NCBI RefSeq assembly: GCF_021172065.1
Contig: NZ_CP087880.1
Span: 496,001-560,000 of the forward strand
Source: Pseudocitrobacter corydidari
GTDB taxonomy: Bacteria > Pseudomonadota > Gammaproteobacteria > Enterobacterales > Enterobacteriaceae
Direction: 5' to 3'
Length of the DNA stretch: 64,000 nt
In this document: piece after piece, positions 1 through 64,000 of the stretch
How positions within the stretch are numbered: position 1 is the stretch's first letter
How the letters are laid out: every line of letters begins with the position of its first letter
Translations under genes and position numbers: made by a program
The notes under the pieces: generated by a model
Databases searched by the model: none
What the model was told of the DNA's origin: nothing
The model's input: only the letters and a program-made list of their open reading frames with translations

Positions 1-679
1 AGACAATATATTGCCCCAATCGCCAGTCGGTAATGCGATAGGGGCCGCTGGCGAGCGGTGGGGTAGAGAGCGGATCGCTTAGCTTATGGTCGCGCCAGAA
101 TTTCTCTGGCATCACCGGTAAGGAGAAGAGGCTTAACATATCCTCTTTGCCCGGTTTTGCCAGCTCGAAACGTACCGTAAGCGGCGCAATGGCTTTGACC
201 GTCGTGCCTTTGTAGACCAAACGGAATTGCGGCACCCCTTCGGTCATAAACTTGTGAAAGGTAAATTCGACGTCGCGGGCGGTGATGGGCGTTCCATCAT
301 GAAAGCGGGCCTGCGGGTTCATGCTGACTTCAACCCACGAGTAATCATCGGCATAGCGGGCGCTTTCGGCAATCAGCGGATAGTAGCTTCCCGGTTCATC
401 ATCGGAGGTGGTGAAAAGGGCATCGTAGAGCGATTCTGTACGCACGCCAGGATTGCCGCGTAGTGCATAACGGTTGAAGTTATCAAAAGTACCAATGGAT
501 GAGAGCGTGATCGTGCCGCCTTTTGGGGCAGCCGGGTTGACGTAATCGAAGTGATTAAAGTTAATGGCATACTTCGGCTCGCCGATTACGGCAAATGCGT
601 AACTCTCTTTAATCGTCTGTGCGCCGAGGGAAAAACTGCTCAGCGCCAACAGCACGAGACACATGCGCACAAATATCAC
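1..679 (-). CDS. yejA: YejA, peptide ABC transporter periplasmic binding protein (3' part outside window)
   Basis: The reverse strand reads from a GTG at 679 to the window edge without a stop. It encodes a signal-peptide-like N-terminus and then the start of a family 5 solute-binding protein (KESYAFAVIGEPKYAINFNH, with VNPAAPKGG soon after), matching E. coli YejA closely as I recall it. YejA delivers oligopeptides to the YejBEF permease/ATPase in the inner membrane and is linked to peptide and microcin C uptake. The GTG is preferred because the residues after it align with the YejA N-terminus and a purine-rich AAGGGAAGG lies 7-8 bases upstream. About 226 codons of a roughly 600-codon gene are present. 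The yejB, yejE and yejF genes would lie beyond the left edge. Confidence 0.9.
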   Translation of the reverse strand, partial: MIFVRMCLVLLALSSFSLGAQTIKESYAFAVIGEPKYAINFNHFDYVNPAAPKGGTITLSSIGTFDNFNRYALRGNPGVRTESLYDALFTTSDDEPGSYYPLIAESARYADDYSWVEVSMNPQARFHDGTPITARDVEFTFHKFMTEGVPQFRLVYKGTTVKAIAPLTVRFELAKPGKEDMLSLFSLPVMPEKFWRDHKLSDPLSTPPLASGPYRITDWRLGQYIV

Positions 680-734
680 CGGGTTACCTTCCCTTTATGA
701 TCCGTTCCTGATGTCCTTGAATCATAATTGACCC

Positions 735-2300
735 TTAGCGGCTTGTGAAATATTTCGCAGGCTCATTATGTGCCTCAACAAGCTGAGTGAGCGTGAGCGG
801 GCGGCTTATCCAGTAGCCTTGCAGGAAATCCACACCGTGATCGCGCAGCCAGGCAGCCTGCTCCTGCGTCTCTACGCCTTCTGCGACGGTCACCAGATTC
901 AGACGGTGGGTGAGCGTCAGTACCGTATCCAGCACCGGTGAGGTGACCGTTTCCATCCCAATGGCGTTAACAAAGCCGCGGTCGATTTTCAGGTAATCCA
1001 GCGTAAAGCGCTCAAGATAAATCAACGCGCTATGACCGGTACCGAAATCGTCAATGGCAATCTCGATGCCTTCGCCATGCAGCCACTCAAACAGCTTGAT
1101 CGCCTGTTTCTCGTTGAGCATGTCGCGCTCGGTCACCTCAAGCACCACCGAGAAATAATTCTCAGGCAGGCTGGCAAGCAGTTCGCGAATATCCTGTTTG
1201 AAGCTCTCTGCGTGCAGATGATTGGGCGAGATGTTGATCCCAAGCTTCGTCCCGGGTGGCAGGATTTTTTGCAGCGCAGGCGCATCTTTGGCGATTAACG
1301 CGAAAAGGTGGCGGGTCAGGGGAACAATCAGGTTTTGCCCTTCAGCAAAGCTGATGAAGGCGTCTGGCGGAATGTTGCCCGCCACCGGATGCGTCCAGCG
1401 CATCAGCACCTCTACGCCGCCAATATGTAAATCGCTGGCGTGCACCACTGGCTGGTAAACAACGTAGAACTGTTCCCGATTGATTGCGGAAAGAATTTCG
1501 CGGCCAGGGCGCATCCTTATGGTCATGACATAGGCGCACAGGATGCCAGTCAGCAGGCCGCACATTGCCCCAAGCAGCAGAGCATAAAGCAGATTGTCCG
1601 TGGCGACTTCGTTGCCATAAAGATAAATCTCCAGCGGAACGCCGTTGATTTTAGCCCGCCGGATGGGCGTGTTTTCGATACTCGTCAGCGCCACAGGCTG
1701 GTGGTTAAACGTCGAAATTGCCGTCTGATTATTAATGACCAGGGCAACACCGCTGTACTGGCTCTGTCTGGATGAATTCAGAATCCAGGGCATCAGATTC
1801 GCGTTGATAGAGGTAAACACACCCCGGTCGGCCAACAGTGGGCTTCGGTCCCAGAGAATAAACGCCGGGCGGTGGGGCATCATGGGCGTGCCGGGTAAAA
1901 TCGCCATCGCCTGGTTTTGTGAAAGGTCGAGAGAAGGCACGAGATCTTTAATCGCAATATCCAGCGGACCCGTGGCCGATGAACAAAACGCATGGCCCTC
2001 TTTCACCAGCAGAAAGGCGCGAATATTGAGGCTGAAGGCGGCGCGCGAGGTGAGCTCGGAGGAGACATTCTCGCACGAGCTCATGGTTAACGGTTGCAGG
2101 GTGTCGATAGTATTAAGTACTTCGCCAAAGTAGCTATTGAGATAGGTCTTCAGCTCGGTGATGGTATTGTCAAACTGCTCAGTGCGTTTGTGGTAAGAGA
2201 CAAGAAACTGAGTTCCGCCTGCCAACAGGGCAAAAAACACGCCAACCAGCAGGCTGGTGATGGCTATTCGGCGGCTTAACAGCGTTTTACGGCTTAGCAT
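735..2300 (-). CDS. pdeN: PdeN (Rtn), membrane c-di-GMP phosphodiesterase with CSS-motif sensor
   Basis: 521 aa, close to the usual 518 aa. An N-terminal membrane segment (about 12-35) and a second one (about 237-260) enclose a periplasmic sensor with the CSS motif (SSC at 74-76) and a partner FCSS (C106). Redox-sensitive cysteines of this kind control the CSS-type Pde proteins through DsbA/DsbB. The cytoplasmic EAL domain follows from about 270. Its signature reads EVL rather than EAL (297-299), as in E. coli PdeN. Downstream it keeps the DDFGTG, KID and EGVET motifs that bind metal and substrate, so activity is likely. It would hydrolyse c-di-GMP to pGpG and so favour motility over sessile growth. 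It lies between yejA and mepS as in E. coli. Confidence 0.93.
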   Translation of the reverse strand: MLSRKTLLSRRIAITSLLVGVFFALLAGGTQFLVSYHKRTEQFDNTITELKTYLNSYFGEVLNTIDTLQPLTMSSCENVSSELTSRAAFSLNIRAFLLVKEGHAFCSSATGPLDIAIKDLVPSLDLSQNQAMAILPGTPMMPHRPAFILWDRSPLLADRGVFTSINANLMPWILNSSRQSQYSGVALVINNQTAISTFNHQPVALTSIENTPIRRAKINGVPLEIYLYGNEVATDNLLYALLLGAMCGLLTGILCAYVMTIRMRPGREILSAINREQFYVVYQPVVHASDLHIGGVEVLMRWTHPVAGNIPPDAFISFAEGQNLIVPLTRHLFALIAKDAPALQKILPPGTKLGINISPNHLHAESFKQDIRELLASLPENYFSVVLEVTERDMLNEKQAIKLFEWLHGEGIEIAIDDFGTGHSALIYLERFTLDYLKIDRGFVNAIGMETVTSPVLDTVLTLTHRLNLVTVAEGVETQEQAAWLRDHGVDFLQGYWISRPLTLTQLVEAHNEPAKYFTSR

Positions 2301-2345
2301 AAAGGATGCGTGTCTCGGTTATTTAAATCGGTTTCGCCAAATCAT

Positions 2346-2378
2346 TGGAAAAAAAAAGCACTGCCAGAGCAGTGCTTT
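2346..2378 (-). terminator. Rho-independent terminator of mepS
   Basis: Inverted repeat AAAGCACTGC (2355-2364), loop CAGA, GCAGTGCTTT (2369-2378). Read on the minus strand it is followed by an unbroken T run (A run at 2349-2357 on the plus strand). It lies 44 bases past the mepS stop. Confidence 0.85.
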
Positions 2379-2421
2379 CTTATGCTTGCGGTCAATCAAG
2401 GGATACTGACGGCAAGTGAAA

Positions 2422-2994
2422 TTAAGAGCGGCTTAATACTCGGCGCGCTTCATTATAGCGTTTATTCCAGTATGGCTCATTCATGCTGGAGATCGTTACA
2501 CCGCTGCTGGTAGACGCGTGAACGAACTGATTATTACCGATATAGATGCCGACATGACGACCGGTAGAACCTGCACGGAACAGGACTAAATCGCCGGTGC
2601 GAAGCTGGCTGCGAGAAACGGATTTACCGGTTTCCTGCTGTTCCCACGTAGAACGCGGCAGCTCTAAACCAAATTGTTCGCGGAAGGTGCGCTGTACAAA
2701 GCTGGAGCAATCAACGCCGCGTTTGGTGTCACCGCCTAAACGATAACGAACGCCTTTCCAGCCTGCATACTGATCCATCAAACGTGATTTCACGTCGAGG
2801 TTGCGGACCATTGATTCAAATTCATCCTGAGAGGCTTGCAGTGACGAGGCATCGTTGGTGCCCACAGCATGCGTCTCAGAATGCATATTCCTGGCGGTGT
2901 CTTTTGTTGTGCTACAGGCAGAAAGCAGAACCGCAACTGCTACTGCTGGAATCGCTCGCAAGATATATCTCAAAATTGGTTGAGATTTGACCAT
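2422..2994 (-). CDS. mepS: MepS (Spr), murein DD-endopeptidase lipoprotein, NlpC/P60 family
   Basis: 190 aa. A type II signal peptide ends in the lipobox LSAC with C27 as the lipidated residue, so it is anchored in the outer membrane. The NlpC/P60 domain occupies roughly 70-188 and shows the catalytic cysteine in VDCSSF (C96) and histidines in GRHVGI (H147) and FVHAS (H159). MepS cuts D-Ala-mDAP cross-links so that new murein can be inserted during growth. In E. coli its level is set by NlpI-Prc proteolysis. The gene is monocistronic here, with its own terminator downstream and a long AT-rich leader upstream, as in E. coli. Confidence 0.95.
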
Positions 2995-3407
2995 TTTATG
3001 TGTTTTCCCTTGAAGTCCTTAACGACAATGTCGTTATAAAAAATGCCAAACGCGTCTGAGACTAAATACACGCTAACAATGAGACAATTCTTTAAAGTCA
3101 GATCTGTGGACTAGCGCACAAATTTATTCACTATGAGAATAATTGCTCATTATTGGCAAACGCGATTGAGATTACCCGATTGACAAAGGCATTGCGAGCG
3201 GTTTTATAGGATTTCTTATAAGAAAATGTGATACAGAAAGTTAAAATTTGTGAATGCGTAAAATAGTGTCAATTTAGCCTGAAAAATAGGCAACTCACTC
3301 ATTCATAAGGCGAATATTTTGTGTCGAAAATGGTCAGGAGAATGATTCATCGGTCAAAACAAATCGGGGATCTAAAACGATCCCCGATGACAAATTTATA
3401 ACGAACG
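2995..3407. other. Long AT-rich intergenic region between mepS and lpxT
   Basis: 413 bases that must hold the mepS promoter on the minus strand. The plus strand carries a sigma70-like TTGACA (3180-3185), a 17-base gap and TTTATA, facing no annotated gene. The only reading frame after it that I noticed is very short (ATG GTC AGG AGA, about 24 codons, near 3330). Nothing else is recognisable except the hairpin at 3363-3388. Confidence 0.5.
3363..3388 (-). terminator. Probable terminator of lpxT
   Basis: Perfect stem ATCGGGGATC (3363-3372) and GATCCCCGAT (3379-3388) with loop TAAAAC, 20 bases past the lpxT stop. On the minus strand it is followed by the mixed T-rich tract TTGTTTTG, so the U run is imperfect. 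Confidence 0.65.
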
Positions 3408-4124
3408 TTATTTATTTTCGGATTGCGTCATATTGAACCGCGGAAGATAGCGTTCAAAAAGCGCTATTGCTTTATCACTGAGCGGCGTCATCAATACCCA
3501 CGGGATGCCAATCAACACCGCGGTCAGTGACCCGACGGCAATATCGGTAAACCAGTGTGCGCCAATCATTACGCGCGGGAAGGCAAAAATCACGAAAATA
3601 GCCAGCGCAATGGCAAACGCTTTTCTGCCGAAATAACGCCACATGAATGTCGAGAAAATGAGCAGCATCATGCCATGGTCGCCAGGGAAACTATCTCGCG
3701 AGGCATCCTTGGTTGAGATGTGCAAATAATCGCTCACCCGATGGGTATCCGGGAAAAATAGCGTTGGGCTGGCGCGCTTAACCGGCATTAAATTCTGCGC
3801 CAGCTGGTTAATAATCACCGCGGCAAGCAGCATCACCAGGCCAATGATAATAATCCGCCGACGACCTGCGGCATCCTCTTTTAGCCAGAAGCTCAGCATC
3901 AGGCAGCCCATCGCCAGCAGCGAGCAGCCATCAAAGGCGCGGTTGTTGGTAATAGCGAGGAACCACTGATAGACGCGGCTCTCATCGAGGCCGTGATTAA
4001 AGAAGTGGAAAATCGCGGAATCAACATTAAACCAGACGCCATGGTTGGGCGGCAGGAACCAGCATAAAAAGAGCGCTATGCCCGCAGCATTCAGCAGCAG
4101 GATTAACGGATATCGCGTTTTCAT
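3408..4124 (-). CDS. lpxT: LpxT, Kdo2-lipid A phosphotransferase (PAP2 superfamily)
   Basis: 238 aa against 237 in E. coli. Several membrane segments are visible from residue 6 on. The PAP2 motifs run in order: KRASPTL, PGDHGM and RVMIGAHWFTD, which supply the phosphate-binding lysine/arginines and the catalytic histidines on the periplasmic side. LpxT transfers a phosphate from undecaprenyl pyrophosphate to the 1-phosphate of lipid A, making the 1-diphosphate and recycling the carrier lipid. It competes with lipid A modifications that give polymyxin resistance. The gene sits between yeiR and mepS as in E. coli. Its downstream hairpin suggests a single-gene transcript. Confidence 0.92.
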   Translation of the reverse strand: MKTRYPLILLLNAAGIALFLCWFLPPNHGVWFNVDSAIFHFFNHGLDESRVYQWFLAITNNRAFDGCSLLAMGCLMLSFWLKEDAAGRRRIIIIGLVMLLAAVIINQLAQNLMPVKRASPTLFFPDTHRVSDYLHISTKDASRDSFPGDHGMMLLIFSTFMWRYFGRKAFAIALAIFVIFAFPRVMIGAHWFTDIAVGSLTAVLIGIPWVLMTPLSDKAIALFERYLPRFNMTQSENK

Positions 4125-4168
4125 TTTTTCATCACCTTAATTCAACAACGACCGCAACCTTAGCCCTT

Positions 4169-5146
4169 TCACGCTAAACGGAGCTTCAACAGAGTTGTTT
4201 GCAGCGCATTCCAGTCGGCATCTGCATCATTAATCAGCTCAATGCGACTGTCCGGCGGCGCGACGCTCTGCGTTTCAATGTGCAGATCAGCGCCCTGGCG
4301 GTTGATTCGCACCAGCCCCTCAGGAATACGCATGACCGCTTTGACGCGTTGCACGGGAGCCAGACGCGCCCACTCGAGGATGCCCACCGTGTCGAAGGTG
4401 GTGTCGGCGTCGAATATCCAGCCGCAGGATTGATAGCCCTGGCCGCTGTTCAGGCTGCGACGCCAGCGTTGATGCTCCGGCAGGCTGAGCGCCGCGAGCC
4501 CTTTTTTCTCCGGATGCGCGTGTGAGTGTGCGGCGCTTGTGGGAAGTTCGGCGAGGTTGCTGCGCGGCTGGTCGAGCAGGGCGATATCAATATTACCCTG
4601 TGTGGCATTCACTTGCTGGCGCGCGCCGCCGTACTGCTGCCACCAGCGTTCCAGTGCCTGCTCGCTTTCCGCTGTTGCGCGATCGCCTTTATTGGCGATG
4701 ATAATATCGGCGGCGGCGAGCTGGTCGCGGAAGTTCTCGTTCAGAACCACTTTTTCATCCAGCAGCTGACGCGGGTCAAGCACACAGAGCGTCGCGCGCA
4801 GGTCGATCCACGGCTCGTAGACCGCGGCGGTGAGAATATCGAGGATCTGTTTGGGGTGACCCAGCCCGGTGGGCTCAATGAGCAGACGGTCGGGCTTTCC
4901 CTGACGCAGCAGCGTATTCAGGCCCACCTGCATCGGCAAACCATTCACACAACACATACAACCGCCGGGGATCTCTTTGAGCAGCGCACCGCTATCGGCC
5001 AGCAGCGCGCCATCAATGCCCACTTCGCCGAACTCATTTACCAGCACCGCCCACTTCTCATCGGCGGGCTTATTGGCCAGCAGATGGAGGATGGAGGTGG
5101 TTTTACCGCTACCGAGAAAACCGGTTATCAGGTTGGTCTTTGTCAC
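4169..5146 (-). CDS. yeiR: YeiR, zinc-binding GTPase of the COG0523 (G3E) family
   Basis: From a GTG at 5146 the product is 325 aa (E. coli 328). The frame stays open up to 5254, but the residues before 5146 do not resemble the family. The GTG has GGAG five bases upstream and is followed by TKTNLITGFLGSGKTTS, matching the E. coli N-terminus. Visible motifs are the P-loop GFLGSGKTT (about 9-17), the GCMCC metal site (C63, C65, C66), an NKGD-type G4 motif and an HSHAH histidine patch near the middle. A C-terminal CobW domain follows. COG0523 proteins deliver or insert metals, and YeiR binds zinc and hydrolyses GTP. It follows yeiQ in the same direction, separated by a perfect hairpin at 5228-5252. 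Confidence 0.9.
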   Translation of the reverse strand: MTKTNLITGFLGSGKTTSILHLLANKPADEKWAVLVNEFGEVGIDGALLADSGALLKEIPGGCMCCVNGLPMQVGLNTLLRQGKPDRLLIEPTGLGHPKQILDILTAAVYEPWIDLRATLCVLDPRQLLDEKVVLNENFRDQLAAADIIIANKGDRATAESEQALERWWQQYGGARQQVNATQGNIDIALLDQPRSNLAELPTSAAHSHAHPEKKGLAALSLPEHQRWRRSLNSGQGYQSCGWIFDADTTFDTVGILEWARLAPVQRVKAVMRIPEGLVRINRQGADLHIETQSVAPPDSRIELINDADADWNALQTTLLKLRLA

Positions 5147-5227
5147 GAAAACTCCAGAATAAAAATCTGCAACGTTGCTACGATTGCATTCATCCTGGCG
5201 AAAAGGTGATGAAAAGAGAAGTAATTC

Positions 5228-5252
5228 GCGAAGAGAAATGATTTCTCTTCGC
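5228..5252. other. Perfect 11-bp inverted repeat between yeiQ and yeiR
   Basis: GCGAAGAGAAA (5228-5238), loop TGA, TTTCTCTTCGC (5242-5252). There is no clean T run on either side, so it is not a standard terminator. It could be an operator, an attenuator or an RNA-stabilising hairpin between the two genes. Confidence 0.6.
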
Positions 5253-5268
5253 ATAAAAGCAGAAATTG

Positions 5269-6738
5269 TTAACTATTCAGGGTGGTGATGATTGCCTGAC
5301 GCGCGCCGGTTTGTACCAGCCGCTGCCACGCCTGCTGGACGTTTTCGACAAACGTCGCGTTATGCGGCAGGTCAGTACCAAAGATTTCACTGAGCGTTAG
5401 CAGGGCGACAACGCGTTCGTCGTCACGGCTGTTGGCAACAATCCGGGCGATCTTCTCCGACAGCGGATCGCGGATATCAATTTTTTCACCCGCATCGTCG
5501 ATGCCGCTGACGTAGCGCATCCAGCCCGCGACGCCTAATGCCAGCAGCGGCCACGCGGTGCCCTGCGCCAGGTGTACGCGAATGCCATCCAGCAGGCGCT
5601 GCGGCAGCTTCTGGCTACCGTCCATCGCGATTTGCCAGGTGCGATGCTTCAGCGCCGGGTTGCTAAACCGGGTAATCAGGCTGTCGGCATAAGCGCCTAA
5701 GTCTACATCGGTAATCTTCAGCGTGGGGGCTTGCTCCGTCATCATTAAGCGATGCGCCGCGAGGCGGAAATCGGCGTCCTGCATGCAGTCGCTGATATGC
5801 TGATAGCCCGCCAGATAGCCCAGATATGCCAGGAACGAGTGGCTGCCATTAAGCATGCGCAACTTCATCTCTTCCCACGGCAACACATCATCAACCAGCT
5901 GCGCCCCGGCGATTTCCCATGCCGGGCGGCCCGCCACAAAGTTATCTTCAATAACCCACTGGATAAACGGCTCACAACTGATCGCACAGGGATCATTCAC
6001 GCCGCCCAGCTCATTGGTGATTTCTGCAAGCGACGCGTCGGTGGCCGCCGGAACGATGCGATCAACCATGGTGCCGGGGAAGGTGACATGCGTAGCTATC
6101 CACTCTGCCAGGGCCGGATCGCGCTGTTTTGCCATGCCCAGCACGGCGTTTTTCACCACGTGACCGTTGTCCGGAATATTGTCGCAGGAGAGAACCGTAA
6201 AAGCGGAAAGCCCGCGTTCGCGACGGCGGTGCAGGGCTTCGACCAGGATACCCGGCGCAGAGTGGGGCTCCTGCGGATGGTCGAGATCGTGCGCGATGCG
6301 TGGCTGATTCACATCCAGTTGCCCGGTCGCCGGGTCAATGCAGTAGCCTTTCTCGGTGATCGTCAGCGAAACAATTGCCACCTGCGGCTCGCAGAATTTC
6401 TCAATAATCGCCGCCAGCGAATCGAGTTTGGCGTTCAGACATTCATGCACTGCACCAATCACGATCGGTTGATTACCGTCGCCGCTTTTTTCCAGCACCG
6501 TGAACAGATGATCCTGCGCGCGAAGCTGGCTCATCAACAGGTCGCCGCTAAACAGGCTGATCTCGCAGATCCCCCAATCGCCGCCTTCGGCATTAAGCAC
6601 CCGGTCAGTCAGCAGTGCCTGATGCGCGCGATGGAAGGCACCGAAACCAAAATGCACAATCCGCGAGCGCAGTGCTTTTCTATCATAATGAGGCAGTTGC
6701 ACATTCTCAGGGAGCGTACTGTTGGCGATTGTTTTCAT
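5269..6738 (-). CDS. yeiQ: YeiQ, mannitol/fructuronate dehydrogenase family oxidoreductase (UxuB-like)
   Basis: 489 aa, typical for the polyol/mannonate dehydrogenase family. The N-terminal NAD-binding part begins near HFGFGAFHRAHQALLTD (about 30-46), and the C-terminal half has the helical domain with KLRMLNGSHSFLAYLG, whose lysine and histidine belong to the active site in this family. The family oxidises D-mannonate to D-fructuronate with NAD (UxuB) or acts on related hexonates. The exact substrate of YeiQ is not settled. Here it is divergent from uxuA across 205 bases that contain UxuR/ExuR-like sites, which supports D-mannonate oxidoreductase activity. It starts at the ATG at 6738. Confidence 0.88.
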   Translation of the reverse strand: MKTIANSTLPENVQLPHYDRKALRSRIVHFGFGAFHRAHQALLTDRVLNAEGGDWGICEISLFSGDLLMSQLRAQDHLFTVLEKSGDGNQPIVIGAVHECLNAKLDSLAAIIEKFCEPQVAIVSLTITEKGYCIDPATGQLDVNQPRIAHDLDHPQEPHSAPGILVEALHRRRERGLSAFTVLSCDNIPDNGHVVKNAVLGMAKQRDPALAEWIATHVTFPGTMVDRIVPAATDASLAEITNELGGVNDPCAISCEPFIQWVIEDNFVAGRPAWEIAGAQLVDDVLPWEEMKLRMLNGSHSFLAYLGYLAGYQHISDCMQDADFRLAAHRLMMTEQAPTLKITDVDLGAYADSLITRFSNPALKHRTWQIAMDGSQKLPQRLLDGIRVHLAQGTAWPLLALGVAGWMRYVSGIDDAGEKIDIRDPLSEKIARIVANSRDDERVVALLTLSEIFGTDLPHNATFVENVQQAWQRLVQTGARQAIITTLNS

Positions 6739-6802
6739 TGTTTACACGTCCGATTAACCAGTAATTAACAATGCCAGTGTAAAGTTATATGACAACAAAT
6801 TG

Positions 6803-6943
6803 AATTGGTGTGCCGAATTTATCCGGGTAATGTGAGCCAGATCAATCATTGCGGGGGCCGTATTTGACCACTACGAATAAACATGTATGGTAGTCGTCAT
6901 TAACGAACATTTTATTGGTATAACAAGTTGAGAGGTTGAGGCG
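6803..6943 (+). promoter_or_regulatory. yeiQ-uxuA divergent control region with UxuR/ExuR-like operators
   Basis: TTATTGGTATAACAAGTT (6912-6929) matches 14 of 18 positions of the hexuronate operator consensus AAATTGGTATACCAATTT as I know it. It lies 14 bases before uxuA. A second, weaker site, AATTGGTGTGCCGAATTT, begins near 6803 on the yeiQ side. A sigma70-like promoter TTGACC (6864-6869), 16-base gap, TATGGT (6886-6891) points at uxuA, so the stronger operator would fall just downstream of its start point. Confidence 0.6.
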
Positions 6944-8134
6944 ATGGAACAAACATGGCGTTGGTATGGCCCAAATGATCCGGTTTCCCTTGATGATGTG
7001 CGTCAGGCTGGCGCAACAGGCGTCGTGACGGCGCTGCACCACATCCCGAATGGTCAGGTCTGGCCAGTCGAAGAAATTCAAAAACGTCAGGCGATGCTGG
7101 CGGAAAAAGGGCTGACCTGGTCTGTTGTTGAAAGTATACCGGTTCATGAAGATATCAAAACGCATTCCGGCGAGTACAAAACCTGGATTGCTAACTACCA
7201 GCAGAGCATTCGTAACCTGGCGACCTGCGGCATTGATACCGTGTGCTACAACTTTATGCCGATCCTTGACTGGACGCGTACGGACCTCGAATACACGCTG
7301 GAAGATGGTTCCAAAGCGCTGCGTTTCGATCAAATCGCGTTTGCTGCGTTTGAGCTGCACATCCTGAAGCGTGAAGGCGCACAAGCCGATTACACCGCCG
7401 AAGAGCAGCAGCAGGCGAAAGCCTATTTCGACGCCATGACCGCGGCGGACATTGAAAAACTGACCCGCAATATCATTGCTGGCCTGCCGGGCGCAGAAGA
7501 GGGCTATACCCTGGATCAGTTCCGTGCGCGTCTGGCTGAGTACGATCACATCAGCAAAGATCAACTGCGTGAAAACATGGCTGTCTTCCTGCGTGCGATT
7601 GTGCCGGTTGCAGAAGAAGTGGGCGTGCGCCTTGCGGTTCACCCGGACGATCCGCCGCGCCCGATCCTGGGCCTGCCGCGTATCGTTTCGACCATCGAAG
7701 ATATGCAGTGGCTGAAAGAGACCGTCGACAGCATCAATAACGGCTTCACCATGTGCACCGGCTCTTATGGCGTACGCGCCGATAACGACCTGGTGAAAAT
7801 GATTGAAACCTTCGGTGACCGTATTCACTTCACGCACCTGCGTTCTACTTGCCGTGAAGATAACCCGAAAACCTTCCACGAAGCTGCGCATTTGCAGGGC
7901 GATGTGAACATGGTTGCGGTGGTTGATGCGATTCTGACTGAAGAACAGCGTCGTAAGAAAGCCGGCGATTTGCGTCCGATTCCGATGCGTCCGGACCACG
8001 GCCATCAGATGCTTGACGATCTGAAAAAGAAAACCAACCCAGGTTACTCGGCGATTGGCCGCCTGAAAGGGCTGGCAGAAGTGCGCGGCGTTGAGATGGC
8101 GCTGAAAGCGACTAAGTTCCGCGATCTGCTGTAA
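6944..8134 (+). CDS. uxuA: UxuA, D-mannonate dehydratase
   Basis: 396 aa (E. coli 394). UxuA removes water from D-mannonate to give 2-keto-3-deoxy-D-gluconate in glucuronate breakdown, using Fe2+ or Mn2+. The sequence is a full-length xylose-isomerase-like barrel. Recognisable blocks are [22 protein letters not shown] at the start, the metal/substrate segment [18 protein letters not shown], then HLRSTCRE, and the C-terminal [24 protein letters not shown] lies before the ATG. In E. coli K-12 uxuA is in the uxuAB operon elsewhere on the chromosome, so its place beside yeiQ is unusual. A strong terminator follows the gene. Confidence 0.95.
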
Positions 8135-8150
8135 TTTGGTTTCAGAATAT

Positions 8151-8180
8151 AAAAAGCCAGCTCATTGAGCTGGCTTTTTT
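8151..8180 (+). terminator. Rho-independent terminator of uxuA
   Basis: AAAAAGCCAGCTCA (8151-8164) pairs with TGAGCTGGCTTTTT (8166-8179), followed by T. Flanking A and T runs would let it work in both directions. Confidence 0.9.
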
Positions 8181-8203
8181 ACGTTAATGCGGGTTCTGCA
8201 TTT

Positions 8204-8297
8204 TGCCGGGGGCGCTGCGCTTGCCCGGCCTACAAGTGACAACAATTTGATAAATTGCACCGACCTTGTAGGCCTGATAAGCGAAGCGCATCAGGCG
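8204..8297. repeat. REP/BIME-type repeat pair between uxuA and efpL
   Basis: Two inverted REP-like units: GCCGGGGGCGCTGCGCTTGC followed by CCGGCCTAC, and GTAGGCCTGATAAGCGAAGC followed by GCATCAGGC, separated by about 35 bases. The same core (GTAGGCCnGATAAGCG) recurs at 31199, 49565 and 60526. Confidence 0.8.
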
Positions 8298-8309
8298 AAG
8301 GCATCGCGA

Positions 8310-8882
8310 TTAGTCCGCGCGACCCATATAGCGTTTTTCTTCAATATGAATACGGATTTTTTCGCCCGCGCTCAGGTATTCAGGAACCTGAATAACGAGG
8401 CCGGTGGTCAGCGTAGCCGGTTTGTTTCGTGCGCTTGCTGACGCGCCTTTAATGCCCGGTGCCGTTTCAACGATTTCCAGATCAACGGTCTGCGGCAGTT
8501 CCAGCGCCAGCAACTGGCCGTCCCACAGCAGAACCTGCATATCCGGCATGCCGCCTTCAGGAATGAACAGCAGCTCTTCTTCAATCTGATCTTTGGTGAA
8601 GGTGTACGGGGTATAGTCTTCTTTATCCATAAAGACGTATTCGTTGCCATCAACATAAGAGAAGTCAACAAAGCGGCGGTTCAGGGTTACGGTATCAAGC
8701 AGATCGTCGCCTTTAAAACGCTCTTCGACTTTCAGGCCGGTGCGCACATCGGAGAAACGCATTTTATACAGCGTTGCAGCGCCACGGGCGCTCGGTGACT
8801 GAATATCAATATCTTTTACAATCAGCAATTTGCCGTTGTAATTCAGCACCATACCTTTCTTAATTTCGTTCGCTCTTGGCAT
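8310..8882 (-). CDS. efpL: EfpL (YeiP), elongation factor P-like protein
   Basis: 190 aa, the same length as E. coli YeiP/EfpL. It has the three beta-barrel domains of EF-P: an N-terminal KOW-like domain (about 1-65) with the loop [12 protein letters not shown], a central OB domain, and a C-terminal OB domain starting near [16 protein letters not shown]. The loop tip carries an arginine (SAR) where canonical EF-P has the modifiable lysine. EfpL is a paralogue that helps ribosomes through proline-containing and some other stalling motifs. ATG at 8882 follows a divergent leader shared with yeiW. Confidence 0.95.
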
Positions 8883-9032
8883 TGCAATTATCCTGTGTAC
8901 AAGGGTGTCAAAAATATCGCGTAAAAGTACTCGCGACGGGGCTTTCAGGCAAGAGGAATTGAAGGGTTTTGCTATCTTCCGCTAAAAGGTGATACTGTGC
9001 GCGCCATTGCGCCCCTGATAAGAGTCTACATT

Positions 9033-9287
9033 ATGGAATGTCGCCCGGATTGTGGGGCCTGCTGCATCGCGCCGTCTATCTCCAGCCCTATCCCTGGCAT
9101 GCCAAATGGCAAGCCGGCTAACACTCCCTGCGTACAGCTTGACGAGCGTCAGCGTTGTAAGATTTTCACCTCTCCGCTGCGGCCTAACGTCTGTGCCGGA
9201 CTTCAACCGTCCGCGGAGATGTGCGGTGCGAACCGCACAGAGGCAACCACATGGCTTCTGACCCTTGAAGCGCTAACGGCACCTTAA
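9033..9287 (+). CDS. yeiW: YeiW, YkgJ-type cysteine-cluster protein
   Basis: 84 aa from the ATG at 9033, with [11 protein letters not shown] at its N-terminus. The frame can be read from 8997, but the E. coli YeiW protein begins at MECRP. Eight or so cysteines form the UPF0153/YkgJ zinc or iron-sulfur chelating pattern: CRPDCGACC, then [14 protein letters not shown], then RPNVCAG and EMCG. The biochemical role is unknown. Its 3' end overlaps the convergent setB gene by four bases. Confidence 0.85.
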
Positions 9288-10465
9288 ACGTCCTTCACGC
9301 GCATCAGACAGCCGCTGGTGATGACACACATCACCAGCGCTATCCAGAACACCGCATGATAACTCCAGATTTCCGCGACGACGCCGGCCAGCGACCCGGC
9401 GATGATCCAGCCGACGCGGGTGGTATTGGTGTACAGCGTGGTCGCTGAACCGGCCTGGCCCGGCATCAGATCCTGAAAATAGAGCATGCCAATACCGGCG
9501 AGAATACCAATGTAGATGGCGTTAAGAAGCTGTAAACCCAACAGTAAAAACGGGGTATGTACCGTCAGCATTCCGGCGTAGAACAGCAACCCACTTACGG
9601 CGGCGATACGCATTAAAAAGCGCTTACCAAAGCGTTTAGCGTAGTATCCGGCAATCAACATGGTTGGGATTTCGAGGCCTGCTGCCGTACCCATCATCAC
9701 GCCCGCCAGTTTTTCCGGCAGATGTAACTCTTCAATAATAAACAGCGGCATATTAATGATGTACAGACTGTTGGTGCCCCACATCAGCGTGCAGATGGTA
9801 AACAACAGCAGGGCATCGCGGCGGTTAGTGCGCGGCGCTTCTATGTGTCCGGCAGTAGCGCCTTTACCTTTATGCATGCTGGGCAGTAAAAACCAGACGA
9901 TGATACCACAGATAATAAAGGCCATCGCCGCGCTGAGATACATCACCGTAAAGCCAAAGCCCATCGCCAGCGCATAGGCCAGCGGCGGGCCAATAACCCA
10001 GGCGAGTGACACCTGTGCTCGCAGAATAGAGCTGAACATGACCGCTTCACGCCCTGTTTTATCCGCATGCTCGCGCGCAAGGGCGAACATTTGCGGGTTG
10101 GCGGTAGAGCCAAAACTGCTCAGAAAAACGCCGACAAACAGCAAAATAAAGTAGTTACGATTCCAGGCGAACAGCACGCAGGCGAGCACGCCCAGCAGGC
10201 AGCAAAACACGATCAGGCTTTTGCGATCGCCTTTGCGATCGGAACGCCCGGCCAGAAACTGGCTCACCAGGATGCCAATGACCGCGCTACCGGTAAAGAA
10301 GAAGCCAACCATCGCCGGACGCGCGTGGACTTCATTAGTCAGAAACAGGCTCAGGGTCGGCGTTTGCAACGCCCCGGCGATACCGGTTAAAAACGCGACA
10401 ATCAGAAACGACGATGAGGTGAGATCAAACGAACGTCGGGGAGCGGCGGCAGAACTGTTTTGCAT
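9284..10465 (-). CDS. setB: SetB, sugar efflux MFS transporter
   Basis: 393 aa, exactly the E. coli length, with a 12-helix MFS layout. The loop after helix 2 reads [11 protein letters not shown], the MFS motif A. Set proteins export glucose, lactose and some IPTG-like glycosides. SetB has also been connected to chromosome segregation through MreB. The ATG at 10465 is preceded by a 370-base gap shared with fruB that carries the Cra boxes nearer fruB. The terminal codons overlap yeiW head to head. Confidence 0.92.
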
Positions 10466-10736
10466 ATCTCTTAATCGCTAGCGTGACAGGAGGCGGGAGT
10501 TTACGTCGCCACTCAGAAAATGAACAGTCATCTACATCAAATTCCGCACATAAAAATTAAAAAGCCATTTCAAAATAATTCTCACTCAAGCTGACGTTTG
10601 CTGACGCCTGAAATTCAGCCGATTAAGGTGTCAGCAGTTGTGGTATTAATGCTAATAAAATGTGCTGTAGATCTAACTTTAAACATCAGAAATTCAACTT
10701 ATCTTGCAGGCTGGTTAAGAAAGGGACAGACTCCAT

Positions 10737-10814
10737 TGAAACGTTTCAGCGTCATCTGACCTTTCTTTCGGCATAAGGTGACGCCTTTTTTCTCATGTTA
10801 GCTGAAACGATTCA
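10737..10814 (+). promoter_or_regulatory. Two Cra (FruR) operators of the fruBKA operon
   Basis: TGAAACGTTTCA at 10737-10748 is a perfect palindromic Cra box. TGAAACGATTCA at 10803-10814 is the second. They flank the expected fruB promoter and lie 88 and 22 bases before the fruB start. Fructose-1-phosphate releases Cra and induces the operon. The rest of the 10466-10835 gap shows only AT-rich DNA and the promoter of divergent setB. Confidence 0.9.
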
Positions 10815-10835
10815 ATTCAGCAGGAGAGGAGAACC

Positions 10836-11966
10836 ATGTTCCAGTTATCTGTTCAGGATATTCATCCCGGTCAGCAGGCCGCGGATAAAGAAGAGGCTAT
10901 TCGGCAGGTTGCTTCAGCGCTGGTCAGTGCGGGCAACGTGGCGGAAGGCTACGTCGCCGGGATGCTGGCGCGCGAGCAACAAACGTCCACTTTCTTAGGC
11001 AATGGCATCGCCATTCCGCACGGCACCACCGACACGCGCGACCAGGTGCTGAAAACCGGCGTCCAGGTTTATCAGTTTCCGCAGGGCGTGACCTGGGGCG
11101 AAGGGCAAACGGCGTATGTCGCTATCGGTATCGCCGCGAGCTCAGATGAACACCTGGGTTTGCTGCGTCAGCTGACGCACGTGCTGAGCGATGACTCGGT
11201 TGCTGAACAGCTGAAAAGCGCGACCACCGCTGAAGAGCTGCGTGCGTTGCTGATGGGCGAAAAGCAGAGCGAATCGCTGAAGCTTGATAACGACACCCTG
11301 TCGCTGGATGTTGCGGCAAACGACCTGGTGACGTTGCAGGCGCTGAACGCCGCGCGTCTGAAAGAGGCCGGTGCGGTGGATAGCGCTTTTGTCGCGCACG
11401 CCATTAACGAGCAGCCGCTGAATCTCGGTCAGGGTATCTGGCTGAGCGATGGTGTAAACGGCAACCTGCGTAGCGCCGTGGCGGTTAGCCGTGCGGCGAA
11501 CCCGGTCAGCGTTGGCGAATCTCAGGCCGCGATGTTGATTACCGTGGCAATGGCTGACGATCAACCGACAGCCGTGCTTAGCCGACTGAGCAATCTGCTG
11601 CTGGAAAATAAAGCTGAACGTCTGCTGAAAGCCGATGCCGCCACCGTGCTGGCGCTGCTGACCAGCGACGATGCGGCAGCGGAAGACGTATTAAGCGAAG
11701 AATTTGTGGTGCGCAACGAGCATGGTTTACATGCACGTCCGGGCACTATGTTAGTCAATACAATCAAACAGTTCAGCAGTGATATCACCGTCACCAACCT
11801 TGATGGCAGCGGTAAACCGGCGAACGGTCGTAGTTTGATGAAAGTCGTCGCACTCGGCGTGAAGAAAGGCCATCGCCTGCGCTTCACCGCTCAGGGGGAC
11901 GATGCTCGTCAGGCACTGGACGCAATTGGAGAGGCGATCGCCTCTGGCCTCGGGGAGGGCGCATAA
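10836..11966 (+). CDS. fruB: FruB, fructose PTS IIA-FPr fusion protein
   Basis: 376 aa, the standard length. An N-terminal fructose EIIA domain (about 1-142) carries the phosphorylated H62 in [10 protein letters not shown] linker/M domain follows, then a C-terminal HPr-like FPr domain (from about 286) with H299 in [10 protein letters not shown]. FruB takes phosphate from enzyme I and passes it to the FruA EIIB domain, bypassing the general HPr. AGGAGAGGAG precedes the ATG. Its TAA is directly followed by the fruK ATG, so fruB, fruK and fruA are tightly coupled. Cra controls the operon. Confidence 0.97.
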
Positions 11967-12905
11967 ATGAGCAGACGCGTTGCAACAATCACACTGAATC
12001 CGGCCTACGATCTGGTTGGCTTCACGCCAGAAATTGAACGTGGCGAAGTTAACCTGGTACGCACTACCGGCCTGCACGCCGCAGGTAAAGGGATTAACGT
12101 TGCAAAAGTTCTGAAGGACCTGGGCATTGATGTCACCGTCGGCGGTTTCCTCGGCAAAGACAATCAGGACGGTTTTCAGCAACTGTTCAGCGAACTCGGT
12201 ATTGCCAACCGCTTTCAGGTGGTGCAGGGCCGTACCCGCATTAACGTTAAGCTGACGGAAAAAGATGGCGAAGTCACCGACTTCAACTTCTCCGGTTTCG
12301 ACGTGACCGCCGCAGACTGGGAACGTTTTGTTAACGACTCCCTGAGCTGGCTGGGCCAGTTCGACATGGTTTGCGTAAGCGGCAGCCTGCCCGCGGGCGT
12401 CAGCCCGGAAGCCTTTACTGATTGGATGACGCGCCTGCGCAGCCAGTGCCCGTGCATTATCTTCGACAGCAGCCGTGAAGCGCTGGTAGCGGGCCTGAAA
12501 GCCGCGCCGTGGCTGGTTAAACCGAACCGTCGCGAACTGGAAATCTGGGCGGGTCGCAAGCTGCCGGAAATGAAAGACGTGATCGACGCGGCTCACGCCC
12601 TGCGTGAACAGGGTATCGCCCATGTGGTGATCTCCCTCGGCGCAGAAGGCGCGCTGTGGGTGAATGCGTCTGGTGAGTGGATCGCTAAGCCGCCGTCAGT
12701 GGAAGTGGTCAGTACCGTTGGTGCAGGCGATTCCATGGTCGGTGGCCTGATTTACGGCCTGCTGATGCGTGAATCCAGCGAGCACACACTGCGTCTGGCG
12801 ACGGCGGTGGCGGCACTGGCAGTCAGCCAGAGCAACGTCGGCATTACCGACCGTACCCAACTGGCGGCCATGATGGCGCGCGTTGACTTACAACCGTTTA
12901 ATTAA
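11967..12905 (+). CDS. fruK: FruK, 1-phosphofructokinase
   Basis: 312 aa PfkB-family sugar kinase. It phosphorylates fructose-1-phosphate to fructose-1,6-bisphosphate with ATP. Visible features are the N-terminal substrate motif TLNPAYD, the glycine pair HAAGKGINVAKVL (about 38-50) and the PfkB signature VGAGDSMVGG with catalytic D255. The start abuts the fruB stop with no gap, typical of translational coupling. The gene lies 16 bases before fruA in the same operon. Confidence 0.97.
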   Translation: MSRRVATITLNPAYDLVGFTPEIERGEVNLVRTTGLHAAGKGINVAKVLKDLGIDVTVGGFLGKDNQDGFQQLFSELGIANRFQVVQGRTRINVKLTEKDGEVTDFNFSGFDVTAADWERFVNDSLSWLGQFDMVCVSGSLPAGVSPEAFTDWMTRLRSQCPCIIFDSSREALVAGLKAAPWLVKPNRRELEIWAGRKLPEMKDVIDAAHALREQGIAHVVISLGAEGALWVNASGEWIAKPPSVEVVSTVGAGDSMVGGLIYGLLMRESSEHTLRLATAVAALAVSQSNVGITDRTQLAAMMARVDLQPFN

Positions 12906-12921
12906 CAGCAGGAGAGAAATC

Positions 12922-14607
12922 ATGAGAACGCTGCTGATTATTGATGCCGGACTCGGACAGGCTCGCGCCTATATGGCGAAAACCCTGCTGGGCGCGGCGG
13001 CGCAAAAAGCAAAGCTCGAACTGATTGATAACCCGAACGATGCGGAACTGGTGATTGTGCTGGGTTCTGCTCTTCCGGCGGACAACGCGCTGGCCGGGAA
13101 GAAAGTGTATCTGGGCGATATCAATCGCGCAGTTGCGCACCCGGAACTGTTCCTTGGCGAAGCGAAAGGCCATGCGCTGCCTTACGAAGCGCCTGCCATT
13201 GCGGCTCCGACAACCTCCGGCGCGGTAAAACGCATCGTGGCGGTAACGGCGTGCCCGACCGGTGTCGCGCACACCTTTATGGCGGCGGAAGCGATTGAAA
13301 CTGAAGCCAAAAAACGCGGCATGTGGGTGAAGGTTGAAACCCGTGGTTCCGTGGGTGCAGGCAATGCCATCACCCCGGAAGAAGTTGAGCAGGCCGATTT
13401 AGTTATCGTGGCGGCGGATATCGAAGTGGACCTGGCGAAGTTCGCCGGTAAACCGATGTATCGCACCTCGACCGGTCTGGCGCTGAAGAAAACGGCGCAG
13501 GAGTTTGATAAAGCTGTTGCCGAAGCGAAGCCGTATCAACCGACCGGTCAAACTCAGGCTGCGGCCAGCGCGAAGAAAGAGGGCGGCGGCGCTTATCGCC
13601 ACCTGCTGACCGGCGTTTCTTACATGCTGCCGATGGTGGTGGCGGGCGGCCTGTGTATCGCGCTCTCCTTTGCCTTTGGTATCAAAGCGTTTGAAGTGCC
13701 GGATACGCTGGCGGCTGCGCTGATGCAAATCGGCGGTGGTTCAGCCTTTGCCCTGATGGTTCCTGTTCTGGCGGGCTTCATTGCCTTCTCAATTGCTGAC
13801 CGTCCTGGCCTGACGCCGGGTCTGATTGGCGGTATGTTAGCCGTGAGCACCGGTTCTGGCTTTATCGGCGGTATTATCGCGGGTTTCCTGGCCGGTTACG
13901 TTGCGAAAGCCATCAGTACGAAGCTGAAACTGCCGCCGAGCATGGAAGCGCTGAAACCGATTCTGATCATTCCATTGGTATCCAGCCTGATCGTTGGTCT
14001 GGCGATGATCTACCTGATCGGTAAACCGGTTGCCGGCATTCTGGCGGGCCTGACACACTGGCTGCAAACCATGGGTACGGCGAATGCTGTCCTGCTGGGC
14101 GCAATCCTCGGCGGTATGATGTGTACCGACATGGGCGGCCCGGTGAACAAAGCGGCTTATGCGTTCGGCGTTGGTCTGCTCAGTACGCAAACCTACGCGC
14201 CGATGGCGGCAATTATGGCCGCAGGCATGGTGCCACCGCTGGCGATGGGCGTTGCCACGCTGGTTGCGCGTAACAAGTTCGATAAAGGTCAGCGCGAAGG
14301 TGGTAAAGCGGCGCTGGTGCTGGGTCTGTGCTTCATCTCCGAAGGGGCAATTCCTTTCGCCGCGCGTGACCCGATGCGTGTTCTGCCATGCTGTATCGTT
14401 GGTGGGGCAATCACCGGCGCTATCTCCATGGCGGTAGGCGCAAAACTGATGGCGCCGCACGGCGGTCTGTTTGTTCTGCTTATCCCTGGCGCAATCACGC
14501 CGGTTCTGGGTTATCTGCTGGCGATTGTGGCGGGTACGCTGGTGGCGGGCTTGTCCTACGCGGTGCTGAAACGCGCTGACGCGGAAGGGGTAGTGAAAGC
14601 GGCGTAA
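12922..14607 (+). CDS. fruA: FruA, fructose-specific PTS EIIBC permease
   Basis: 561 aa from the ATG at 12922, which has GGAGAG upstream and aligns with the E. coli start. The open frame from 12883 overlaps fruK and is not used. An inactive IIB-like domain comes first (about 1-85), then the active IIB domain with phosphocysteine C111 in VTACPTGVAHTF, a linker rich in A, K and Q (about 210-228), and the membrane IIC domain to the end. It transports fructose and releases it as fructose-1-phosphate, the substrate of FruK. A strong terminator ends the operon. Confidence 0.97.
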   Translation: MRTLLIIDAGLGQARAYMAKTLLGAAAQKAKLELIDNPNDAELVIVLGSALPADNALAGKKVYLGDINRAVAHPELFLGEAKGHALPYEAPAIAAPTTSGAVKRIVAVTACPTGVAHTFMAAEAIETEAKKRGMWVKVETRGSVGAGNAITPEEVEQADLVIVAADIEVDLAKFAGKPMYRTSTGLALKKTAQEFDKAVAEAKPYQPTGQTQAAASAKKEGGGAYRHLLTGVSYMLPMVVAGGLCIALSFAFGIKAFEVPDTLAAALMQIGGGSAFALMVPVLAGFIAFSIADRPGLTPGLIGGMLAVSTGSGFIGGIIAGFLAGYVAKAISTKLKLPPSMEALKPILIIPLVSSLIVGLAMIYLIGKPVAGILAGLTHWLQTMGTANAVLLGAILGGMMCTDMGGPVNKAAYAFGVGLLSTQTYAPMAAIMAAGMVPPLAMGVATLVARNKFDKGQREGGKAALVLGLCFISEGAIPFAARDPMRVLPCCIVGGAITGAISMAVGAKLMAPHGGLFVLLIPGAITPVLGYLLAIVAGTLVAGLSYAVLKRADAEGVVKAA

Positions 14608-14624
14608 GCACGTTCTTAAAGATA

Positions 14625-14650
14625 AAAAGGGCCGATTTTTCGGCCCTTTT
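14625..14650 (+). terminator. Terminator of fruBKA, probably shared with nfo
   Basis: AAAAGGGCCG (14625-14634), loop ATTTTT, CGGCCCTTTT (14641-14650), 17 bases after fruA. The flanking A and T runs also serve the convergent nfo gene ending at 14656. Confidence 0.9.
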
Positions 14651-14655
14651 GTATA

Positions 14656-15513
14656 TCAGGCTTCTGCCGTTTCAGTCTGCTGCGCTTTCAGCCACGCAAT
14701 CTCTTCCGCCCAGATATCCGGGTTTGTGGTTTCCAGAATCAACGGAATACCGTCAAAACGGTTGTCCTGCATAATCCAGCGGAAGGCGTCGTGGCCGATA
14801 TTGCCTTCACCGAGGCTGTTATGGCGGTCGACGCGGCTGCCGAAGGCGCTTTTCGCATCGTTGAGGTGCATCCCACGCAGGTAGTTAAAGCCCACGATAC
14901 GCTCAAATTCGGCAAAGGTTTTTGCACATTCATCAGTGGTACGCAGATCGTAACCGGCGGCAAAGGCGTGGCAGGTATCAATGCAGACGCCGACGCGGGT
15001 TTTATCTTCTACGCCGTCGATGATGGCCGCGAGATGTTCGAATTTAAAACCGAGATTACTGCCCTGACCGGCGGTGTTTTCAATCACGGCGGTCACGCCT
15101 TCGGTTTGCGCCAGCGCGATGTTGATGGATTCAGCGATACGCGCCAGACACTTATCTTCATCTATTTGCATCAGGTGGCTGCCCGGGTGGAAGTTCAGCA
15201 GCGTCAGGCCAAGTTGCTGGCAACGGCTGAGCTCATCAATAAAGGCTTCGCGAGATTTTTCCAGCGCCTCTTCCACGGGGTGACCGAGGTTAATCAGATA
15301 GCTGTCGTGGGGGAGGATCTGCGCGGCGGTGTAGTGATATTTTTCGCAGGCCGCTTTGAAATCATCAATCACTTCTGTGGTGAGGGGGGCGGCGCGCCAC
15401 TGGCGCTGATTTTTGGTGAACAGGGCGAAAGCGGTCGCTTCTAATTCTGCTGCACGAATGGCGGCGTTGGCTACGCCGCCGGAGGCGCTCACGTGCGCTC
15501 CAATGTATTTCAT
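14656..15513 (-). CDS. nfo: Nfo, endonuclease IV (AP endonuclease)
   Basis: 285 aa from the ATG at 15513, the E. coli length. GGAG lies five bases before it, and the sequence [13 protein letters not shown] aligns with the family start, so an upstream ATG at 15552 is rejected. The AP_endonuc_2 barrel carries the zinc ligands in [36 protein letters not shown] and [13 protein letters not shown]. It nicks DNA 5' to abasic sites and removes 3' blocking groups in base-excision repair, and belongs to the SoxRS response in E. coli. Here it is directly beside fruA: the K-12 genes between them (pseudouridine, nucleoside) are absent. Confidence 0.97.
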
Positions 15514-15593
15514 AACGACTCCTGTTAAACCCGCCAGAGGAGGGGAAAGCAAACCGTAATCATAGCGGGTTAACAGGGAGAAGTCGTGATGGA

Positions 15594-16643
15594 TTATGCC
15601 ATCAGGGCGTGGACCGCAAGGTTAATCGCACCACCGCCGACGATTAACCAGATGAACAACACCAGCGCCATCAGCATCGGTTTTGCGCCCGCTTTTTTCA
15701 GTGCGCTCACGTGGGTGGTTAAGCCCAGCGCCGCCATCGCCATCGCCAGCAGAACCGTATCCAGCGTCACCAGCACATCAACCACGGCTTTCGGCAACAG
15801 GTGGAAGGAGTTGAAAATCGCGACCACAATGAACAGCACCGCAAACCAGGGAATAGTGATTTTGCTTTTCTGACCGCTGCCCGCCGGCGCCAGCTGTTTT
15901 ACGCGTGCTGCCAGGATAAGCAGGAACGGAGCCAGCATCATTACGCGCAGCATTTTCGAAATCACCGCCGCGTTTTCAGCTTCCGGGTTAATCGCATGAC
16001 CCGCAGCAACCACCTGCGCCACTTCGTGCATGGTTGAACCAATATAGATACCGTACGTTTCCGGGCTGAACCAGTGTGCCAGCAGCGGGTACATCGCCGG
16101 GTAAAGGAAGATAGCCAGCGTACCGAAGATAACGACGGTCGCCACCGCCACGGTCACTTTACTCGCTTCTGCTTTTACTACCGGTTCCGTCGCCAGTACG
16201 GCCGCCGCACCGCAGATACTGCTACCCGCACCAATCAGCCAGCTGGTTTGTTTATCCAGGCCAAACACCTTTTGCCCCAACCAGCAGGCCAGTAAAAAGG
16301 TACTGGTTAACGTTAAGGCGTCGGTGGCAATTCCGCTGACACCCACTTCAGCAATTTGCGAAAAGGTCAGACGGAAGCCATAAAGAATAATACCGAGCCG
16401 CAGCAGGTGCTGTTTGGCGAACAGGACACCGCCGTCGCACGACTGCCAGATTTTAGGGTAAACCGTGTTACCGATGACCATCCCCAGCAGGATAGCCAGC
16501 GTTAAGGCACTGAAGCCTGCGCCTGAAATAGCGGGAATGCTCCCGGCCCACAGTGCTGCCCCGGTGATGACCGCGCTAAGCGCCAGCCCGGGGAGATAAT
16601 GTCTTACAGTACGATGAGGTTCGCGTAATGTGATTTCTGCCAT
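15594..16643 (-). CDS. yeiH: YeiH, UPF0324 inner-membrane transporter
   Basis: 349 aa, the E. coli length, with about ten membrane segments. It belongs to the UPF0324 family, often annotated as a putative sulfate exporter, and carries glycine-rich motifs [21 protein letters not shown] and [16 protein letters not shown]. The substrate is not established. It is divergently arranged with the LysR gene yeiE across 118 bases, which suggests YeiE controls it, perhaps in response to a sulfur compound. AAGGAGAAGG precedes the ATG on the minus strand. Confidence 0.9.
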
Positions 16644-16700
16644 AACCTTCTCCTTTGTCTGGGCAAAAGATTACGCCGTGCTGGTTTAAAGATAAAATTG

Positions 16701-16716
16701 ATTATATATTTATAAT
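16701..16716. promoter_or_regulatory. Candidate YeiE operator between yeiH and yeiE
   Basis: ATTATA (16701-16706), four bases, TATAAT (16711-16716): a perfect dyad in the divergent gap, of the size and place expected for a LysR-type regulator site. The high A+T content makes chance occurrence possible. Confidence 0.4.
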
Positions 16717-16761
16717 TAATCGTAATAACTGGTAAGCACCGATTCAACGGGCAGGAAAGAT

Positions 16762-17631
16762 ATGCATATCACGCTGCGACAGCTTGAAGTGTTCGCGGAA
16801 GTACTCAAAAGCGGTTCCACCACCCAGGCCTCGCAGATGCTGGCGTTGTCCCAATCTGCGGTCAGCGCGGCGTTGACCGATCTCGAAGGGCAACTCGGCG
16901 TGCAGCTTTTCGACCGCGTCGGTAAACGGTTGGTGGTGAATGAGCACGGGCGTCTGCTGTACCCGCGCGCGCTGGCATTGCTGGAGCAGGCAACCGAAAT
17001 TGAGCAACTGTTCCGCGAAGATAACGGCGCCATCCGCGTCTACGCCAGTAGCACCATCGGTAACTATCTTTTGCCGGAAATGATCGGCCGCTATCGCCGG
17101 GATTTCCCTGATTTGCCCATTGAGCTTAGCGTCGGCAACAGTCAGGATGCCATTAATGCCGTGGCGGATTTTCGCGTCGATATCGGTTTTATCGAGGGGC
17201 CGTGTCATTCGGCGGATATCGTGGCGGAGCCCTGGCTGGAAGATGAGCTGGTGGTGTTTGCCGCACCCGATTCACCGTTGCTGGAAGGGGAGGTGACTCT
17301 CTCGCGTCTGTCGGCGCAGCCGTGGATTTTGCGCGAGAAAGGCTCCGGTACCCGCGAAATTGTCGATTATCTTCTGCTCTCGCATTTGCCGCAGTTCCGC
17401 CTCGGGATGGAGCTTGGCAACTCCGAAGCCATTAAACATGCGGTGCGCCACGGGCTGGGCATCAGCTGTTTGTCACGCCGGGTGATTGCCGAACAACTGG
17501 AAAGTGGAAAGCTGGTCGAAGTGACGGTGCCGTTGCCGGGGCTGAATCGCACGCTGTGGCGCATTCATCATCGGCAGAAGCATCTTTCAAATGCGTTACT
17601 GCGTTTTCTCTCGTACTGCACCATCTCATAG
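16762..17631 (+). CDS. yeiE: YeiE, LysR-type transcriptional regulator
   Basis: 289 aa (E. coli 293). An N-terminal winged helix-turn-helix (about 1-60) reads [20 protein letters not shown] and then [20 protein letters not shown]. The periplasmic-binding-protein-like effector domain starts near 90. YeiE homologues have been tied to sulfite sensing, virulence and lysP control in enterics; I cannot tell which applies here. It is divergent from yeiH and is followed by lysP in the same direction after a hairpin. AGGAAAGAT precedes the ATG. Confidence 0.9.
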
Positions 17632-17642
17632 ACTGCCGCAAG

Positions 17643-17661
17643 CTGGCGAGAAACTCGCCAG
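17643..17661. terminator. Hairpin downstream of yeiE
   Basis: CTGGCGAG, AAA, CTCGCCAG: an 8-bp perfect stem 12 bases after yeiE. No T run follows, so termination efficiency is doubtful. Confidence 0.4.
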
Positions 17662-17795
17662 TAACCGCATGTACTGCTTTACTTATAATTGACTGCTAAT
17701 CATGAAGGTCTCTTATAACTGCGCATTTCTGCCAGAAGACAGGCTTTTCGTCTGCTACAATCGCGCCTCAATTTTTGGATGGACAGTATTTTCAA

Positions 17796-19265
17796 ATGGT
17801 TTCCGAAACTAAAACCACACAAGCGCCCGCGCTCCGTCGCGAACTCAAGGCGCGTCACCTGACCATGATCGCCATTGGCGGTTCAATCGGTACAGGTCTT
17901 TTTGTCGCATCAGGCGCAACCATTTCCGCAGCAGGCCCCGGCGGGGCATTATTCTCATACATTCTGATTGGCCTGATGGTGTACTTCCTGATGACCAGTC
18001 TGGGCGAACTGGCGGCATATATGCCGGTTTCCGGTTCGTTTGCTACCTACGGCCAGAACTATGTCGAAGAAGGCTTCGGCTTCGCGCTGGGCTGGAACTA
18101 CTGGTACAACTGGGCGGTGACTATCGCCGTTGACCTGGTGGCCGCTCAGTTGGTGATGAGCTGGTGGTTCCCGGATACGCCGGGCTGGATCTGGAGCGCC
18201 GTGTTCCTGTGCGTCATTTTCCTGCTCAATTACATCTCAGTAAAAGGCTTCGGTGAAGCGGAATACTGGTTCTCGCTGATTAAAGTTGCCACCGTAATCA
18301 TCTTCATCATTGTGGGTGTGATGATGATTATCGGCATTTTCAAAGGCGCGCAGCCGGTGGGCTGGAGCAACTGGACAACCGGCGATGCGCCATTTGCTGG
18401 TGGCTTGTCGGCGATGATTGGCGTGGCAATGATTGTCGGCTTCTCTTTCCAGGGCACCGAACTGATTGGTATTGCGGCGGGGGAATCTGAAAACCCGGAG
18501 AAAAACATTCCACGTGCTGTGCGTCAGGTATTCTGGCGAATCCTGCTGTTCTATGTATTCGCGATCCTGATTATCAGCCTGATTATTCCTTACACCGATC
18601 CGAGCCTGCTGCGTAACGATGTTAAAGACATCAGCGTTAGCCCGTTCACGCTGGTATTCCAGCATGCGGGTCTGCTCTCTGCGGCCGCGGTGATGAACGC
18701 GGTTATCCTGACGGCGGTACTGTCGGCGGGTAACTCCGGGATGTACGCATCAACGCGTATGCTTTACACCCTGGCGTGCGACGGTAAAGCGCCGCGCATC
18801 TTCTCTAAACTGTCGAAAGGTGGCGTGCCGCGTAATGCGCTGTACGCGACCACGGTGATTGCGGGGCTGTGCTTCCTGACCTCTATGTTCGGTAACCAGA
18901 CCGTTTACCTGTGGCTGCTCAACACTTCCGGGATGACGGGCTTCATCGCCTGGCTGGGGATTGCCATCAGTCACTATCGCTTCCGTCGCGGTTATGTGAT
19001 GCAGGGGCACGATATTAACGATTTGCCGTACCGTTCCGGGTTCTTCCCGCTGGGGCCGATCTTCGCTTTCGTTCTGTGCCTGATTATCACCCTGGGTCAG
19101 AACTATGAAGCGTTCCTGGCTGATACCATCGACTGGGGCGGCGTTGCTGCTACCTATATCGGCATCCCGCTGTTCCTGATTATCTGGTTCGGCTATAAGC
19201 TGAGCCGTGGAACACGCTTCGTTCGCTACAGCGAAATGCACTTCCCGGAGCGCTTTAAGAAATAA
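17796..19265 (+). CDS. lysP: LysP, lysine-specific permease
   Basis: 489 aa from the ATG at 17796, the E. coli length; its first residues MVSETKTT match that protein. An in-frame ATG at 17775 has no better ribosome site and is less likely. Twelve membrane segments of the APC superfamily are evident, beginning at LTMIAIGGSIGTGLFVASG, which holds the substrate-binding GSIGTG. LysP imports L-lysine with protons and also acts as the lysine sensor partner of CadC in acid stress. It has its own terminator. Confidence 0.97.
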   Translation: MVSETKTTQAPALRRELKARHLTMIAIGGSIGTGLFVASGATISAAGPGGALFSYILIGLMVYFLMTSLGELAAYMPVSGSFATYGQNYVEEGFGFALGWNYWYNWAVTIAVDLVAAQLVMSWWFPDTPGWIWSAVFLCVIFLLNYISVKGFGEAEYWFSLIKVATVIIFIIVGVMMIIGIFKGAQPVGWSNWTTGDAPFAGGLSAMIGVAMIVGFSFQGTELIGIAAGESENPEKNIPRAVRQVFWRILLFYVFAILIISLIIPYTDPSLLRNDVKDISVSPFTLVFQHAGLLSAAAVMNAVILTAVLSAGNSGMYASTRMLYTLACDGKAPRIFSKLSKGGVPRNALYATTVIAGLCFLTSMFGNQTVYLWLLNTSGMTGFIAWLGIAISHYRFRRGYVMQGHDINDLPYRSGFFPLGPIFAFVLCLIITLGQNYEAFLADTIDWGGVAATYIGIPLFLIIWFGYKLSRGTRFVRYSEMHFPERFKK

Positions 19266-19283
19266 TTAGCGCCTCCGTCTGAG

Positions 19284-19315
19284 AAGCCCTCTTCACGCAA
19301 AGAGGGCTTTTTTTT
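19284..19315 (+). terminator. Rho-independent terminator of lysP
   Basis: AAGCCCTCTT (19284-19293), loop CACGCAA, AGAGGGCTT (19301-19309), then six further T residues. Confidence 0.93.
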
Positions 19316-19401
19316 ACTCAAAATTACACCCTGCCTAAGATTATTCCCGTATTGATAGAATTAAACGATTACATATTGACATAACTTTAAATAACTTAAT
19401 T

Positions 19402-19420
19402 GATAATTGTTATCATTCTC
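19402..19420 (+). promoter_or_regulatory. Fur box of cirA
   Basis: GATAATTGTTATCATTCTC matches 15 of 19 positions of the Fur consensus GATAATGATAATCATTATC. It lies about 180 bases before cirA in a 338-base gap. The remainder of that gap (19421-19603) is a long leader with no other site I can name. Confidence 0.8.
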
Positions 19421-19603
19421 TTTATCATCACCCGCGTTAATACTGGATGAAGCCACTCCCTCTCTTACGGTAAATCGTGACCGACAAGAGGCGACAGCCA
19501 CATCTGCATAAAAAAATAAGCGCTGAAGGTCAGCAGCGCGAAGCAGTCAGTGTGAGCAATACCCTTTTGAAATAATTACGTATTCACCTCATGGAGATTT
19601 GGA

Positions 19604-21574
19604 ATGTTCAGGTTAAACCCCTTCGTACGGGGCGGGCTCTGCGTGTCCGCTTTGTCACTGGCGCTGCCGGTTACCGCCGCCACTGAAGGCGAACAAATGG
19701 TCGTCACCGCTGCTGCAACCGAGCAGAGCGTCAAAGATGCCCCCGCCAGTATCAGCGTGATCACTCAGGAAGATCTGCAGCGCAAGCCGGTGCAAAACCT
19801 GAAAGATATCCTCAAAGAAGTGCCGGGCGTACAGCTCACCAACGAAGGCGATAATCGCCAGGGCGTGAGTATTCGCGGCCTCGACAGCAGCTACACCCTG
19901 ATTCTTATCGATGGCAAACGCGTGAATTCGCGCAATGCCGTTTTCCGCCATAACGACTTTGACCTGAACTGGATCCCGGCAGATTCCATCGAGCGTATCG
20001 AAGTGGTGCGCGGGCCGATGTCCTCACTTTACGGTTCCGATGCGCTGGGCGGCGTGGTCAACATCATCACCAAAAAGATTGGTCAGAAGTGGACGGGCAG
20101 CATCACGGCTGATACCACCATTCAGGAAAACCGCGATCGCGGCGATACCTACAACGGCCAGTTCTTTACCAGCGGCCCATTGGTGGATGGCGTACTGGGG
20201 GTGAAAGCCTTTGGTAGCCTCTCCAAACGTGAGAAAGATAAGCAGGAATCGTCCACCACCAGCGCCACCGGCGAAACGCCGCGCATCGAAGGCTTTACCA
20301 GCCGCGACGCGAACGTCGAATTTGCCTGGACCCCCACGGATAATCAGGACATCACCGCCGGTTACGGTTTTGACCGTCAGGACAGAAATTCAGATTCGCT
20401 GGATAAGAACCGTCTTGAGCGTCAAAACTATTCCCTGAGTCATAACGGTCGTTGGGATGTCGGTAACAGCGAGCTGAAGTTCTACGGTGAAAAAGTCGAT
20501 AACAAGAACCCCGGCAACAGCAGCCCGATCACCTCAGAAAGCAACACCATTGACGGTAAATATGTGCTGCCGGTGGGGGCTATCAACCAGTTGATCACGT
20601 TCGGCGGCGAATGGCGACACGACAAGCTGAAAGATCCGGTTAACCTGACCGGCGGCACCAGCAGCGAGACCTCTGCCAGTCAGTACGCGCTGTTTATTGA
20701 AGATGAGTGGCGTATTTTTGAACCGCTGGCGCTGACCACCGGTATTCGTATGGACGATCACGAAACCTATGGCGACCACTGGAGCCCGCGTGCGTACCTC
20801 GTTTATAGCGCGACGGATACCGTCACGGTGAAAGGCGGCTGGGCAACGGCCTTTAAAGCGCCATCGCTGCTGCAATTGAGCCCGGACTGGACGACCAACT
20901 CCTGCCGTGGCGGCTGCCGTATCGTCGGCAGCCCTGACCTGAAACCTGAAACCAGCGAAAGCTGGGAAATCGGCCTCTACTATCAAGGGGAAGAGGGCTG
21001 GCTGGAAGGCGTGCAGGGTAGCGTGACCACCTTCCGCAACGATGTGGAAGATATGATCAACATCGCGCGTACTTCTGATGTCAGCGCGGCGCCAGGCTAT
21101 TCCAACTTTGTCGGCTTTGATTCCAGCGGCAAGCCAATTTTCGCCTATTACAACGTGAATAAAGCACGAATTCAGGGTGTGGAAACCGAGCTGAAAGTCC
21201 CGTTTGGCGAGCAGTGGAAAGTGACGCTGAACTACACCTATAACGATGGTCGCGATCTCAGCAACGGCGGGAATAAGCCGTTGAAGGAGCTGCCGTTCCA
21301 TACCGCCAACGGTCGTGTAGACTGGACGCCGGTACAGGACTGGTCGTTCTATCTGGCGGCGCGTTACAACGGCGAACAGCGCGCGGTGAGCGCAACCTCG
21401 AAAACGCCGGGCGGCTACACGACCTGGGATCTGGGCGGCGCATGGCAGGCTACGCAAAACGTTAAGCTGCGTGCCGGTGTGCTGAACCTGGGGGATAAAG
21501 ACCTGAGTCGTGATGACTACAGCTATAACGAAGACGGTCGTCGCTACTTTATGGCAGTGGATTACCGCTTCTGA
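19604..21574 (+). CDS. cirA: CirA, TonB-dependent catecholate siderophore receptor (colicin I receptor)
   Basis: 656 aa (E. coli 663). A Sec signal peptide ends near PVTAA (about 25). The TonB box EQMVVTAAA follows, then the plug domain with [21 protein letters not shown], and a 22-strand barrel ending in the outer-membrane terminal sequence YRF. CirA takes up iron complexes of linear catecholates such as dihydroxybenzoylserine, and is the entry point for colicins Ia/Ib and for catechol-bearing cephalosporins. GGAG stands seven bases before the ATG. A Fur box upstream indicates iron repression. A repeat array follows the stop. Confidence 0.96.
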
Positions 21575-21583
21575 TCGGGTAGT

Positions 21584-21998
21584 AATGTCGGATGCGGCTA
21601 CGCCTTATCCGACCTACGTGTTGGTGTGAATACGGGTAAATCCGCCGGTCGCTCCGATCGTGCGGGAATGTCGGATGGCGGCTACGCCTTATCCGACCTA
21701 CGTGTTGATGTGCATCCGGGTAAATCCGCCGGTCGCTCCGATCGTGCGGGAATGTCGGATGGCGGCTACGCCTTATCCGACCTACGTGTGATGTGTATTC
21801 GGGAAAATCAGCTGTCCGCACGCACTCGTAGGCCGGATAAGCGCCAGCGCCATCCGGCAATCTCATCAACCGCTCCGATCGTGCGGGAATGTCGGATGGC
21901 GGCTACGCCTTATCCGACCTACGTGTTGATGTGAATACGGGTAAATCCGCTGACCGCACGCACTCGTAGGCCGGATAAGCGCCAGCGCCATCCGGCAA
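21584..21998. repeat. Array of 84-bp repeats built from REP-like units, downstream of cirA
   Basis: The unit AATGTCGGATGGCGGCTACG, continuing CCTTATCCGACCTACGTGTTG, starts at 21584, 21667, 21751 and 21898. The first three are 83-84 bases apart. Each repeats the spacer GGTAAATCCGCCGGTCGCTC or a variant of it. Two inverted units (CGTAGGCCGGATAAGCGCCA, continuing GCGCCATCCGGCAA) lie near 21826 and 21966. It fills nearly all of the 431-base gap between cirA and yeiG. Confidence 0.9.
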
Positions 21999-22005
21999 TC
22001 CACGC

Positions 22006-22842
22006 TTACTTCAACAAATACTGCGCATGGAAGCGCAGATGATCCTCAATAAACGACGCAATAAAGAAGTAGCTGTGATCGTAACCCGGCTGAATGCGCA
22101 GGGTTAGCGGCCAGTCTTTTTGTCGAGCGATCTCCGCGAATACCGCAGGCTGCAATTGATCGGCCAGGAACTGATCGTTGTCGCCCTGATCGATAAGCAT
22201 CGGCGTTGCCGCGTCAGCCTGGCTGGCATGTAACAACGCACAGCTGTCCCACTGCGCCCAGGCGGATTGATCCTCGCCTAAATACGCTGTAAACGCTTTC
22301 TTACCCCACGGCACATTGCCGGGGTTAACAATGGGTGCAAACGCCGATGCGCTGACATATTTGCCTGGATTCTTCAGTGCCAGCAGCAGTGCGCCGTGCC
22401 CGCCCATTGAGTGTCCGCTGATAGCACAGCGATCGCTGACATTAAATTTATCCTGAATTAGTGCTGGCAGTTCATCGCGAATATAGTCATACATCCGAAA
22501 ATGCGTAGCCCACGGCTGCTGCGTGGCGTTGAGATAAAAACCCGCGCCCTGGCCCAGATCATAACCGTCATCGTTGGCGACATCCGCGCCGCGCGGGCTG
22601 GTATCGGGCATCACCAGCACCATACCCAATTCAGAGGCGACGCGTTGTGCATTGGCTTTGGTGGTGAAGTTCTCATCCGTACAGGTCAAACCCGACAGCC
22701 AGTAAAGTACCGGCGGCGGCGTTGTTCCATTCGTTGGCGGTAAAAAGATGCTGAACGTCATGGCGCAGTTCAACGTAGTGGAGTCGTGCCGCCAGCGTTG
22801 TTGCCAGCCTTCAAAACAACGATGTTCTTCAAGCAATTCCAT
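22006..22842 (-). CDS. yeiG: YeiG, S-formylglutathione hydrolase
   Basis: 278 aa, the E. coli length, esterase D family alpha/beta hydrolase. The catalytic triad is visible: S145 in GHSMGGHG, D223 in DQGDND and H256 in YDHSYF. It hydrolyses S-formylglutathione to formate and glutathione, the last step of glutathione-dependent formaldehyde detoxification, and has general carboxylesterase activity. It stands alone here, without the frmRA genes, and faces a divergent MFS gene. Confidence 0.95.
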
Positions 22843-22979
22843 GCAAGGCTCCTTATATTCAAATCAGAAATACTGGGATCATCATACAGATAATTCATCG
22901 CCGTTGAGTAACTTTCACTTCCGCATCGTCTTGATATGTCGCATCATACATATAACTTATTGTTAACAATTGAGGCAGT

Positions 22980-24128
22980 ATGGCCTTACGAATCGCATTC
23001 AGCGGCTTTACGGTGTTGGTGGTTATCATGGGGATAGGGCGGTTTGCCTTTACGCCCCAGGTGCCATTAATGATTGCCGACAACCAGCTCACGCTGACCA
23101 GCGCCGGGCTGGTCGCGGCGATGAACTATCTGGGCTACCTGATTGGCGCGTGGGATGCCATGCGCGCGCAGCGTCACGTCGAGACGCGCCTGTATCTGGG
23201 CATTACCGGGGCGGTAGTGTTCACGCTGCTTTCCGCATGGGCCGATAATGCCTGGCTGCACGGTGTGCTGCGCCTGATTCTGGGATGCATGAGCGGCTGG
23301 GCGCTGGTGCTGACCGCCGCCTGGACCAACGAGCGTCTTGCGCAACTGGGCCATGCCGGGCTGAGCGCCGCAGTGTTCGCCGGGCCGGGCGCGGGGATTG
23401 CCCTGAGCGGCCTGCTGGCGGTGTGGATCCACTCTCAGTCGCTTGCCGCATCGCAGGGCTGGCTGCTTTACGGTCTGCTGGCGTTAGTGCTGATTATATT
23501 GGTCGTGCGCTGGTTGCCGCGTCCTGGCGCGCTGCATCCGTCGGGCACAAAGCCCGAGCCGCTGCATCTCACCGCCGACCTTAAACGTCTGGTCTGGAGC
23601 TACAGTCTGGCAGGATTCGGCTATATCTTGCCCGCGACCTTTCTCTCACAAATGGCCGCGCAGCGCTTTCCCGGTAGCCTGTTCGCCCAGTTTGTCTGGC
23701 CGATATTTGGCCTCGCGTCGGTTATCGGTATCGCCCTGAGTATTGCGATGCGTCATGTGGGGCAGAGCCACCACCGTCTGGCGGTGGTACTGTGGTTGCA
23801 GGGGATTGGCGTGCTGTTCGCATGGCTGGTACCTGGCTTACCGGGCTTAGCCCTGGGCGCTGCGCTGGTGGGCGGCGGCTTCCTTTGCGCGGTGCAGCTT
23901 TCGTTGTTATATGGGCGCGAGCTGGCCCCGCGTCACTCACGCTATATGGCCGGATTGCTGACTACCGGCTATGCAGTCGGTCAATTGGTTGGCCCGATGA
24001 CCTCGGCGCTGTCGACCTGGCTTACGCATCGCCTGGACCCTGCGCTTGGCGTCGCGGCGCTGGCGCTATTGATCGGTGGCGTGCTGGTATGGCGACCGGA
24101 GCATGCAAGGCAGCAGCAATTGCAATAA
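22980..24128 (+). CDS. YbfB/YjiJ-family MFS transporter
   Basis: 382 aa with about 12 membrane segments. The start MALRIAFSGFTVLVVIMGIGRFAFTP and the segment MNYLGYLIGAWDA are typical of the YbfB/YjiJ group, whose substrates are unknown. GAGGCAGT precedes the ATG. Base composition becomes very GC-rich inside the gene. It lies between yeiG and folE, where E. coli K-12 has no such gene, so it is probably an accessory gain. Divergence from yeiG might imply shared control, but nothing in the sequence proves it. Confidence 0.8.
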   Translation: MALRIAFSGFTVLVVIMGIGRFAFTPQVPLMIADNQLTLTSAGLVAAMNYLGYLIGAWDAMRAQRHVETRLYLGITGAVVFTLLSAWADNAWLHGVLRLILGCMSGWALVLTAAWTNERLAQLGHAGLSAAVFAGPGAGIALSGLLAVWIHSQSLAASQGWLLYGLLALVLIILVVRWLPRPGALHPSGTKPEPLHLTADLKRLVWSYSLAGFGYILPATFLSQMAAQRFPGSLFAQFVWPIFGLASVIGIALSIAMRHVGQSHHRLAVVLWLQGIGVLFAWLVPGLPGLALGAALVGGGFLCAVQLSLLYGRELAPRHSRYMAGLLTTGYAVGQLVGPMTSALSTWLTHRLDPALGVAALALLIGGVLVWRPEHARQQQLQ

Positions 24129-24230
24129 TTATCGTTACGAATACTGGATTATGTGCGCGGCCTCACGCACAATAAGTGCAAACTTTGCCCCATGAAGGGC
24201 GAAGTGCCCCACCTGCTGGAGAAAGAAAAG

Positions 24231-24899
24231 ATGTCATCACTGAGTAAAGAAGCTGCACTGGTTCATGAAGCCCTCGTGGCCCGTGGACTGGAAACGCCGC
24301 TGCGCCCGCCGGTGCGCGAAATGGATAATGAAACCCGTAAGCGTCTGATTTCAGGGCATATGACTGAGATTATGCAGTTACTGAATCTCGATCTGAGTGA
24401 TGACAGTTTGATGGAAACTCCGCATCGCATCGCCAAAATGTATGTGGATGAGATTTTCTCTGGCCTCGATTACGCCAATTTCCCGAAAATCACCGTCATT
24501 GAAAACAAGATGAAGGTTGATGAGATGGTGACCGTGCGCGATATCACCCTCACCAGCACTTGTGAACACCATTTTGTGACCATCGATGGTAAAGCGACGG
24601 TGGCGTACATCCCGAAAGAGTCGGTGATTGGCTTGTCCAAAATCAACCGTATCGTGCAGTTCTTCGCCCAGCGCCCGCAGGTGCAGGAGCGTCTGACGCA
24701 GCAAATTCTCACCGCGCTGCAAACCCTGCTCGGGACCAACAACGTGGCGGTTTCGATTGATGCGGTGCATTATTGCGTGAAAGCGCGCGGCATTCGCGAT
24801 GCTACCAGCGCCACCACCACCACGTCGCTTGGCGGCCTGTTTAAATCCAGCCAGAATACCCGTCAGGAATTCTTGCGCGCCGTACGCCACCACAACTAA
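24231..24899 (+). CDS. folE: FolE, GTP cyclohydrolase I
   Basis: 222 aa from the ATG at 24231, with GGAGAAAGAAAAG upstream. It aligns with the E. coli start, so the earlier in-frame ATG at 24153 is not used. The zinc ligands C111 and H114 (STCEHHF) and C182 (HYCVKARG) are present, with the catalytic H113 between them. It converts GTP to 7,8-dihydroneopterin triphosphate, the first step to folate and pterins. It is followed after 14 bases by yeiB, with which it likely forms an operon, as in E. coli. Confidence 0.97.
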
Positions 24900-24913
24900 G
24901 CGGGGCAGGATAC

Positions 24914-26071
24914 ATGGAACGAAATGTCACCCTGGATTTTGTGCGGGGCGTGGCTATCCTCGGTATCCTGCTGCTGAATATTAACGGCTTTGGCTTGCCC
25001 AAAGCCGCCTATCTTAATCCCGCCTGGTATGGCGATATCACCTCAAGCGATGCCTGGACCTGGGCGGTGCTCGACCTCTTTGCGCAGGTCAAATTCCTCA
25101 CGCTGTTTGCGTTGCTTTTTGGCGCAGGGCTGCAACTGCTTCTGCCTCGCGGGAAACGCTGGATCCAGTCGCGGTTAACGCTGCTCGCTTTACTCGGTTT
25201 TATTCACGGCTTGCTCCTTTGGGATGGCGATATTCTGCTGGCCTACGCGCTGGTGGGATTAATCAGCTGGCGTTTAATCCGTGAAGCGCGCGATGTGAAA
25301 TCGCTATTTAATACCGGGGCGATGCTGTACCTGGTGGGCGTCGGCCTGCTGGTGCTGCTGGGGCTGATTGCCGATTCGGGCCAGAGCCGTTCCTGGGTGC
25401 CGGATGCTTCCACGCTGCTTTACGAACACTTCTGGAAGGTCAACGGCGGCAGGGAAGCCATCAGCAATCGGGTGGATATGTTGTCCGCGAATCTGCTGGC
25501 GCTTGGCGCACAGTATGGCTGGCAGCTGGCGGGGATGATGCTGATGGGCGCGGCGCTGATGCGCAGCGGCTGGCTGAAAGGGCAGTTTAGCCTGCGACAT
25601 TACCGACGCACCGGCGCATCGCTGATTGCTATCGGCATGTTGATCAACCTGCCGGCGATTATCGCCCAGTGGCAGTTGGGATGGGATTATCGCTGGTGCG
25701 CTTTTCTGTTACAGGCACCACGCGAACTGGGCGCGCCGCTGCAAACGCTGGGCTATGCGGCGCTGGCGTGGGGATTCTGGCCGCAAATCTGCCATTCACG
25801 TCTGGTTATCGCTATCGCCTGCGTCGGGCGGATGGCGCTCTCAAACTACATTCTACAAACGCTTATCTGCACTACGCTGTTCTATCGGTTTGATCTGTTT
25901 ATGAAATTTGACCGCCTGACGCTTCTGGCATTTGTCGTGCCGGTCTGGCTGGTTAACATAGTCTTCTCGCTGCTGTGGCTGCGTTATTTTCGTCAGGGGC
26001 CGCTCGAATGGCTCTGGCGACAGCTCACCGCACGCGCTTCCGGTGTTTCCTTACGTAAAACATTCAGATAA
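24914..26071 (+). CDS. yeiB: YeiB, DUF418 family membrane protein
   Basis: 385 aa, the E. coli length. About ten membrane segments are visible, starting with the heparan-alpha-glucosaminide acetyltransferase-like motif RNVTLDFVRGVAILGILLLN. The C-terminal DUF418 part includes RMALSNYILQT and the WLRYFRQGPLEWLWR block that ends many of these proteins. The function is unknown; acyl transfer across the membrane is a family-level guess. It lies between folE and galS. Confidence 0.9.
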   Translation: MERNVTLDFVRGVAILGILLLNINGFGLPKAAYLNPAWYGDITSSDAWTWAVLDLFAQVKFLTLFALLFGAGLQLLLPRGKRWIQSRLTLLALLGFIHGLLLWDGDILLAYALVGLISWRLIREARDVKSLFNTGAMLYLVGVGLLVLLGLIADSGQSRSWVPDASTLLYEHFWKVNGGREAISNRVDMLSANLLALGAQYGWQLAGMMLMGAALMRSGWLKGQFSLRHYRRTGASLIAIGMLINLPAIIAQWQLGWDYRWCAFLLQAPRELGAPLQTLGYAALAWGFWPQICHSRLVIAIACVGRMALSNYILQTLICTTLFYRFDLFMKFDRLTLLAFVVPVWLVNIVFSLLWLRYFRQGPLEWLWRQLTARASGVSLRKTFR

Positions 26072-26101
26072 CGATCTGGATCACAATCATTAACAAAACG
26101 G

Positions 26102-26136
26102 ATGTAACCGTTTCCAGCCGTGTGACCTCCTTCACG
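26102..26136 (+). promoter_or_regulatory. GalR/GalS operator and CRP site upstream of galS
   Basis: ATGTAACCGTTTCCAG (26102-26117) fits 14 of 16 positions of the Gal operator GTGNAANCGNTTNCAC. TGTGACCTCCTTCACG (26121-26136) fits the CRP half-sites TGTGA and TCACA except the last base. The same pair recurs before mglB. Confidence 0.85.
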
Positions 26137-26226
26137 TAGTGCTGGTGCATTCATTGCCAGAATAGCGCTCTTCCCAGACAGAGGGTTTGGCTATGAATGG
26201 CAGCAATGCACAGCAGGGCGGTGGCG

Positions 26227-27249
26227 ATGATCACCATTCGTGACGTGGCGCGTCAGGCGGGCGTATCGGTGGCAACGGTTTCTCGCGTTCTGAATAACAG
26301 CGCGCTGGTCAGCCCGGAAACACGCGAGACGGTAATGAAAGCGGTTGCGGCGCTGGGCTATCGGCCTAACGCCAATGCGCAGGCGCTGGCGACGCAGGTG
26401 AGCGATACCATCGGGGTGGTGGTGATGGACGTCTCCGATCCCTTTTTTGGCGCGCTGGTAAAAGCCGTCGATACCATTGCCCAGTTGCAGCAAAAATATG
26501 TGCTTATCGGCAACAGCTACCATGAAGCGGAAAAAGAGCGTAATGCCATTGAGGTATTGATCCGCCAGCGGTGCAGCGCGCTTATTGTGCACTCAAAAGC
26601 CCTTAGCGATCGCGAGCTGGGTGATTTTATGGATCACATTCCGGGAATGGTACTGATCAACCGCATCGTGCCGGGATACGCGCACCGCTGCGTGGGGCTG
26701 GACAACGTCAGTGGGGCGGTGATGGCAACGCGCACGTTGTTGAATCACGGTCACCAGCGCATTGGTTATCTTGCTTCCAGCCATCATATTGAAGATGAAG
26801 ACCTGCGCCGTGAAGGCTGGCAACGCGCATTACGCGAGCAGGGCATTACGGCACCCGATAGCTGGATAGGCACCGGGTCGCCGGATATGCAGGGCGGGGA
26901 AGCCGCAATGGTTGAACTGCTGGGGCGCAATCCGGGCCTGACGGCGGTGTTTTCCTATAACGATAATATGGCCGCTGGCGCGCTCACTGCGCTAAAAGAT
27001 AACGGCATTGCCGTGCCGCAGCAGGTTTCTATTATTGGCTTTGATGATATTCCGCTGGCGCGTTACACCGACCCGCAACTTACCACTATCCGCTATCCGA
27101 TTGTTTCCATGGCAAAATTGGCAACTGAACTGGCCTTACTGGGCGCGGCAGGGAAACTCGATGCATCAGCAACGCATTGTTTTATGCCTACGCTGGTGCG
27201 CCGTCATTCGGTGGCTCAACGGCAATCTGTGCTGCCCGTCACTAACTGA
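26227..27249 (+). CDS. galS: GalS, galactose isorepressor (LacI family)
   Basis: 340 aa from the ATG at 26227 (E. coli 346, the difference being at the C-terminus). The LacI-type helix-turn-helix [20 protein letters not shown] stands at 2-21, the hinge sequence is at about 46-60, and a periplasmic-binding-protein-like sugar domain follows. The upstream frame to 26197 has no family similarity. GalS represses mglBAC and itself when galactose is absent, together with GalR. An identical operator arrangement precedes mglB 13 bases after its stop. Confidence 0.95.
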
Positions 27250-27261
27250 TTTAAATAGTGG

Positions 27262-27295
27262 ATGTAACCGTTTTCAATCTGTGAGTAATTTCACA
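27262..27295 (+). promoter_or_regulatory. GalR/GalS operator and perfect CRP site of mglBAC
   Basis: ATGTAACCGTTTTCAA (27262-27277) is a Gal-type operator. TGTGAGTAATTTCACA (27280-27295) has both perfect CRP half-sites, TGTGA and TCACA. The 27296-27542 leader before mglB is AT-rich and shows nothing else I can name. Confidence 0.88.
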
Positions 27296-27542
27296 GTATA
27301 TTAACATTGTGCTGACTATGATGTCGCTGTTTGTAACGATTTAGCCGTATATTACGGTGATTAATCACTTTTTCTATAGCAGTTAAGTCTCAAACAAGCA
27401 ATAAAGCGCACTCTGGAGCGTTACCGACCACGGAAGAATAATTTTACTTAAGAATGAATTTCGTCGTGCAGTAACGTTTTATTAACACTGCCCGCCGACT
27501 TATTTCATACGAACTACCCTGCATAATAAAACCGGAGATACC

Positions 27543-28541
27543 ATGAATAAGAAGGTGTTAACCCTGTCTGCTGTGATGGCAAGCATGTTATTCGGTGCCG
27601 CAGCGCACGCTGCTGATACCCGCATTGGTGTGACGATTTATAAGTATGACGATAACTTTATGTCCGTGGTCCGCAAAGCTATCGAGAAAGACGCCAAAGC
27701 AGCGCCGGACGTACAGCTGCTGATGAACGACTCACAGAACGACCAGTCCAAGCAGAACGACCAGATTGACGTCCTGCTGGCGAAGGGCGTAAAAGCGCTG
27801 GCGATCAACCTGGTTGACCCGGCTGCGGCAGGCACCGTGATTGAGAAAGCGCGTGGCCAGAATGTGCCTATCGTTTTCTTCAACAAAGAACCTTCCCGTA
27901 AGGCGCTGGACAGCTACGACAAAGCGTTTTACGTCGGTACCGACTCTAAAGAGTCCGGCATTATCCAGGGCGATCTGATTGCCAAACACTGGGCGGCTAA
28001 CCCGAACTGGGATCTGAACAAAGACGGTCAGGTGCAGTTTGTTCTGCTGAAAGGCGAACCGGGCCACCCGGATGCGGAAGCGCGTACCACCTACGTTATC
28101 AAAGAGTTGAATAACAAAGGCCTGAAAACCCAGCAACTGCAGTTAGATACTGCCATGTGGGATACCGCGCAGGCGAAAGACAAAATGGACGCATGGCTCT
28201 CTGGCCCGAACGCCAACAAAATTGAAGTAGTTATCGCCAACAACGATGCGATGGCAATGGGCGCGGTTGAAGCGCTGAAAGCGCACAATAAGAGCAGCAT
28301 TCCGGTATTCGGCGTTGATGCTCTGCCAGAAGCGCTGGCGCTGGTGAAATCTGGCGCGATGGCCGGTACCGTGTTAAACGATGCTAACAACCAGGCGAAA
28401 GCCACTTTCGACCTGGCGAAAAACCTGGCCGATGGTAAAGCAGCGGCGGAAGGCACGAACTGGAAAATCGAAAATAAAGTGGTTCGCGTGCCTTACGTGG
28501 GTGTAGATAAAGACAACCTTAGCGAATTCACCAATAAATAA
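27543..28541 (+). CDS. mglB: MglB, D-galactose/D-glucose-binding periplasmic protein
   Basis: 332 aa, standard length. A Sec signal peptide ends at AAHA (about 23), and the mature protein begins [17 protein letters not shown]. Sugar-contacting segments such as [27 protein letters not shown] and NNDAMAMGA are intact, as is the calcium loop DLNKDGQVQ. It binds galactose or glucose for the MglAC importer and for chemotaxis through Trg. CCGGAGATACC precedes the ATG. Expression is likely high and is separated from mglA by a hairpin. Confidence 0.97.
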
Positions 28542-28553
28542 TTATTTTTCTTC

Positions 28554-28573
28554 GGGCGTACGCGAGTGCGCCC
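28554..28573 (+). other. Intercistronic hairpin between mglB and mglA
   Basis: GGGCGTAC (28554-28561), loop GCGA, GTGCGCCC (28566-28573). One T-G pair occurs in an eight-bp stem, followed by TTTATTA. Such hairpins protect the upstream message or reduce read-through, allowing more MglB than MglA/MglC. Confidence 0.6.
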
Positions 28574-28642
28574 TTTATTACCGATTCAGACCATGGCTAT
28601 TTCGCGTAAATAGCCATTAAAAACCAGCAGCCAGGTAAAACT

Positions 28643-30163
28643 ATGGTCAGCGATAATAGAGCGTCGTCGGGCGAATTCTTGTTGGAAATGAGTCATATCA
28701 ACAAGTCGTTTCCAGGCGTTAAGGCACTCGATAATGTCAATTTAAAGGTCCGCCCGCATTCTATCCATGCGCTTATGGGGGAAAACGGCGCCGGGAAGTC
28801 GACGTTATTAAAATGCCTGTTTGGGATCTATCAAAAAGATTCCGGTAGCATTATTTTTCAGGGCAAAGAGATTGATTTCCATTCGGCAAAAGAAGCGCTG
28901 GAAAATGGTATATCAATGGTGCACCAGGAACTGAACCTGGTACTGCAACGCTCCGTAATGGACAACATGTGGCTGGGTCGTTATCCGGCCAAAGGCATGT
29001 TTGTCGATCAGGAAAAAATGTATCGCGATACCAAAGCGATTTTTGATGAACTGGATATCGATATTGACCCGCGCGCGCGCGTCGGCACGCTGTCCGTTTC
29101 GCAAATGCAGATGATTGAAATCGCCAAAGCCTTTTCCTATAACGCCAAAATCGTGATCATGGATGAGCCGACTTCGTCTCTGACCGAGAAAGAAGTTAAT
29201 CACCTGTTTACGATTATTCGCAAGCTGAAGGATCGCGGCTGCGGCATTGTCTATATCTCTCACAAAATGGAAGAGATCTTCCAGCTGTGTGATGAGATCA
29301 CCGTTCTGCGCGATGGCCAGTGGATCGCCACCCAGCCGCTGGAAGGGCTGGATATGGACAAAATCATCGCCATGATGGTGGGCCGCTCGTTGAACCAGCG
29401 CTTCCCGGATCGTTCTAATACGCCGGGTGAAGTTATTCTGGACGTGCAGAACCTGACCTCGCTGCGTCAGCCGTCAATCCGTGATGTGTCGTTCCAGCTG
29501 CGTAAGGGTGAAATTCTGGGTATTGCCGGGCTGGTGGGGGCAAAACGTACCGACATCGTTGAAACGCTGTTTGGCGTGCGCGAAAAATCGTCCGGTACCA
29601 TCATGCTGCACGGCAAAAAAATTAATAACCACAACGCTAATGAAGCCATCAATAACGGCTTTGCGCTGGTGACCGAAGAGCGTCGCTCAACCGGTATTTA
29701 TGCTTATCTGGATATCGGCTTTAACTCGCTGATCTCCAATATCAAAAATTATAAAAATAAAGTCGGGCTTCTCGATAATTCACGCATGAAGAGCGATACC
29801 CAATGGGTTATCGATTCCATGCGTGTGAAAACGCCGGGCCACCATACGCAAATTGGTTCGCTCTCGGGCGGTAACCAGCAAAAGGTGATTATTGGCCGTT
29901 GGCTGTTAACGCAGCCTGAGATTTTAATGCTCGATGAACCGACACGTGGGATTGATGTCGGCGCGAAATTTGAAATTTATCAGCTGATTGCCGAGCTGGC
30001 GAAGAAAGATAAAGGGATCATTATTATTTCATCCGAAATGCCGGAGCTGCTGGGCATTACCGACCGTATTCTGGTAATGAGCAACGGTCTGGTTGCCGGA
30101 ATTGTTGAAACAAAAACAACAACGCAAAACGAAATTCTCCGTCTTGCGTCATTGCACCTTTAA
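28643..30163 (+). CDS. mglA: MglA, galactose ABC transporter ATPase (two domains)
   Basis: 506 aa. The first ABC domain has Walker [10 protein letters not shown], the signature-like [15 protein letters not shown] and Walker [10 protein letters not shown]. The second has a degenerate Walker A (GLVGAKRTD), the signature SLSGGNQQK and Walker [11 protein letters not shown]. This asymmetry is normal for the sugar-import (CUT2) ATPases. It energises uptake of galactose and methyl-galactosides through MglC. It is the second gene of mglBAC, 101 bases after mglB and 15 bases before mglC. Confidence 0.97.
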
Positions 30164-30178
30164 GATCAGGGGCTCGAC

Positions 30179-31189
30179 ATGAGTGCGTTAAATAAAAAAA
30201 GCTTTCTCACTTATCTGAAAGAGGGCGGTATTTACGTCGTTCTTTTGGTTCTGCTGGCGATTATTATTTTCCAGGATCCCACCTTCTTAAGCCTGCTGAA
30301 CTTAAGTAACATCCTGACCCAGTCTTCTGTGCGTATCATCATCGCGCTCGGCGTGGCGGGGTTGATTGTCACCCAGGGTACTGACCTTTCCGCTGGTCGC
30401 CAGGTGGGGCTGGCGGCGGTTATTGCTGCGACGCTGCTGCAATCCGTCGATAACGCCAACAAGGTCTTCCCGGAAATGGCGACCATGCCGATTGCGCTGG
30501 TTATCCTGATTGTTTGCGCGATTGGCGCGATTATCGGCCTGATCAACGGCATTATCATTGCTTATCTGAACGTGACGCCGTTTATTACCACGCTCGGCAC
30601 GATGATTATCGTTTACGGGATTAACTCCCTGTATTACGACTTTGTGGGCGCATCGCCGATCTCTGGCTTTGATAGTGGCTTCTCAACCTTTGCGCAGGGC
30701 TTTATTGCGCTCGGCAGTTTCCGTCTGTCGTATATCACCTTCTACGCGTTGATTGCCGTGGCGTTTGTCTGGGTGCTGTGGAACAAAACCCGCTTCGGGA
30801 AAAACATCTTCGCCATCGGTGGTAACCCGGAAGCGGCGAAAGTATCCGGCGTAAACGTGGCGGTGAACCTGCTGGTGATTTATGCGCTGTCCGGCGTGTT
30901 CTATGCCTTCGGCGGCCTGCTGGAAGCGGGGCGTATCGGTTCGGCGACCAACAACCTCGGCTTTATGTATGAGCTGGATGCGATTGCAGCCTGTGTGGTA
31001 GGCGGCGTTTCCTTCAGCGGCGGTGTGGGTACCGTACTTGGCGTGGTGACCGGTGTGATTATCTTTACGGTTATCAACTACGGTCTGACCTATATCGGCG
31101 TTAACCCGTACTGGCAGTACATTATTAAAGGGGCGATTATCATCTTCGCCGTGGCGCTGGATTCATTGAAATACGCGCGTAAGAAATAA
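30179..31189 (+). CDS. mglC: MglC, galactose ABC transporter permease
   Basis: 336 aa, standard length, with about ten membrane segments. The family block NKTRFGKNIFAIGGNPEAAK, continuing VSGVNV, is the loop that contacts the ATPase. It forms the inner-membrane channel for galactose together with MglA and MglB. AGGGGCTCGAC lies before the ATG. A REP-like repeat follows the stop and ends the operon. Confidence 0.97.
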   Translation: MSALNKKSFLTYLKEGGIYVVLLVLLAIIIFQDPTFLSLLNLSNILTQSSVRIIIALGVAGLIVTQGTDLSAGRQVGLAAVIAATLLQSVDNANKVFPEMATMPIALVILIVCAIGAIIGLINGIIIAYLNVTPFITTLGTMIIVYGINSLYYDFVGASPISGFDSGFSTFAQGFIALGSFRLSYITFYALIAVAFVWVLWNKTRFGKNIFAIGGNPEAAKVSGVNVAVNLLVIYALSGVFYAFGGLLEAGRIGSATNNLGFMYELDAIAACVVGGVSFSGGVGTVLGVVTGVIIFTVINYGLTYIGVNPYWQYIIKGAIIIFAVALDSLKYARKK

Positions 31190-31198
31190 CGCTGTGAT

Positions 31199-31286
31199 TG
31201 CCGGGTGGCGCTGTGCTTACCCGGCCTACATTATCCTGGTAATGCATTGATTTTGTAGGCCAGATAAGCAACGCACCATCTGGCGG
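31199..31286. repeat. REP/BIME-type repeat pair after mglC
   Basis: Inverted units TGCCGGGTGGCGCTGTGCTT and TTGTAGGCCAGATAAGCAAC, the second continuing GCACCATCTGGCGG. They lie between the convergent mglC and DUF1097 genes. No T-rich terminator was seen. Confidence 0.8.
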
Positions 31287-31289
31287 TTG

Positions 31290-31757
31290 TTATGATTTTT
31301 TCGCCTGCGGCCAACGTTCGGCGAGTAATAAACCGCTATTTTTCATCGCGTAACCAAACAGCAGGCCTACTAAAAGAGACGGGGCTACCGCCTGCCAGTC
31401 TCCCTGACCGGCAAAGGTAGAACATGCGCCAATAAACGTGCCTGGAACAAAAGAGAGCCACTGACTTTTCGCCTGAATACACATCACGAAAGCCACGACA
31501 CCTGTGAGTAAATACCCCAGCATCAGCCATTCAGGGGCTAGCTGGCTGCCGTAGATAATCACTTCTGCCCAAAGCACACCACTCATTACAGTACACAGAG
31601 ATATTCCCAGACCCTTCACGCCGCCCTGTGGGCAGGCAAAATAGGCGGTACAACCCAGAAATCCTGCCCAACTGAGCAGGCTCCATGTCACGGCGACCCA
31701 GCCCCAGATTCCCGATAAGATACCGGTAGTGAGGGCAATAGCGACAAGTGTACTCAT
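31290..31757 (-). CDS. DUF1097 family inner-membrane protein (YcdZ-like)
   Basis: 155 aa, five or so membrane segments. The product resembles E. coli YcdZ, with GILSGIWGWVAVTWSLLSWAG, CTAYFACPQGG and SFVPGTFIGACSTFAGQGDW. DUF1097 has no known function. At this place E. coli K-12 has the small, unrelated yeiS gene. It lies 46 bases downstream of preA in the same direction, and a perfect hairpin at 31766-31787 sits just before its ATG, which may lower its translation or read-through from preA. Confidence 0.85.
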   Translation of the reverse strand: MSTLVAIALTTGILSGIWGWVAVTWSLLSWAGFLGCTAYFACPQGGVKGLGISLCTVMSGVLWAEVIIYGSQLAPEWLMLGYLLTGVVAFVMCIQAKSQWLSFVPGTFIGACSTFAGQGDWQAVAPSLLVGLLFGYAMKNSGLLLAERWPQAKKS

Positions 31758-31765
31758 GGTTAATC

Positions 31766-31787
31766 CCGGCCTGCATGAACAGGCCGG
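31766..31787 (-). other. Perfect hairpin between preA and the DUF1097 gene
   Basis: CCGGCCTG (31766-31773), loop CATGAA, CAGGCCGG (31780-31787). No T run follows. Read on the minus strand, the ATG of the DUF1097 gene comes eight bases after the stem, so its ribosome site lies in or beside the stem. Confidence 0.6.
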
Positions 31788-31803
31788 TCCTCATCCTTAG
31801 AGG

Positions 31804-33039
31804 TTAAAGTGAAACGGCGTGCTCTTTCTCGCCAGGCTTGAACTCCACGCGCCCAAGGCTGATACACGCTACCGGGCAAACATGCCCGCAGAGCAGGCAG
31901 CCGACGCATTTGTCGGTGTTACAGTGCGGCGTGCGAGTCTCTTCGTTCCATTCCATCGCCTGGTGGCCGCCATCGTAGCAGGAAATATAACAGCGCCCGC
32001 AGCCAACACATTTATCTTCCGCGATATGCGGATAAACGATATAGCTGCGATCCAGTTCTTCCGCCGGAACAATGTTGGTGTTCGCCAGGCCTAACATCTC
32101 ATCGATCGAATCAAAGCCCTGATCGGCCAGATAGTGGGAAAGACCGCTGATCATATCTTCCACGATGCGATAGCCGTACTGCATGATGCCGGTTGTGACC
32201 TGCAGCGTCGCCGCGCCGAGCAGCAAGAATTCGGCTGCGTCTTCCCAGGTTTCTATCCCGCCGATACCGCTGATCGGGAAATCGCGCAGTTCAGGATGCA
32301 TGCGCATTTGCTGTATAAAGCGCAGGGCGATCGGTTTCACCGCTTTGCCGGAATAACCGGAAATGCTCGATTTGCCGTTGACCACCGGCATCCCGATTTT
32401 GCGATTCAGGTCGATGTTAGTGATCGACTTCACGGTGTTGATTGCCGCGATACCGTCCGCACCGCCGCGTTTTGCCGCCAGCGCCACGTCGCACATATCA
32501 CCAATATTCGGCGTCATTTTTGCCAGCATCGGCAGGGAAGAACCGCGTTTCACCGCACGGCAATATTTCTCGACCAGCTCCGGGCTTTGACCGACATCGC
32601 TTCCCATCGCATGAGAGGTCATCTGTGGGCAGGAGAAGTTACACTCGATCATATCGGCACCGGCTTTCTCAACCAGATGCGCAAGCTCTTGCCACTGCTG
32701 TTCGTTTTCCCCCATGATCGAGGCGATCAGCACTTTATCGGGGTAATCTTCTTTCAGCCGACGAATCGCTTCGAGGTTTTCCGCCAGCGGATGTTCGGCA
32801 ATCTGCTCCATATTTTTGAAGCCGATAAAGCCGGTATCCTCTTTGATCAGATGATCGAAACGTGGCGAAACTTCATTGGCGATGAAGAAGCCGATGGTTT
32901 TGAACACCACCCCACCCCAGCCGGTATCATACGCCTTGGCGCACATCTCATAGCAGTTGCCGACCGGTGAAGAGGAGAGGCAGAACGGGTTAGGAAATTT
33001 AACGCCGCAAAAGGTAACAGAAAGATCTTTCGTTAACAT
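31804..33039 (-). CDS. preA: PreA, NAD-dependent dihydropyrimidine dehydrogenase subunit
   Basis: 411 aa from the ATG at 33039, the E. coli length. A GTG at 33045 is in frame but fits less well. An FMN-binding dihydroorotate-dehydrogenase-like barrel occupies about 1-300, with the catalytic cysteine segment [13 protein letters not shown]. Two 4Fe-4S clusters follow at the C-terminus ([11 protein letters not shown] and [13 protein letters not shown]). With PreT it reduces uracil and thymine to the 5,6-dihydro forms using NADH. The start overlaps the end of preT by seven bases, so the two are translationally coupled. Confidence 0.95.
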
Positions 33040-34274
33040 GAGCACGCTCCCTCTAAATAGTGGTGAATGGACTGCGCGGCTTCCTTCCCGGTTTTCACCG
33101 CATAAACCACCGTTTTGTCTCCCTGAACAATATCGCCCGCAGCAAAAAGCGTCGGGTCCGATGTCTGATAATCTGTAGTTTCCACCGTATTGCGCTGCAC
33201 GTTCAGATGATTAAAGGCGGTAAACTGCGCATGCTGGCCGACGGCGAGAATGATTTTCTCGGCGTGCAGTTTCATTTCGCCCGGTAAGCTAACGTGCTGG
33301 AAGGTGACCGAATGACCTGCAACGCTAATCGGTGTGAACCCATCGATAATGGAAACACCCAGTGCCTGAGCGCTGGTAAACTCTTTTACGCTTGCCGGGA
33401 ATTCGTCCAGCGTTTCACGCGCGACGCAGGTGACAGAAGGGCAGCCCAGCATTTTCAGCGTGGTGGCAACGTCCATGGCGACGTCACCGCCACCGATAAT
33501 CAACGCGCTTTGAGGAATAGCAATTTCACCGTTCGCGCGGCTGGCGCGTTGTAAAAAGTCGACGGCGATTTCGACATCTTCGGCATCATCAAAGAGGGAG
33601 AGTGAGGCCCCCTGAGACAAGCCAACGGTCAGCAGAACCGCGCGGTGCTGGGCTTTCAGTTGTTCCAGCGTCAGCGTTTTACCCACTTCGCTGTTGCATT
33701 GGATGGTTACGCCCATCTCTGCGATGCGTTGAATTTCGTTATCCAGTACGGCCTGCGATAAACGGAATTCAGGAATACCGTGGCGCAACCAGCCGCCGGC
33801 CTGCGGCTCTTTTTCGAAGAGCGTGACGTCGTAGCCCAGGTTAGTGAGCGTGACGCTCGCCTGTAAGCCCGCCGGGCCTGCCCCGACAATCGCCACTTTA
33901 CCGAGCGTTTTGCTGCCCGGTTGATAAACCTGCATACCCGTTTGCTGCTCAAAGTCGGTTACGAAGCGTTGCAGGCGGGCGATGTCGATTGGTTTATCGA
34001 TCCCCGAGCGCGAACATTCCGCCTGGCATAATTTCTCCGTTGGGCAAACGCGTGCGCATACGGCACCCAGCGCATTATTTTCGCGAATAGTTTCGGCTGC
34101 GCCTTTAAAATTACGGAAATAGATGGAGCGGATAAATTTACCCGGGTCCGTTTGGGCTGGACACCCCTGGCTGCAAGGCGCATCGTGGCATAACAAACAA
34201 CGCGAAGCCTCCTTTATCGCCAGCAATGGCGTAAAGGCCGGAATTAGCTCATCCAGATAATCTTGTTGCGACAT
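33033..34274 (-). CDS. preT: PreT, NAD-dependent dihydropyrimidine dehydrogenase subunit (FAD/FeS)
   Basis: 413 aa (E. coli 412). The N-terminal cysteine cluster region ([19 protein letters not shown], then [15 protein letters not shown]) binds iron-sulfur centres. An FAD-binding [10 protein letters not shown] motif and an NAD-binding region around [13 protein letters not shown] follow. It resembles the small subunit of glutamate synthase. It passes electrons from NADH to PreA in pyrimidine reduction. It is the first gene of preTA, with a perfect CRP palindrome about 100 bases upstream. Confidence 0.95.
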
Positions 34275-34376
34275 ATAATCTTCCTTAATGATTAGGTAAA
34301 TTAAAGCGAACGCAAAGAACGTAATAAAGATAGAAATAACCTGTTAGCAAGGCTATGCCTGGGGATGAGCGTATTC

Positions 34377-34392
34377 TGTGAATCTATTCACA
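34377..34392 (-). promoter_or_regulatory. Perfect CRP palindrome upstream of preT
   Basis: TGTGAATCTATTCACA has both ideal CRP half-sites. It lies in the 345-base gap between preT and sanA, centred about 110 bases before the preT ATG, a plausible class I activator position. The rest of the gap (34400-34619) is very AT-rich, with no recognised gene. Confidence 0.8.
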
Positions 34393-34619
34393 GATGGCAG
34401 GAAATAATACGTACACGGGTAAAATTAGCAGCAATTACTACTATGCGAATAGAAATAATTATCAAAATGATAATGTCTTATTTTTTATTTATTACCGTGC
34501 TTATTTTATCTAAACCGTTTATGAAGTAATTCATCCAGATGAAATATATCGACTGGTTAATGCGTAATTTAAGTGACATTAAATCGCGTATACGCTTTTA
34601 ATGCGTAACATTCTACACA

Positions 34620-35360
<741 letters not shown>

Positions 35361-35452
35361 TCAGGCTACTTTACCCGTCGCTTAAGAGCAAGAATCTGCG
35401 CGTTAATTGCAGGGAAATTCGCCAGTTGCGGGCTTTCGCCCGCACTGAAAGA

Positions 35453-36337
35453 TTAACCGAGAAGGACGCGGTCGATGTTCTGGCAGCCTAACGCTTTCAG
35501 CGTCGCTACCGTCGCATCCCACTGGATGAGCGGCGCATCGGCGCGTTCGGCAAGCATCGCGCGGGTAATGGCGGGATAATCATAGCCATGCAGGCTTAAC
35601 AGATTCAGCGCGCCCTGTAATGGCGGTAGAGTTGGGTTGAAGGCAGCATTTTCAGCGTAGCTGCCGCTAAAAATCGTGCCGTCGGCCAGTTCCAGCGCCA
35701 CGCCGGAGGGCGACTTGCTGTAGGGCGTATGACTTCTGTTCGCCGCTTTAATGGCCGCCTGAGTTAACGCATCGCCTTGCAGCGGGTAACCGTGGTCCTG
35801 CTCATCCATCAGCAGCGTTTTGATGTCGAGATCTTTCGGCCCGAACGCATCCGGCAAATAATCTTTCAGCGTATGGGGCGCACGGCCCGGCAGGTTGATG
35901 CGCAGCGCCAGCCCGCTGTTCAGTTCATTCATAAACTGACGGCAGTGGCCGCAAGGGGTGTAGTTGACGGTGATCGCCGCAAGGGCTTTTTCACCGCGCA
36001 GCCAGGCGTGGCTGATAGCGCTTTGTTCGGCATGGACGGTTTGCTGCATGGTCGCGCCCAAAAATTCCATATTGCCGCCGAAGTACCAGGTTCCGCTTAC
36101 GCCGCGCGCAATGGCGCCAACGTTGAAGTGGGAAAGGTCGGCGCGCGCGCAGGCGGCAGCCAGCGGCAGAAGCGCGAAAGCCAGCGCGTCTTCGTCCAGT
36201 CCTGTCGCGCTACGCAGCGATGAGACCTGCCCGGCGCTCAGCATCGCGGAGAAGTGCGCATCAGCCAGCACGGGGGCGATGGCTGTTTGCAGGTCCGCAG
36301 GCAGTTGCGAAAAAGCAGATTGAAAACGTGGATGCAT
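35453..36337 (-). CDS. cdd: Cdd, cytidine deaminase
   Basis: 294 aa, the E. coli length, made of an active N-terminal domain and a decayed C-terminal copy. The zinc and catalytic residues are in TVHAEQSAI (H102, E104) and TPCGHCRQF (C129, C132). It turns cytidine and deoxycytidine to uridine and deoxyuridine for pyrimidine salvage. GAGGCAACGCC precedes the ATG. The upstream region has the double CRP arrangement with CytR-type half-sites between, the known design of the E. coli cdd promoter. Confidence 0.96.
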
Positions 36338-36368
36338 GGCGTTGCCTCGTAACAGTGTAAGGGTAAAC

Positions 36369-36463
36369 AGTGTACGTGCCGGTTACGCTTTTATTAGTGA
36401 TCTAAATCTCATTATTTATGCAACGTATGCAAACGTTATGCAAAATGTGTGACCTGTCGCATT
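36369..36463 (-). promoter_or_regulatory. cdd promoter with two CRP sites and CytR-type half-sites
   Basis: On the minus strand a -10-like TACACT (36369-36374) implies a start near 36362. A CRP-like site AGTGATCTAAATCTCA (36396-36411) is then centred at about -41.5, and a second TGTGACCTGTCGCATT (36448-36463) at about -93. Between them ATGCAACG, ATGCAAACG and ATGCAAA resemble CytR half-sites. The spacing mirrors the E. coli cdd promoter. Confidence 0.7.
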
Positions 36464-37159
36464 TTAGCCGACAACAGAGAGAATTATCGGGAACAGGAAC
36501 GGGGCGACCAGCGAGGTAATGATCCCGCACAGCACCAGCGCCAGCGAACTGAATGCGCCTTCCTGATAATCGACTTCCGCGCAGCGAGCGGTACCGAGGG
36601 CGTGAGAAGCCGTCCCCATCGCCAGGCCACGCGCGGCTTTGGTATTAATGCGCATCAGGTTCAGCAGAGTATGGCCAAATACCGCGCCCAGAATCCCAAC
36701 GAAAATCACGCAGACGGCGCTAATGGCTGGAATACCGCCAATGCTGCCGCCGACGGCCATCGCGATCGGCGTCGTGACCGATTTCGGTAAAATAGACGCG
36801 GCAATTTCGGGGGATGCGCCCATCATCAGCGCCACCGAAGTACCGGTAACCATCGCCACTACGCTGCCGAAAAAGCAGATAGTGATAATCGATTTCCAGC
36901 GCGCGCGGATTTGGTGCAGCTGTTCATACAGCGGAAAGGCGAGGGCCACGACCGCCGGTTGCAGCAGATCGTTCAGGACTTTGCTGCCCTGGAAATAGTG
37001 ATCGTAAGGAATGCCGGTCAGCAGCAGGATGGGAATAATCACCACCATCGCCACTAACAGCGGATTGAGAAGCGGGAATTTGACCCGTGCGGCCAGCCAG
37101 CGTGCGGCAAAAAAGACCGCCAGCGTCAGCGGCAACGACCACCAGATATAGTGCATCAT
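36464..37159 (-). CDS. yohK: YohK, LrgB/CidB family membrane protein
   Basis: 231 aa with about seven membrane segments. The LrgB motifs [21 protein letters not shown] and [12 protein letters not shown] are plain. In E. coli this protein with YohJ has been linked to export of 3-hydroxypropionate or related acids and to a holin-like role. It is the second gene of the pair: its ATG overlaps the yohJ stop by four bases (ATGA). Confidence 0.93.
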
Positions 37160-37554
37160 TCGTCAGTTCCTTTTTGACCAACTACTTTGCGTTCACCATG
37201 GATAATGTGCGAACTCCAGCTCACCACCAGGAAGACGACGAGCGTACTGACCGCGCAGGAGACGACGATAGGGCCGAACTGGGCGCTGAGCAGGTCGTAA
37301 TATTGCATCACGCCAACGCCGATAGGCACGAACAGCAGCGCCATATAGCGGATGAGAATGTAGCAGCCCGGCAAAACCCACTTCGACGGCAGGATTTGCA
37401 GCGCCAGTAAAACGAACATAATCAGCATCCCGATAATACTGCCGGGGATGGTGATCGGTAGCAGCGAGGCGATAAAAATTCCCGCATACAAACAGGCATA
37501 TATCAGGACGAAAGCACGCAGGTATTGCCAGATAATATTCAGCGATTTGCTCAT
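37156..37554 (-). CDS. yohJ: YohJ, LrgA/CidA family membrane protein
   Basis: 132 aa from the ATG at 37554, matching the E. coli length and its start [11 protein letters not shown]. The open frame up to 37590 lacks family similarity. Four membrane segments follow the CidA/LrgA pattern, including [20 protein letters not shown] and [17 protein letters not shown]. It works with YohK, to which it is translationally coupled. In E. coli K-12 this pair is followed by dusC on the other strand. Here six genes for gentisate breakdown stand between. Confidence 0.93.
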
Positions 37555-37659
37555 GTTGGTTACCCTTGATGGAACGCATTCATCATACAATTAAAGCCAG
37601 AAATGTGCTACTGATCACATCATGAATTGTGAGCATACCTGACATAGACAAGCGGAACA

Positions 37660-38583
37660 TCAGGCATCTGACTGAAGCGGATGCGATAAATGATAAAGAA
37701 AGCGACTCAGCGCCTGCGAGGGCTGATCGTTTTTTCTCCAGAATACGCCGACGCTGCCTTTCTGCTCAATCTTCGGCAACGCCAGAATCGTGAGCTGCCC
37801 TTGTTGGGCGTAGCGTTCTGCCAGCCGCAAAGAAAGAATAGAAATCATATCGCTGCTTTGCAGCAGGTTCACGCTGACGTTCATTGAGGCGGATTCAATG
37901 GTGTTTTCCGGCAGCATCACGCCGTTATCAACAAGGGCGTTATCAATACTCTGGCGGATCGGCGTGCCGGTGGGCCAGACTATCCAGCGCCAGGGTTCCA
38001 GATCCTTCCAGCTCAATCGGTCGTAAGCCGCGAGAGGGTGATCGGTGCGGGCAACAAAGCAAACGGGTTCCGTATACAGCACCTGATAATTCAACGGCAG
38101 CTCCAGCGCGCGCCCGCCGATACGTCCGACCACCACATCCACCACGCCTGACTGCAAATCATGCAGCAGCGGCGTCATTACCTTTTCTTCGATGTTCAGA
38201 TGCAGAGAAGGCATCTCTTTGAGTAGCGGAAAAATCGCCTGCGAGACGCAATCGGTCGCCACTGGCGAGCAGCCGATTTTCAGGCTGCCGACCAGGCCGC
38301 CCTGTTTGAAACGTTCCATCTCAAACTGCGAACGTTCGAGATCGTTAATTAAGCGTTGCGCGTGCGCAAGCAATAGCTTTCCCCCTTCAGAAGGGCGTAA
38401 GCCTTTGCTGTGACGCTCGAAAAGTGTGATCCCGACCTCTTCTTCGAACTGTGTCAGCCACTTGGAAAGGGCCGGTTGCGTGATGTGCATCTTTTTCGCC
38501 ACCTGGGTCAGATTGCACTGCTCGCCCAGCGCGACCAGCATTTGCAGGTGATGAAGCTTCAGTTTTTGCGTCCAGTTTGCCAT
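37660..38583 (-). CDS. mhbR: MhbR, LysR-type regulator of 3-hydroxybenzoate catabolism
   Basis: 307 aa from the ATG at 38583, which has GGAGG nine bases upstream; the frame to 38631 runs over the ribosome site. A LysR winged helix is at about 5-65 (KLKLHHLQMLVALGEQCNLT, continuing QVAKKMHITQPALSK), then the effector-binding domain. Divergence from the mhbTDHIM operon and similarity to aromatic-acid regulators suggest it activates that operon with 3-hydroxybenzoate or gentisate. A perfect palindrome overlaps its own ribosome site, pointing to autoregulation. The name rests mainly on context. Confidence 0.8.
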   Translation of the reverse strand: MANWTQKLKLHHLQMLVALGEQCNLTQVAKKMHITQPALSKWLTQFEEEVGITLFERHSKGLRPSEGGKLLLAHAQRLINDLERSQFEMERFKQGGLVGSLKIGCSPVATDCVSQAIFPLLKEMPSLHLNIEEKVMTPLLHDLQSGVVDVVVGRIGGRALELPLNYQVLYTEPVCFVARTDHPLAAYDRLSWKDLEPWRWIVWPTGTPIRQSIDNALVDNGVMLPENTIESASMNVSVNLLQSSDMISILSLRLAERYAQQGQLTILALPKIEQKGSVGVFWRKNDQPSQALSRFLYHLSHPLQSDA

Positions 38584-38588
38584 CAGCA

Positions 38589-38655
38589 ATAACCTCCAGG
38601 TTATGACGCTGCACGGAAAGCCATTGTACAACTCATTTCAATTACCACAAAATTG
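38589..38655. promoter_or_regulatory. Dyad sites in the mhbR-mhbT divergent gap
   Basis: ATAACCT, CC, AGGTTAT (38589-38604) is a perfect 7-2-7 palindrome covering the mhbR ribosome site. CAATT, seven bases, AATTG (38639-38655) is a second dyad nearer the promoters. Both are plausible binding sites for a LysR-type protein such as MhbR. Confidence 0.6.
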
Positions 38656-38708
38656 CTACATACAAACAACAAATACAACATCTACCCTACACACCTGAGG
38701 CATGGCTT

Positions 38709-40067
38709 ATGACTCAACGACGTGAACTACAAGCTCTGATTGATGCAGCCCCCATCGGCGCGCTCCAGTGGCGTGTCATTATCTGCTGTTTTCTGGTGGT
38801 GATGATGGATGGATTCGACACGGCGGCGATCGGGTTTATTGCTCCCGATATCCGCGCACACTGGCAACTGACGGCAGCAGAACTGGCCCCACTATTTGGC
38901 GCTGGCCTGCTCGGTCTCACCGCCGGGGCGCTGCTTTGCGGGCCACTTTCCGATCGCTTTGGCCGTAAACGCGTCATTGAATGGTGCGTGGCGTTTTTCG
39001 GCATCCTCAGCCTGCTCTCCGCTTTTTCGCCAGACCTGCAAACGCTGGTGATCCTGCGCTTCTTAACCGGGCTGGGCTTAGGCGGCGCAATGCCCAATAC
39101 CATCACCATGACCTCCGAATACCTGCCAGCTCGTCGTCGCGGCGCGCTGGTGACCCTGATGTTCTGCGGCTTCACGCTCGGCTCCGCCTTTGGCGGGATT
39201 GTCAGTGCGCAGTTAGTGGGCATGATCGGCTGGGCGGGTATTCTGGTACTTGGCGGCGTCCTGCCGATGATCCTGTTCTTCTACTTACTGGTTGCACTGC
39301 CGGAATCTCCCCGCTGGATGGTGCGTCGTCAGCGGCCTCAGGCGCACATCGCAAGGCTGGTCAGTGAGATGACCCAGGAGCGCCATGACGACACCATCTT
39401 CTGGCTCGATGAACCTACGTCGGTACACAAAGGCAGCATTGGCCAGCTTTTCGCCGGACGCCAGCTCGCTATCACGCTGATGCTGTGGGTGGTGTTCTTT
39501 ATGAGCCTGCTGATTATCTATCTGCTCTCAAGCTGGATGCCGACGCTGCTTAATCATCGTGGCATCGACCTGCAACACGCGTCATGGGTGACGGCGGCGT
39601 TCCAGATTGGCGGCACAATGGGCGCGATTCTGCTCGGCGTATTAATGGACAAATTCAACCCCTTCCGGGTGCTGGCGGTGAGCTACGCGCTGGGCGCGGT
39701 GTGCATCGTGATGATTGGCCTGAGTGAAAACGGCCTCTGGCTGATGGCGCTGGCGATTTTCGGCACGGGGATTGGTATCAGCGGCTCGCAGGTTGGGCTG
39801 AACGCCTTAACCGCCATGCTCTACCCAACCCAAAGCCGCGCGACGGGCGTGAGCTGGGCAAACGCGATTGGTCGCTGCGGCGCGATTGTCGGCTCGGTTT
39901 CCGGCGGGGTAATGATGGCGCTGAATTTCTCTTTCGACACTCTGTTTTACGTGATTGCCGTCCCGGCAGCCATCAGCGCCATCATGTTGACGCTGCTTAC
40001 CCTGGCTGTTCGCCGGACGACAAGAGTACCCAACCCGCTGCCTGCTACAGGTGTGGTGAATAAATAA
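38709..40067 (+). CDS. mhbT: MhbT, aromatic acid:H+ symporter (MFS)
   Basis: 452 aa with 12 membrane segments. MFS motif [15 protein letters not shown] in helix 1 and [12 protein letters not shown] in the 2-3 loop are those of the aromatic acid:H+ symporter (AAHS) family that imports benzoate derivatives. First gene of the cluster, 11 bases before mhbD. It most likely brings in 3-hydroxybenzoate or gentisate. The substrate is inferred from the neighbours. Confidence 0.85.
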
Positions 40068-40078
40068 GGAGAATAACA

Positions 40079-41116
40079 ATGAGCCAGATGAATCCGGACG
40101 TCAAAAATGAACGGCAACAATACTATCAGCACATTTCCGGGCAGAACCTGACCCCGCTGTGGGAATCGCTGCACCACCTGGTGCCGCAAACGCCGAACCC
40201 GACCTGCGCGCCTGCCCACTGGAGCTATCAGGAAATTCGCCCGCTGCTGCTGGAAAGTGGCAGCCTGATTGGTGCGAAAGAGGCTGTACGCCGCGTGCTG
40301 GTGCTGGAAAACCCGGCCCTGCGCGGACAGTCTTCCATTACCTCATCGCTGTACGCCGGTTTACAGCTGATTATGCCGGGTGAAGTGGCCCCGAGCCATC
40401 GTCATAACCAGTCGGCACTGCGCTTTATTGTGGAAGGCAAAGGCGCATTTACCGCCGTCGATGGCGAGCGCACCCAGATGCATCCGGGCGACTTTATTCT
40501 CACCCCGCAATGGCGCTGGCACGACCATGGCAACCCAGGCGACGAGCCGGTGATTTGGCTGGATGGACTCGACTTGCCGCTGGTGAACTATCTGGGTTGC
40601 GGTTTTGCCGAGGATTACCCGGAAGATCAGCAGCCGGTCACCCGCAAAGAAGGCGATTATCTGCCGCGCTACGCCGCCAATATGCTGCCGTTGCGCCATC
40701 AAACCGGTAACTCATCACCGATTTTCAACTATCGCTATGACCGCAGTCGCGAAGCGCTGCACGACCTCACTCGCCTGGGCGATGCCGACGAATGGGACGG
40801 CTACAAAATGCGCTATGTCAACCCGGTAACGGGCGGCTACCCGATGCCATCCATGGGCGCATTCCTGCAACTGCTGCCGAAGGGCTTCCGCTCCCGCCAG
40901 GCGCGCACCACTGACAGCACGATTTATCACGTGGTGGAAGGCAGTGGCCAGGTCACCGTCGGCGACCAGGTGTTCAGCTTTAAAGAGAAAGATGTCTTTG
41001 TCGTGCCGACCTGGCACAGCGTGTCGTTCGATGCGCAGGACGAGACCGTGTTATTCAGTTTCTCGGACCGCCCCGTTCAGGAAGCGCTGGGCCTGTTCCG
41101 CGAAGCACGCTACTAA
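40079..41116 (+). CDS. mhbD: MhbD, gentisate 1,2-dioxygenase
   Basis: 345 aa bicupin. The N-terminal cupin supplies the iron ligands in [12 protein letters not shown] (H107, H109) and WRWHDHG (H148, H150); the C-terminal cupin is the second, degenerate barrel. It opens the ring of gentisate (2,5-dihydroxybenzoate) with O2 to give maleylpyruvate. AAGGAGAATAAC precedes the ATG. It is followed after 14 bases by the hydrolase gene, in a tight operon. Confidence 0.92.
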
Positions 41117-41130
41117 TCAGGAGAAGAATA

Positions 41131-41832
41131 ATGAGCAAGTATGTATTTGAACCCCAGGCCCCCGTTGCGATCCCGGTTGTGGGTAGCGATGAACAGTTCC
41201 CGGTCCGCCGTGTTTATTGCGTAGGGCGTAACTATGCCGCCCATGCCCGCGAAATGGGCTTTGATCCGGATCGCGAACCGCCATTCTTCTTCTGTAAACC
41301 TGCTGATGCGGTTGTACCTGTTGCCGCAGGCGAAACGCTCAATCTGGCGTACCCGGCACAGACTGACAACTATCACTATGAAATTGAGCTGGTAGTGGCG
41401 ATTGGCAAAAAAGGCAGTGATATTCCGCTGGAAAATGCCCATGAATATGTCTGGGGCTATGCGACCGGCCTGGATATGACGCGCCGCGATCGTCAGATGG
41501 AGATGCGCCAGATGGGCCGCCCGTGGGAAATCGGTAAAGCGTTCGATAACTCCGCGCCCATTTCGCCGCTGCATAAAGCCGCTGACGTTTCCGGCGTCGA
41601 TAACGCGCCCATCTGGTTACAGGTGAACGGGGAAGATCACCAGCGCAGCGACATTAAACATCTGATTTGGTCAGTGAATGAAACCATCAGCTATCTGTCT
41701 CGTTTCTTTGAACTGCAACCGGGCGACCTGATTTTCACCGGCACACCGGAAGGCGTTGGGGCAGTAGTGAAGGGCGATACGATTACCGGCAACGTGGATG
41801 GTTTAACGCCTATCGCCGTGAAGATTGTTTGA
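41131..41832 (+). CDS. mhbH: MhbH, fumarylpyruvate hydrolase (FAH superfamily)
   Basis: 233 aa. The fumarylacetoacetase fold is recognisable from [15 protein letters not shown], the metal-binding [15 protein letters not shown] and the C-terminal [20 protein letters not shown]. It cleaves fumarylpyruvate to fumarate and pyruvate, ending the pathway. AGGAGAAGAATA precedes the ATG, and it is eight bases before mhbI. The choice of fumarylpyruvate over related keto acids comes from the gentisate context. Confidence 0.9.
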
Positions 41833-41840
41833 GGTGACGG

Positions 41841-42485
41841 ATGAAGCTGTACAGTTTTTTCAATAGCTCGGCCTCCTATCGGGTGCGCATCGCGATGGCA
41901 CTCAAGGGAATCGATTATGACACCGTCGGCGTCAATATTCGTATCGGCCAGCAAAACGCGCTGGAGTACCGCAGGCTGAACCCGGTTGGGCTGGTGCCTG
42001 CGCTGGTGACGGACGATGGCGAATCACTGGGGCAGTCGCTGGCGATTATTGACTGGCTGGACCGCCATTTTCCGCAAACCCCGCTGCTGCCGGGTAACGA
42101 TCCGGCGCGGATGCGGATTCTGGAAATCGTCTATGCCATTTGTTGCGATATCCACCCCATTAACAACATGCGCGTCCTGCGCTACCTGAGCGATGAGCTG
42201 AAGGTCAGCGAAGAGGATAAAAAACGCTGGTATGCGCACTGGGTCCAGCAGGGGCTGAGTGCGGTGGAGCAACTGCTGCGCCACAGCCAGTCGGGGCAAT
42301 TCTGCGTGGGCGATACGCCGACGCTGGCCGATTGCTGCTTAGTGCCGCAGTGGGCCAATGCGTTACGTATGGGTTGCAGTCTTAGCGGGTATCCCCGCTG
42401 TAAAGCCGTGTATGAAGCCTGTTCCGCGCTGCCAGCGTTCGTCGCTGCCGCACCCGAGAACCAACAGGACAAAATCCCGGCATAA
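41841..42485 (+). CDS. mhbI: MhbI, maleylpyruvate isomerase (zeta-class GST)
   Basis: 214 aa. Thioredoxin-like N-terminal domain with the zeta-class motif SSASYRVRIAMALKG (about 9-23) that binds glutathione, and an all-helical C-terminal domain with GDTPTLADCCLVPQ. It converts maleylpyruvate to fumarylpyruvate with glutathione as cofactor. Fourth structural gene of the cluster; a ribosome site GAGGTGACGG lies before the ATG. Confidence 0.9.
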   Translation: MKLYSFFNSSASYRVRIAMALKGIDYDTVGVNIRIGQQNALEYRRLNPVGLVPALVTDDGESLGQSLAIIDWLDRHFPQTPLLPGNDPARMRILEIVYAICCDIHPINNMRVLRYLSDELKVSEEDKKRWYAHWVQQGLSAVEQLLRHSQSGQFCVGDTPTLADCCLVPQWANALRMGCSLSGYPRCKAVYEACSALPAFVAAAPENQQDKIPA

Positions 42486-42499
42486 TAAGGAGAGTTATC

Positions 42500-43693
42500 A
42501 TGGCAAAAGTGACGAGTGCAATTATTGTCGGTGGCGGGATTGGCGGCGCGGCGACCGCGTTGTCTCTGGCGCGTCAGGGCATCAAGGTGATGTTGCTGGA
42601 AAGGGCGCATGAAATTGGTGAAATCGGCGCGGGCATTCAGCTTGGCCCGAACGCGTTTTCGGCGCTGGACAGCCTGGGCGTAGGCGACGTTGCCCGCCAG
42701 CGCGCGGTATTTACCGACCATATCACCATGATGGACGCGGTGAACGGCGAAGAAGTGGTGCATATCGAAACCGGGCAGGCGTTCCGCGACCACTTTGGCG
42801 GCCCGTATGCGGTTATTCACCGTGTAGATATTCATGCGACGGTATGGGAAGCGGCGATGGTGCATCCGTGCGTGGAATATCGCACCTCAACGCATGTGGT
42901 GGATATCCGGCAGACCGACCACGATGTCACCGTATTCGATGACAAAGGCAATAGCTGGACGGCAGATATTCTGATTGGCTGCGACGGCGTGAAATCCGTG
43001 GTGCGTCAAAGCCTGCTGGGCGATACCCCGCGCGTTACCGGACACGTGGTGTATCGTGCAGTGATTGACTGCGACGATATGCCGGACGATCTGCGCATCA
43101 ACGCCCCGGTGCTGTGGGCAGGCCCGCACTGTCACCTGGTGCATTATCCGCTGCGTGGCGGCAAACAATATAACCTGGTGGTGACGTTCCACAGCCGCGA
43201 GACGGAAGAGTGGGGCGTGAAGGACGGCAGTAAAGAAGAGGTACTCTCTTACTTTAAAGGTATTCACCCGCGTCCGCGCCAGATGCTCGACAAGCCGACC
43301 TCCTGGCGTCGCTGGTCTACCGCCGATCGTGAGCCGGTGGAAAAATGGGGCAACGATCGCATTACCTTAGTGGGCGACGCGGCGCACCCGGTAGCGCAGT
43401 ATATGGCGCAGGGCGCGTGCATGGCGCTGGAGGATGCGGTCACTATCGGCAAAGCGCTGGCGCAATGTGACGGCGATGCGGCGGAAGCCTTCGCGCTGTA
43501 TGAGTCCGTGCGTATTCCACGCACCGCGCGTATTGTCTGGTCGACCCGCGAAATGGGGCGCATTTATCACGCCGCAGGTGTTGAACGTCACGTGCGAAAC
43601 CTGTTGTGGAAAGGCAAAACCCAGGCCGAGTTCTATCGCGCGATGGAGTGGCTCTACGGCTGGAAAGAAGATAACTGCCTCGAACCCCGCTAA
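42500..43693 (+). CDS. mhbM: MhbM, 3-hydroxybenzoate 6-monooxygenase
   Basis: 397 aa, class A flavin monooxygenase. FAD-binding GGGIGGAATALSLARQG (from residue 11), the DG-type motif GCDGVKSVVR, and GDAAHPVAQYMAQGA for the flavin ribityl/phosphate are in order. It hydroxylates 3-hydroxybenzoate to gentisate with NADH and O2, feeding MhbD. Last gene of the operon, followed by a strong terminator. Salicylate as substrate cannot be excluded from sequence, but the neighbours favour 3-hydroxybenzoate. Confidence 0.9.
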   Translation: MAKVTSAIIVGGGIGGAATALSLARQGIKVMLLERAHEIGEIGAGIQLGPNAFSALDSLGVGDVARQRAVFTDHITMMDAVNGEEVVHIETGQAFRDHFGGPYAVIHRVDIHATVWEAAMVHPCVEYRTSTHVVDIRQTDHDVTVFDDKGNSWTADILIGCDGVKSVVRQSLLGDTPRVTGHVVYRAVIDCDDMPDDLRINAPVLWAGPHCHLVHYPLRGGKQYNLVVTFHSRETEEWGVKDGSKEEVLSYFKGIHPRPRQMLDKPTSWRRWSTADREPVEKWGNDRITLVGDAAHPVAQYMAQGACMALEDAVTIGKALAQCDGDAAEAFALYESVRIPRTARIVWSTREMGRIYHAAGVERHVRNLLWKGKTQAEFYRAMEWLYGWKEDNCLEPR

Positions 43694-43710
43694 CAGGCTT
43701 TTAACCGATG

Positions 43711-43742
43711 AAAAGAGGCGCTAACATAGCGCCTCTTTTTTT
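43711..43742 (+). terminator. Rho-independent terminator of the mhb operon
   Basis: AAAAGAGGCGCTA (43711-43723), loop ACA, TAGCGCCTCTTTT (43727-43739), then TTT. A 13-bp perfect stem that ends only 13 bases before the dusC ATG. Confidence 0.93.
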
Positions 43743-43755
43743 ACCGGGTATCAAT

Positions 43756-44691
43756 ATGCGTGTTTTACTGGCGCCGATGGAAGGCGTGCTCGATTCGCTG
43801 GTGCGCGAGCTGCTGACCGAAGTGAATGATTACGATCTCTGCGTCACCGAATTTCTGCGCGTGGTGGATAAACTGCTGCCGGTAAAATCGTTCCATAAAC
43901 TGTGCCCGGAACTGAACAACCACAGCCGCACACCGAGCGGTACGCTGGTGCGCATTCAGCTTCTCGGTCAGTATCCCGAATGGCTGGCCGAAAACGCCGC
44001 CCGGGCGGTAGAGCTCGGTTCATGGGGCGTCGATCTTAACTGCGGCTGTCCGTCCAAAATGGTGAACGGCAGCGGCGGTGGGGCGACATTGCTAAAAGAT
44101 CCCGAGCTCATCTATCGCGGCGCGAAAGCGATGCGTGAAGCGGTACCAGCGGCGCTTCCCGTGACCGTTAAAGTGCGTCTGGGCTGGGACAGCGGCGCGC
44201 GTCAGTTTGAAATTGCCGATGCGGTGCAGCAGGCAGGCGCAACCGAGCTGGTTGTGCACGGTCGTACCAAAGAGGATGGCTACAAGGCCGAGCGTATTAA
44301 CTGGCAGGCCATTGCTGACATTCGCCAGCGCCTGACTATTCCGGTTATCGCCAACGGCGAAATCTGGGACTGGGAGAGCGCGCAACAATGCATGGCGGTG
44401 ACCGGATGCGACGCGGTGATGATTGGCCGCGGCGCGCTGAACGTGCCGAACCTGAGCCGGGTTATCAAGTACAACGAACCGCGAATGCCGTGGCCGGACG
44501 TGGTGCGTCTGCTGCAAAAATATTGTTTGCTGGAAAAACAGGATGACACCGGGCTGTATCATCTGGCGCGCATCAAACAGTGGCTGGGCTACCTGCGCAA
44601 AGAGTACGAGGAAGCCACAGAACTGTTTATGGCAGTGCGGGCGTTGCAGGACTCCGCCTCGGTGGCGCGCGAAATCCTGCGCTGGCGTTAA
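43756..44691 (+). CDS. dusC: DusC, tRNA-dihydrouridine(16) synthase
   Basis: 311 aa from the ATG at 43756 (E. coli 315); the frame from 43708 passes through the terminator and is not the start. FMN barrel with catalytic C98 in [17 protein letters not shown] and ANGEIWDW typical of Dus enzymes. It reduces uridine 16 in tRNA D-loops with NADPH. The mhb terminator lies directly upstream, leaving almost no room for a dusC promoter between. The 3' end overlaps the convergent methyltransferase gene by four bases. Confidence 0.95.
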
Positions 44692-45422
44692 GCTTTTCGG
44701 GCGCTCAGAATAAAAATCATCGGGCGCTCTTTCTCTTCATCCAGCGCCGGGTTAACGGCGATTTGCTCAGCCGTCGGCCCCCATTCATCCAGCGCCTCAA
44801 TGATAAAACCGGCGGTAATTAACGCATTGATCCAGGTGGCGAGTTTCCGGTGCTGCTTCTTCACGCCATCGGCAAACCAGTTGCTGATGCGCTCGCCTTC
44901 CTGCTGATACTGGCTGACCGGCCAGTGTTTATTTCCCTGATTATCCACCACCCATTGTTGATTTGCCGGTGCGGTATAAACAGGATGCTCGGCGGAGAAA
45001 ACCAGTTTGCCGCCAGGCTTCAACGCCTGATGCAGGGCGCGGAATAAACGGTCGATGTCTGTGAGATAGTGCAGCGCCAGCGAACTGTAGGCCAGGTCGA
45101 AGGTGCTGGCTGGCAGAACAAGCGTTTCCAGGTCAGCCCGCTGATAGGTAATGTGTTGACCGGACGTCATTTCCTGCGCCTTCGCGAGCATTTTCTGCGA
45201 AACATCCAGCCCCAGCACATTCGCTGCGCCGTTATCGCGCGCCCAGCGGCAAAACCAGCCGTAGCCGCAGCCTAAATCAACAACCTTCTTGCCCTGAATT
45301 TCAGGCAGCATTGTTTGAATACGCGGCCACTCCGGCGCGCCGTCTAACCCTTTTACTGAGCGATCCAACGTAGCGTAACCGGCAAAAAAGTGCGGATCGT
45401 CATAAATATTTTGTGTCATCAA
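44688..45422 (-). CDS. Class I SAM-dependent methyltransferase (Methyltransf_11 type)
   Basis: 244 aa. SAM-binding motif [15 protein letters not shown] (about 48-61), acidic residue of motif II in GLDVSQKML, and motif [14 protein letters not shown] are clear. The substrate is unknown; UbiE-like and small-molecule methylases share this pattern. It stands tail to tail with dusC (four-base overlap) and divergent from mdtQ. E. coli K-12 has no such gene here as far as I recall, so it is accessory. Confidence 0.85.
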
Positions 45423-45678
45423 TAACCTCTGAAATATTCATATAATAAATAATTATGCCAACATTAAAGGCTAAATTATATTAAGTCGCACGGTTTAATC
45501 CGATCTGAATCAAAAAATAAGCGCAGAAGTTTTCCAGAATGTCGTTAACGTATTTATAAGGCGCATAAATAACGCGATGTAATGATTTTTCACGGATGAC
45601 GCTTGCACACGGGTTACTAAAGCAAAACGCCTGATTTTCTCTATTATTTGCGCCTCTTTTCAGACGCTCGCAAATTCC

Positions 45679-47118
45679 ATGAAACATTCTGTTAGAACGC
45701 TCGCGGTATTTAGTTTACCGATTATATTTACGCTTTGCGCCTGTGCGCCATCGCATGAAACCGATGCACGTCTGGCGAAAAAGGTGCCCGTTTCGCATAT
45801 TGACTCCTCGCTGCCCGAGGCGCTGAAAAATGGCTGGCCGACATCCACGTGGTGGCACGACTATCACGATCCGCAGCTTAACGCGCTGATTGAACGTGCG
45901 CTGCGCGACGCGCCGGATATGGCTGTCGCGCAGCAGCGTATCAAACTTGCGGAAGCGCAGGCCAAACAGGCCGAAGCAAACGGCGGGCCGCAGGTGAATT
46001 TCTCCGCTGACCTGGAACGCCAAAAAATGTCGGCGGAAGGGCTGATGGGGCCGTTTGCTTTCGATGATCCGGCAGCAGGCACCACGGGCCCGTGGTACAC
46101 CAATGGCACCTTCGGCTTAACGGCGGGCTGGAATGTCGACCTGTGGGGGAAAGATGCCGCGCAGGTGAGCGCGCGAATTGGCAAAGTGAAAGCCGATATC
46201 GCCGAGATGGCGCAAACTCGTCAACTGCTGGCGAGCAGCGTGGCGCGGCTGTACTGGCAGTGGCAAACGGAATCGGCCATTCGTCAGCAGCTTGAACAGA
46301 TTCAGAAAGAACAAAATCTGATTGTGTCGGTGGATAAAAAACTCTATCAGGCGGGCATTACCGACTCGGTGGAAGGCGTTGAAAACGATATCAACGTCGG
46401 CAAAACCGGGCAGCAACTGGCGGATATCGATGGCAATCTGAAAGAGATTGAAGCGCGGTTGATGGCGCTCACCAACGCGCAGTCAACGTCGTTGCAGTTG
46501 AAAACGGTGGCGTTACCAACCGTGGCGGCACAATTGCCCGCACAACTGGGCTTTGAGCTGCTTGCGCGTCGCCCGGACCTCCAGGAAGCGCGCTGGCTGG
46601 TGGAATCCACCCTCAGCGATATCGATGCGGCGAAAGCGGCGTTTTACCCGGACATCAATATCATGGCGTTCCTGCAACAGGACGCTCTGCACCTGAGCGA
46701 CCTGTTCCGCCACTCCGCACAGCAGATGGGCGTCACCGCAGGGTTAACGCTGCCCATCTTTGACAGCGGCAGATTAAACGCGAATCTGGATATCGCCAGC
46801 GCGGAGAATAATTACTCCATTGCCCGTTACAACAAAGCGGTGGTTGATGCCGTTAACCAGGTGGCGAAGTGCGCCAGCCAGATGGAAACGCTGACCGCGA
46901 AAAAACAGCAGCAAACTAATGTGCAACGTGATGCCGGACGCGTGGCGGCGCTGGCGCAGGCGCGGCTGAAGGTGGGGATCATTTCCAACGCGCAGTACAG
47001 CCACGCGAAGCTGCCGGCGCTGCATGAGCAGATTAACGCCCTGAAATTACAGGGCGAATGGCTGGATGCCTCCATCCAGCTGACTTCTGCGCTCGGCGGC
47101 GGGTATCAGGCGTTATGA
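45679..47118 (+). CDS. mdtQ: MdtQ (YohG), RND-type outer-membrane efflux lipoprotein
   Basis: 479 aa. Signal peptide ending with lipobox LCAC (C22 lipidated). Two outer-membrane efflux protein (OEP) repeats give the TolC-like barrel and coiled-coil helices; coiled segments surround AQQRIKLAEAQAKQAEA and RDAGRVAALAQARLKVG. It would form the outer-membrane channel of a tripartite drug efflux pump. In E. coli K-12 this gene is broken; here it is full length and intact, without pump genes beside it, so it would have to work with partners encoded elsewhere. It overlaps yohD by six bases at the 3' ends. Confidence 0.9.
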   Translation: MKHSVRTLAVFSLPIIFTLCACAPSHETDARLAKKVPVSHIDSSLPEALKNGWPTSTWWHDYHDPQLNALIERALRDAPDMAVAQQRIKLAEAQAKQAEANGGPQVNFSADLERQKMSAEGLMGPFAFDDPAAGTTGPWYTNGTFGLTAGWNVDLWGKDAAQVSARIGKVKADIAEMAQTRQLLASSVARLYWQWQTESAIRQQLEQIQKEQNLIVSVDKKLYQAGITDSVEGVENDINVGKTGQQLADIDGNLKEIEARLMALTNAQSTSLQLKTVALPTVAAQLPAQLGFELLARRPDLQEARWLVESTLSDIDAAKAAFYPDINIMAFLQQDALHLSDLFRHSAQQMGVTAGLTLPIFDSGRLNANLDIASAENNYSIARYNKAVVDAVNQVAKCASQMETLTAKKQQQTNVQRDAGRVAALAQARLKVGIISNAQYSHAKLPALHEQINALKLQGEWLDASIQLTSALGGGYQAL

Positions 47119-47676
47119 TTTATCCGCGCGGCGTTTGAACCACCAGCGCAATGCAAACACGATGGCGACGGCCAGAATTACCCAGATCCAATGTTTCAAA
47201 TGGGTGTCGAGGTTGTGCAGCCATGGCGCAATCACTTCACCGCCCACATAGCCGAGGGTGGTGAAGATCAGCGCCCACAGCAGCGCGCCAAAAATATTGA
47301 GCGGCAGAAAGAGTTTCGGCGGTATGCGGCTGGCACCGATCAACAGCGGGCCGATAATACGAAAGCCGTACATAAAGCGGCTGCCAATCACGAAGAGGTA
47401 AGGATGACGCTGGATCAGCCGTTGCGCTTTGCGGATTTTAGTGTGCTGACGCGAGTAGCGCTTCAGCATGCGCCCGCCAAAATGACGGCCCAGCAAATAG
47501 AGCACCTGATCGCCAATCATCCCGCCGAGCGCGACGGAAACCACCACCAGCGGGAAACGCAGTAACCCCTGATGCGCCGCCACGCCGCCCAGCAGCGTCA
47601 CCGTTTCGCCTTCCGCCATGCTGCCCAGCACCAGCACGGCATAACCATATTGTGAAATCAGAGCCGGTATATCCAT
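47113..47676 (-). CDS. yohD: YohD, DedA family membrane protein
   Basis: 187 aa from the ATG at 47676 (E. coli 192). A frame continues to 47880, but it crosses the yohC start region and has no family similarity. DedA/SNARE-associated features: AEGETVTLLGGVAAHQGLL and SRFMYGFRIIGPLLIGAS, with four to five membrane segments. DedA proteins are flippases or proton-linked transporters that recycle undecaprenyl phosphate or move phospholipids; the specific role of YohD is not known. Confidence 0.9.
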   Translation of the reverse strand: MDIPALISQYGYAVLVLGSMAEGETVTLLGGVAAHQGLLRFPLVVVSVALGGMIGDQVLYLLGRHFGGRMLKRYSRQHTKIRKAQRLIQRHPYLFVIGSRFMYGFRIIGPLLIGASRIPPKLFLPLNIFGALLWALIFTTLGYVGGEVIAPWLHNLDTHLKHWIWVILAVAIVFALRWWFKRRADKS

Positions 47677-47827
47677 CGTTATCTTCGTTTCCTTTAAACA
47701 TCTTCTATAAGCATACACCCCTGAGCGAAAGCCGGGGGTGGCGTTATTTTTTGTCTGCTCAATAAATAATCTATTAGTGTGAATTATACTTACGCTACGT
47801 GGTACGAAGCCGTGTCGAGGAGGCGTT

Positions 47828-48415
47828 ATGAACCATGTCTGGGGTCTGTTTTCCCATCCCGATCGAGAAATGCATGTCATTCGGAGTGAAAACGAAACTG
47901 TTTCACACCATTACACGCACCATGTTCTGTTGATGGCTGCGATTCCTGTTATCTGTGCATTTATAGGAACAACACAGCTTGGCTGGAATTTCGGCGATGG
48001 CAATGTGGTTAAACTGTCACCCGTGACCGGTTTAATCCTGGCCGTACTTTTCTATGGGGTAATGCTCGGGGGCGTCGCGGTGATGGGGCGCGTCATCTGG
48101 TGGATGGCGCGTAACTATCCTGAGCGTCCGTCGCTCAAGCGCTGTATGGTGTTTGCCGGTTATGTCGCGACGCCGATGTTCCTGAGCGGTATCGTGGCGC
48201 TCTATCCGTTGGTCTGGCTCTGTGCGCTGATCGGTACTGTTGCGCTGTTCTACACCGGTTATCTGCTTTATGTCGGTATCCCAACGTTCCTCAATATTGA
48301 CCGGGAAGAGGGGCTGAGCTTCGCCAGTTCAACCCTGGCGATTGGCGTACTGGTACTGGAAGTGCTGCTGGCGATCACCGTCATTCTGTGGGGCTATGGT
48401 TACCGATTGTTCTGA
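47828..48415 (+). CDS. yohC: YohC, Yip1-family inner-membrane protein
   Basis: 195 aa, the E. coli length, with five membrane segments. N-terminus MNHVWGLFSHPDREMHVI, then segments from HHVLLMAAIPVICAFIGTTQ on. Function unknown; the Yip1/DUF1282 domain suggests membrane organisation. CGAGGAGGCGTT lies before the ATG. It is divergent from yohD, and a large near-perfect palindrome follows its stop. Confidence 0.92.
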   Translation: MNHVWGLFSHPDREMHVIRSENETVSHHYTHHVLLMAAIPVICAFIGTTQLGWNFGDGNVVKLSPVTGLILAVLFYGVMLGGVAVMGRVIWWMARNYPERPSLKRCMVFAGYVATPMFLSGIVALYPLVWLCALIGTVALFYTGYLLYVGIPTFLNIDREEGLSFASSTLAIGVLVLEVLLAITVILWGYGYRLF

Positions 48416-48426
48416 TCCGTTCTAAT

Positions 48427-48462
48427 GCATTGCTGGTGTGAATTATTTCACGCCAGCAATGC
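48427..48462. other. 36-base near-perfect palindrome with a CRP-like core
   Basis: GCATTGCTGG (48427-48436), T, GTGAA, loop TTAT, TTCAC, G, CCAGCAATGC (48453-48462). The centre reads TGTGAATTATTTCACG, nine of ten CRP half-site bases. No T run follows, so its job as a terminator of yohC is uncertain. It lies 133 bases before pbpG. Confidence 0.7.
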
Positions 48463-48594
48463 AGCATTTATTCACTATTCTTTTCTGGTAGGTGCCTTGC
48501 GCTCCGCGCTATGATGACGGCCTCGCTGCGTTGCCTTAACGCGCGTGGCGACCATATTCCATACAGTGCATAAATAACCACCAGAAAACACATC

Positions 48595-49539
48595 ATGCAG
48601 AAATTTCGCGTTTCCCTGCTCAGCCTGGCGTTAATGCTGGCTGTGCCTTTTGCGCCTCAGGCGAGTGCTAAAACGGCGGCGACTGCCGCAGCCTCGCGCC
48701 CGGAAATTGCTTCCGGGAGCGCGATGATTGTCGATCTTGAAACCAATAAAGTGATCTACGCCAGCCAACCGGATCTGGTGCGCCCGATTGCGTCCATCAC
48801 CAAAGTGATGACCGCAATGGTGGTGCTGGATGCGCGCCTGCCGCTTGATGAGATGCTGAGCGTCGATATCAGCCACACGCCGGAGATGAAAGGGATCTAC
48901 TCCCGCGTGCGTCTGAACAGTAAAATCAGCCGTAAAAATATGCTGTTGCTGGCGCTGATGTCGTCGGAGAACCGCGCGGCGGCAAGCCTGGCGCATCACT
49001 ACCCTGGCGGTTACGATGCCTTTATTCGCGCCATGAACGCCAAAGCTAAATCGTTGGGAATGACGCACACCCGCTATGTGGAACCGACCGGGTTGTCGAT
49101 TCACAACGTGTCAACGGCGCGCGACCTGACCAAAATGCTGATTGCCACCAAACAGTATCCGCTGATTGGTCAGTTGAGCACCACGCGTGAGGATATGGCG
49201 ACCTTTGCTAACCCGGCGTATACGCTGCCGTTCCGCAACACCAACCATCTGGTGTACCGCGATAACTGGAATATCCAGCTGACCAAAACCGGCTTTACTA
49301 ATGCGGCGGGTCACTGTCTGGTGATGCGTACGGTGATGAACAAACGTCCGGTGGCGATGGTGGTGATGGATGCGTTTGGTAAATATACCCACTTCGCTGA
49401 CGCCAGCCGTCTGCGTACCTGGGTAGAAACCGGTAAAGTGATGCCGGTTCCTGCGGCCGCGTTGAGCTATAAAAAGCAGAAAGAGTCGCAGATAGCGGGC
49501 AACCTGGCGCACGGTAAAGTGACGACCCAGGAAGATTAA
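48595..49539 (+). CDS. pbpG: PbpG, D-alanyl-D-alanine endopeptidase (PBP7)
   Basis: 314 aa. Signal peptide ending near PQASA (25), then a class C low-molecular-weight penicillin-binding domain with all three active-site motifs: S67-ITK, S124-EN and K231-TG. It cuts D-Ala-mDAP cross-links in periplasmic murein and is sensitive to beta-lactams. A REP-like repeat follows the stop. In E. coli PBP7 helps split daughter cells alongside MepS and other endopeptidases. Confidence 0.95.
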
Positions 49540-49564
49540 GTTTATTCGGCTTCGGCGCGGTAAC

Positions 49565-49645
49565 GCCGGATGGCGCTGCGCTTATCCGGCCTACGGGGCG
49601 GTGTGGGGTTTTGTAGGCCGGATAAGGCGTAGCCGCCATCCGGCA
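49565..49645. repeat. REP/BIME-type repeat pair after pbpG
   Basis: GCCGGATGGCGCTGCGCTTA followed by TCCGGCCTACG, and inverted TTGTAGGCCGGATAAGGCGT followed by AGCCGCCATCCGGC, between convergent pbpG and the acetyltransferase gene. Confidence 0.85.
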
Positions 49646-49660
49646 AAGTGCGGCAATTTA

Positions 49661-50209
49661 CTACTCCGGCAGCGTCCAATCCCCATCATTAAGCGGGCGC
49701 TGCATGATCAACGTATCCCGCCAGTCACCGAGCTTATAACCTACGCTGCGCAACTGCCCGGCAATCTCAAATCCCATTTTTTTATGCAGGTTCAGCGATC
49801 CCGGGTTGTTGTGCCCATCGCCGACCACCGCCAGCATCTGTCGCCAGGGCCCCTGCTCGCAAATCTCAATTAACCTGCCCAGCAGCGCGCTGCCAATGCC
49901 GTGTCCGGTCATGGTCGTATCCAGATAAATCGACTCCTCCACCGTATAACGATAGGCGGGGCGAGGGCGGTAGGGCGACGCATAGCAATACCCGACCACC
50001 ACGCCGCGATACAGCGCAACCAGCCACGGCAGACCGTGGTCATTGACCTTCTTCATGCGTTCGCGCATTTCATCAATGGATGGCGGGGTTTCTTCAAAGG
50101 AGGCTCGCCCGTTCAGCACGTGCCAGGCGTAAATAGCGGAAATGGCGTGGACGTCATCAGGCTGGGCTAAACGAATTTCAACATCAGTAGCGGCTTCGCG
50201 CGCGGACAT
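49661..50209 (-). CDS. GNAT N-acetyltransferase, phosphinothricin acetyltransferase-like
   Basis: 182 aa. GNAT fold with the PAT-type signature YASPYRPRPAYRYTVEESIYL, the acetyl-CoA loop TGHGIGSALLGRLI and the C-terminal NLHKKMGFEIAGQLRSVGYK, then GDWRDTLIMQ. Relatives acetylate phosphinothricin, methionine sulfoximine or methionine sulfone; YncA/MddA belongs to the same broad group, but this is not its orthologue. Its E. coli K-12 counterpart at this locus is missing. It is preceded by the dld terminator, so it has its own promoter. Confidence 0.85.
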   Translation of the reverse strand: MSAREAATDVEIRLAQPDDVHAISAIYAWHVLNGRASFEETPPSIDEMRERMKKVNDHGLPWLVALYRGVVVGYCYASPYRPRPAYRYTVEESIYLDTTMTGHGIGSALLGRLIEICEQGPWRQMLAVVGDGHNNPGSLNLHKKMGFEIAGQLRSVGYKLGDWRDTLIMQRPLNDGDWTLPE

Positions 50210-50225
50210 ACTCAGATTCCTTGTG

Positions 50226-50257
50226 AAAAAAATCGCCGGAGAAGCGTTCCCCCGGCG
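50226..50257 (-). terminator. Rho-independent terminator of dld
   Basis: On the minus strand a GC-rich stem, CGCCGG (50252-50257 on plus) with CCGGCG (50234-50239), is followed by TTTTTTT (A run 50226-50232). It lies about 50 bases past the dld stop. Confidence 0.85.
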
Positions 50258-50307
50258 TCATTCACTCACTCTAATACGGCGCGAACCTGAATAACAATCC
50301 GTCTCTC

Positions 50308-52071
50308 TTATTTCACAGAGGGCTCGTCGCTTGCGGCAGAAACGCGATTATTCTGCGGCTTTCCTTCACCCCAGTATTTCTGTTTACTGGTTTTACCGAT
50401 GCCGGGGTTCATGCTGTTCGTCGGATCGTTTTCACGATAAAAACGTTTTAACGTGTCGGCGGCTTCGTACAGATGTCCAACGTTATGTTCCGCCGGATAT
50501 TGCGCGCCACGTTCGCGAAGCAGCACCAGCATTTTTTCTTTCAACTCGTGGGCGTCCACGCCTTTTTTGACGATGTAATCCTGATGGAACACGTGGCACA
50601 TAAAGTGGCCGTAGTAGAGCTTATGCACCAGTTGGCTGTCGATTTCCGGCGGTAGATGCTCGAACCACTCGGTATCATTACGACGCAGGGCGATATCCAG
50701 CGCCAAAATGTCTTCCACTTCATCGGCGTGCACTGCCTGATAGCGAATGGCCGCGCCCGCTGCCGCAAAACGGTGCAGGAAGGCTTTGCTGCCCTCTTCG
50801 GCAGTACAGACAAAATAGCCGCCTTCCGCCTGTTTGAAGTACTCCGCCAGCCAGGCCTGCGCTTCTTCAATACCGTCGCCCGCCATTTTCAGCAGCAGGT
50901 GATGCTCATATTTATCGCGCCACTGTTTCATACGCGCCGGAAGGTGCGCCGGGAAGACGTGGCCGACTTTCTGCATAAAACGGTCGGTAAAGTGCGGCTT
51001 AAACAGCGACACTTTGTCCAGCATCGCGTCGGTGCGCCCCTTCAGCGTAAAGAAGAACGGCATTTTGTCGGTGCCGAGTTTGTCGATCATCAGGAAGGTA
51101 TCTTTGCCGTACTGCTCGGCGATATCGTAAATATCGCGATGCATATATTCGCCCGCCACCGGCAGGTTTTTGAATTCCGCCAGAATGTGGCGACGGATTT
51201 CCGTCAGCACGTCCGGCTGATTGGTGCCGATGTAAAACACCTGCTGACGTTTTTCCGCCGGGAAGGTGTCCAGTCGCACGGCGAAAACGGCCAGTTTTCC
51301 GGCGCAGCCGGAGGATTCGAACAGGCGTGCCGGGTCTGCGTTGTAGCGGGCTGGGGTGTCGGCTTCAACATCGCGTACGCGAGTGACGTAATCGTGATCG
51401 TGCGCGTGGCGGCCATCGTGGCGCACGTCGCTGTCTTTCACGCGTTCATCATCGAGTTTGCTGAGGATCTGCTCCGGCGTTTCACCCAGATCAATGCCCA
51501 GGTGGTTAACCAGCGTCAGCTTGCCGTTCTCATCAATACGCGCAAACAGCGACATTTCGGTATACGCCGGGCCGCGCTGCACCAGCGATCCGCCGGAGTT
51601 GTTGCAGATCCCACCGATAACCGAGGCGCCAATGCAGGAAGAACCAATCACAGAGTGTGGTTCGCGTCCCAGCGGCTTAAGCGCTTTTTCCAGAGAATAG
51701 AGCGTGGTACCCGGCCAGGCCAGCACCTGTTCGCCTTTATCAAGCAGATGCAGCTTATCAAGACGCAGGGTACTGATGATGACAATTTCGCGATCGTAAT
51801 CGTTGCCGCTTGGCGTTGAACCTTCGGTCAGGCCGGTGTTTGCCGCCTGCATCAGAATGATTTTATCCGCGTTCACGCAGGCGTTGAGGACGCGCCACAG
51901 TTCAAGCAGTGAACCGGGGAAGACAACGGCCAGTGCGTCACCGTGACCGGAGCGGAAGCCCTTGCGATAGCGGGCGGTTTTCGCCGGATCGGTCAGCAGG
52001 TGAGCGTGACCGACCAGGCGGGTGAGTTCGTTAATTAGCGCTTTATTATCAGTGGTGGCTTGTGCAGACAT
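50308..52071 (-). CDS. dld: Dld, quinone-dependent D-lactate dehydrogenase
   Basis: 587 aa from the ATG at 52071, chosen over the adjacent ATG at 52074 because GGAG lies seven bases away. FAD-binding type 4 domain with QAANTGLTEGSTPSGNDYDR and GSSCIGASVIGGICNNSGGS, then the cap and membrane-binding domains with EHHLLLKMAGDG. It oxidises D-lactate to pyruvate and passes electrons to quinone at the inner membrane. E. coli Dld has 571 residues; here about 15 extra polar residues follow the conserved GIGKTSKQK at the C-terminus. Confidence 0.95.
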   Translation of the reverse strand: MSAQATTDNKALINELTRLVGHAHLLTDPAKTARYRKGFRSGHGDALAVVFPGSLLELWRVLNACVNADKIILMQAANTGLTEGSTPSGNDYDREIVIISTLRLDKLHLLDKGEQVLAWPGTTLYSLEKALKPLGREPHSVIGSSCIGASVIGGICNNSGGSLVQRGPAYTEMSLFARIDENGKLTLVNHLGIDLGETPEQILSKLDDERVKDSDVRHDGRHAHDHDYVTRVRDVEADTPARYNADPARLFESSGCAGKLAVFAVRLDTFPAEKRQQVFYIGTNQPDVLTEIRRHILAEFKNLPVAGEYMHRDIYDIAEQYGKDTFLMIDKLGTDKMPFFFTLKGRTDAMLDKVSLFKPHFTDRFMQKVGHVFPAHLPARMKQWRDKYEHHLLLKMAGDGIEEAQAWLAEYFKQAEGGYFVCTAEEGSKAFLHRFAAAGAAIRYQAVHADEVEDILALDIALRRNDTEWFEHLPPEIDSQLVHKLYYGHFMCHVFHQDYIVKKGVDAHELKEKMLVLLRERGAQYPAEHNVGHLYEAADTLKRFYRENDPTNSMNPGIGKTSKQKYWGEGKPQNNRVSAASDEPSVK

Positions 52072-52267
52072 CATTCCACTCCTTGTGGTGAGACTAATTT
52101 GTCGTCCCTAAGAATAGCGCTTTGCAGATTTATTGGGAGTACGAATGTTTCGAAAATTCAGAGAATAACTTTCGCTTTCTACTCCTCAGCCGTTTAGGCT
52201 TATGGCAAACTGCGGTTTTTCATCAACTTTCGCCGATTGACTGGCATGGAATAAAGAGACTAACAAC

Positions 52268-54565
52268 ATGAAATGGTTATGTTCTGTAGGCGTCGCCGTG
52301 AGCCTGGCGCTGCAACCCGCGCTGGCGGAAGATCTGTTCGGCAATCATCCTTTGACGCCCGAGGCGCGGGATGCCTTTGTTACCGAATTGCTCAAAAAGA
52401 TGACGGTTGATGAAAAAATCGGTCAGCTTCGTCTGATAAGTGTCGGCCCGGATAACCCGAAAGAGGCGATCCGCGACATGATTAAAGAGGGCCAGGTTGG
52501 GGCTATCTTTAACACCGTCACCCGCCAGGATATCCGCAAAATGCAGGATCAGGTGATGGAACTGAGCCGCCTGAAAATTCCTCTCTTCTTCGCCTACGAT
52601 GTGCTGCATGGCCAGCGTACCGTCTTCCCGATAAGCCTCGGACTGGCGTCCAGCTTTAACCTTGATGCGGTGCGCACCGTGGGGCGCGTGTCTGCTTATG
52701 AAGCGGCGGACGATGGCCTGAACATGACCTGGGCGCCGATGGTTGACGTCTCGCGCGACCCGCGCTGGGGTCGTGCTTCGGAAGGCTTTGGCGAAGATAC
52801 CTATTTGACCTCCATCATGGGCAAAACCATGGTGGAAGCGATGCAGGGCAAAAGCCCGGCGGATCGCTATTCGGTGATGACCAGCGTGAAACACTTCGCC
52901 GCCTACGGCGCGGTTGAGGGCGGGAAAGAGTACAACACCGTTGATATGAGCTCGCAGCGTCTGTTTAACGACTATATGCCGCCGTACAAGGCGGGGCTGG
53001 ATGCGGGCAGCGGTGCGGTGATGGTCGCGCTGAACTCGCTGAACGGCACGCCTGCAACCTCGGATGCCTGGCTGCTCAAAGAGATCCTGCGCGATAAGTG
53101 GGGCTTCAAAGGCATTACCGTTTCCGACCATGGGGCGATTAAAGAACTGATTAAACACGGTACGGCTTCTGACCCGGAAGATGCGGTACGCGTGGCGCTG
53201 AAGTCCGGCATTAACATGAGTATGAGCGATGAATATTACAGCAAATACCTGCCGGGGCTGGTGAAATCCGGCAAGGTGACGATGGCGGAACTGGACGATG
53301 CCACGCGTCACGTGCTGAACGTCAAATATGATATGGGGCTGTTTAACGACCCGTACAGCCACCTTGGGCCGAAAGATTCAGACCCGCAGGACACCAACGC
53401 CGAAAGCCGTCTGCATCGCAAAGATGCGCGTGATGTCGCGCGCGAAAGCCTGGTGCTGCTGAAAAACCGTCTCGAGACGCTGCCGCTGAAGAAATCGGGC
53501 ACCGTGGCGGTGGTTGGCCCGCTGGCCGACAGTAAGCGCGATGTGATGGGTAGCTGGTCGGCAGCAGGCGTAGCAGACCAATCGGTGACCGTGCTCACCG
53601 GGATTAAAAACGCGCTGGGTGATAAGGGCAAAGTGGTTTACGCCAAAGGGGCGAACGTTACCAACGATAAAGGCATTGTCGACTTCCTGAATCTGTATGA
53701 AGAAGCGGTCAAAGTTGACCCGCGTTCCCCGCAGGCGGTGATTGATGAAGCGGTGGCGGCGGCGAAGCAATCCGACGTCGTGGTGGCCGTGGTGGGCGAA
53801 GCGCAGGGGATGGCGCATGAAGCCTCCAGCCGCACCAATATTGAGATCCCACAAAGTCAGCGCGACCTGATTGCCGCGCTGAAAGCCACCGGCAAACCGC
53901 TGGTGCTGGTGCTGATGAACGGGCGTCCACTGGCGCTGGTGAAAGAGGATCAGCAGGCAGATGCCATTCTGGAAACCTGGTTCGCCGGTACCGAAGGCGG
54001 CAACGCCATCGCCGACGTGCTGTTTGGCGACTACAACCCGTCCGGTAAATTGCCGATGTCCTTCCCGCGTTCAGTGGGGCAGATCCCGGTTTACTACAGC
54101 CATCTCAACACCGGTCGTCCGTATAACGCGGATAAACCGAACAAATACACCTCGCGCTACTTCGATGAAGCCAACGGCCCGCTTTATCCATTTGGTTATG
54201 GCCTGAGCTACACCACCTTCACCGTTTCTGACGTGAAAATGTCAGCACCGTCAATGACGCGCGACGGCAAGGTCACCGCCAGCGTAGACGTTACCAACAG
54301 CGGTAAGCGTGAAGGCGCGACGGTGATTCAGATGTATTTGCAGGATGTGACAGCGTCAATGAGTCGCCCGGTGAAACAGTTGAAAGGCTTTGAGAAAGTG
54401 ACGCTGAAACCCGGCGAAACGCAAACCGTGAGCTTCCCGATTGACGTAGATGCGCTGAAGTTCTGGAATCAGAGCATGAAATACGATGCCGAACCGGGCA
54501 AATTCAACGTTTTCATCGGCGTGGATTCGGCGCGCGTGAAGCAGGGGGAGTTTGAGCTGAAGTAG
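52268..54565 (+). CDS. bglX: BglX, periplasmic beta-glucosidase (GH3)
   Basis: 765 aa, the E. coli length. Signal peptide ends at PALA (20). GH3 N-terminal domain with catalytic nucleophile D287 in KGITVSDHGA, substrate motif KHFAAYG, then the C-terminal GH3 domain with VVVVVGEAQGMAHE-like sequence and a fibronectin-III-like end. It hydrolyses beta-glucosides in the periplasm. No operon partner is seen; divergent dld is upstream. Downstream lies a palindromic repeat broken by an insertion sequence. Confidence 0.95.
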   Translation: MKWLCSVGVAVSLALQPALAEDLFGNHPLTPEARDAFVTELLKKMTVDEKIGQLRLISVGPDNPKEAIRDMIKEGQVGAIFNTVTRQDIRKMQDQVMELSRLKIPLFFAYDVLHGQRTVFPISLGLASSFNLDAVRTVGRVSAYEAADDGLNMTWAPMVDVSRDPRWGRASEGFGEDTYLTSIMGKTMVEAMQGKSPADRYSVMTSVKHFAAYGAVEGGKEYNTVDMSSQRLFNDYMPPYKAGLDAGSGAVMVALNSLNGTPATSDAWLLKEILRDKWGFKGITVSDHGAIKELIKHGTASDPEDAVRVALKSGINMSMSDEYYSKYLPGLVKSGKVTMAELDDATRHVLNVKYDMGLFNDPYSHLGPKDSDPQDTNAESRLHRKDARDVARESLVLLKNRLETLPLKKSGTVAVVGPLADSKRDVMGSWSAAGVADQSVTVLTGIKNALGDKGKVVYAKGANVTNDKGIVDFLNLYEEAVKVDPRSPQAVIDEAVAAAKQSDVVVAVVGEAQGMAHEASSRTNIEIPQSQRDLIAALKATGKPLVLVLMNGRPLALVKEDQQADAILETWFAGTEGGNAIADVLFGDYNPSGKLPMSFPRSVGQIPVYYSHLNTGRPYNADKPNKYTSRYFDEANGPLYPFGYGLSYTTFTVSDVKMSAPSMTRDGKVTASVDVTNSGKREGATVIQMYLQDVTASMSRPVKQLKGFEKVTLKPGETQTVSFPIDVDALKFWNQSMKYDAEPGKFNVFIGVDSARVKQGEFELK

Positions 54566-54579
54566 GCCTTCGCCCCTCA

Positions 54580-54602
54580 CCCCTCACCCTAACCCTCTCC
54601 CC
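54580..54602. repeat. Left arm of the intergenic palindrome split by the IS
   Basis: CCCCTCACCC, TA, ACCCTCTCCCC. It pairs with the arm at 55889-55911 (21 of 23 positions in the sense of an inverted repeat). Together they would form a long hairpin after bglX, with the insertion in its loop. Confidence 0.8.
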
Positions 54603-55887
54603 TGTACAGTCCGGGGACATGGTAGACAGGTGTTCGGGGACATGGTGAACACTTTTTAACATCCTTTACCCATGGAGATCGACCTTTTCTTCAGGTCGAT
54701 CACCCCCACTTTCGTACTGTACCACCACACTTCATAGCAGCCATCCTCCTGCGTCTCCTTCAGCCCGACCCGCTCTCCCCTGAACGCATTGCCTGCCTTC
54801 AGACTGATACCTTTTATGCTCAGCTTCCCGCTGATATCGACCTTCCTCACCATCACCCCTTCATCATATTCCGGTGGCGTAATGCTGTCGCTGTACTGCC
54901 TTGCAGACGGCTGATACCGCGAGGCCGGAACGGCCATACCCAGGGCTTCATGGGGCCGTTCAAGGTTATACACCGTACGCCAGTGGTCGAAAGCACGCTG
55001 CAGCTCTCCGCTGTCTGTGAACCACTTACCCTGCAGTACTTCCGCCTTCAGGCTGCGGTGAAAACGTTCCAGCTTGCCCTGTGTCTGCGGATGATATGGC
55101 CGGGAATGCCCCACCCGGATACCCTGGCGCATCAGCCACAACTCAAGTGCCGTCCAGGTGCCGGTGGTGTCGCCCCACGGTGAGCCGTTGTCCATCGTCA
55201 TCCGGTCTGGCAGCCCGTAGCGTTCAAACACGCTGACCAGCTGCTGCTGCACGGTCTCACGGCGTTCATCGGTGCAGGGTGCCAGACACAGGGAGAAACG
55301 AGAGTGGTCGTCCAGCAGGGTGAGCGGATGGCAGCGGCCCCCACCGAAGGGGAAGTGGCCCTTAAAATCCATCTGCCAGAGTCGGTTCGGCGCGTCATGT
55401 TCGAAGCGCCCTGTGGCCGGAATGCCCGGAGCCGTGCCCGGTAGCAGACCATGACGGGCCATCAGGTTATGGACGGTGCTGAAGGCGGGCATACGGTGTC
55501 CCTGGTCTTCGAGCCAGCGCTTTATCTTGCGGGCACCCCAGCGCTCATGACGGGCATGGGCGATGCGCAGCAGGTCAGTGATATCATCCGGAGAACGGTT
55601 GGGAGAGTGATGAGGTACGCGGGGACGGTCCAGAAGACCGGATGCGCCTTCCTCAGCCCAGCGACGAAGCCACTTGTAACCGGTGGCGGGAGAAATGCCG
55701 TAGTGACGGCAGAGGGAACGGATGTTCGCCCCGTCTTGTGAGGCGAACAGAACAAACTCGGAACGTAATGACATGGTATCTCTCGCATCCTAGGGCATAA
55801 GCGACTCCATAAACGGATTCTTATGCCTTAGTTGTAAGTGTCTACCATGTCCCCGAACAAGTGTTAACTATGTCCCCGGACCGTACA
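54603..55887 (-). mobile_element. IS481-family insertion sequence
   Basis: About 1285 bases with one transposase gene. The ends are inverted repeats: TGTACAGTCCGGGGACATGG from the left and TGTACGGTCCGGGGACATAG from the right. Each end holds a second copy of the motif (TTCGGGGACATGGT) 20 to 30 bases further in. Because TGTACA is its own complement, it could be the element tip or a target duplication; if the tip is GTCCGGGG, the duplication would be GTACA. Confidence 0.85.
54656..55774 (-). CDS. IS481-family transposase
   Basis: 372 aa. N-terminal helix-turn-helix (about 14-40: GANIRSLCRHYGISPATGYK), a second HTH region with RWGARKIKRWLE, and the rve/DDE integrase core with D136 (WQMDFKG), D195 (MTMDNGSPW) and E236 (GKLERFHR). 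All three catalytic residues and the frame are intact, so the element may still move. The C-terminal tail beyond 300 carries the IS481-type SH3-like segment. It occupies most of the element and reads toward bglX. Confidence 0.93.
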   Translation of the reverse strand: MSLRSEFVLFASQDGANIRSLCRHYGISPATGYKWLRRWAEEGASGLLDRPRVPHHSPNRSPDDITDLLRIAHARHERWGARKIKRWLEDQGHRMPAFSTVHNLMARHGLLPGTAPGIPATGRFEHDAPNRLWQMDFKGHFPFGGGRCHPLTLLDDHSRFSLCLAPCTDERRETVQQQLVSVFERYGLPDRMTMDNGSPWGDTTGTWTALELWLMRQGIRVGHSRPYHPQTQGKLERFHRSLKAEVLQGKWFTDSGELQRAFDHWRTVYNLERPHEALGMAVPASRYQPSARQYSDSITPPEYDEGVMVRKVDISGKLSIKGISLKAGNAFRGERVGLKETQEDGCYEVWWYSTKVGVIDLKKRSISMGKGC

Positions 55888-55888
55888 T

Positions 55889-55911
55889 GGGGAGAGGGCC
55901 GGGGTGAGGGG
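55889..55911. repeat. Right arm of the intergenic palindrome split by the IS
   Basis: GGGGAGAGGG, CC, GGGGTGAGGGG, complementary to 54580-54602 apart from two central positions. Confidence 0.8.
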
Positions 55912-56236
55912 GCACTCACCGCACCTACCAAAAATCAATCCCCATCCCCCATCCATTTCCCACTTCCGTGAACATCGTCACCTTCTGCAATAACATTTCG
56001 CTATCACCCCCGTTTTGCTCGCTCTTTTATTCCTCACTGCACATGAAAATGTGACCTCCAACGCATTTCTCTTTCCTCTGCGTCGTTGATTTTGTGCGCG
56101 CTATCAAAAGCTATTTCTCCCCCGTTTGGCGGACGTGATGATTTTCACTATTACGTAAAAAAGCCTGGAAACGGAGCGCGAGCAAAGGGCGAAAACTTCG
56201 TTAAATGCGGCTATCGAAAATCAAACAGGTAGCGCA
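55912..56236. other. Gene-free stretch before the GH28 gene
   Basis: 325 bases, AT-rich in its second half. It must carry the promoter of the GH28 gene. I searched for a KdgR-like palindrome (AATRAAA...TTTYATT) and found no convincing one. A TGTGACCTCC near 56051 resembles half of a CRP site only. Confidence 0.5.
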
Positions 56237-57574
56237 ATGAAACTCTCCCTCGAACAGGCCGGGCTCGATAACACCGGCACGCGTCCGGTTACGGCACAGT
56301 TGCAGCAGATGATTGATACCATTGCTGCGGCAGGCGGCGGTACGTTAACTATCTCACCTGGTGTCTGGCTGACCGGCACGCTGGTGCTACCTTCCCATTT
56401 CACGTTGCACCTGGAAGCCGGGGCCTGCCTGCGCGCCAGCCCCAACGTGGCGGATTACCCGAAAGACCTGACGCAGTCCATGGCTGAGTTGTCGCATATG
56501 GCGCTGCTGTACGCGCGTAATCAGCGCCAGGTAACCCTTAGCGGGGAAGGGCGCGTGGAAGGCAATGCGGCGGCCTGGTTCGCGCCGCAGGCAGATGCGC
56601 AGGGCTATCGTCAGCCTGCCGTGCAGCGCCCACGTCTGCTGGTGCTGGAAGGGTGTGAGCAGGTGCGCCTGTGCGATATCACCCTGGCGGATTCACCGAT
56701 GTGGACCGCGCATCTGGTGAGCTGCAAACATATTTTCATTCATCGCTTAACCATCGACAACGATCTGGCGCTCTCCAATACCGACGCGCTGGATCTCGAT
56801 AGCTGCCAGTTTGTGCACATCAGCGACAGCTACTTCAGCGCCGCCGATGACGGCATTTGCCTGAAAACCACCCGTAAAGCGCCTGCGCTGCAACAGCCTA
56901 CCTGCCATGTGGTGGTGAACAACTGCATCATTCGTTCGAAAAGCTGCGCCATTAAAGTGGGCACTGAAACGGCGGCGGATATCAGCCACATCATCGTCAG
57001 CAACTGCACCATTTTTGAGTCTAATCGCGGCATCGGTCTGGTGTCGCGCGATGGCGGCACGTTCAGCCAGATGAGCTTTAGCAACATTCTGTTTGATTGC
57101 CGTCACGGTCATCCGTGCCATTGGGGAAAAGCCGATCCGGTGTATCTCTCCGCGCGTCGTCGCGACCCGCAGGTTGCCGCCGGGCAGATTCAGCACATTA
57201 CCTTCAGCAACCTCTCCGGTATCAGCGAAGGGGCAATCAACCTGCACAGTGAAACCGCAGGCGATATTCACGACATCACTTTCAACGGCGTTCAGCTTCA
57301 GCAGGTGCAGGGCGATGCGCAGGAGCAGGGCTGCTTTGATGTTCGCCCACCGTGCAATCCGGCGAAACCGATCGGGATGGGTCTGGATAACGCCTACCTG
57401 GTGAACCCGGAAACCGGGCGCGCGTGGGGCGTCGAGCCATACCCTGGCGGGCTTCCGGCGCTGTATGCCGACGGCGTTACCGGGCTGGTGCTGCGTGAAT
57501 TCAACGCTGTGCGCCCGACGCCGTTGCCGGCGGGCTGGCATTCGCAGGACGTGGTGATAGTGAACGGGAAATAA
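56237..57574 (+). CDS. Glycoside hydrolase family 28 (polygalacturonase-like), no signal peptide
   Basis: 445 aa right-handed beta-helix. GH28 landmarks: NTD (181-183), DD (204-205) in SAADDGICLK, SKSCAIKVGTE (234-244) in place of the usual GHG motif, and SNRGIGLVSRDGG (262-274) in place of RIK. The catalytic aspartates are therefore present, in a bacterial subfamily that acts on short oligogalacturonides or related pectin fragments. No signal peptide is seen, so it should act in the cytoplasm on imported material, which fits the transporter gene 66 bases downstream. AGGTAGCGCA precedes the ATG. Confidence 0.85.
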   Translation: MKLSLEQAGLDNTGTRPVTAQLQQMIDTIAAAGGGTLTISPGVWLTGTLVLPSHFTLHLEAGACLRASPNVADYPKDLTQSMAELSHMALLYARNQRQVTLSGEGRVEGNAAAWFAPQADAQGYRQPAVQRPRLLVLEGCEQVRLCDITLADSPMWTAHLVSCKHIFIHRLTIDNDLALSNTDALDLDSCQFVHISDSYFSAADDGICLKTTRKAPALQQPTCHVVVNNCIIRSKSCAIKVGTETAADISHIIVSNCTIFESNRGIGLVSRDGGTFSQMSFSNILFDCRHGHPCHWGKADPVYLSARRRDPQVAAGQIQHITFSNLSGISEGAINLHSETAGDIHDITFNGVQLQQVQGDAQEQGCFDVRPPCNPAKPIGMGLDNAYLVNPETGRAWGVEPYPGGLPALYADGVTGLVLREFNAVRPTPLPAGWHSQDVVIVNGK

Positions 57575-57640
57575 GCATTCAGAGCGGCGGCGCGGCTCTG
57601 GGGTCGCTATCGCCGGATGTCAGTTTAAGGGGATGGAAAA

Positions 57641-59200
57641 ATGATAAAAAAAGTCAGGGAGATAAAACTCCATAACTATGTCTGTTACGGCCTGGCGGAT
57701 GTGATTGGTTCAGGGGCCTTCACGCTGGTCAGCGCCTGGTTGCTGTTCTTCTTAACCACCTTCTGCGGCCTGACGCCAATTGAGGCCGGGTCGCTGTTTG
57801 CGGTCGCGCGTATTGTCGATGTGATTATGTGCCCGCTGATGGGCTACATTTCCGACAACTTCCACAAAACCTGGCTGGGCCGCCGCTTTGGTCGTCGCCG
57901 CTTCTTCCTGCTGCTCAGCATTCCGCTGGTATCGGTGTACAGCCTGCTGTGGGTGGAAGGCTTCAACTACTGGATGTATCTGCTGGTCTATATCCTGTTT
58001 GAAATTGTCTATTCGATGATTTTGATTCCGTACGACACCCTGTCGGCGGAAATGACCTCCGATTTCACCAAACGGTCGAAACTGACCAGCGCCCGTATGT
58101 ATATCGCGCAGTTTGCCGGCTTTACCGCTGCGTTTCTTCCGGGCCGCCTGATTAACTATTTTGGTTCAGATTCGGCGGATTCCTTCTTCTACGCCGGGGC
58201 GATTTTCACCGTGTCGTTCATGGTAGTGCTGTTCTTTGTCTATTTTGGCACCTGGGAACGCTCTATCGAAGAGATTGAACAGAGCGAGCGCACTATCGAA
58301 ACCGCCGAGAAACTGCCGCTTTCCACGCGGATTTTCAATATCTACTACGATTTCGTTTCCACCTTAAAAATCAAAACGTTCCGCTCTCACCTGGGCATGT
58401 ATCTGGGCGGTTCCGTGGGGCAGGATATCTTTAACTCCGTCTTCACCTACTTTGTGGTGTTTGCGCTCTCTACCTCGTCGATTGTGGCCTCTAACCTGCT
58501 GAGCGCGATTAACGGTCTGCAATTCTTCGGCGTCGGTGTCGCCACCTGGCTGACCCTGCGCTACTCGCCGTCCCGCGCATTTGCTACTCAGGCCAGCATG
58601 GCGCTGATTGCTTTTGGTTTGTTCACCTTCACCTACCTGAGCGGCTCAACCAGCATGGCGCTGCTCTATCTGGCGGCGGGAATTGCGGGTCTGGCGCGCG
58701 GCGGTATCTACTCCATTCCATGGAACAACTACACCTTCGTGGCGGATGTGGATGAAATTCTCACCTGTAACCGCCGTGAAGGGATTTTTGCGGGCTTTAT
58801 GAGCCTGCTGCGTAAAGCCTCTCAGGCGCTCTCTATCTTCCTGGTGGGCGTGGCATTGCAGATGTCCGGTTTTGTTACCGGTCAGGCGAGCCAGCCCCAG
58901 TCGGCTATCAACATGATCCTCGCCATCATGATAATCCTGCCGGTGATCCTCACCGCGTGGGGTATCTGGTCTGCCTTCCAGTTCAAAGTGAATGGTCGCA
59001 CCCATGCGATTCTTAACGATGAAGTGGCGCGCCTGAAACAGGGCGGCAGCAAAGCGACGGTCACCGCCGAAACCAAAGAGGTTATCGAATCGCTGACCGG
59101 CCTGCCTTACGAGCAGTGCTGGGGAGATAACACCGTCGGCTGTGTGAACCGCAGCCTGATGAAAGCGAAAGAAAACGCGGTGCAACTAAAGAACGCGTAA
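57641..59200 (+). CDS. GPH-family MFS sugar transporter, TogT-like
   Basis: 519 aa with 12 membrane segments, starting KLHNYVCYGLADVIGSGAFT, and with the glycoside-pentoside-hexuronide cation symporter motifs MGYISDNFHKTWLGRR and PYDTLSAEMTSDFTKRSKLT. The long C-terminal tail (about 455-519) is usual for oligogalacturonide transporter TogT-like members. With the GH28 gene before it, import of oligogalacturonides or other uronic-acid oligomers is likely, though not proven. A terminator follows, so the two genes probably form one unit. Confidence 0.82.
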   Translation: MIKKVREIKLHNYVCYGLADVIGSGAFTLVSAWLLFFLTTFCGLTPIEAGSLFAVARIVDVIMCPLMGYISDNFHKTWLGRRFGRRRFFLLLSIPLVSVYSLLWVEGFNYWMYLLVYILFEIVYSMILIPYDTLSAEMTSDFTKRSKLTSARMYIAQFAGFTAAFLPGRLINYFGSDSADSFFYAGAIFTVSFMVVLFFVYFGTWERSIEEIEQSERTIETAEKLPLSTRIFNIYYDFVSTLKIKTFRSHLGMYLGGSVGQDIFNSVFTYFVVFALSTSSIVASNLLSAINGLQFFGVGVATWLTLRYSPSRAFATQASMALIAFGLFTFTYLSGSTSMALLYLAAGIAGLARGGIYSIPWNNYTFVADVDEILTCNRREGIFAGFMSLLRKASQALSIFLVGVALQMSGFVTGQASQPQSAINMILAIMIILPVILTAWGIWSAFQFKVNGRTHAILNDEVARLKQGGSKATVTAETKEVIESLTGLPYEQCWGDNTVGCVNRSLMKAKENAVQLKNA

Positions 59201-59210
59201 TCATTGACCC

Positions 59211-59243
59211 GCCCGGTGCACTCTACGCCGGGCTTACTTTTTT
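59211..59243 (+). terminator. Terminator after the GPH transporter gene
   Basis: GCCCGG (59211-59216), 11-base loop, CCGGGC (59228-59233), followed by TTACTTTTTT. It separates the GH28/GPH pair from the next MFS gene, whose ATG is at 59255. Confidence 0.8.
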
Positions 59244-59254
59244 GACTGGCATTT

Positions 59255-60490
59255 ATGACTGAACATAGCGTGTACATTCAACAAGGCATCTGGGCGCGAA
59301 TTGGCCTTCCTCGCCAGCTGCTGTGGGGCTTTATTGGCGTCTTTCTGTTTATTACCGGCGCGACTATCGAGCAGAGCTGGCTGGCGTCGCTGCTGCAACA
59401 GCGCGGCTTTGACGCGCGCGATATCAGCATGATGTCGTCGGTCTTCGGCCTTTGCGTGGCGCTGGTCTCCTGGTTCTCCGGGATTGGCGCAGGCGTGCTG
59501 GGCATTCGTCGCCTGATGTGGGCGGCGACGCTGGTCTATTTTATCGGCTCGGTGCCGTTTATCTTCTGGGCGCTGCCGCACGGAAACTATCCGTTGATGG
59601 TCGCCAGCTATGCCCTGCGCGGGGTGGCCTATCCGCTTTTTGCCTACTCATTTCTGGTGTGGATTAACCAGTGCTGTGAAACGCGCATTCTGGGGCGGGC
59701 GGTGTCCTGGTTCTGGATTGCCTTTGGCGTCGGCATGACCATCGTCGCGCCGTGGTTTTCGGGCTTTATGATCCCGCGTAGCGGGGAAACCACCACTTTG
59801 CTGATTGGCTTTGTTTTTGTGCTGGCGGGCAGCGGCTGCGCGCTGGTGCTTAACCGGGCGCAGCCCGAGCGTGAGTCAGATAGCAAAATCTTACCGGCGC
59901 TGGGCGAAGGGCTGATGGTGCTGGCGCGCGAGCCGAAAATGCGCCTGGCGGTGCTGGTAAAAACCATCAACGATATCGGCAAATTCTCGTTGGTAATTTT
60001 GATGCCGGTTTACCTGCCGCGCTTCGGTTTCAGCATTCAGGAGTGGCTGACTATCTGGGGGCTGGTCAATGTGCTGAATATCTTTGCCGGATACTTCTTC
60101 GGTTGGCTGGGCGATACCATCGGCTGGCGTAAAACCGTGGTCTTTTTCTCCGGCACGCTGTGCGGCGCAGCGTCGCTGGCGGTGTGCTACGCCCCGGTAC
60201 TGTTCGGTAACAGTGAGGTGGCGTTGTTTGCCGCACTGGCCATTTACGCCATCGGCCTGGGCGCATTCGGCCCGCTGAGCGCGCTGATCCCCGCGCTGCT
60301 GCCGGAAAACAAAGGCGCGGCAATTTCCTGCCTTAATTTAGGATCTGGCCTAAGCAACTTTGCCGGGCCGCTGATCGTCACGCTCTGCGTCGATCCCCTT
60401 GGCGTGGAAGGTACGCTGTGGGTGATTGCGGTGCTTTATTTCGCCGCCAGCGTGCTGGCGATTCCGCTAAAGGTGCCTCAGGAAAAGTAA
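59255..60490 (+). CDS. MFS transporter, possibly polyol permease type
   Basis: 411 aa with 12 membrane segments (helix 1 from LPRQLLWGFIGVFLFITGATIE). The segment GWLGDTIGWRKTVVFFSG is MFS motif A. The overall pattern recalls the ribitol/arabinitol permease group (RbtT, DalT), but I cannot confirm the family without a search. It has no good ribosome site just before the ATG, which suggests weak translation or a different start. A terminator separates it from the GPH gene and a REP-like repeat follows. Confidence 0.72.
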   Translation: MTEHSVYIQQGIWARIGLPRQLLWGFIGVFLFITGATIEQSWLASLLQQRGFDARDISMMSSVFGLCVALVSWFSGIGAGVLGIRRLMWAATLVYFIGSVPFIFWALPHGNYPLMVASYALRGVAYPLFAYSFLVWINQCCETRILGRAVSWFWIAFGVGMTIVAPWFSGFMIPRSGETTTLLIGFVFVLAGSGCALVLNRAQPERESDSKILPALGEGLMVLAREPKMRLAVLVKTINDIGKFSLVILMPVYLPRFGFSIQEWLTIWGLVNVLNIFAGYFFGWLGDTIGWRKTVVFFSGTLCGAASLAVCYAPVLFGNSEVALFAALAIYAIGLGAFGPLSALIPALLPENKGAAISCLNLGSGLSNFAGPLIVTLCVDPLGVEGTLWVIAVLYFAASVLAIPLKVPQEK

Positions 60491-60525
60491 GGTCACTCGC
60501 CTTGCTGACACAGTGCGCTTTGCCC

Positions 60526-60606
60526 TTGCCGGATGCGGCGTAAATGTCTTATCCGGCCTACAAAATATAAATCGCGTAGGCCTGATAAGCGTAGCGCATC
60601 AGGCAA
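60526..60606. repeat. REP/BIME-type repeat pair before the DKNYY genes
   Basis: TTGCCGGATGCGGCGTAAAT followed by GTCTTATCCGGCCTAC, and CGTAGGCCTGATAAGCGTAG followed by CGCATCAGGCAA, with a 15-base spacer. Confidence 0.8.
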
Positions 60607-60722
60607 TCTTGCAGCACTTATCCGGTGCGTTTGATGAATTCCTAAAAATTCTCAGCGCGCTGGATTTTTATAAAACGTTGCGCCTATATATCCGCATCAG
60701 GAACGACAGGATAAGGGCAGCT

Positions 60723-61946
60723 ATGTTCAGACAAGGATGGTTATTCGCGGGCGTGTTCTTACTGGCAACCTCCGCCAGTGCCGCAAGCTATGAGTATCAG
60801 TTAAAGGATGGGGAAACCGTTTATCTTTATGACGGTGATGTGCTCTCTCATTTGCCCGACGTCAATTATGTTCGGCTAAGCCGTATTGCCGATTTATCCC
60901 GCCCGGAAAACAAAGCTCCTCTGGTAAAAATTAACCCGGATTACTGGTATTGCGAAGAGAGCTGCGAGCACGCGTATGTCAGCGATGGCCGCTATGTGTT
61001 GTGGGCCGGAAAGATAATCCGTAACCCGGAAAATACGCCTCGAGTGGACGCCGCTACGTTTCAGGCCTTTGGTGAGTTTGCGGCGGATAAAAAGTCGCTC
61101 TACTTTAACGGCGAGCGCACCGACAGTAATCTCGGTGATAAGCGTGTCGATATGGCGACGCTGGAGGCCACGGAGATTTACGGGCTACTGAAAGACAAAA
61201 ATAATCTCTACTTTATGGGGCGCTGGCTCGCCGACGCAACGGGGTTTGAAGTTCTGGCGTGGAGCGATGACGCCGAACAGGGTTCTCTACTGTACGATCC
61301 GGCACGGCATCGCGACGTCAACGATTCTCTTGCCCGCACGGCAACCCAGGTATTTGTTAATGGTGCCCCTATCAACACGGATGCGGATACTTTCGAGGTG
61401 GTGCGCTGGATGCCCGGTTCTTTGCTGATTTATCGCGATAAAAACGGCGAGCATGAATATACCATCGGCGATGAAGAGAAGAACTGTCGGGTATTTGATA
61501 TTCGCTCGGATAGCGTGACCTGGCTTAAACGCCCCTCAACCGTTCGTACTCGCCATGACTGCGTGGTTGAGACGCTGGAGGGTGTCGACCCGGAATATTT
61601 TTATCGGCTGACTGAGCGCGTGGGGATTTATAAAGATCGTGTCTATCTGGTGAAATTTAGTCCACTGGAACCGGATGCTGAGCTGAGCATTGTTAGCCCG
61701 AAAGAGTTTGCTGAGCTTATTGATGAGTACATATCGCCGGGTGAACGTTTGGAGCTTAATATTTTTCTGAATGCGGATGGACAGTTATTTCGGAAACCAA
61801 TCCGAACACGCTATAGATATGGAGATGATGAAGACGGCGAGAATAAGGCACCTTTGGAACAATACATTCCCGCATCAGGTCATTGGATACCGCTGCGGAA
61901 TATTACCAATGAAGAGATTGAGTTACTTATTAAAAGCTCTCATTAA
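60723..61946 (+). CDS. Exported DKNYY-type repeat protein, first of a tandem pair
   Basis: 407 aa from the ATG at 60723, which follows AAGGGCAGCT and begins a clean signal peptide ending near SASA (20). The frame from 60513 runs through the REP repeat and is rejected. Repeated segments of the DKNYY kind occur: AADKKSLYFNGERTD (120-134), LKDKNNLYFMGRW (156-168), LIYRDKNGEHEY and IYKDRVYLVKF. A pair NCRVFDI and HDCVVETLEG may form a disulfide, and another pair C77/C81 stands near the start. Function unknown. It is a paralogue of the next gene, 24 bases downstream, and both are probably periplasmic or surface-held. Confidence 0.75.
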   Translation: MFRQGWLFAGVFLLATSASAASYEYQLKDGETVYLYDGDVLSHLPDVNYVRLSRIADLSRPENKAPLVKINPDYWYCEESCEHAYVSDGRYVLWAGKIIRNPENTPRVDAATFQAFGEFAADKKSLYFNGERTDSNLGDKRVDMATLEATEIYGLLKDKNNLYFMGRWLADATGFEVLAWSDDAEQGSLLYDPARHRDVNDSLARTATQVFVNGAPINTDADTFEVVRWMPGSLLIYRDKNGEHEYTIGDEEKNCRVFDIRSDSVTWLKRPSTVRTRHDCVVETLEGVDPEYFYRLTERVGIYKDRVYLVKFSPLEPDAELSIVSPKEFAELIDEYISPGERLELNIFLNADGQLFRKPIRTRYRYGDDEDGENKAPLEQYIPASGHWIPLRNITNEEIELLIKSSH

Positions 61947-61970
61947 CACCCGTAAAATCAGGATGATGTC

Positions 61971-63380
61971 ATGTTAAGAAAGTGCCTTTACCTTACCTCA
62001 CTGATGATGCTAATTCCGGGCCTGGCGCAGGCCTGTTCCGGTGTTTCATATTCAGCTTTCCTCTATCAAAAGTCGGGTAATGGAGCGAAATATGTCGTGG
62101 GAGAAAGTCGGGATGATTACAATATTCATTTCCCGGATATCCTCTTACCGCAGGTAACATTCAGCCAGTTGCGACGGGTGCCTGATGCAATCATTCATAG
62201 ATATGATTCACCTAAAGAGATTAATCACGATTTTATTATGGCTTCGGTCTATTCAGGTGAGCTGAAGAACGGCGGTTGGCGTTTTGACTGGTTGACTGAT
62301 GGGCAGCATATTTTATGGGCGGGTAAAATTGTGCAAAACCCGCCAGGTGCGCCGAAGGTGGATGTTGCCACGTTTCGCGCCTATGGTCGTTTTGCCGCAG
62401 ACAAAGACAGCCTCTATTTTGATGGTGAGCGCACGGATGATAATCATGGCGAGAAACAGGTGGACTTTGCTTCACTTCAGTCCGTTGGCGGGATCCCTGA
62501 TGCCCAGGATGACGCCGATGTGCTGAAAGATAGTCATAATCTGTACTATCGAGGCCGCTGGATAAGCTCAGCCAAGGGCTACGTCATCCTGGGCGTAAAA
62601 AGCTGGAATCAAAACGGGCCGATACGGCCACGTACCACCTGTGATACGCGATATAACCCCGGCCCGTGGGATACGCTTTTCCGCACCCCAACGCAAGTTT
62701 TTCTTAACGGTAAAGCGCTGCCGACCGACCCTGATTCTTTCGCTATCGTGCGCTGGATGCCGGGCACGCTGCTTATTTATCGCGATAAAAACGGCACCCA
62801 CCGGTATGCCTTCGGCAAAAATTGCCTCGACACCTTTGATATCCAGAAAGATAAAGTGACCTGGATAACGCGCGACGCGTCAACCAGCGGCGATGACTGC
62901 CGTATTGAAACGTTAGAGGGAGTGGATCCTGAACATTTTACACGTCTGAACGGTAACTCGGCGCAATACAAGGATTCACTCTATCAATTTAAGTATCGCT
63001 CTCCGCTGGATAAAACCCTGGTTGTGACAAAAATTATCGACCCCGAGCTGCAGCTGGAGAGGGGGTTAAATCAATATGGCCGACGTGTCTATTTCGTCGG
63101 ACTCGATGAAGTGCAGACTTTTGATACCGTGGGCGCACTGGTTTGGCTTAAAAACCCCGATGGAACACCTTCCGATACTTTCGCCCGTGATGAGCGCTAT
63201 CTCTATTTTATCTCCGATTCTATGGGGAGGATGGCGCGTATGGAAACGCGTGACCTGGATGCGGCCTACCTCAGTAAAGGTAATCATGATTTAGTCACCG
63301 TCGAAGGTAATTATGATTGGCTGAATAATCACTTTACGCCGGTCAGTGAGCTTGACGGGGAAGACTCGAGCAGTGAGTAG
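61971..63380 (+). CDS. Exported DKNYY-type repeat protein, second of a tandem pair
   Basis: 469 aa. Signal peptide ending near LAQA (21), with cysteine at 22 that makes a lipoprotein form conceivable although LAQAC is a poor lipobox. It shares whole blocks with the previous product: ILWAGKI, DVATF, AADKDSLYFDGERTD (142-156), VRWMPGTLLIYRDKNG and ETLEGVDPE. About 60 extra residues at the end hold two more repeat-like segments (RVYFVGLDEVQTFD and RYLYFISDS). No enzymatic motif is seen. Base use is more AT-rich at both ends than in neighbouring backbone genes. Function unknown. Confidence 0.75.
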   Translation: MLRKCLYLTSLMMLIPGLAQACSGVSYSAFLYQKSGNGAKYVVGESRDDYNIHFPDILLPQVTFSQLRRVPDAIIHRYDSPKEINHDFIMASVYSGELKNGGWRFDWLTDGQHILWAGKIVQNPPGAPKVDVATFRAYGRFAADKDSLYFDGERTDDNHGEKQVDFASLQSVGGIPDAQDDADVLKDSHNLYYRGRWISSAKGYVILGVKSWNQNGPIRPRTTCDTRYNPGPWDTLFRTPTQVFLNGKALPTDPDSFAIVRWMPGTLLIYRDKNGTHRYAFGKNCLDTFDIQKDKVTWITRDASTSGDDCRIETLEGVDPEHFTRLNGNSAQYKDSLYQFKYRSPLDKTLVVTKIIDPELQLERGLNQYGRRVYFVGLDEVQTFDTVGALVWLKNPDGTPSDTFARDERYLYFISDSMGRMARMETRDLDAAYLSKGNHDLVTVEGNYDWLNNHFTPVSELDGEDSSSE

Positions 63381-63418
63381 CCGTTTCTGAATCTTTCGGT
63401 AAAGATGATTTTTATCAA

Positions 63419-63426
63419 CTATGCTT
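63419..63426 (+). promoter_or_regulatory. Sigma-S-like -10 element of osmF
   Basis: CTATGCTT fits the CTAYRCTT pattern of RpoS-dependent promoters. It lies about 48 bases before the osmF ATG. The E. coli osmF operon is RpoS-dependent and osmotically induced. Confidence 0.6.
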
Positions 63427-63473
63427 TTTCCTTAATTCTCTGAAAACAACAGTAAAAGAATGAGGAAAGTATC

Positions 63474-64000
63474 ATGTCTCACGTCAAGCTCTGGGCAGGT
63501 TCACTGGCATTTCTGGCAGCCGTGAGCCTGCCGCTTCAGGCGGCGTCTCCGGTAAAAGTCGGCTCGAAAATTGATACCGAAGGGGCGCTGCTCGGAAATA
63601 TCATTTTGCAGGTGCTGGAAAGCCACGACGTTAAAACGGTGAACAAAGTGCAGCTTGGCACCACGCCGGTTGTGCGCGGCGCGATCACCTCCGGCGAGCT
63701 GGATATCTACCCGGAATATACCGGCAATGGCGCATTTTTCTTTAAAGATGAAAACGATGCGGCATGGAAAAACGCCAGGCAGGGCTATGAGAAAGTCAAA
63801 AAGCTCGATGGTGAGAAAAACCATCTTATCTGGCTGACGCCTGCGCCCGCCAACAATACCTGGACCATTGCCGTGCGTCAGGATCTCGCAGATAAAAACA
63901 AGCTCACCTCACTGGATGACCTCAGCCGCTATCTGAAAACGGGCGGAAGCTTTAAGCTTGCGGCGTCCGCTGAGTTTATCGAACGCCCGGATGCGCTTCC
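63474..64000 (+). CDS. osmF: OsmF (YehZ), glycine-betaine ABC transporter binding protein (5' part)
   Basis: 175 codons are inside the window; the gene of about 305 codons continues past the right edge. Signal peptide ends at LQAA (about 22). The mature part VKVGSKIDTEGALLGNIILQ followed by VLESH, then the region TTPVVRGAITSGELDIYPEYTGNG, which forms the ligand pocket of ProX/OpuAC-like proteins, matches E. coli OsmF. It belongs to the osmF-yehYXW low-affinity betaine importer. The start with GAGGAAAGTATC upstream is well supported, and an RpoS-like promoter precedes it. Confidence 0.93.
   Translation, partial: MSHVKLWAGSLAFLAAVSLPLQAASPVKVGSKIDTEGALLGNIILQVLESHDVKTVNKVQLGTTPVVRGAITSGELDIYPEYTGNGAFFFKDENDAAWKNARQGYEKVKKLDGEKNHLIWLTPAPANNTWTIAVRQDLADKNKLTSLDDLSRYLKTGGSFKLAASAEFIERPDAL

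Follow-up and report, generated by a model that had tools for sequence, protein, structure and literature searches.

A mobile pair of DKNYY-family genes in Pseudocitrobacter corydidari and its possible role in envelope defence

The DNA analysed here, henceforth the window, is a stretch of 64,000 nucleotides from Pseudocitrobacter corydidari (contig NZ_CP087880.1, positions 496,001 to 560,000), and towards its right end it carries two consecutive genes of the DKNYY family (Table 1). A sequence-only reading of the region had described them as adjacent tandem paralogues, and this is borne out: both open reading frames lie at the positions proposed, on one strand and 24 bp apart, and they probably share one transcript, judging from their sequence. 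The two products are 42% identical over 333 amino acids (BLASTP, E 5e-75), a likeness that far exceeds chance. The common blocks singled out in that reading are all found, namely AADKKSLYFNGERTD in protein 1 with AADKDSLYFDGERTD in protein 2, VRWMPGSLLIYRDKNG with VRWMPGTLLIYRDKNG in the same order, and ETLEGVDPE in both, and the BLASTP alignment also agrees that the proteins are unlike at both ends.

Table 1. Coordinates of the DKNYY gene pair and associated features in the window
Feature	Position	Strand	Remarks
Segment absent from congener G158, holding the pair	60485..63447		BLASTN of the window against L093
Putative REP-like element, upstream of the pair	60528..60610		Core match at 60528; ends set by eye
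Gene for DKNYY protein 1 (type 1)	60723-61946	+	407 aa; probable signal peptide, residues 1-20
Spacer between the two DKNYY genes (24 bp)	61947..61970	+	AGGA-like ribosome site by eye
Gene for DKNYY protein 2 (type 2)	61971-63380	+	469 aa; probable signal peptide, residues 1-21

Membership of the DKNYY family (PF13644) is secure for both proteins, which score 44.9 and 26.9 bits, respectively, against a cut-off of 25 bits (the gathering threshold, applied to the whole-protein score); it is the function of the pair that we infer in what follows. Pfam delimits three DKNYY stretches in protein 1 and one in protein 2, and a DKNYY match with E up to 1 is obtained for 25 of the 28 aligned homologues. 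DKNYY was the sole significant family in the Pfam search of these proteins, the window proteins had no usable match in NCBIfam, PADLOC or PHROGs, and a sequence search of solved structures returned nothing below E 0.06. The earlier view of proteins of unknown function and devoid of enzyme motifs is hence upheld, since no enzyme family appeared in any of these searches, nor did the profile libraries and solved-structure sequences yield a match to a characterised family. The aromatic-acidic repeat units also proposed there hold only loosely, as their motif count exceeds that of shuffled sequences weakly in protein 1 (P 0.035) and fails to do so in protein 2 (P 0.285).

Both proteins are probably exported to the envelope. 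Their N-termini resemble Sec signal peptides by eye, with the putative, AxA-like cleavage sites ATSASA|A in protein 1 and GLAQA|C in protein 2, and the computed hydropathy peaks there at about 1.8, as compared with at most 1.14 elsewhere in either protein; the hydrophobic N-termini and plausible signal peptidase sites thus make the export first suggested from the sequence probable. A pair of cysteines (255/280 in protein 1 and 285/310 in protein 2) is conserved in 22 of 28 homologues. Structure prediction followed by a structure search, the check advised at the outset, gave a mixed answer. The models show an all-beta core at low confidence (mean pLDDT 55 and 56, from 6 sequences), and their Foldseek matches in the PDB are mostly beta-propellers, but these are weak (best E 2.8e-4; Z 6.2 over 72 residues) and span one or two blades only; no immunity protein appeared among the matches listed in the fold searches. 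A beta-propeller fold may accordingly be taken as a lead, and so weak a propeller signal would be compatible with the binding of a ligand or partner.

Together, the two genes form an accessory cassette that is mobile horizontally. They had been placed between bglX and osmF, which are neighbours in K-12, but bglX is not adjacent to the pair: four ORFs intervene, one transposase-like, one GH28-like and two that look like genes for MFS-type transporters. In a congener (G158), bglX, the GH28-like gene and the transporter genes run directly into osmF without the pair. Window positions 55890-60484 and 63448-64000 nearly abut in the corresponding BLASTN alignment (at 12689 and 12718 of L093), and the last MFS gene is separated from osmF by 48 bp, whereas the window has around 3 kb at this point, holding the pair and an element that we presume to be REP-like from its consensus. 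The core of this element, at 60528, is the sole match in the window when up to two mismatches are allowed. The pair occupies this position in P. vendiensis as well, in copies 91.5 and 94.5% identical to the window genes. Third-position GC content is 52% in both DKNYY genes, against 63-74% in four neighbours. No mobility gene was seen inside the segment, a scan of 60485-60725 reported no inverted repeats, an Rfam search gave no match, and promoter- and terminator-like sites stay within about one standard deviation of shuffled sequences. Farther upstream, between bglX and the GH28-like gene, window positions 54602-55889 are likewise without match in the congener and carry a transposase-like ORF on the minus strand (54656-55774).

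Beyond the window, the DKNYY genes of the Enterobacteriaceae occupy a small set of fixed intergenic sites, as pairs of types 1 and 2 or of types 3 and 4, as arrays and as fusions; many gene names at unannotated loci were read by eye. P. corydidari itself has five further DKNYY genes (array genes a, b, c and d among them) between lptM-dapF and cyaY, near 3.66 Mb (L030, 7141-14933), the last of which is a natural fusion of two types. Copies or remnants are found at lptM-cyaY in E. coli, Salmonella Infantis and further enteric genera, at cycA-ytfE in E. coli, E. albertii and genome G1359, and at hda-arsC in two genomes (G238 and G143), with single copies at other places in G180 and in genus g4. 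The distribution is patchy, given that window protein 2 is matched in 10 of 246 genomes of an Enterobacteriaceae sample and an array protein, remnants counted, in 16 of 392. A profile search at the level of the order picks out 8 of 394 genomes, with weak matches (E 4e-5 to 7e-4) in six, and the family is found in 4 of 369 genomes of the class and 5 of 398 of the phylum, counts that each include P. corydidari. Seven other proteobacterial genomes have distant DKNYY genes that are single, some of them without a signal peptide by eye, and no toxin neighbours at these loci. Plasmid matches amount to three records, each of at least 1 Mb. One IMG/VR contig (L064, 4293-6626) terminates with an intact DKNYY gene of the E. 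coli type, next to phage-like genes; we take it for the host flank of a prophage, presumably Mu-like. In G243 (L090, L091), a DKNYY gene lies at the edge of a T6SS cluster with Rhs genes beside yrdA. This T6SS link, in genus g4, is weakened by a sister species (G155) with Rhs genes beside yrdA and no DKNYY gene.

Evidence that the two members belong together comes from their phylogeny, built on 32 rows for which fused proteins had been trimmed to some 465-470 residues and the G1359, G1416, G1373 and G1323 copies were left out, and in which some of the relevant branches are long and were flagged by the tool. One clade joins window gene 1 to E. coli gene 1 and, deeper, to array gene a; the other joins window gene 2 to E. 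coli gene 2 and the E. albertii gene and, deeper, to array gene b, both with strong support. The order type 1-type 2 is constant at three sites (the window, cycA-ytfE and the lptM-cyaY array), and since the two clades recur in this constant order the pair can be regarded as a single unit. Another kind of pair, c-d or type 3-type 4, recurs at lptM-cyaY in P. corydidari, E. coli and G139, and several strains have genes of 670-710 codons that join a c-type protein to the C-terminal half of a d-type protein in one chain. Natural fusion and pair order together suggest that the two members act jointly.

DKNYY genes cross genera, change fast and stay under purifying selection. Array gene d and its E. 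coli copy are 98.8% identical in DNA (dS 0.021), whereas identity between these two loci is 81-88% in dapF, xerC, cyaA and uvrD, and dapF and cyaA reach dS values of 1.04 and 0.87 against a second E. coli strain. The dN/dS ratio lies between 0.15 and 0.48 in nine DKNYY comparisons, well below 1, as opposed to 0-0.048 in 14 comparisons of flanking genes.

The same dynamics can be followed within E. coli, where a sensitive BLASTN search finds some match to the window pair in 1370 of 5426 genomes, none of them on a plasmid. Among 60 rows of the lptM-cyaY query, drawn like the other E. coli sample at evenly spaced ranks and hence not at random, 12 have a DUF3304 gene together with DKNYY genes, six have DKNYY without DUF3304 and 41 show only a scar labelled DKNYY; the last is a second replicon with solely the T6SS copy of DUF3304, at a T6SS locus. 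The scar rows include an MG1655 derivative, in which the DKNYY remnant at this site is frameshifted (L068, 1863-2041); a literature search for the K-12 name yzcX returned, among the matches listed, unrelated papers only. One of the six rows without DUF3304 (H52) has a truncated DKNYY gene and then a fimbrial operon (L071, 8337-11967), so that lptM-cyaY takes other cargo too. The cycA-ytfE query is covered to at least 80% in 263 of the 5426 genomes, and in 60 spread rows the site is empty in 52, holds the pair in three and a remnant in four, and is matched on one side in one. An orphan DUF3304 gene precedes the DKNYY genes at lptM-cyaY in 12 of 18 DKNYY rows versus none of the 41 scar rows (e.g. 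L027, 10739-11293, and L070, 6554-7108); none is annotated beside the array of the Salmonella record. Over 174 amino acids, the orphan of L027 shares 67% identity with the DUF3304 protein encoded at a T6SS locus of the order VgrG-DUF4123-DUF3304-Tle1, and DUF3304 proteins neutralise Tle1 (PMC13133936).

The company of orphan DUF3304 genes and the patchy, decaying, exchanged and rapidly changing nature of the DKNYY genes point to a defence of the envelope in competition. We therefore put forward, tentatively and with a probability of about 0.4, that the DKNYY pair neutralises the toxins of rivals in the periplasm, in the manner of orphan immunity proteins. Both proteins would be exported by Sec and, once in the oxidising periplasm, would become beta-propeller-like binders that sequester rival toxins reaching the envelope, the likeliest targets being T6SS or other contact-delivered effectors that hit membrane or wall; cassettes would be kept under toxin threat and otherwise lost as scars. 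Immunity of this sort would be orphan, or non-cognate, as no T6SS was found in the P. corydidari genome, in which the two marker families searched, TssK and VipB, have no match. The envelope, toxin-immunity or competition role once guessed from sequence is in this way partly favoured, genome context speaking for competition or immunity while no copy was found beside a toxin, and the survey of neighbours proposed with it led to the same balance, revealing fixed sites and the company of orphan DUF3304 but no toxin neighbour at the loci read.

Much of this evidence could also be claimed for periplasmic protection from phage, or from lytic enzymes of host or phage origin, in which the proteins would bind a phage factor or lysozyme. 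Equal mobility, decay and fast evolution would be expected of it, and periplasmic binders would be suited to such a task. We nevertheless hold it to be unlikely: PADLOC and PHROGs are without match, tblastn of protein 1 against 50,697 phage records gave a single match, to a Salmonella draft contig, the sole IMG/VR relative sits at a contig end, next to genes that look phage-like, and appears to be host flank, and the sole known neighbour family is one of T6SS immunity. An envelope or nutrient role as an accessory niche trait, with secreted or periplasmic proteins binding a sugar, a cofactor or a surface partner, would draw on propeller-like models that may accommodate a ligand and on window neighbours (the GH28-like gene and the two transporters) that look by eye like carbohydrate-use genes. 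Yet the GH28 and transporter genes occur in the congener without the pair, other DKNYY sites are without neighbours of this kind, and rapid change and repeated decay would be less expected of a nutrient binder, so that this reading, too, appears doubtful. The tandem arrangement, mobility and unassigned function might finally evoke a toxin with its own antidote; the two genes are, however, homologous to each other, the c-d pair is fused in one chain, which fits poorly with one member poisoning its own cell, and no toxin family was matched in Pfam, NCBIfam, PADLOC or PHROGs, all of which render this very improbable.

Within the preferred reading of orphan-like immunity, a more specific and by itself rather unlikely proposition is that of an obligate two-protein periplasmic trap, in which two differing beta-propeller paralogues would jointly bind one toxin and be transferable, as a cassette, between fixed intergenic docks of enteric bacteria. 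If true, this would be a defence family so far unrecognised, and even E. coli K-12 would retain its remains at lptM-cyaY. In many enteric genomes DKNYY genes bear the label hypothetical, and a full-text literature search for DKNYY returned a single paper, on Parvimonas. Should the defence be shared, part of the E. coli competition repertoire would still be unread (1370 of 5426 genomes match), and the K-12 scar at lptM-cyaY would explain why laboratory work missed these genes. Pairing and natural fusion allow a direct structural and genetic test.

None of the libraries searched assigns a function to the DKNYY family, and its distant members are single genes, in contrast to the exported-looking, paired and mobile members of the window. 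In T6SS and CDI effector-immunity bicistrons the effector is adjacent, an arrangement not seen for DKNYY genes, no effector gene having been recognised beside any copy at the loci read. Tsi1, the immunity protein to the T6SS amidase Tse1, is periplasmic and all-beta with a partial beta-propeller shape (PMC3391265), features that the DKNYY proteins may share, the DKNYY fold being a low-confidence model; it did not emerge from the solved-structure sequence search, and the DKNYY proteins are larger and paired. Tli1, a DUF3304 protein that confers immunity to Tle1, has orphan relatives of its type ahead of many DKNYY arrays in E. coli, but is a separate family with no likeness to DKNYY. Closer parallels are SAIDI-1, an orphan immunity islet of S. 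Typhi (PMC7400221), and the rAID of Bacteroidales (PMC12247911), which are likewise accessory arrays at fixed chromosomal spots, in hosts where no cognate system was found; empty sites and the absence of T6SS marker matches align the DKNYY genes with such islets. The main evidence for SAIDI-1 is that homologues lie beside effectors, which was not found for DKNYY and is seen only for the accompanying DUF3304. Moreover, SAIDI-1 mixes unrelated families side by side, whereas DKNYY arrays consist of one family, with DUF3304 in E. coli, set out in pairs and sometimes fused.
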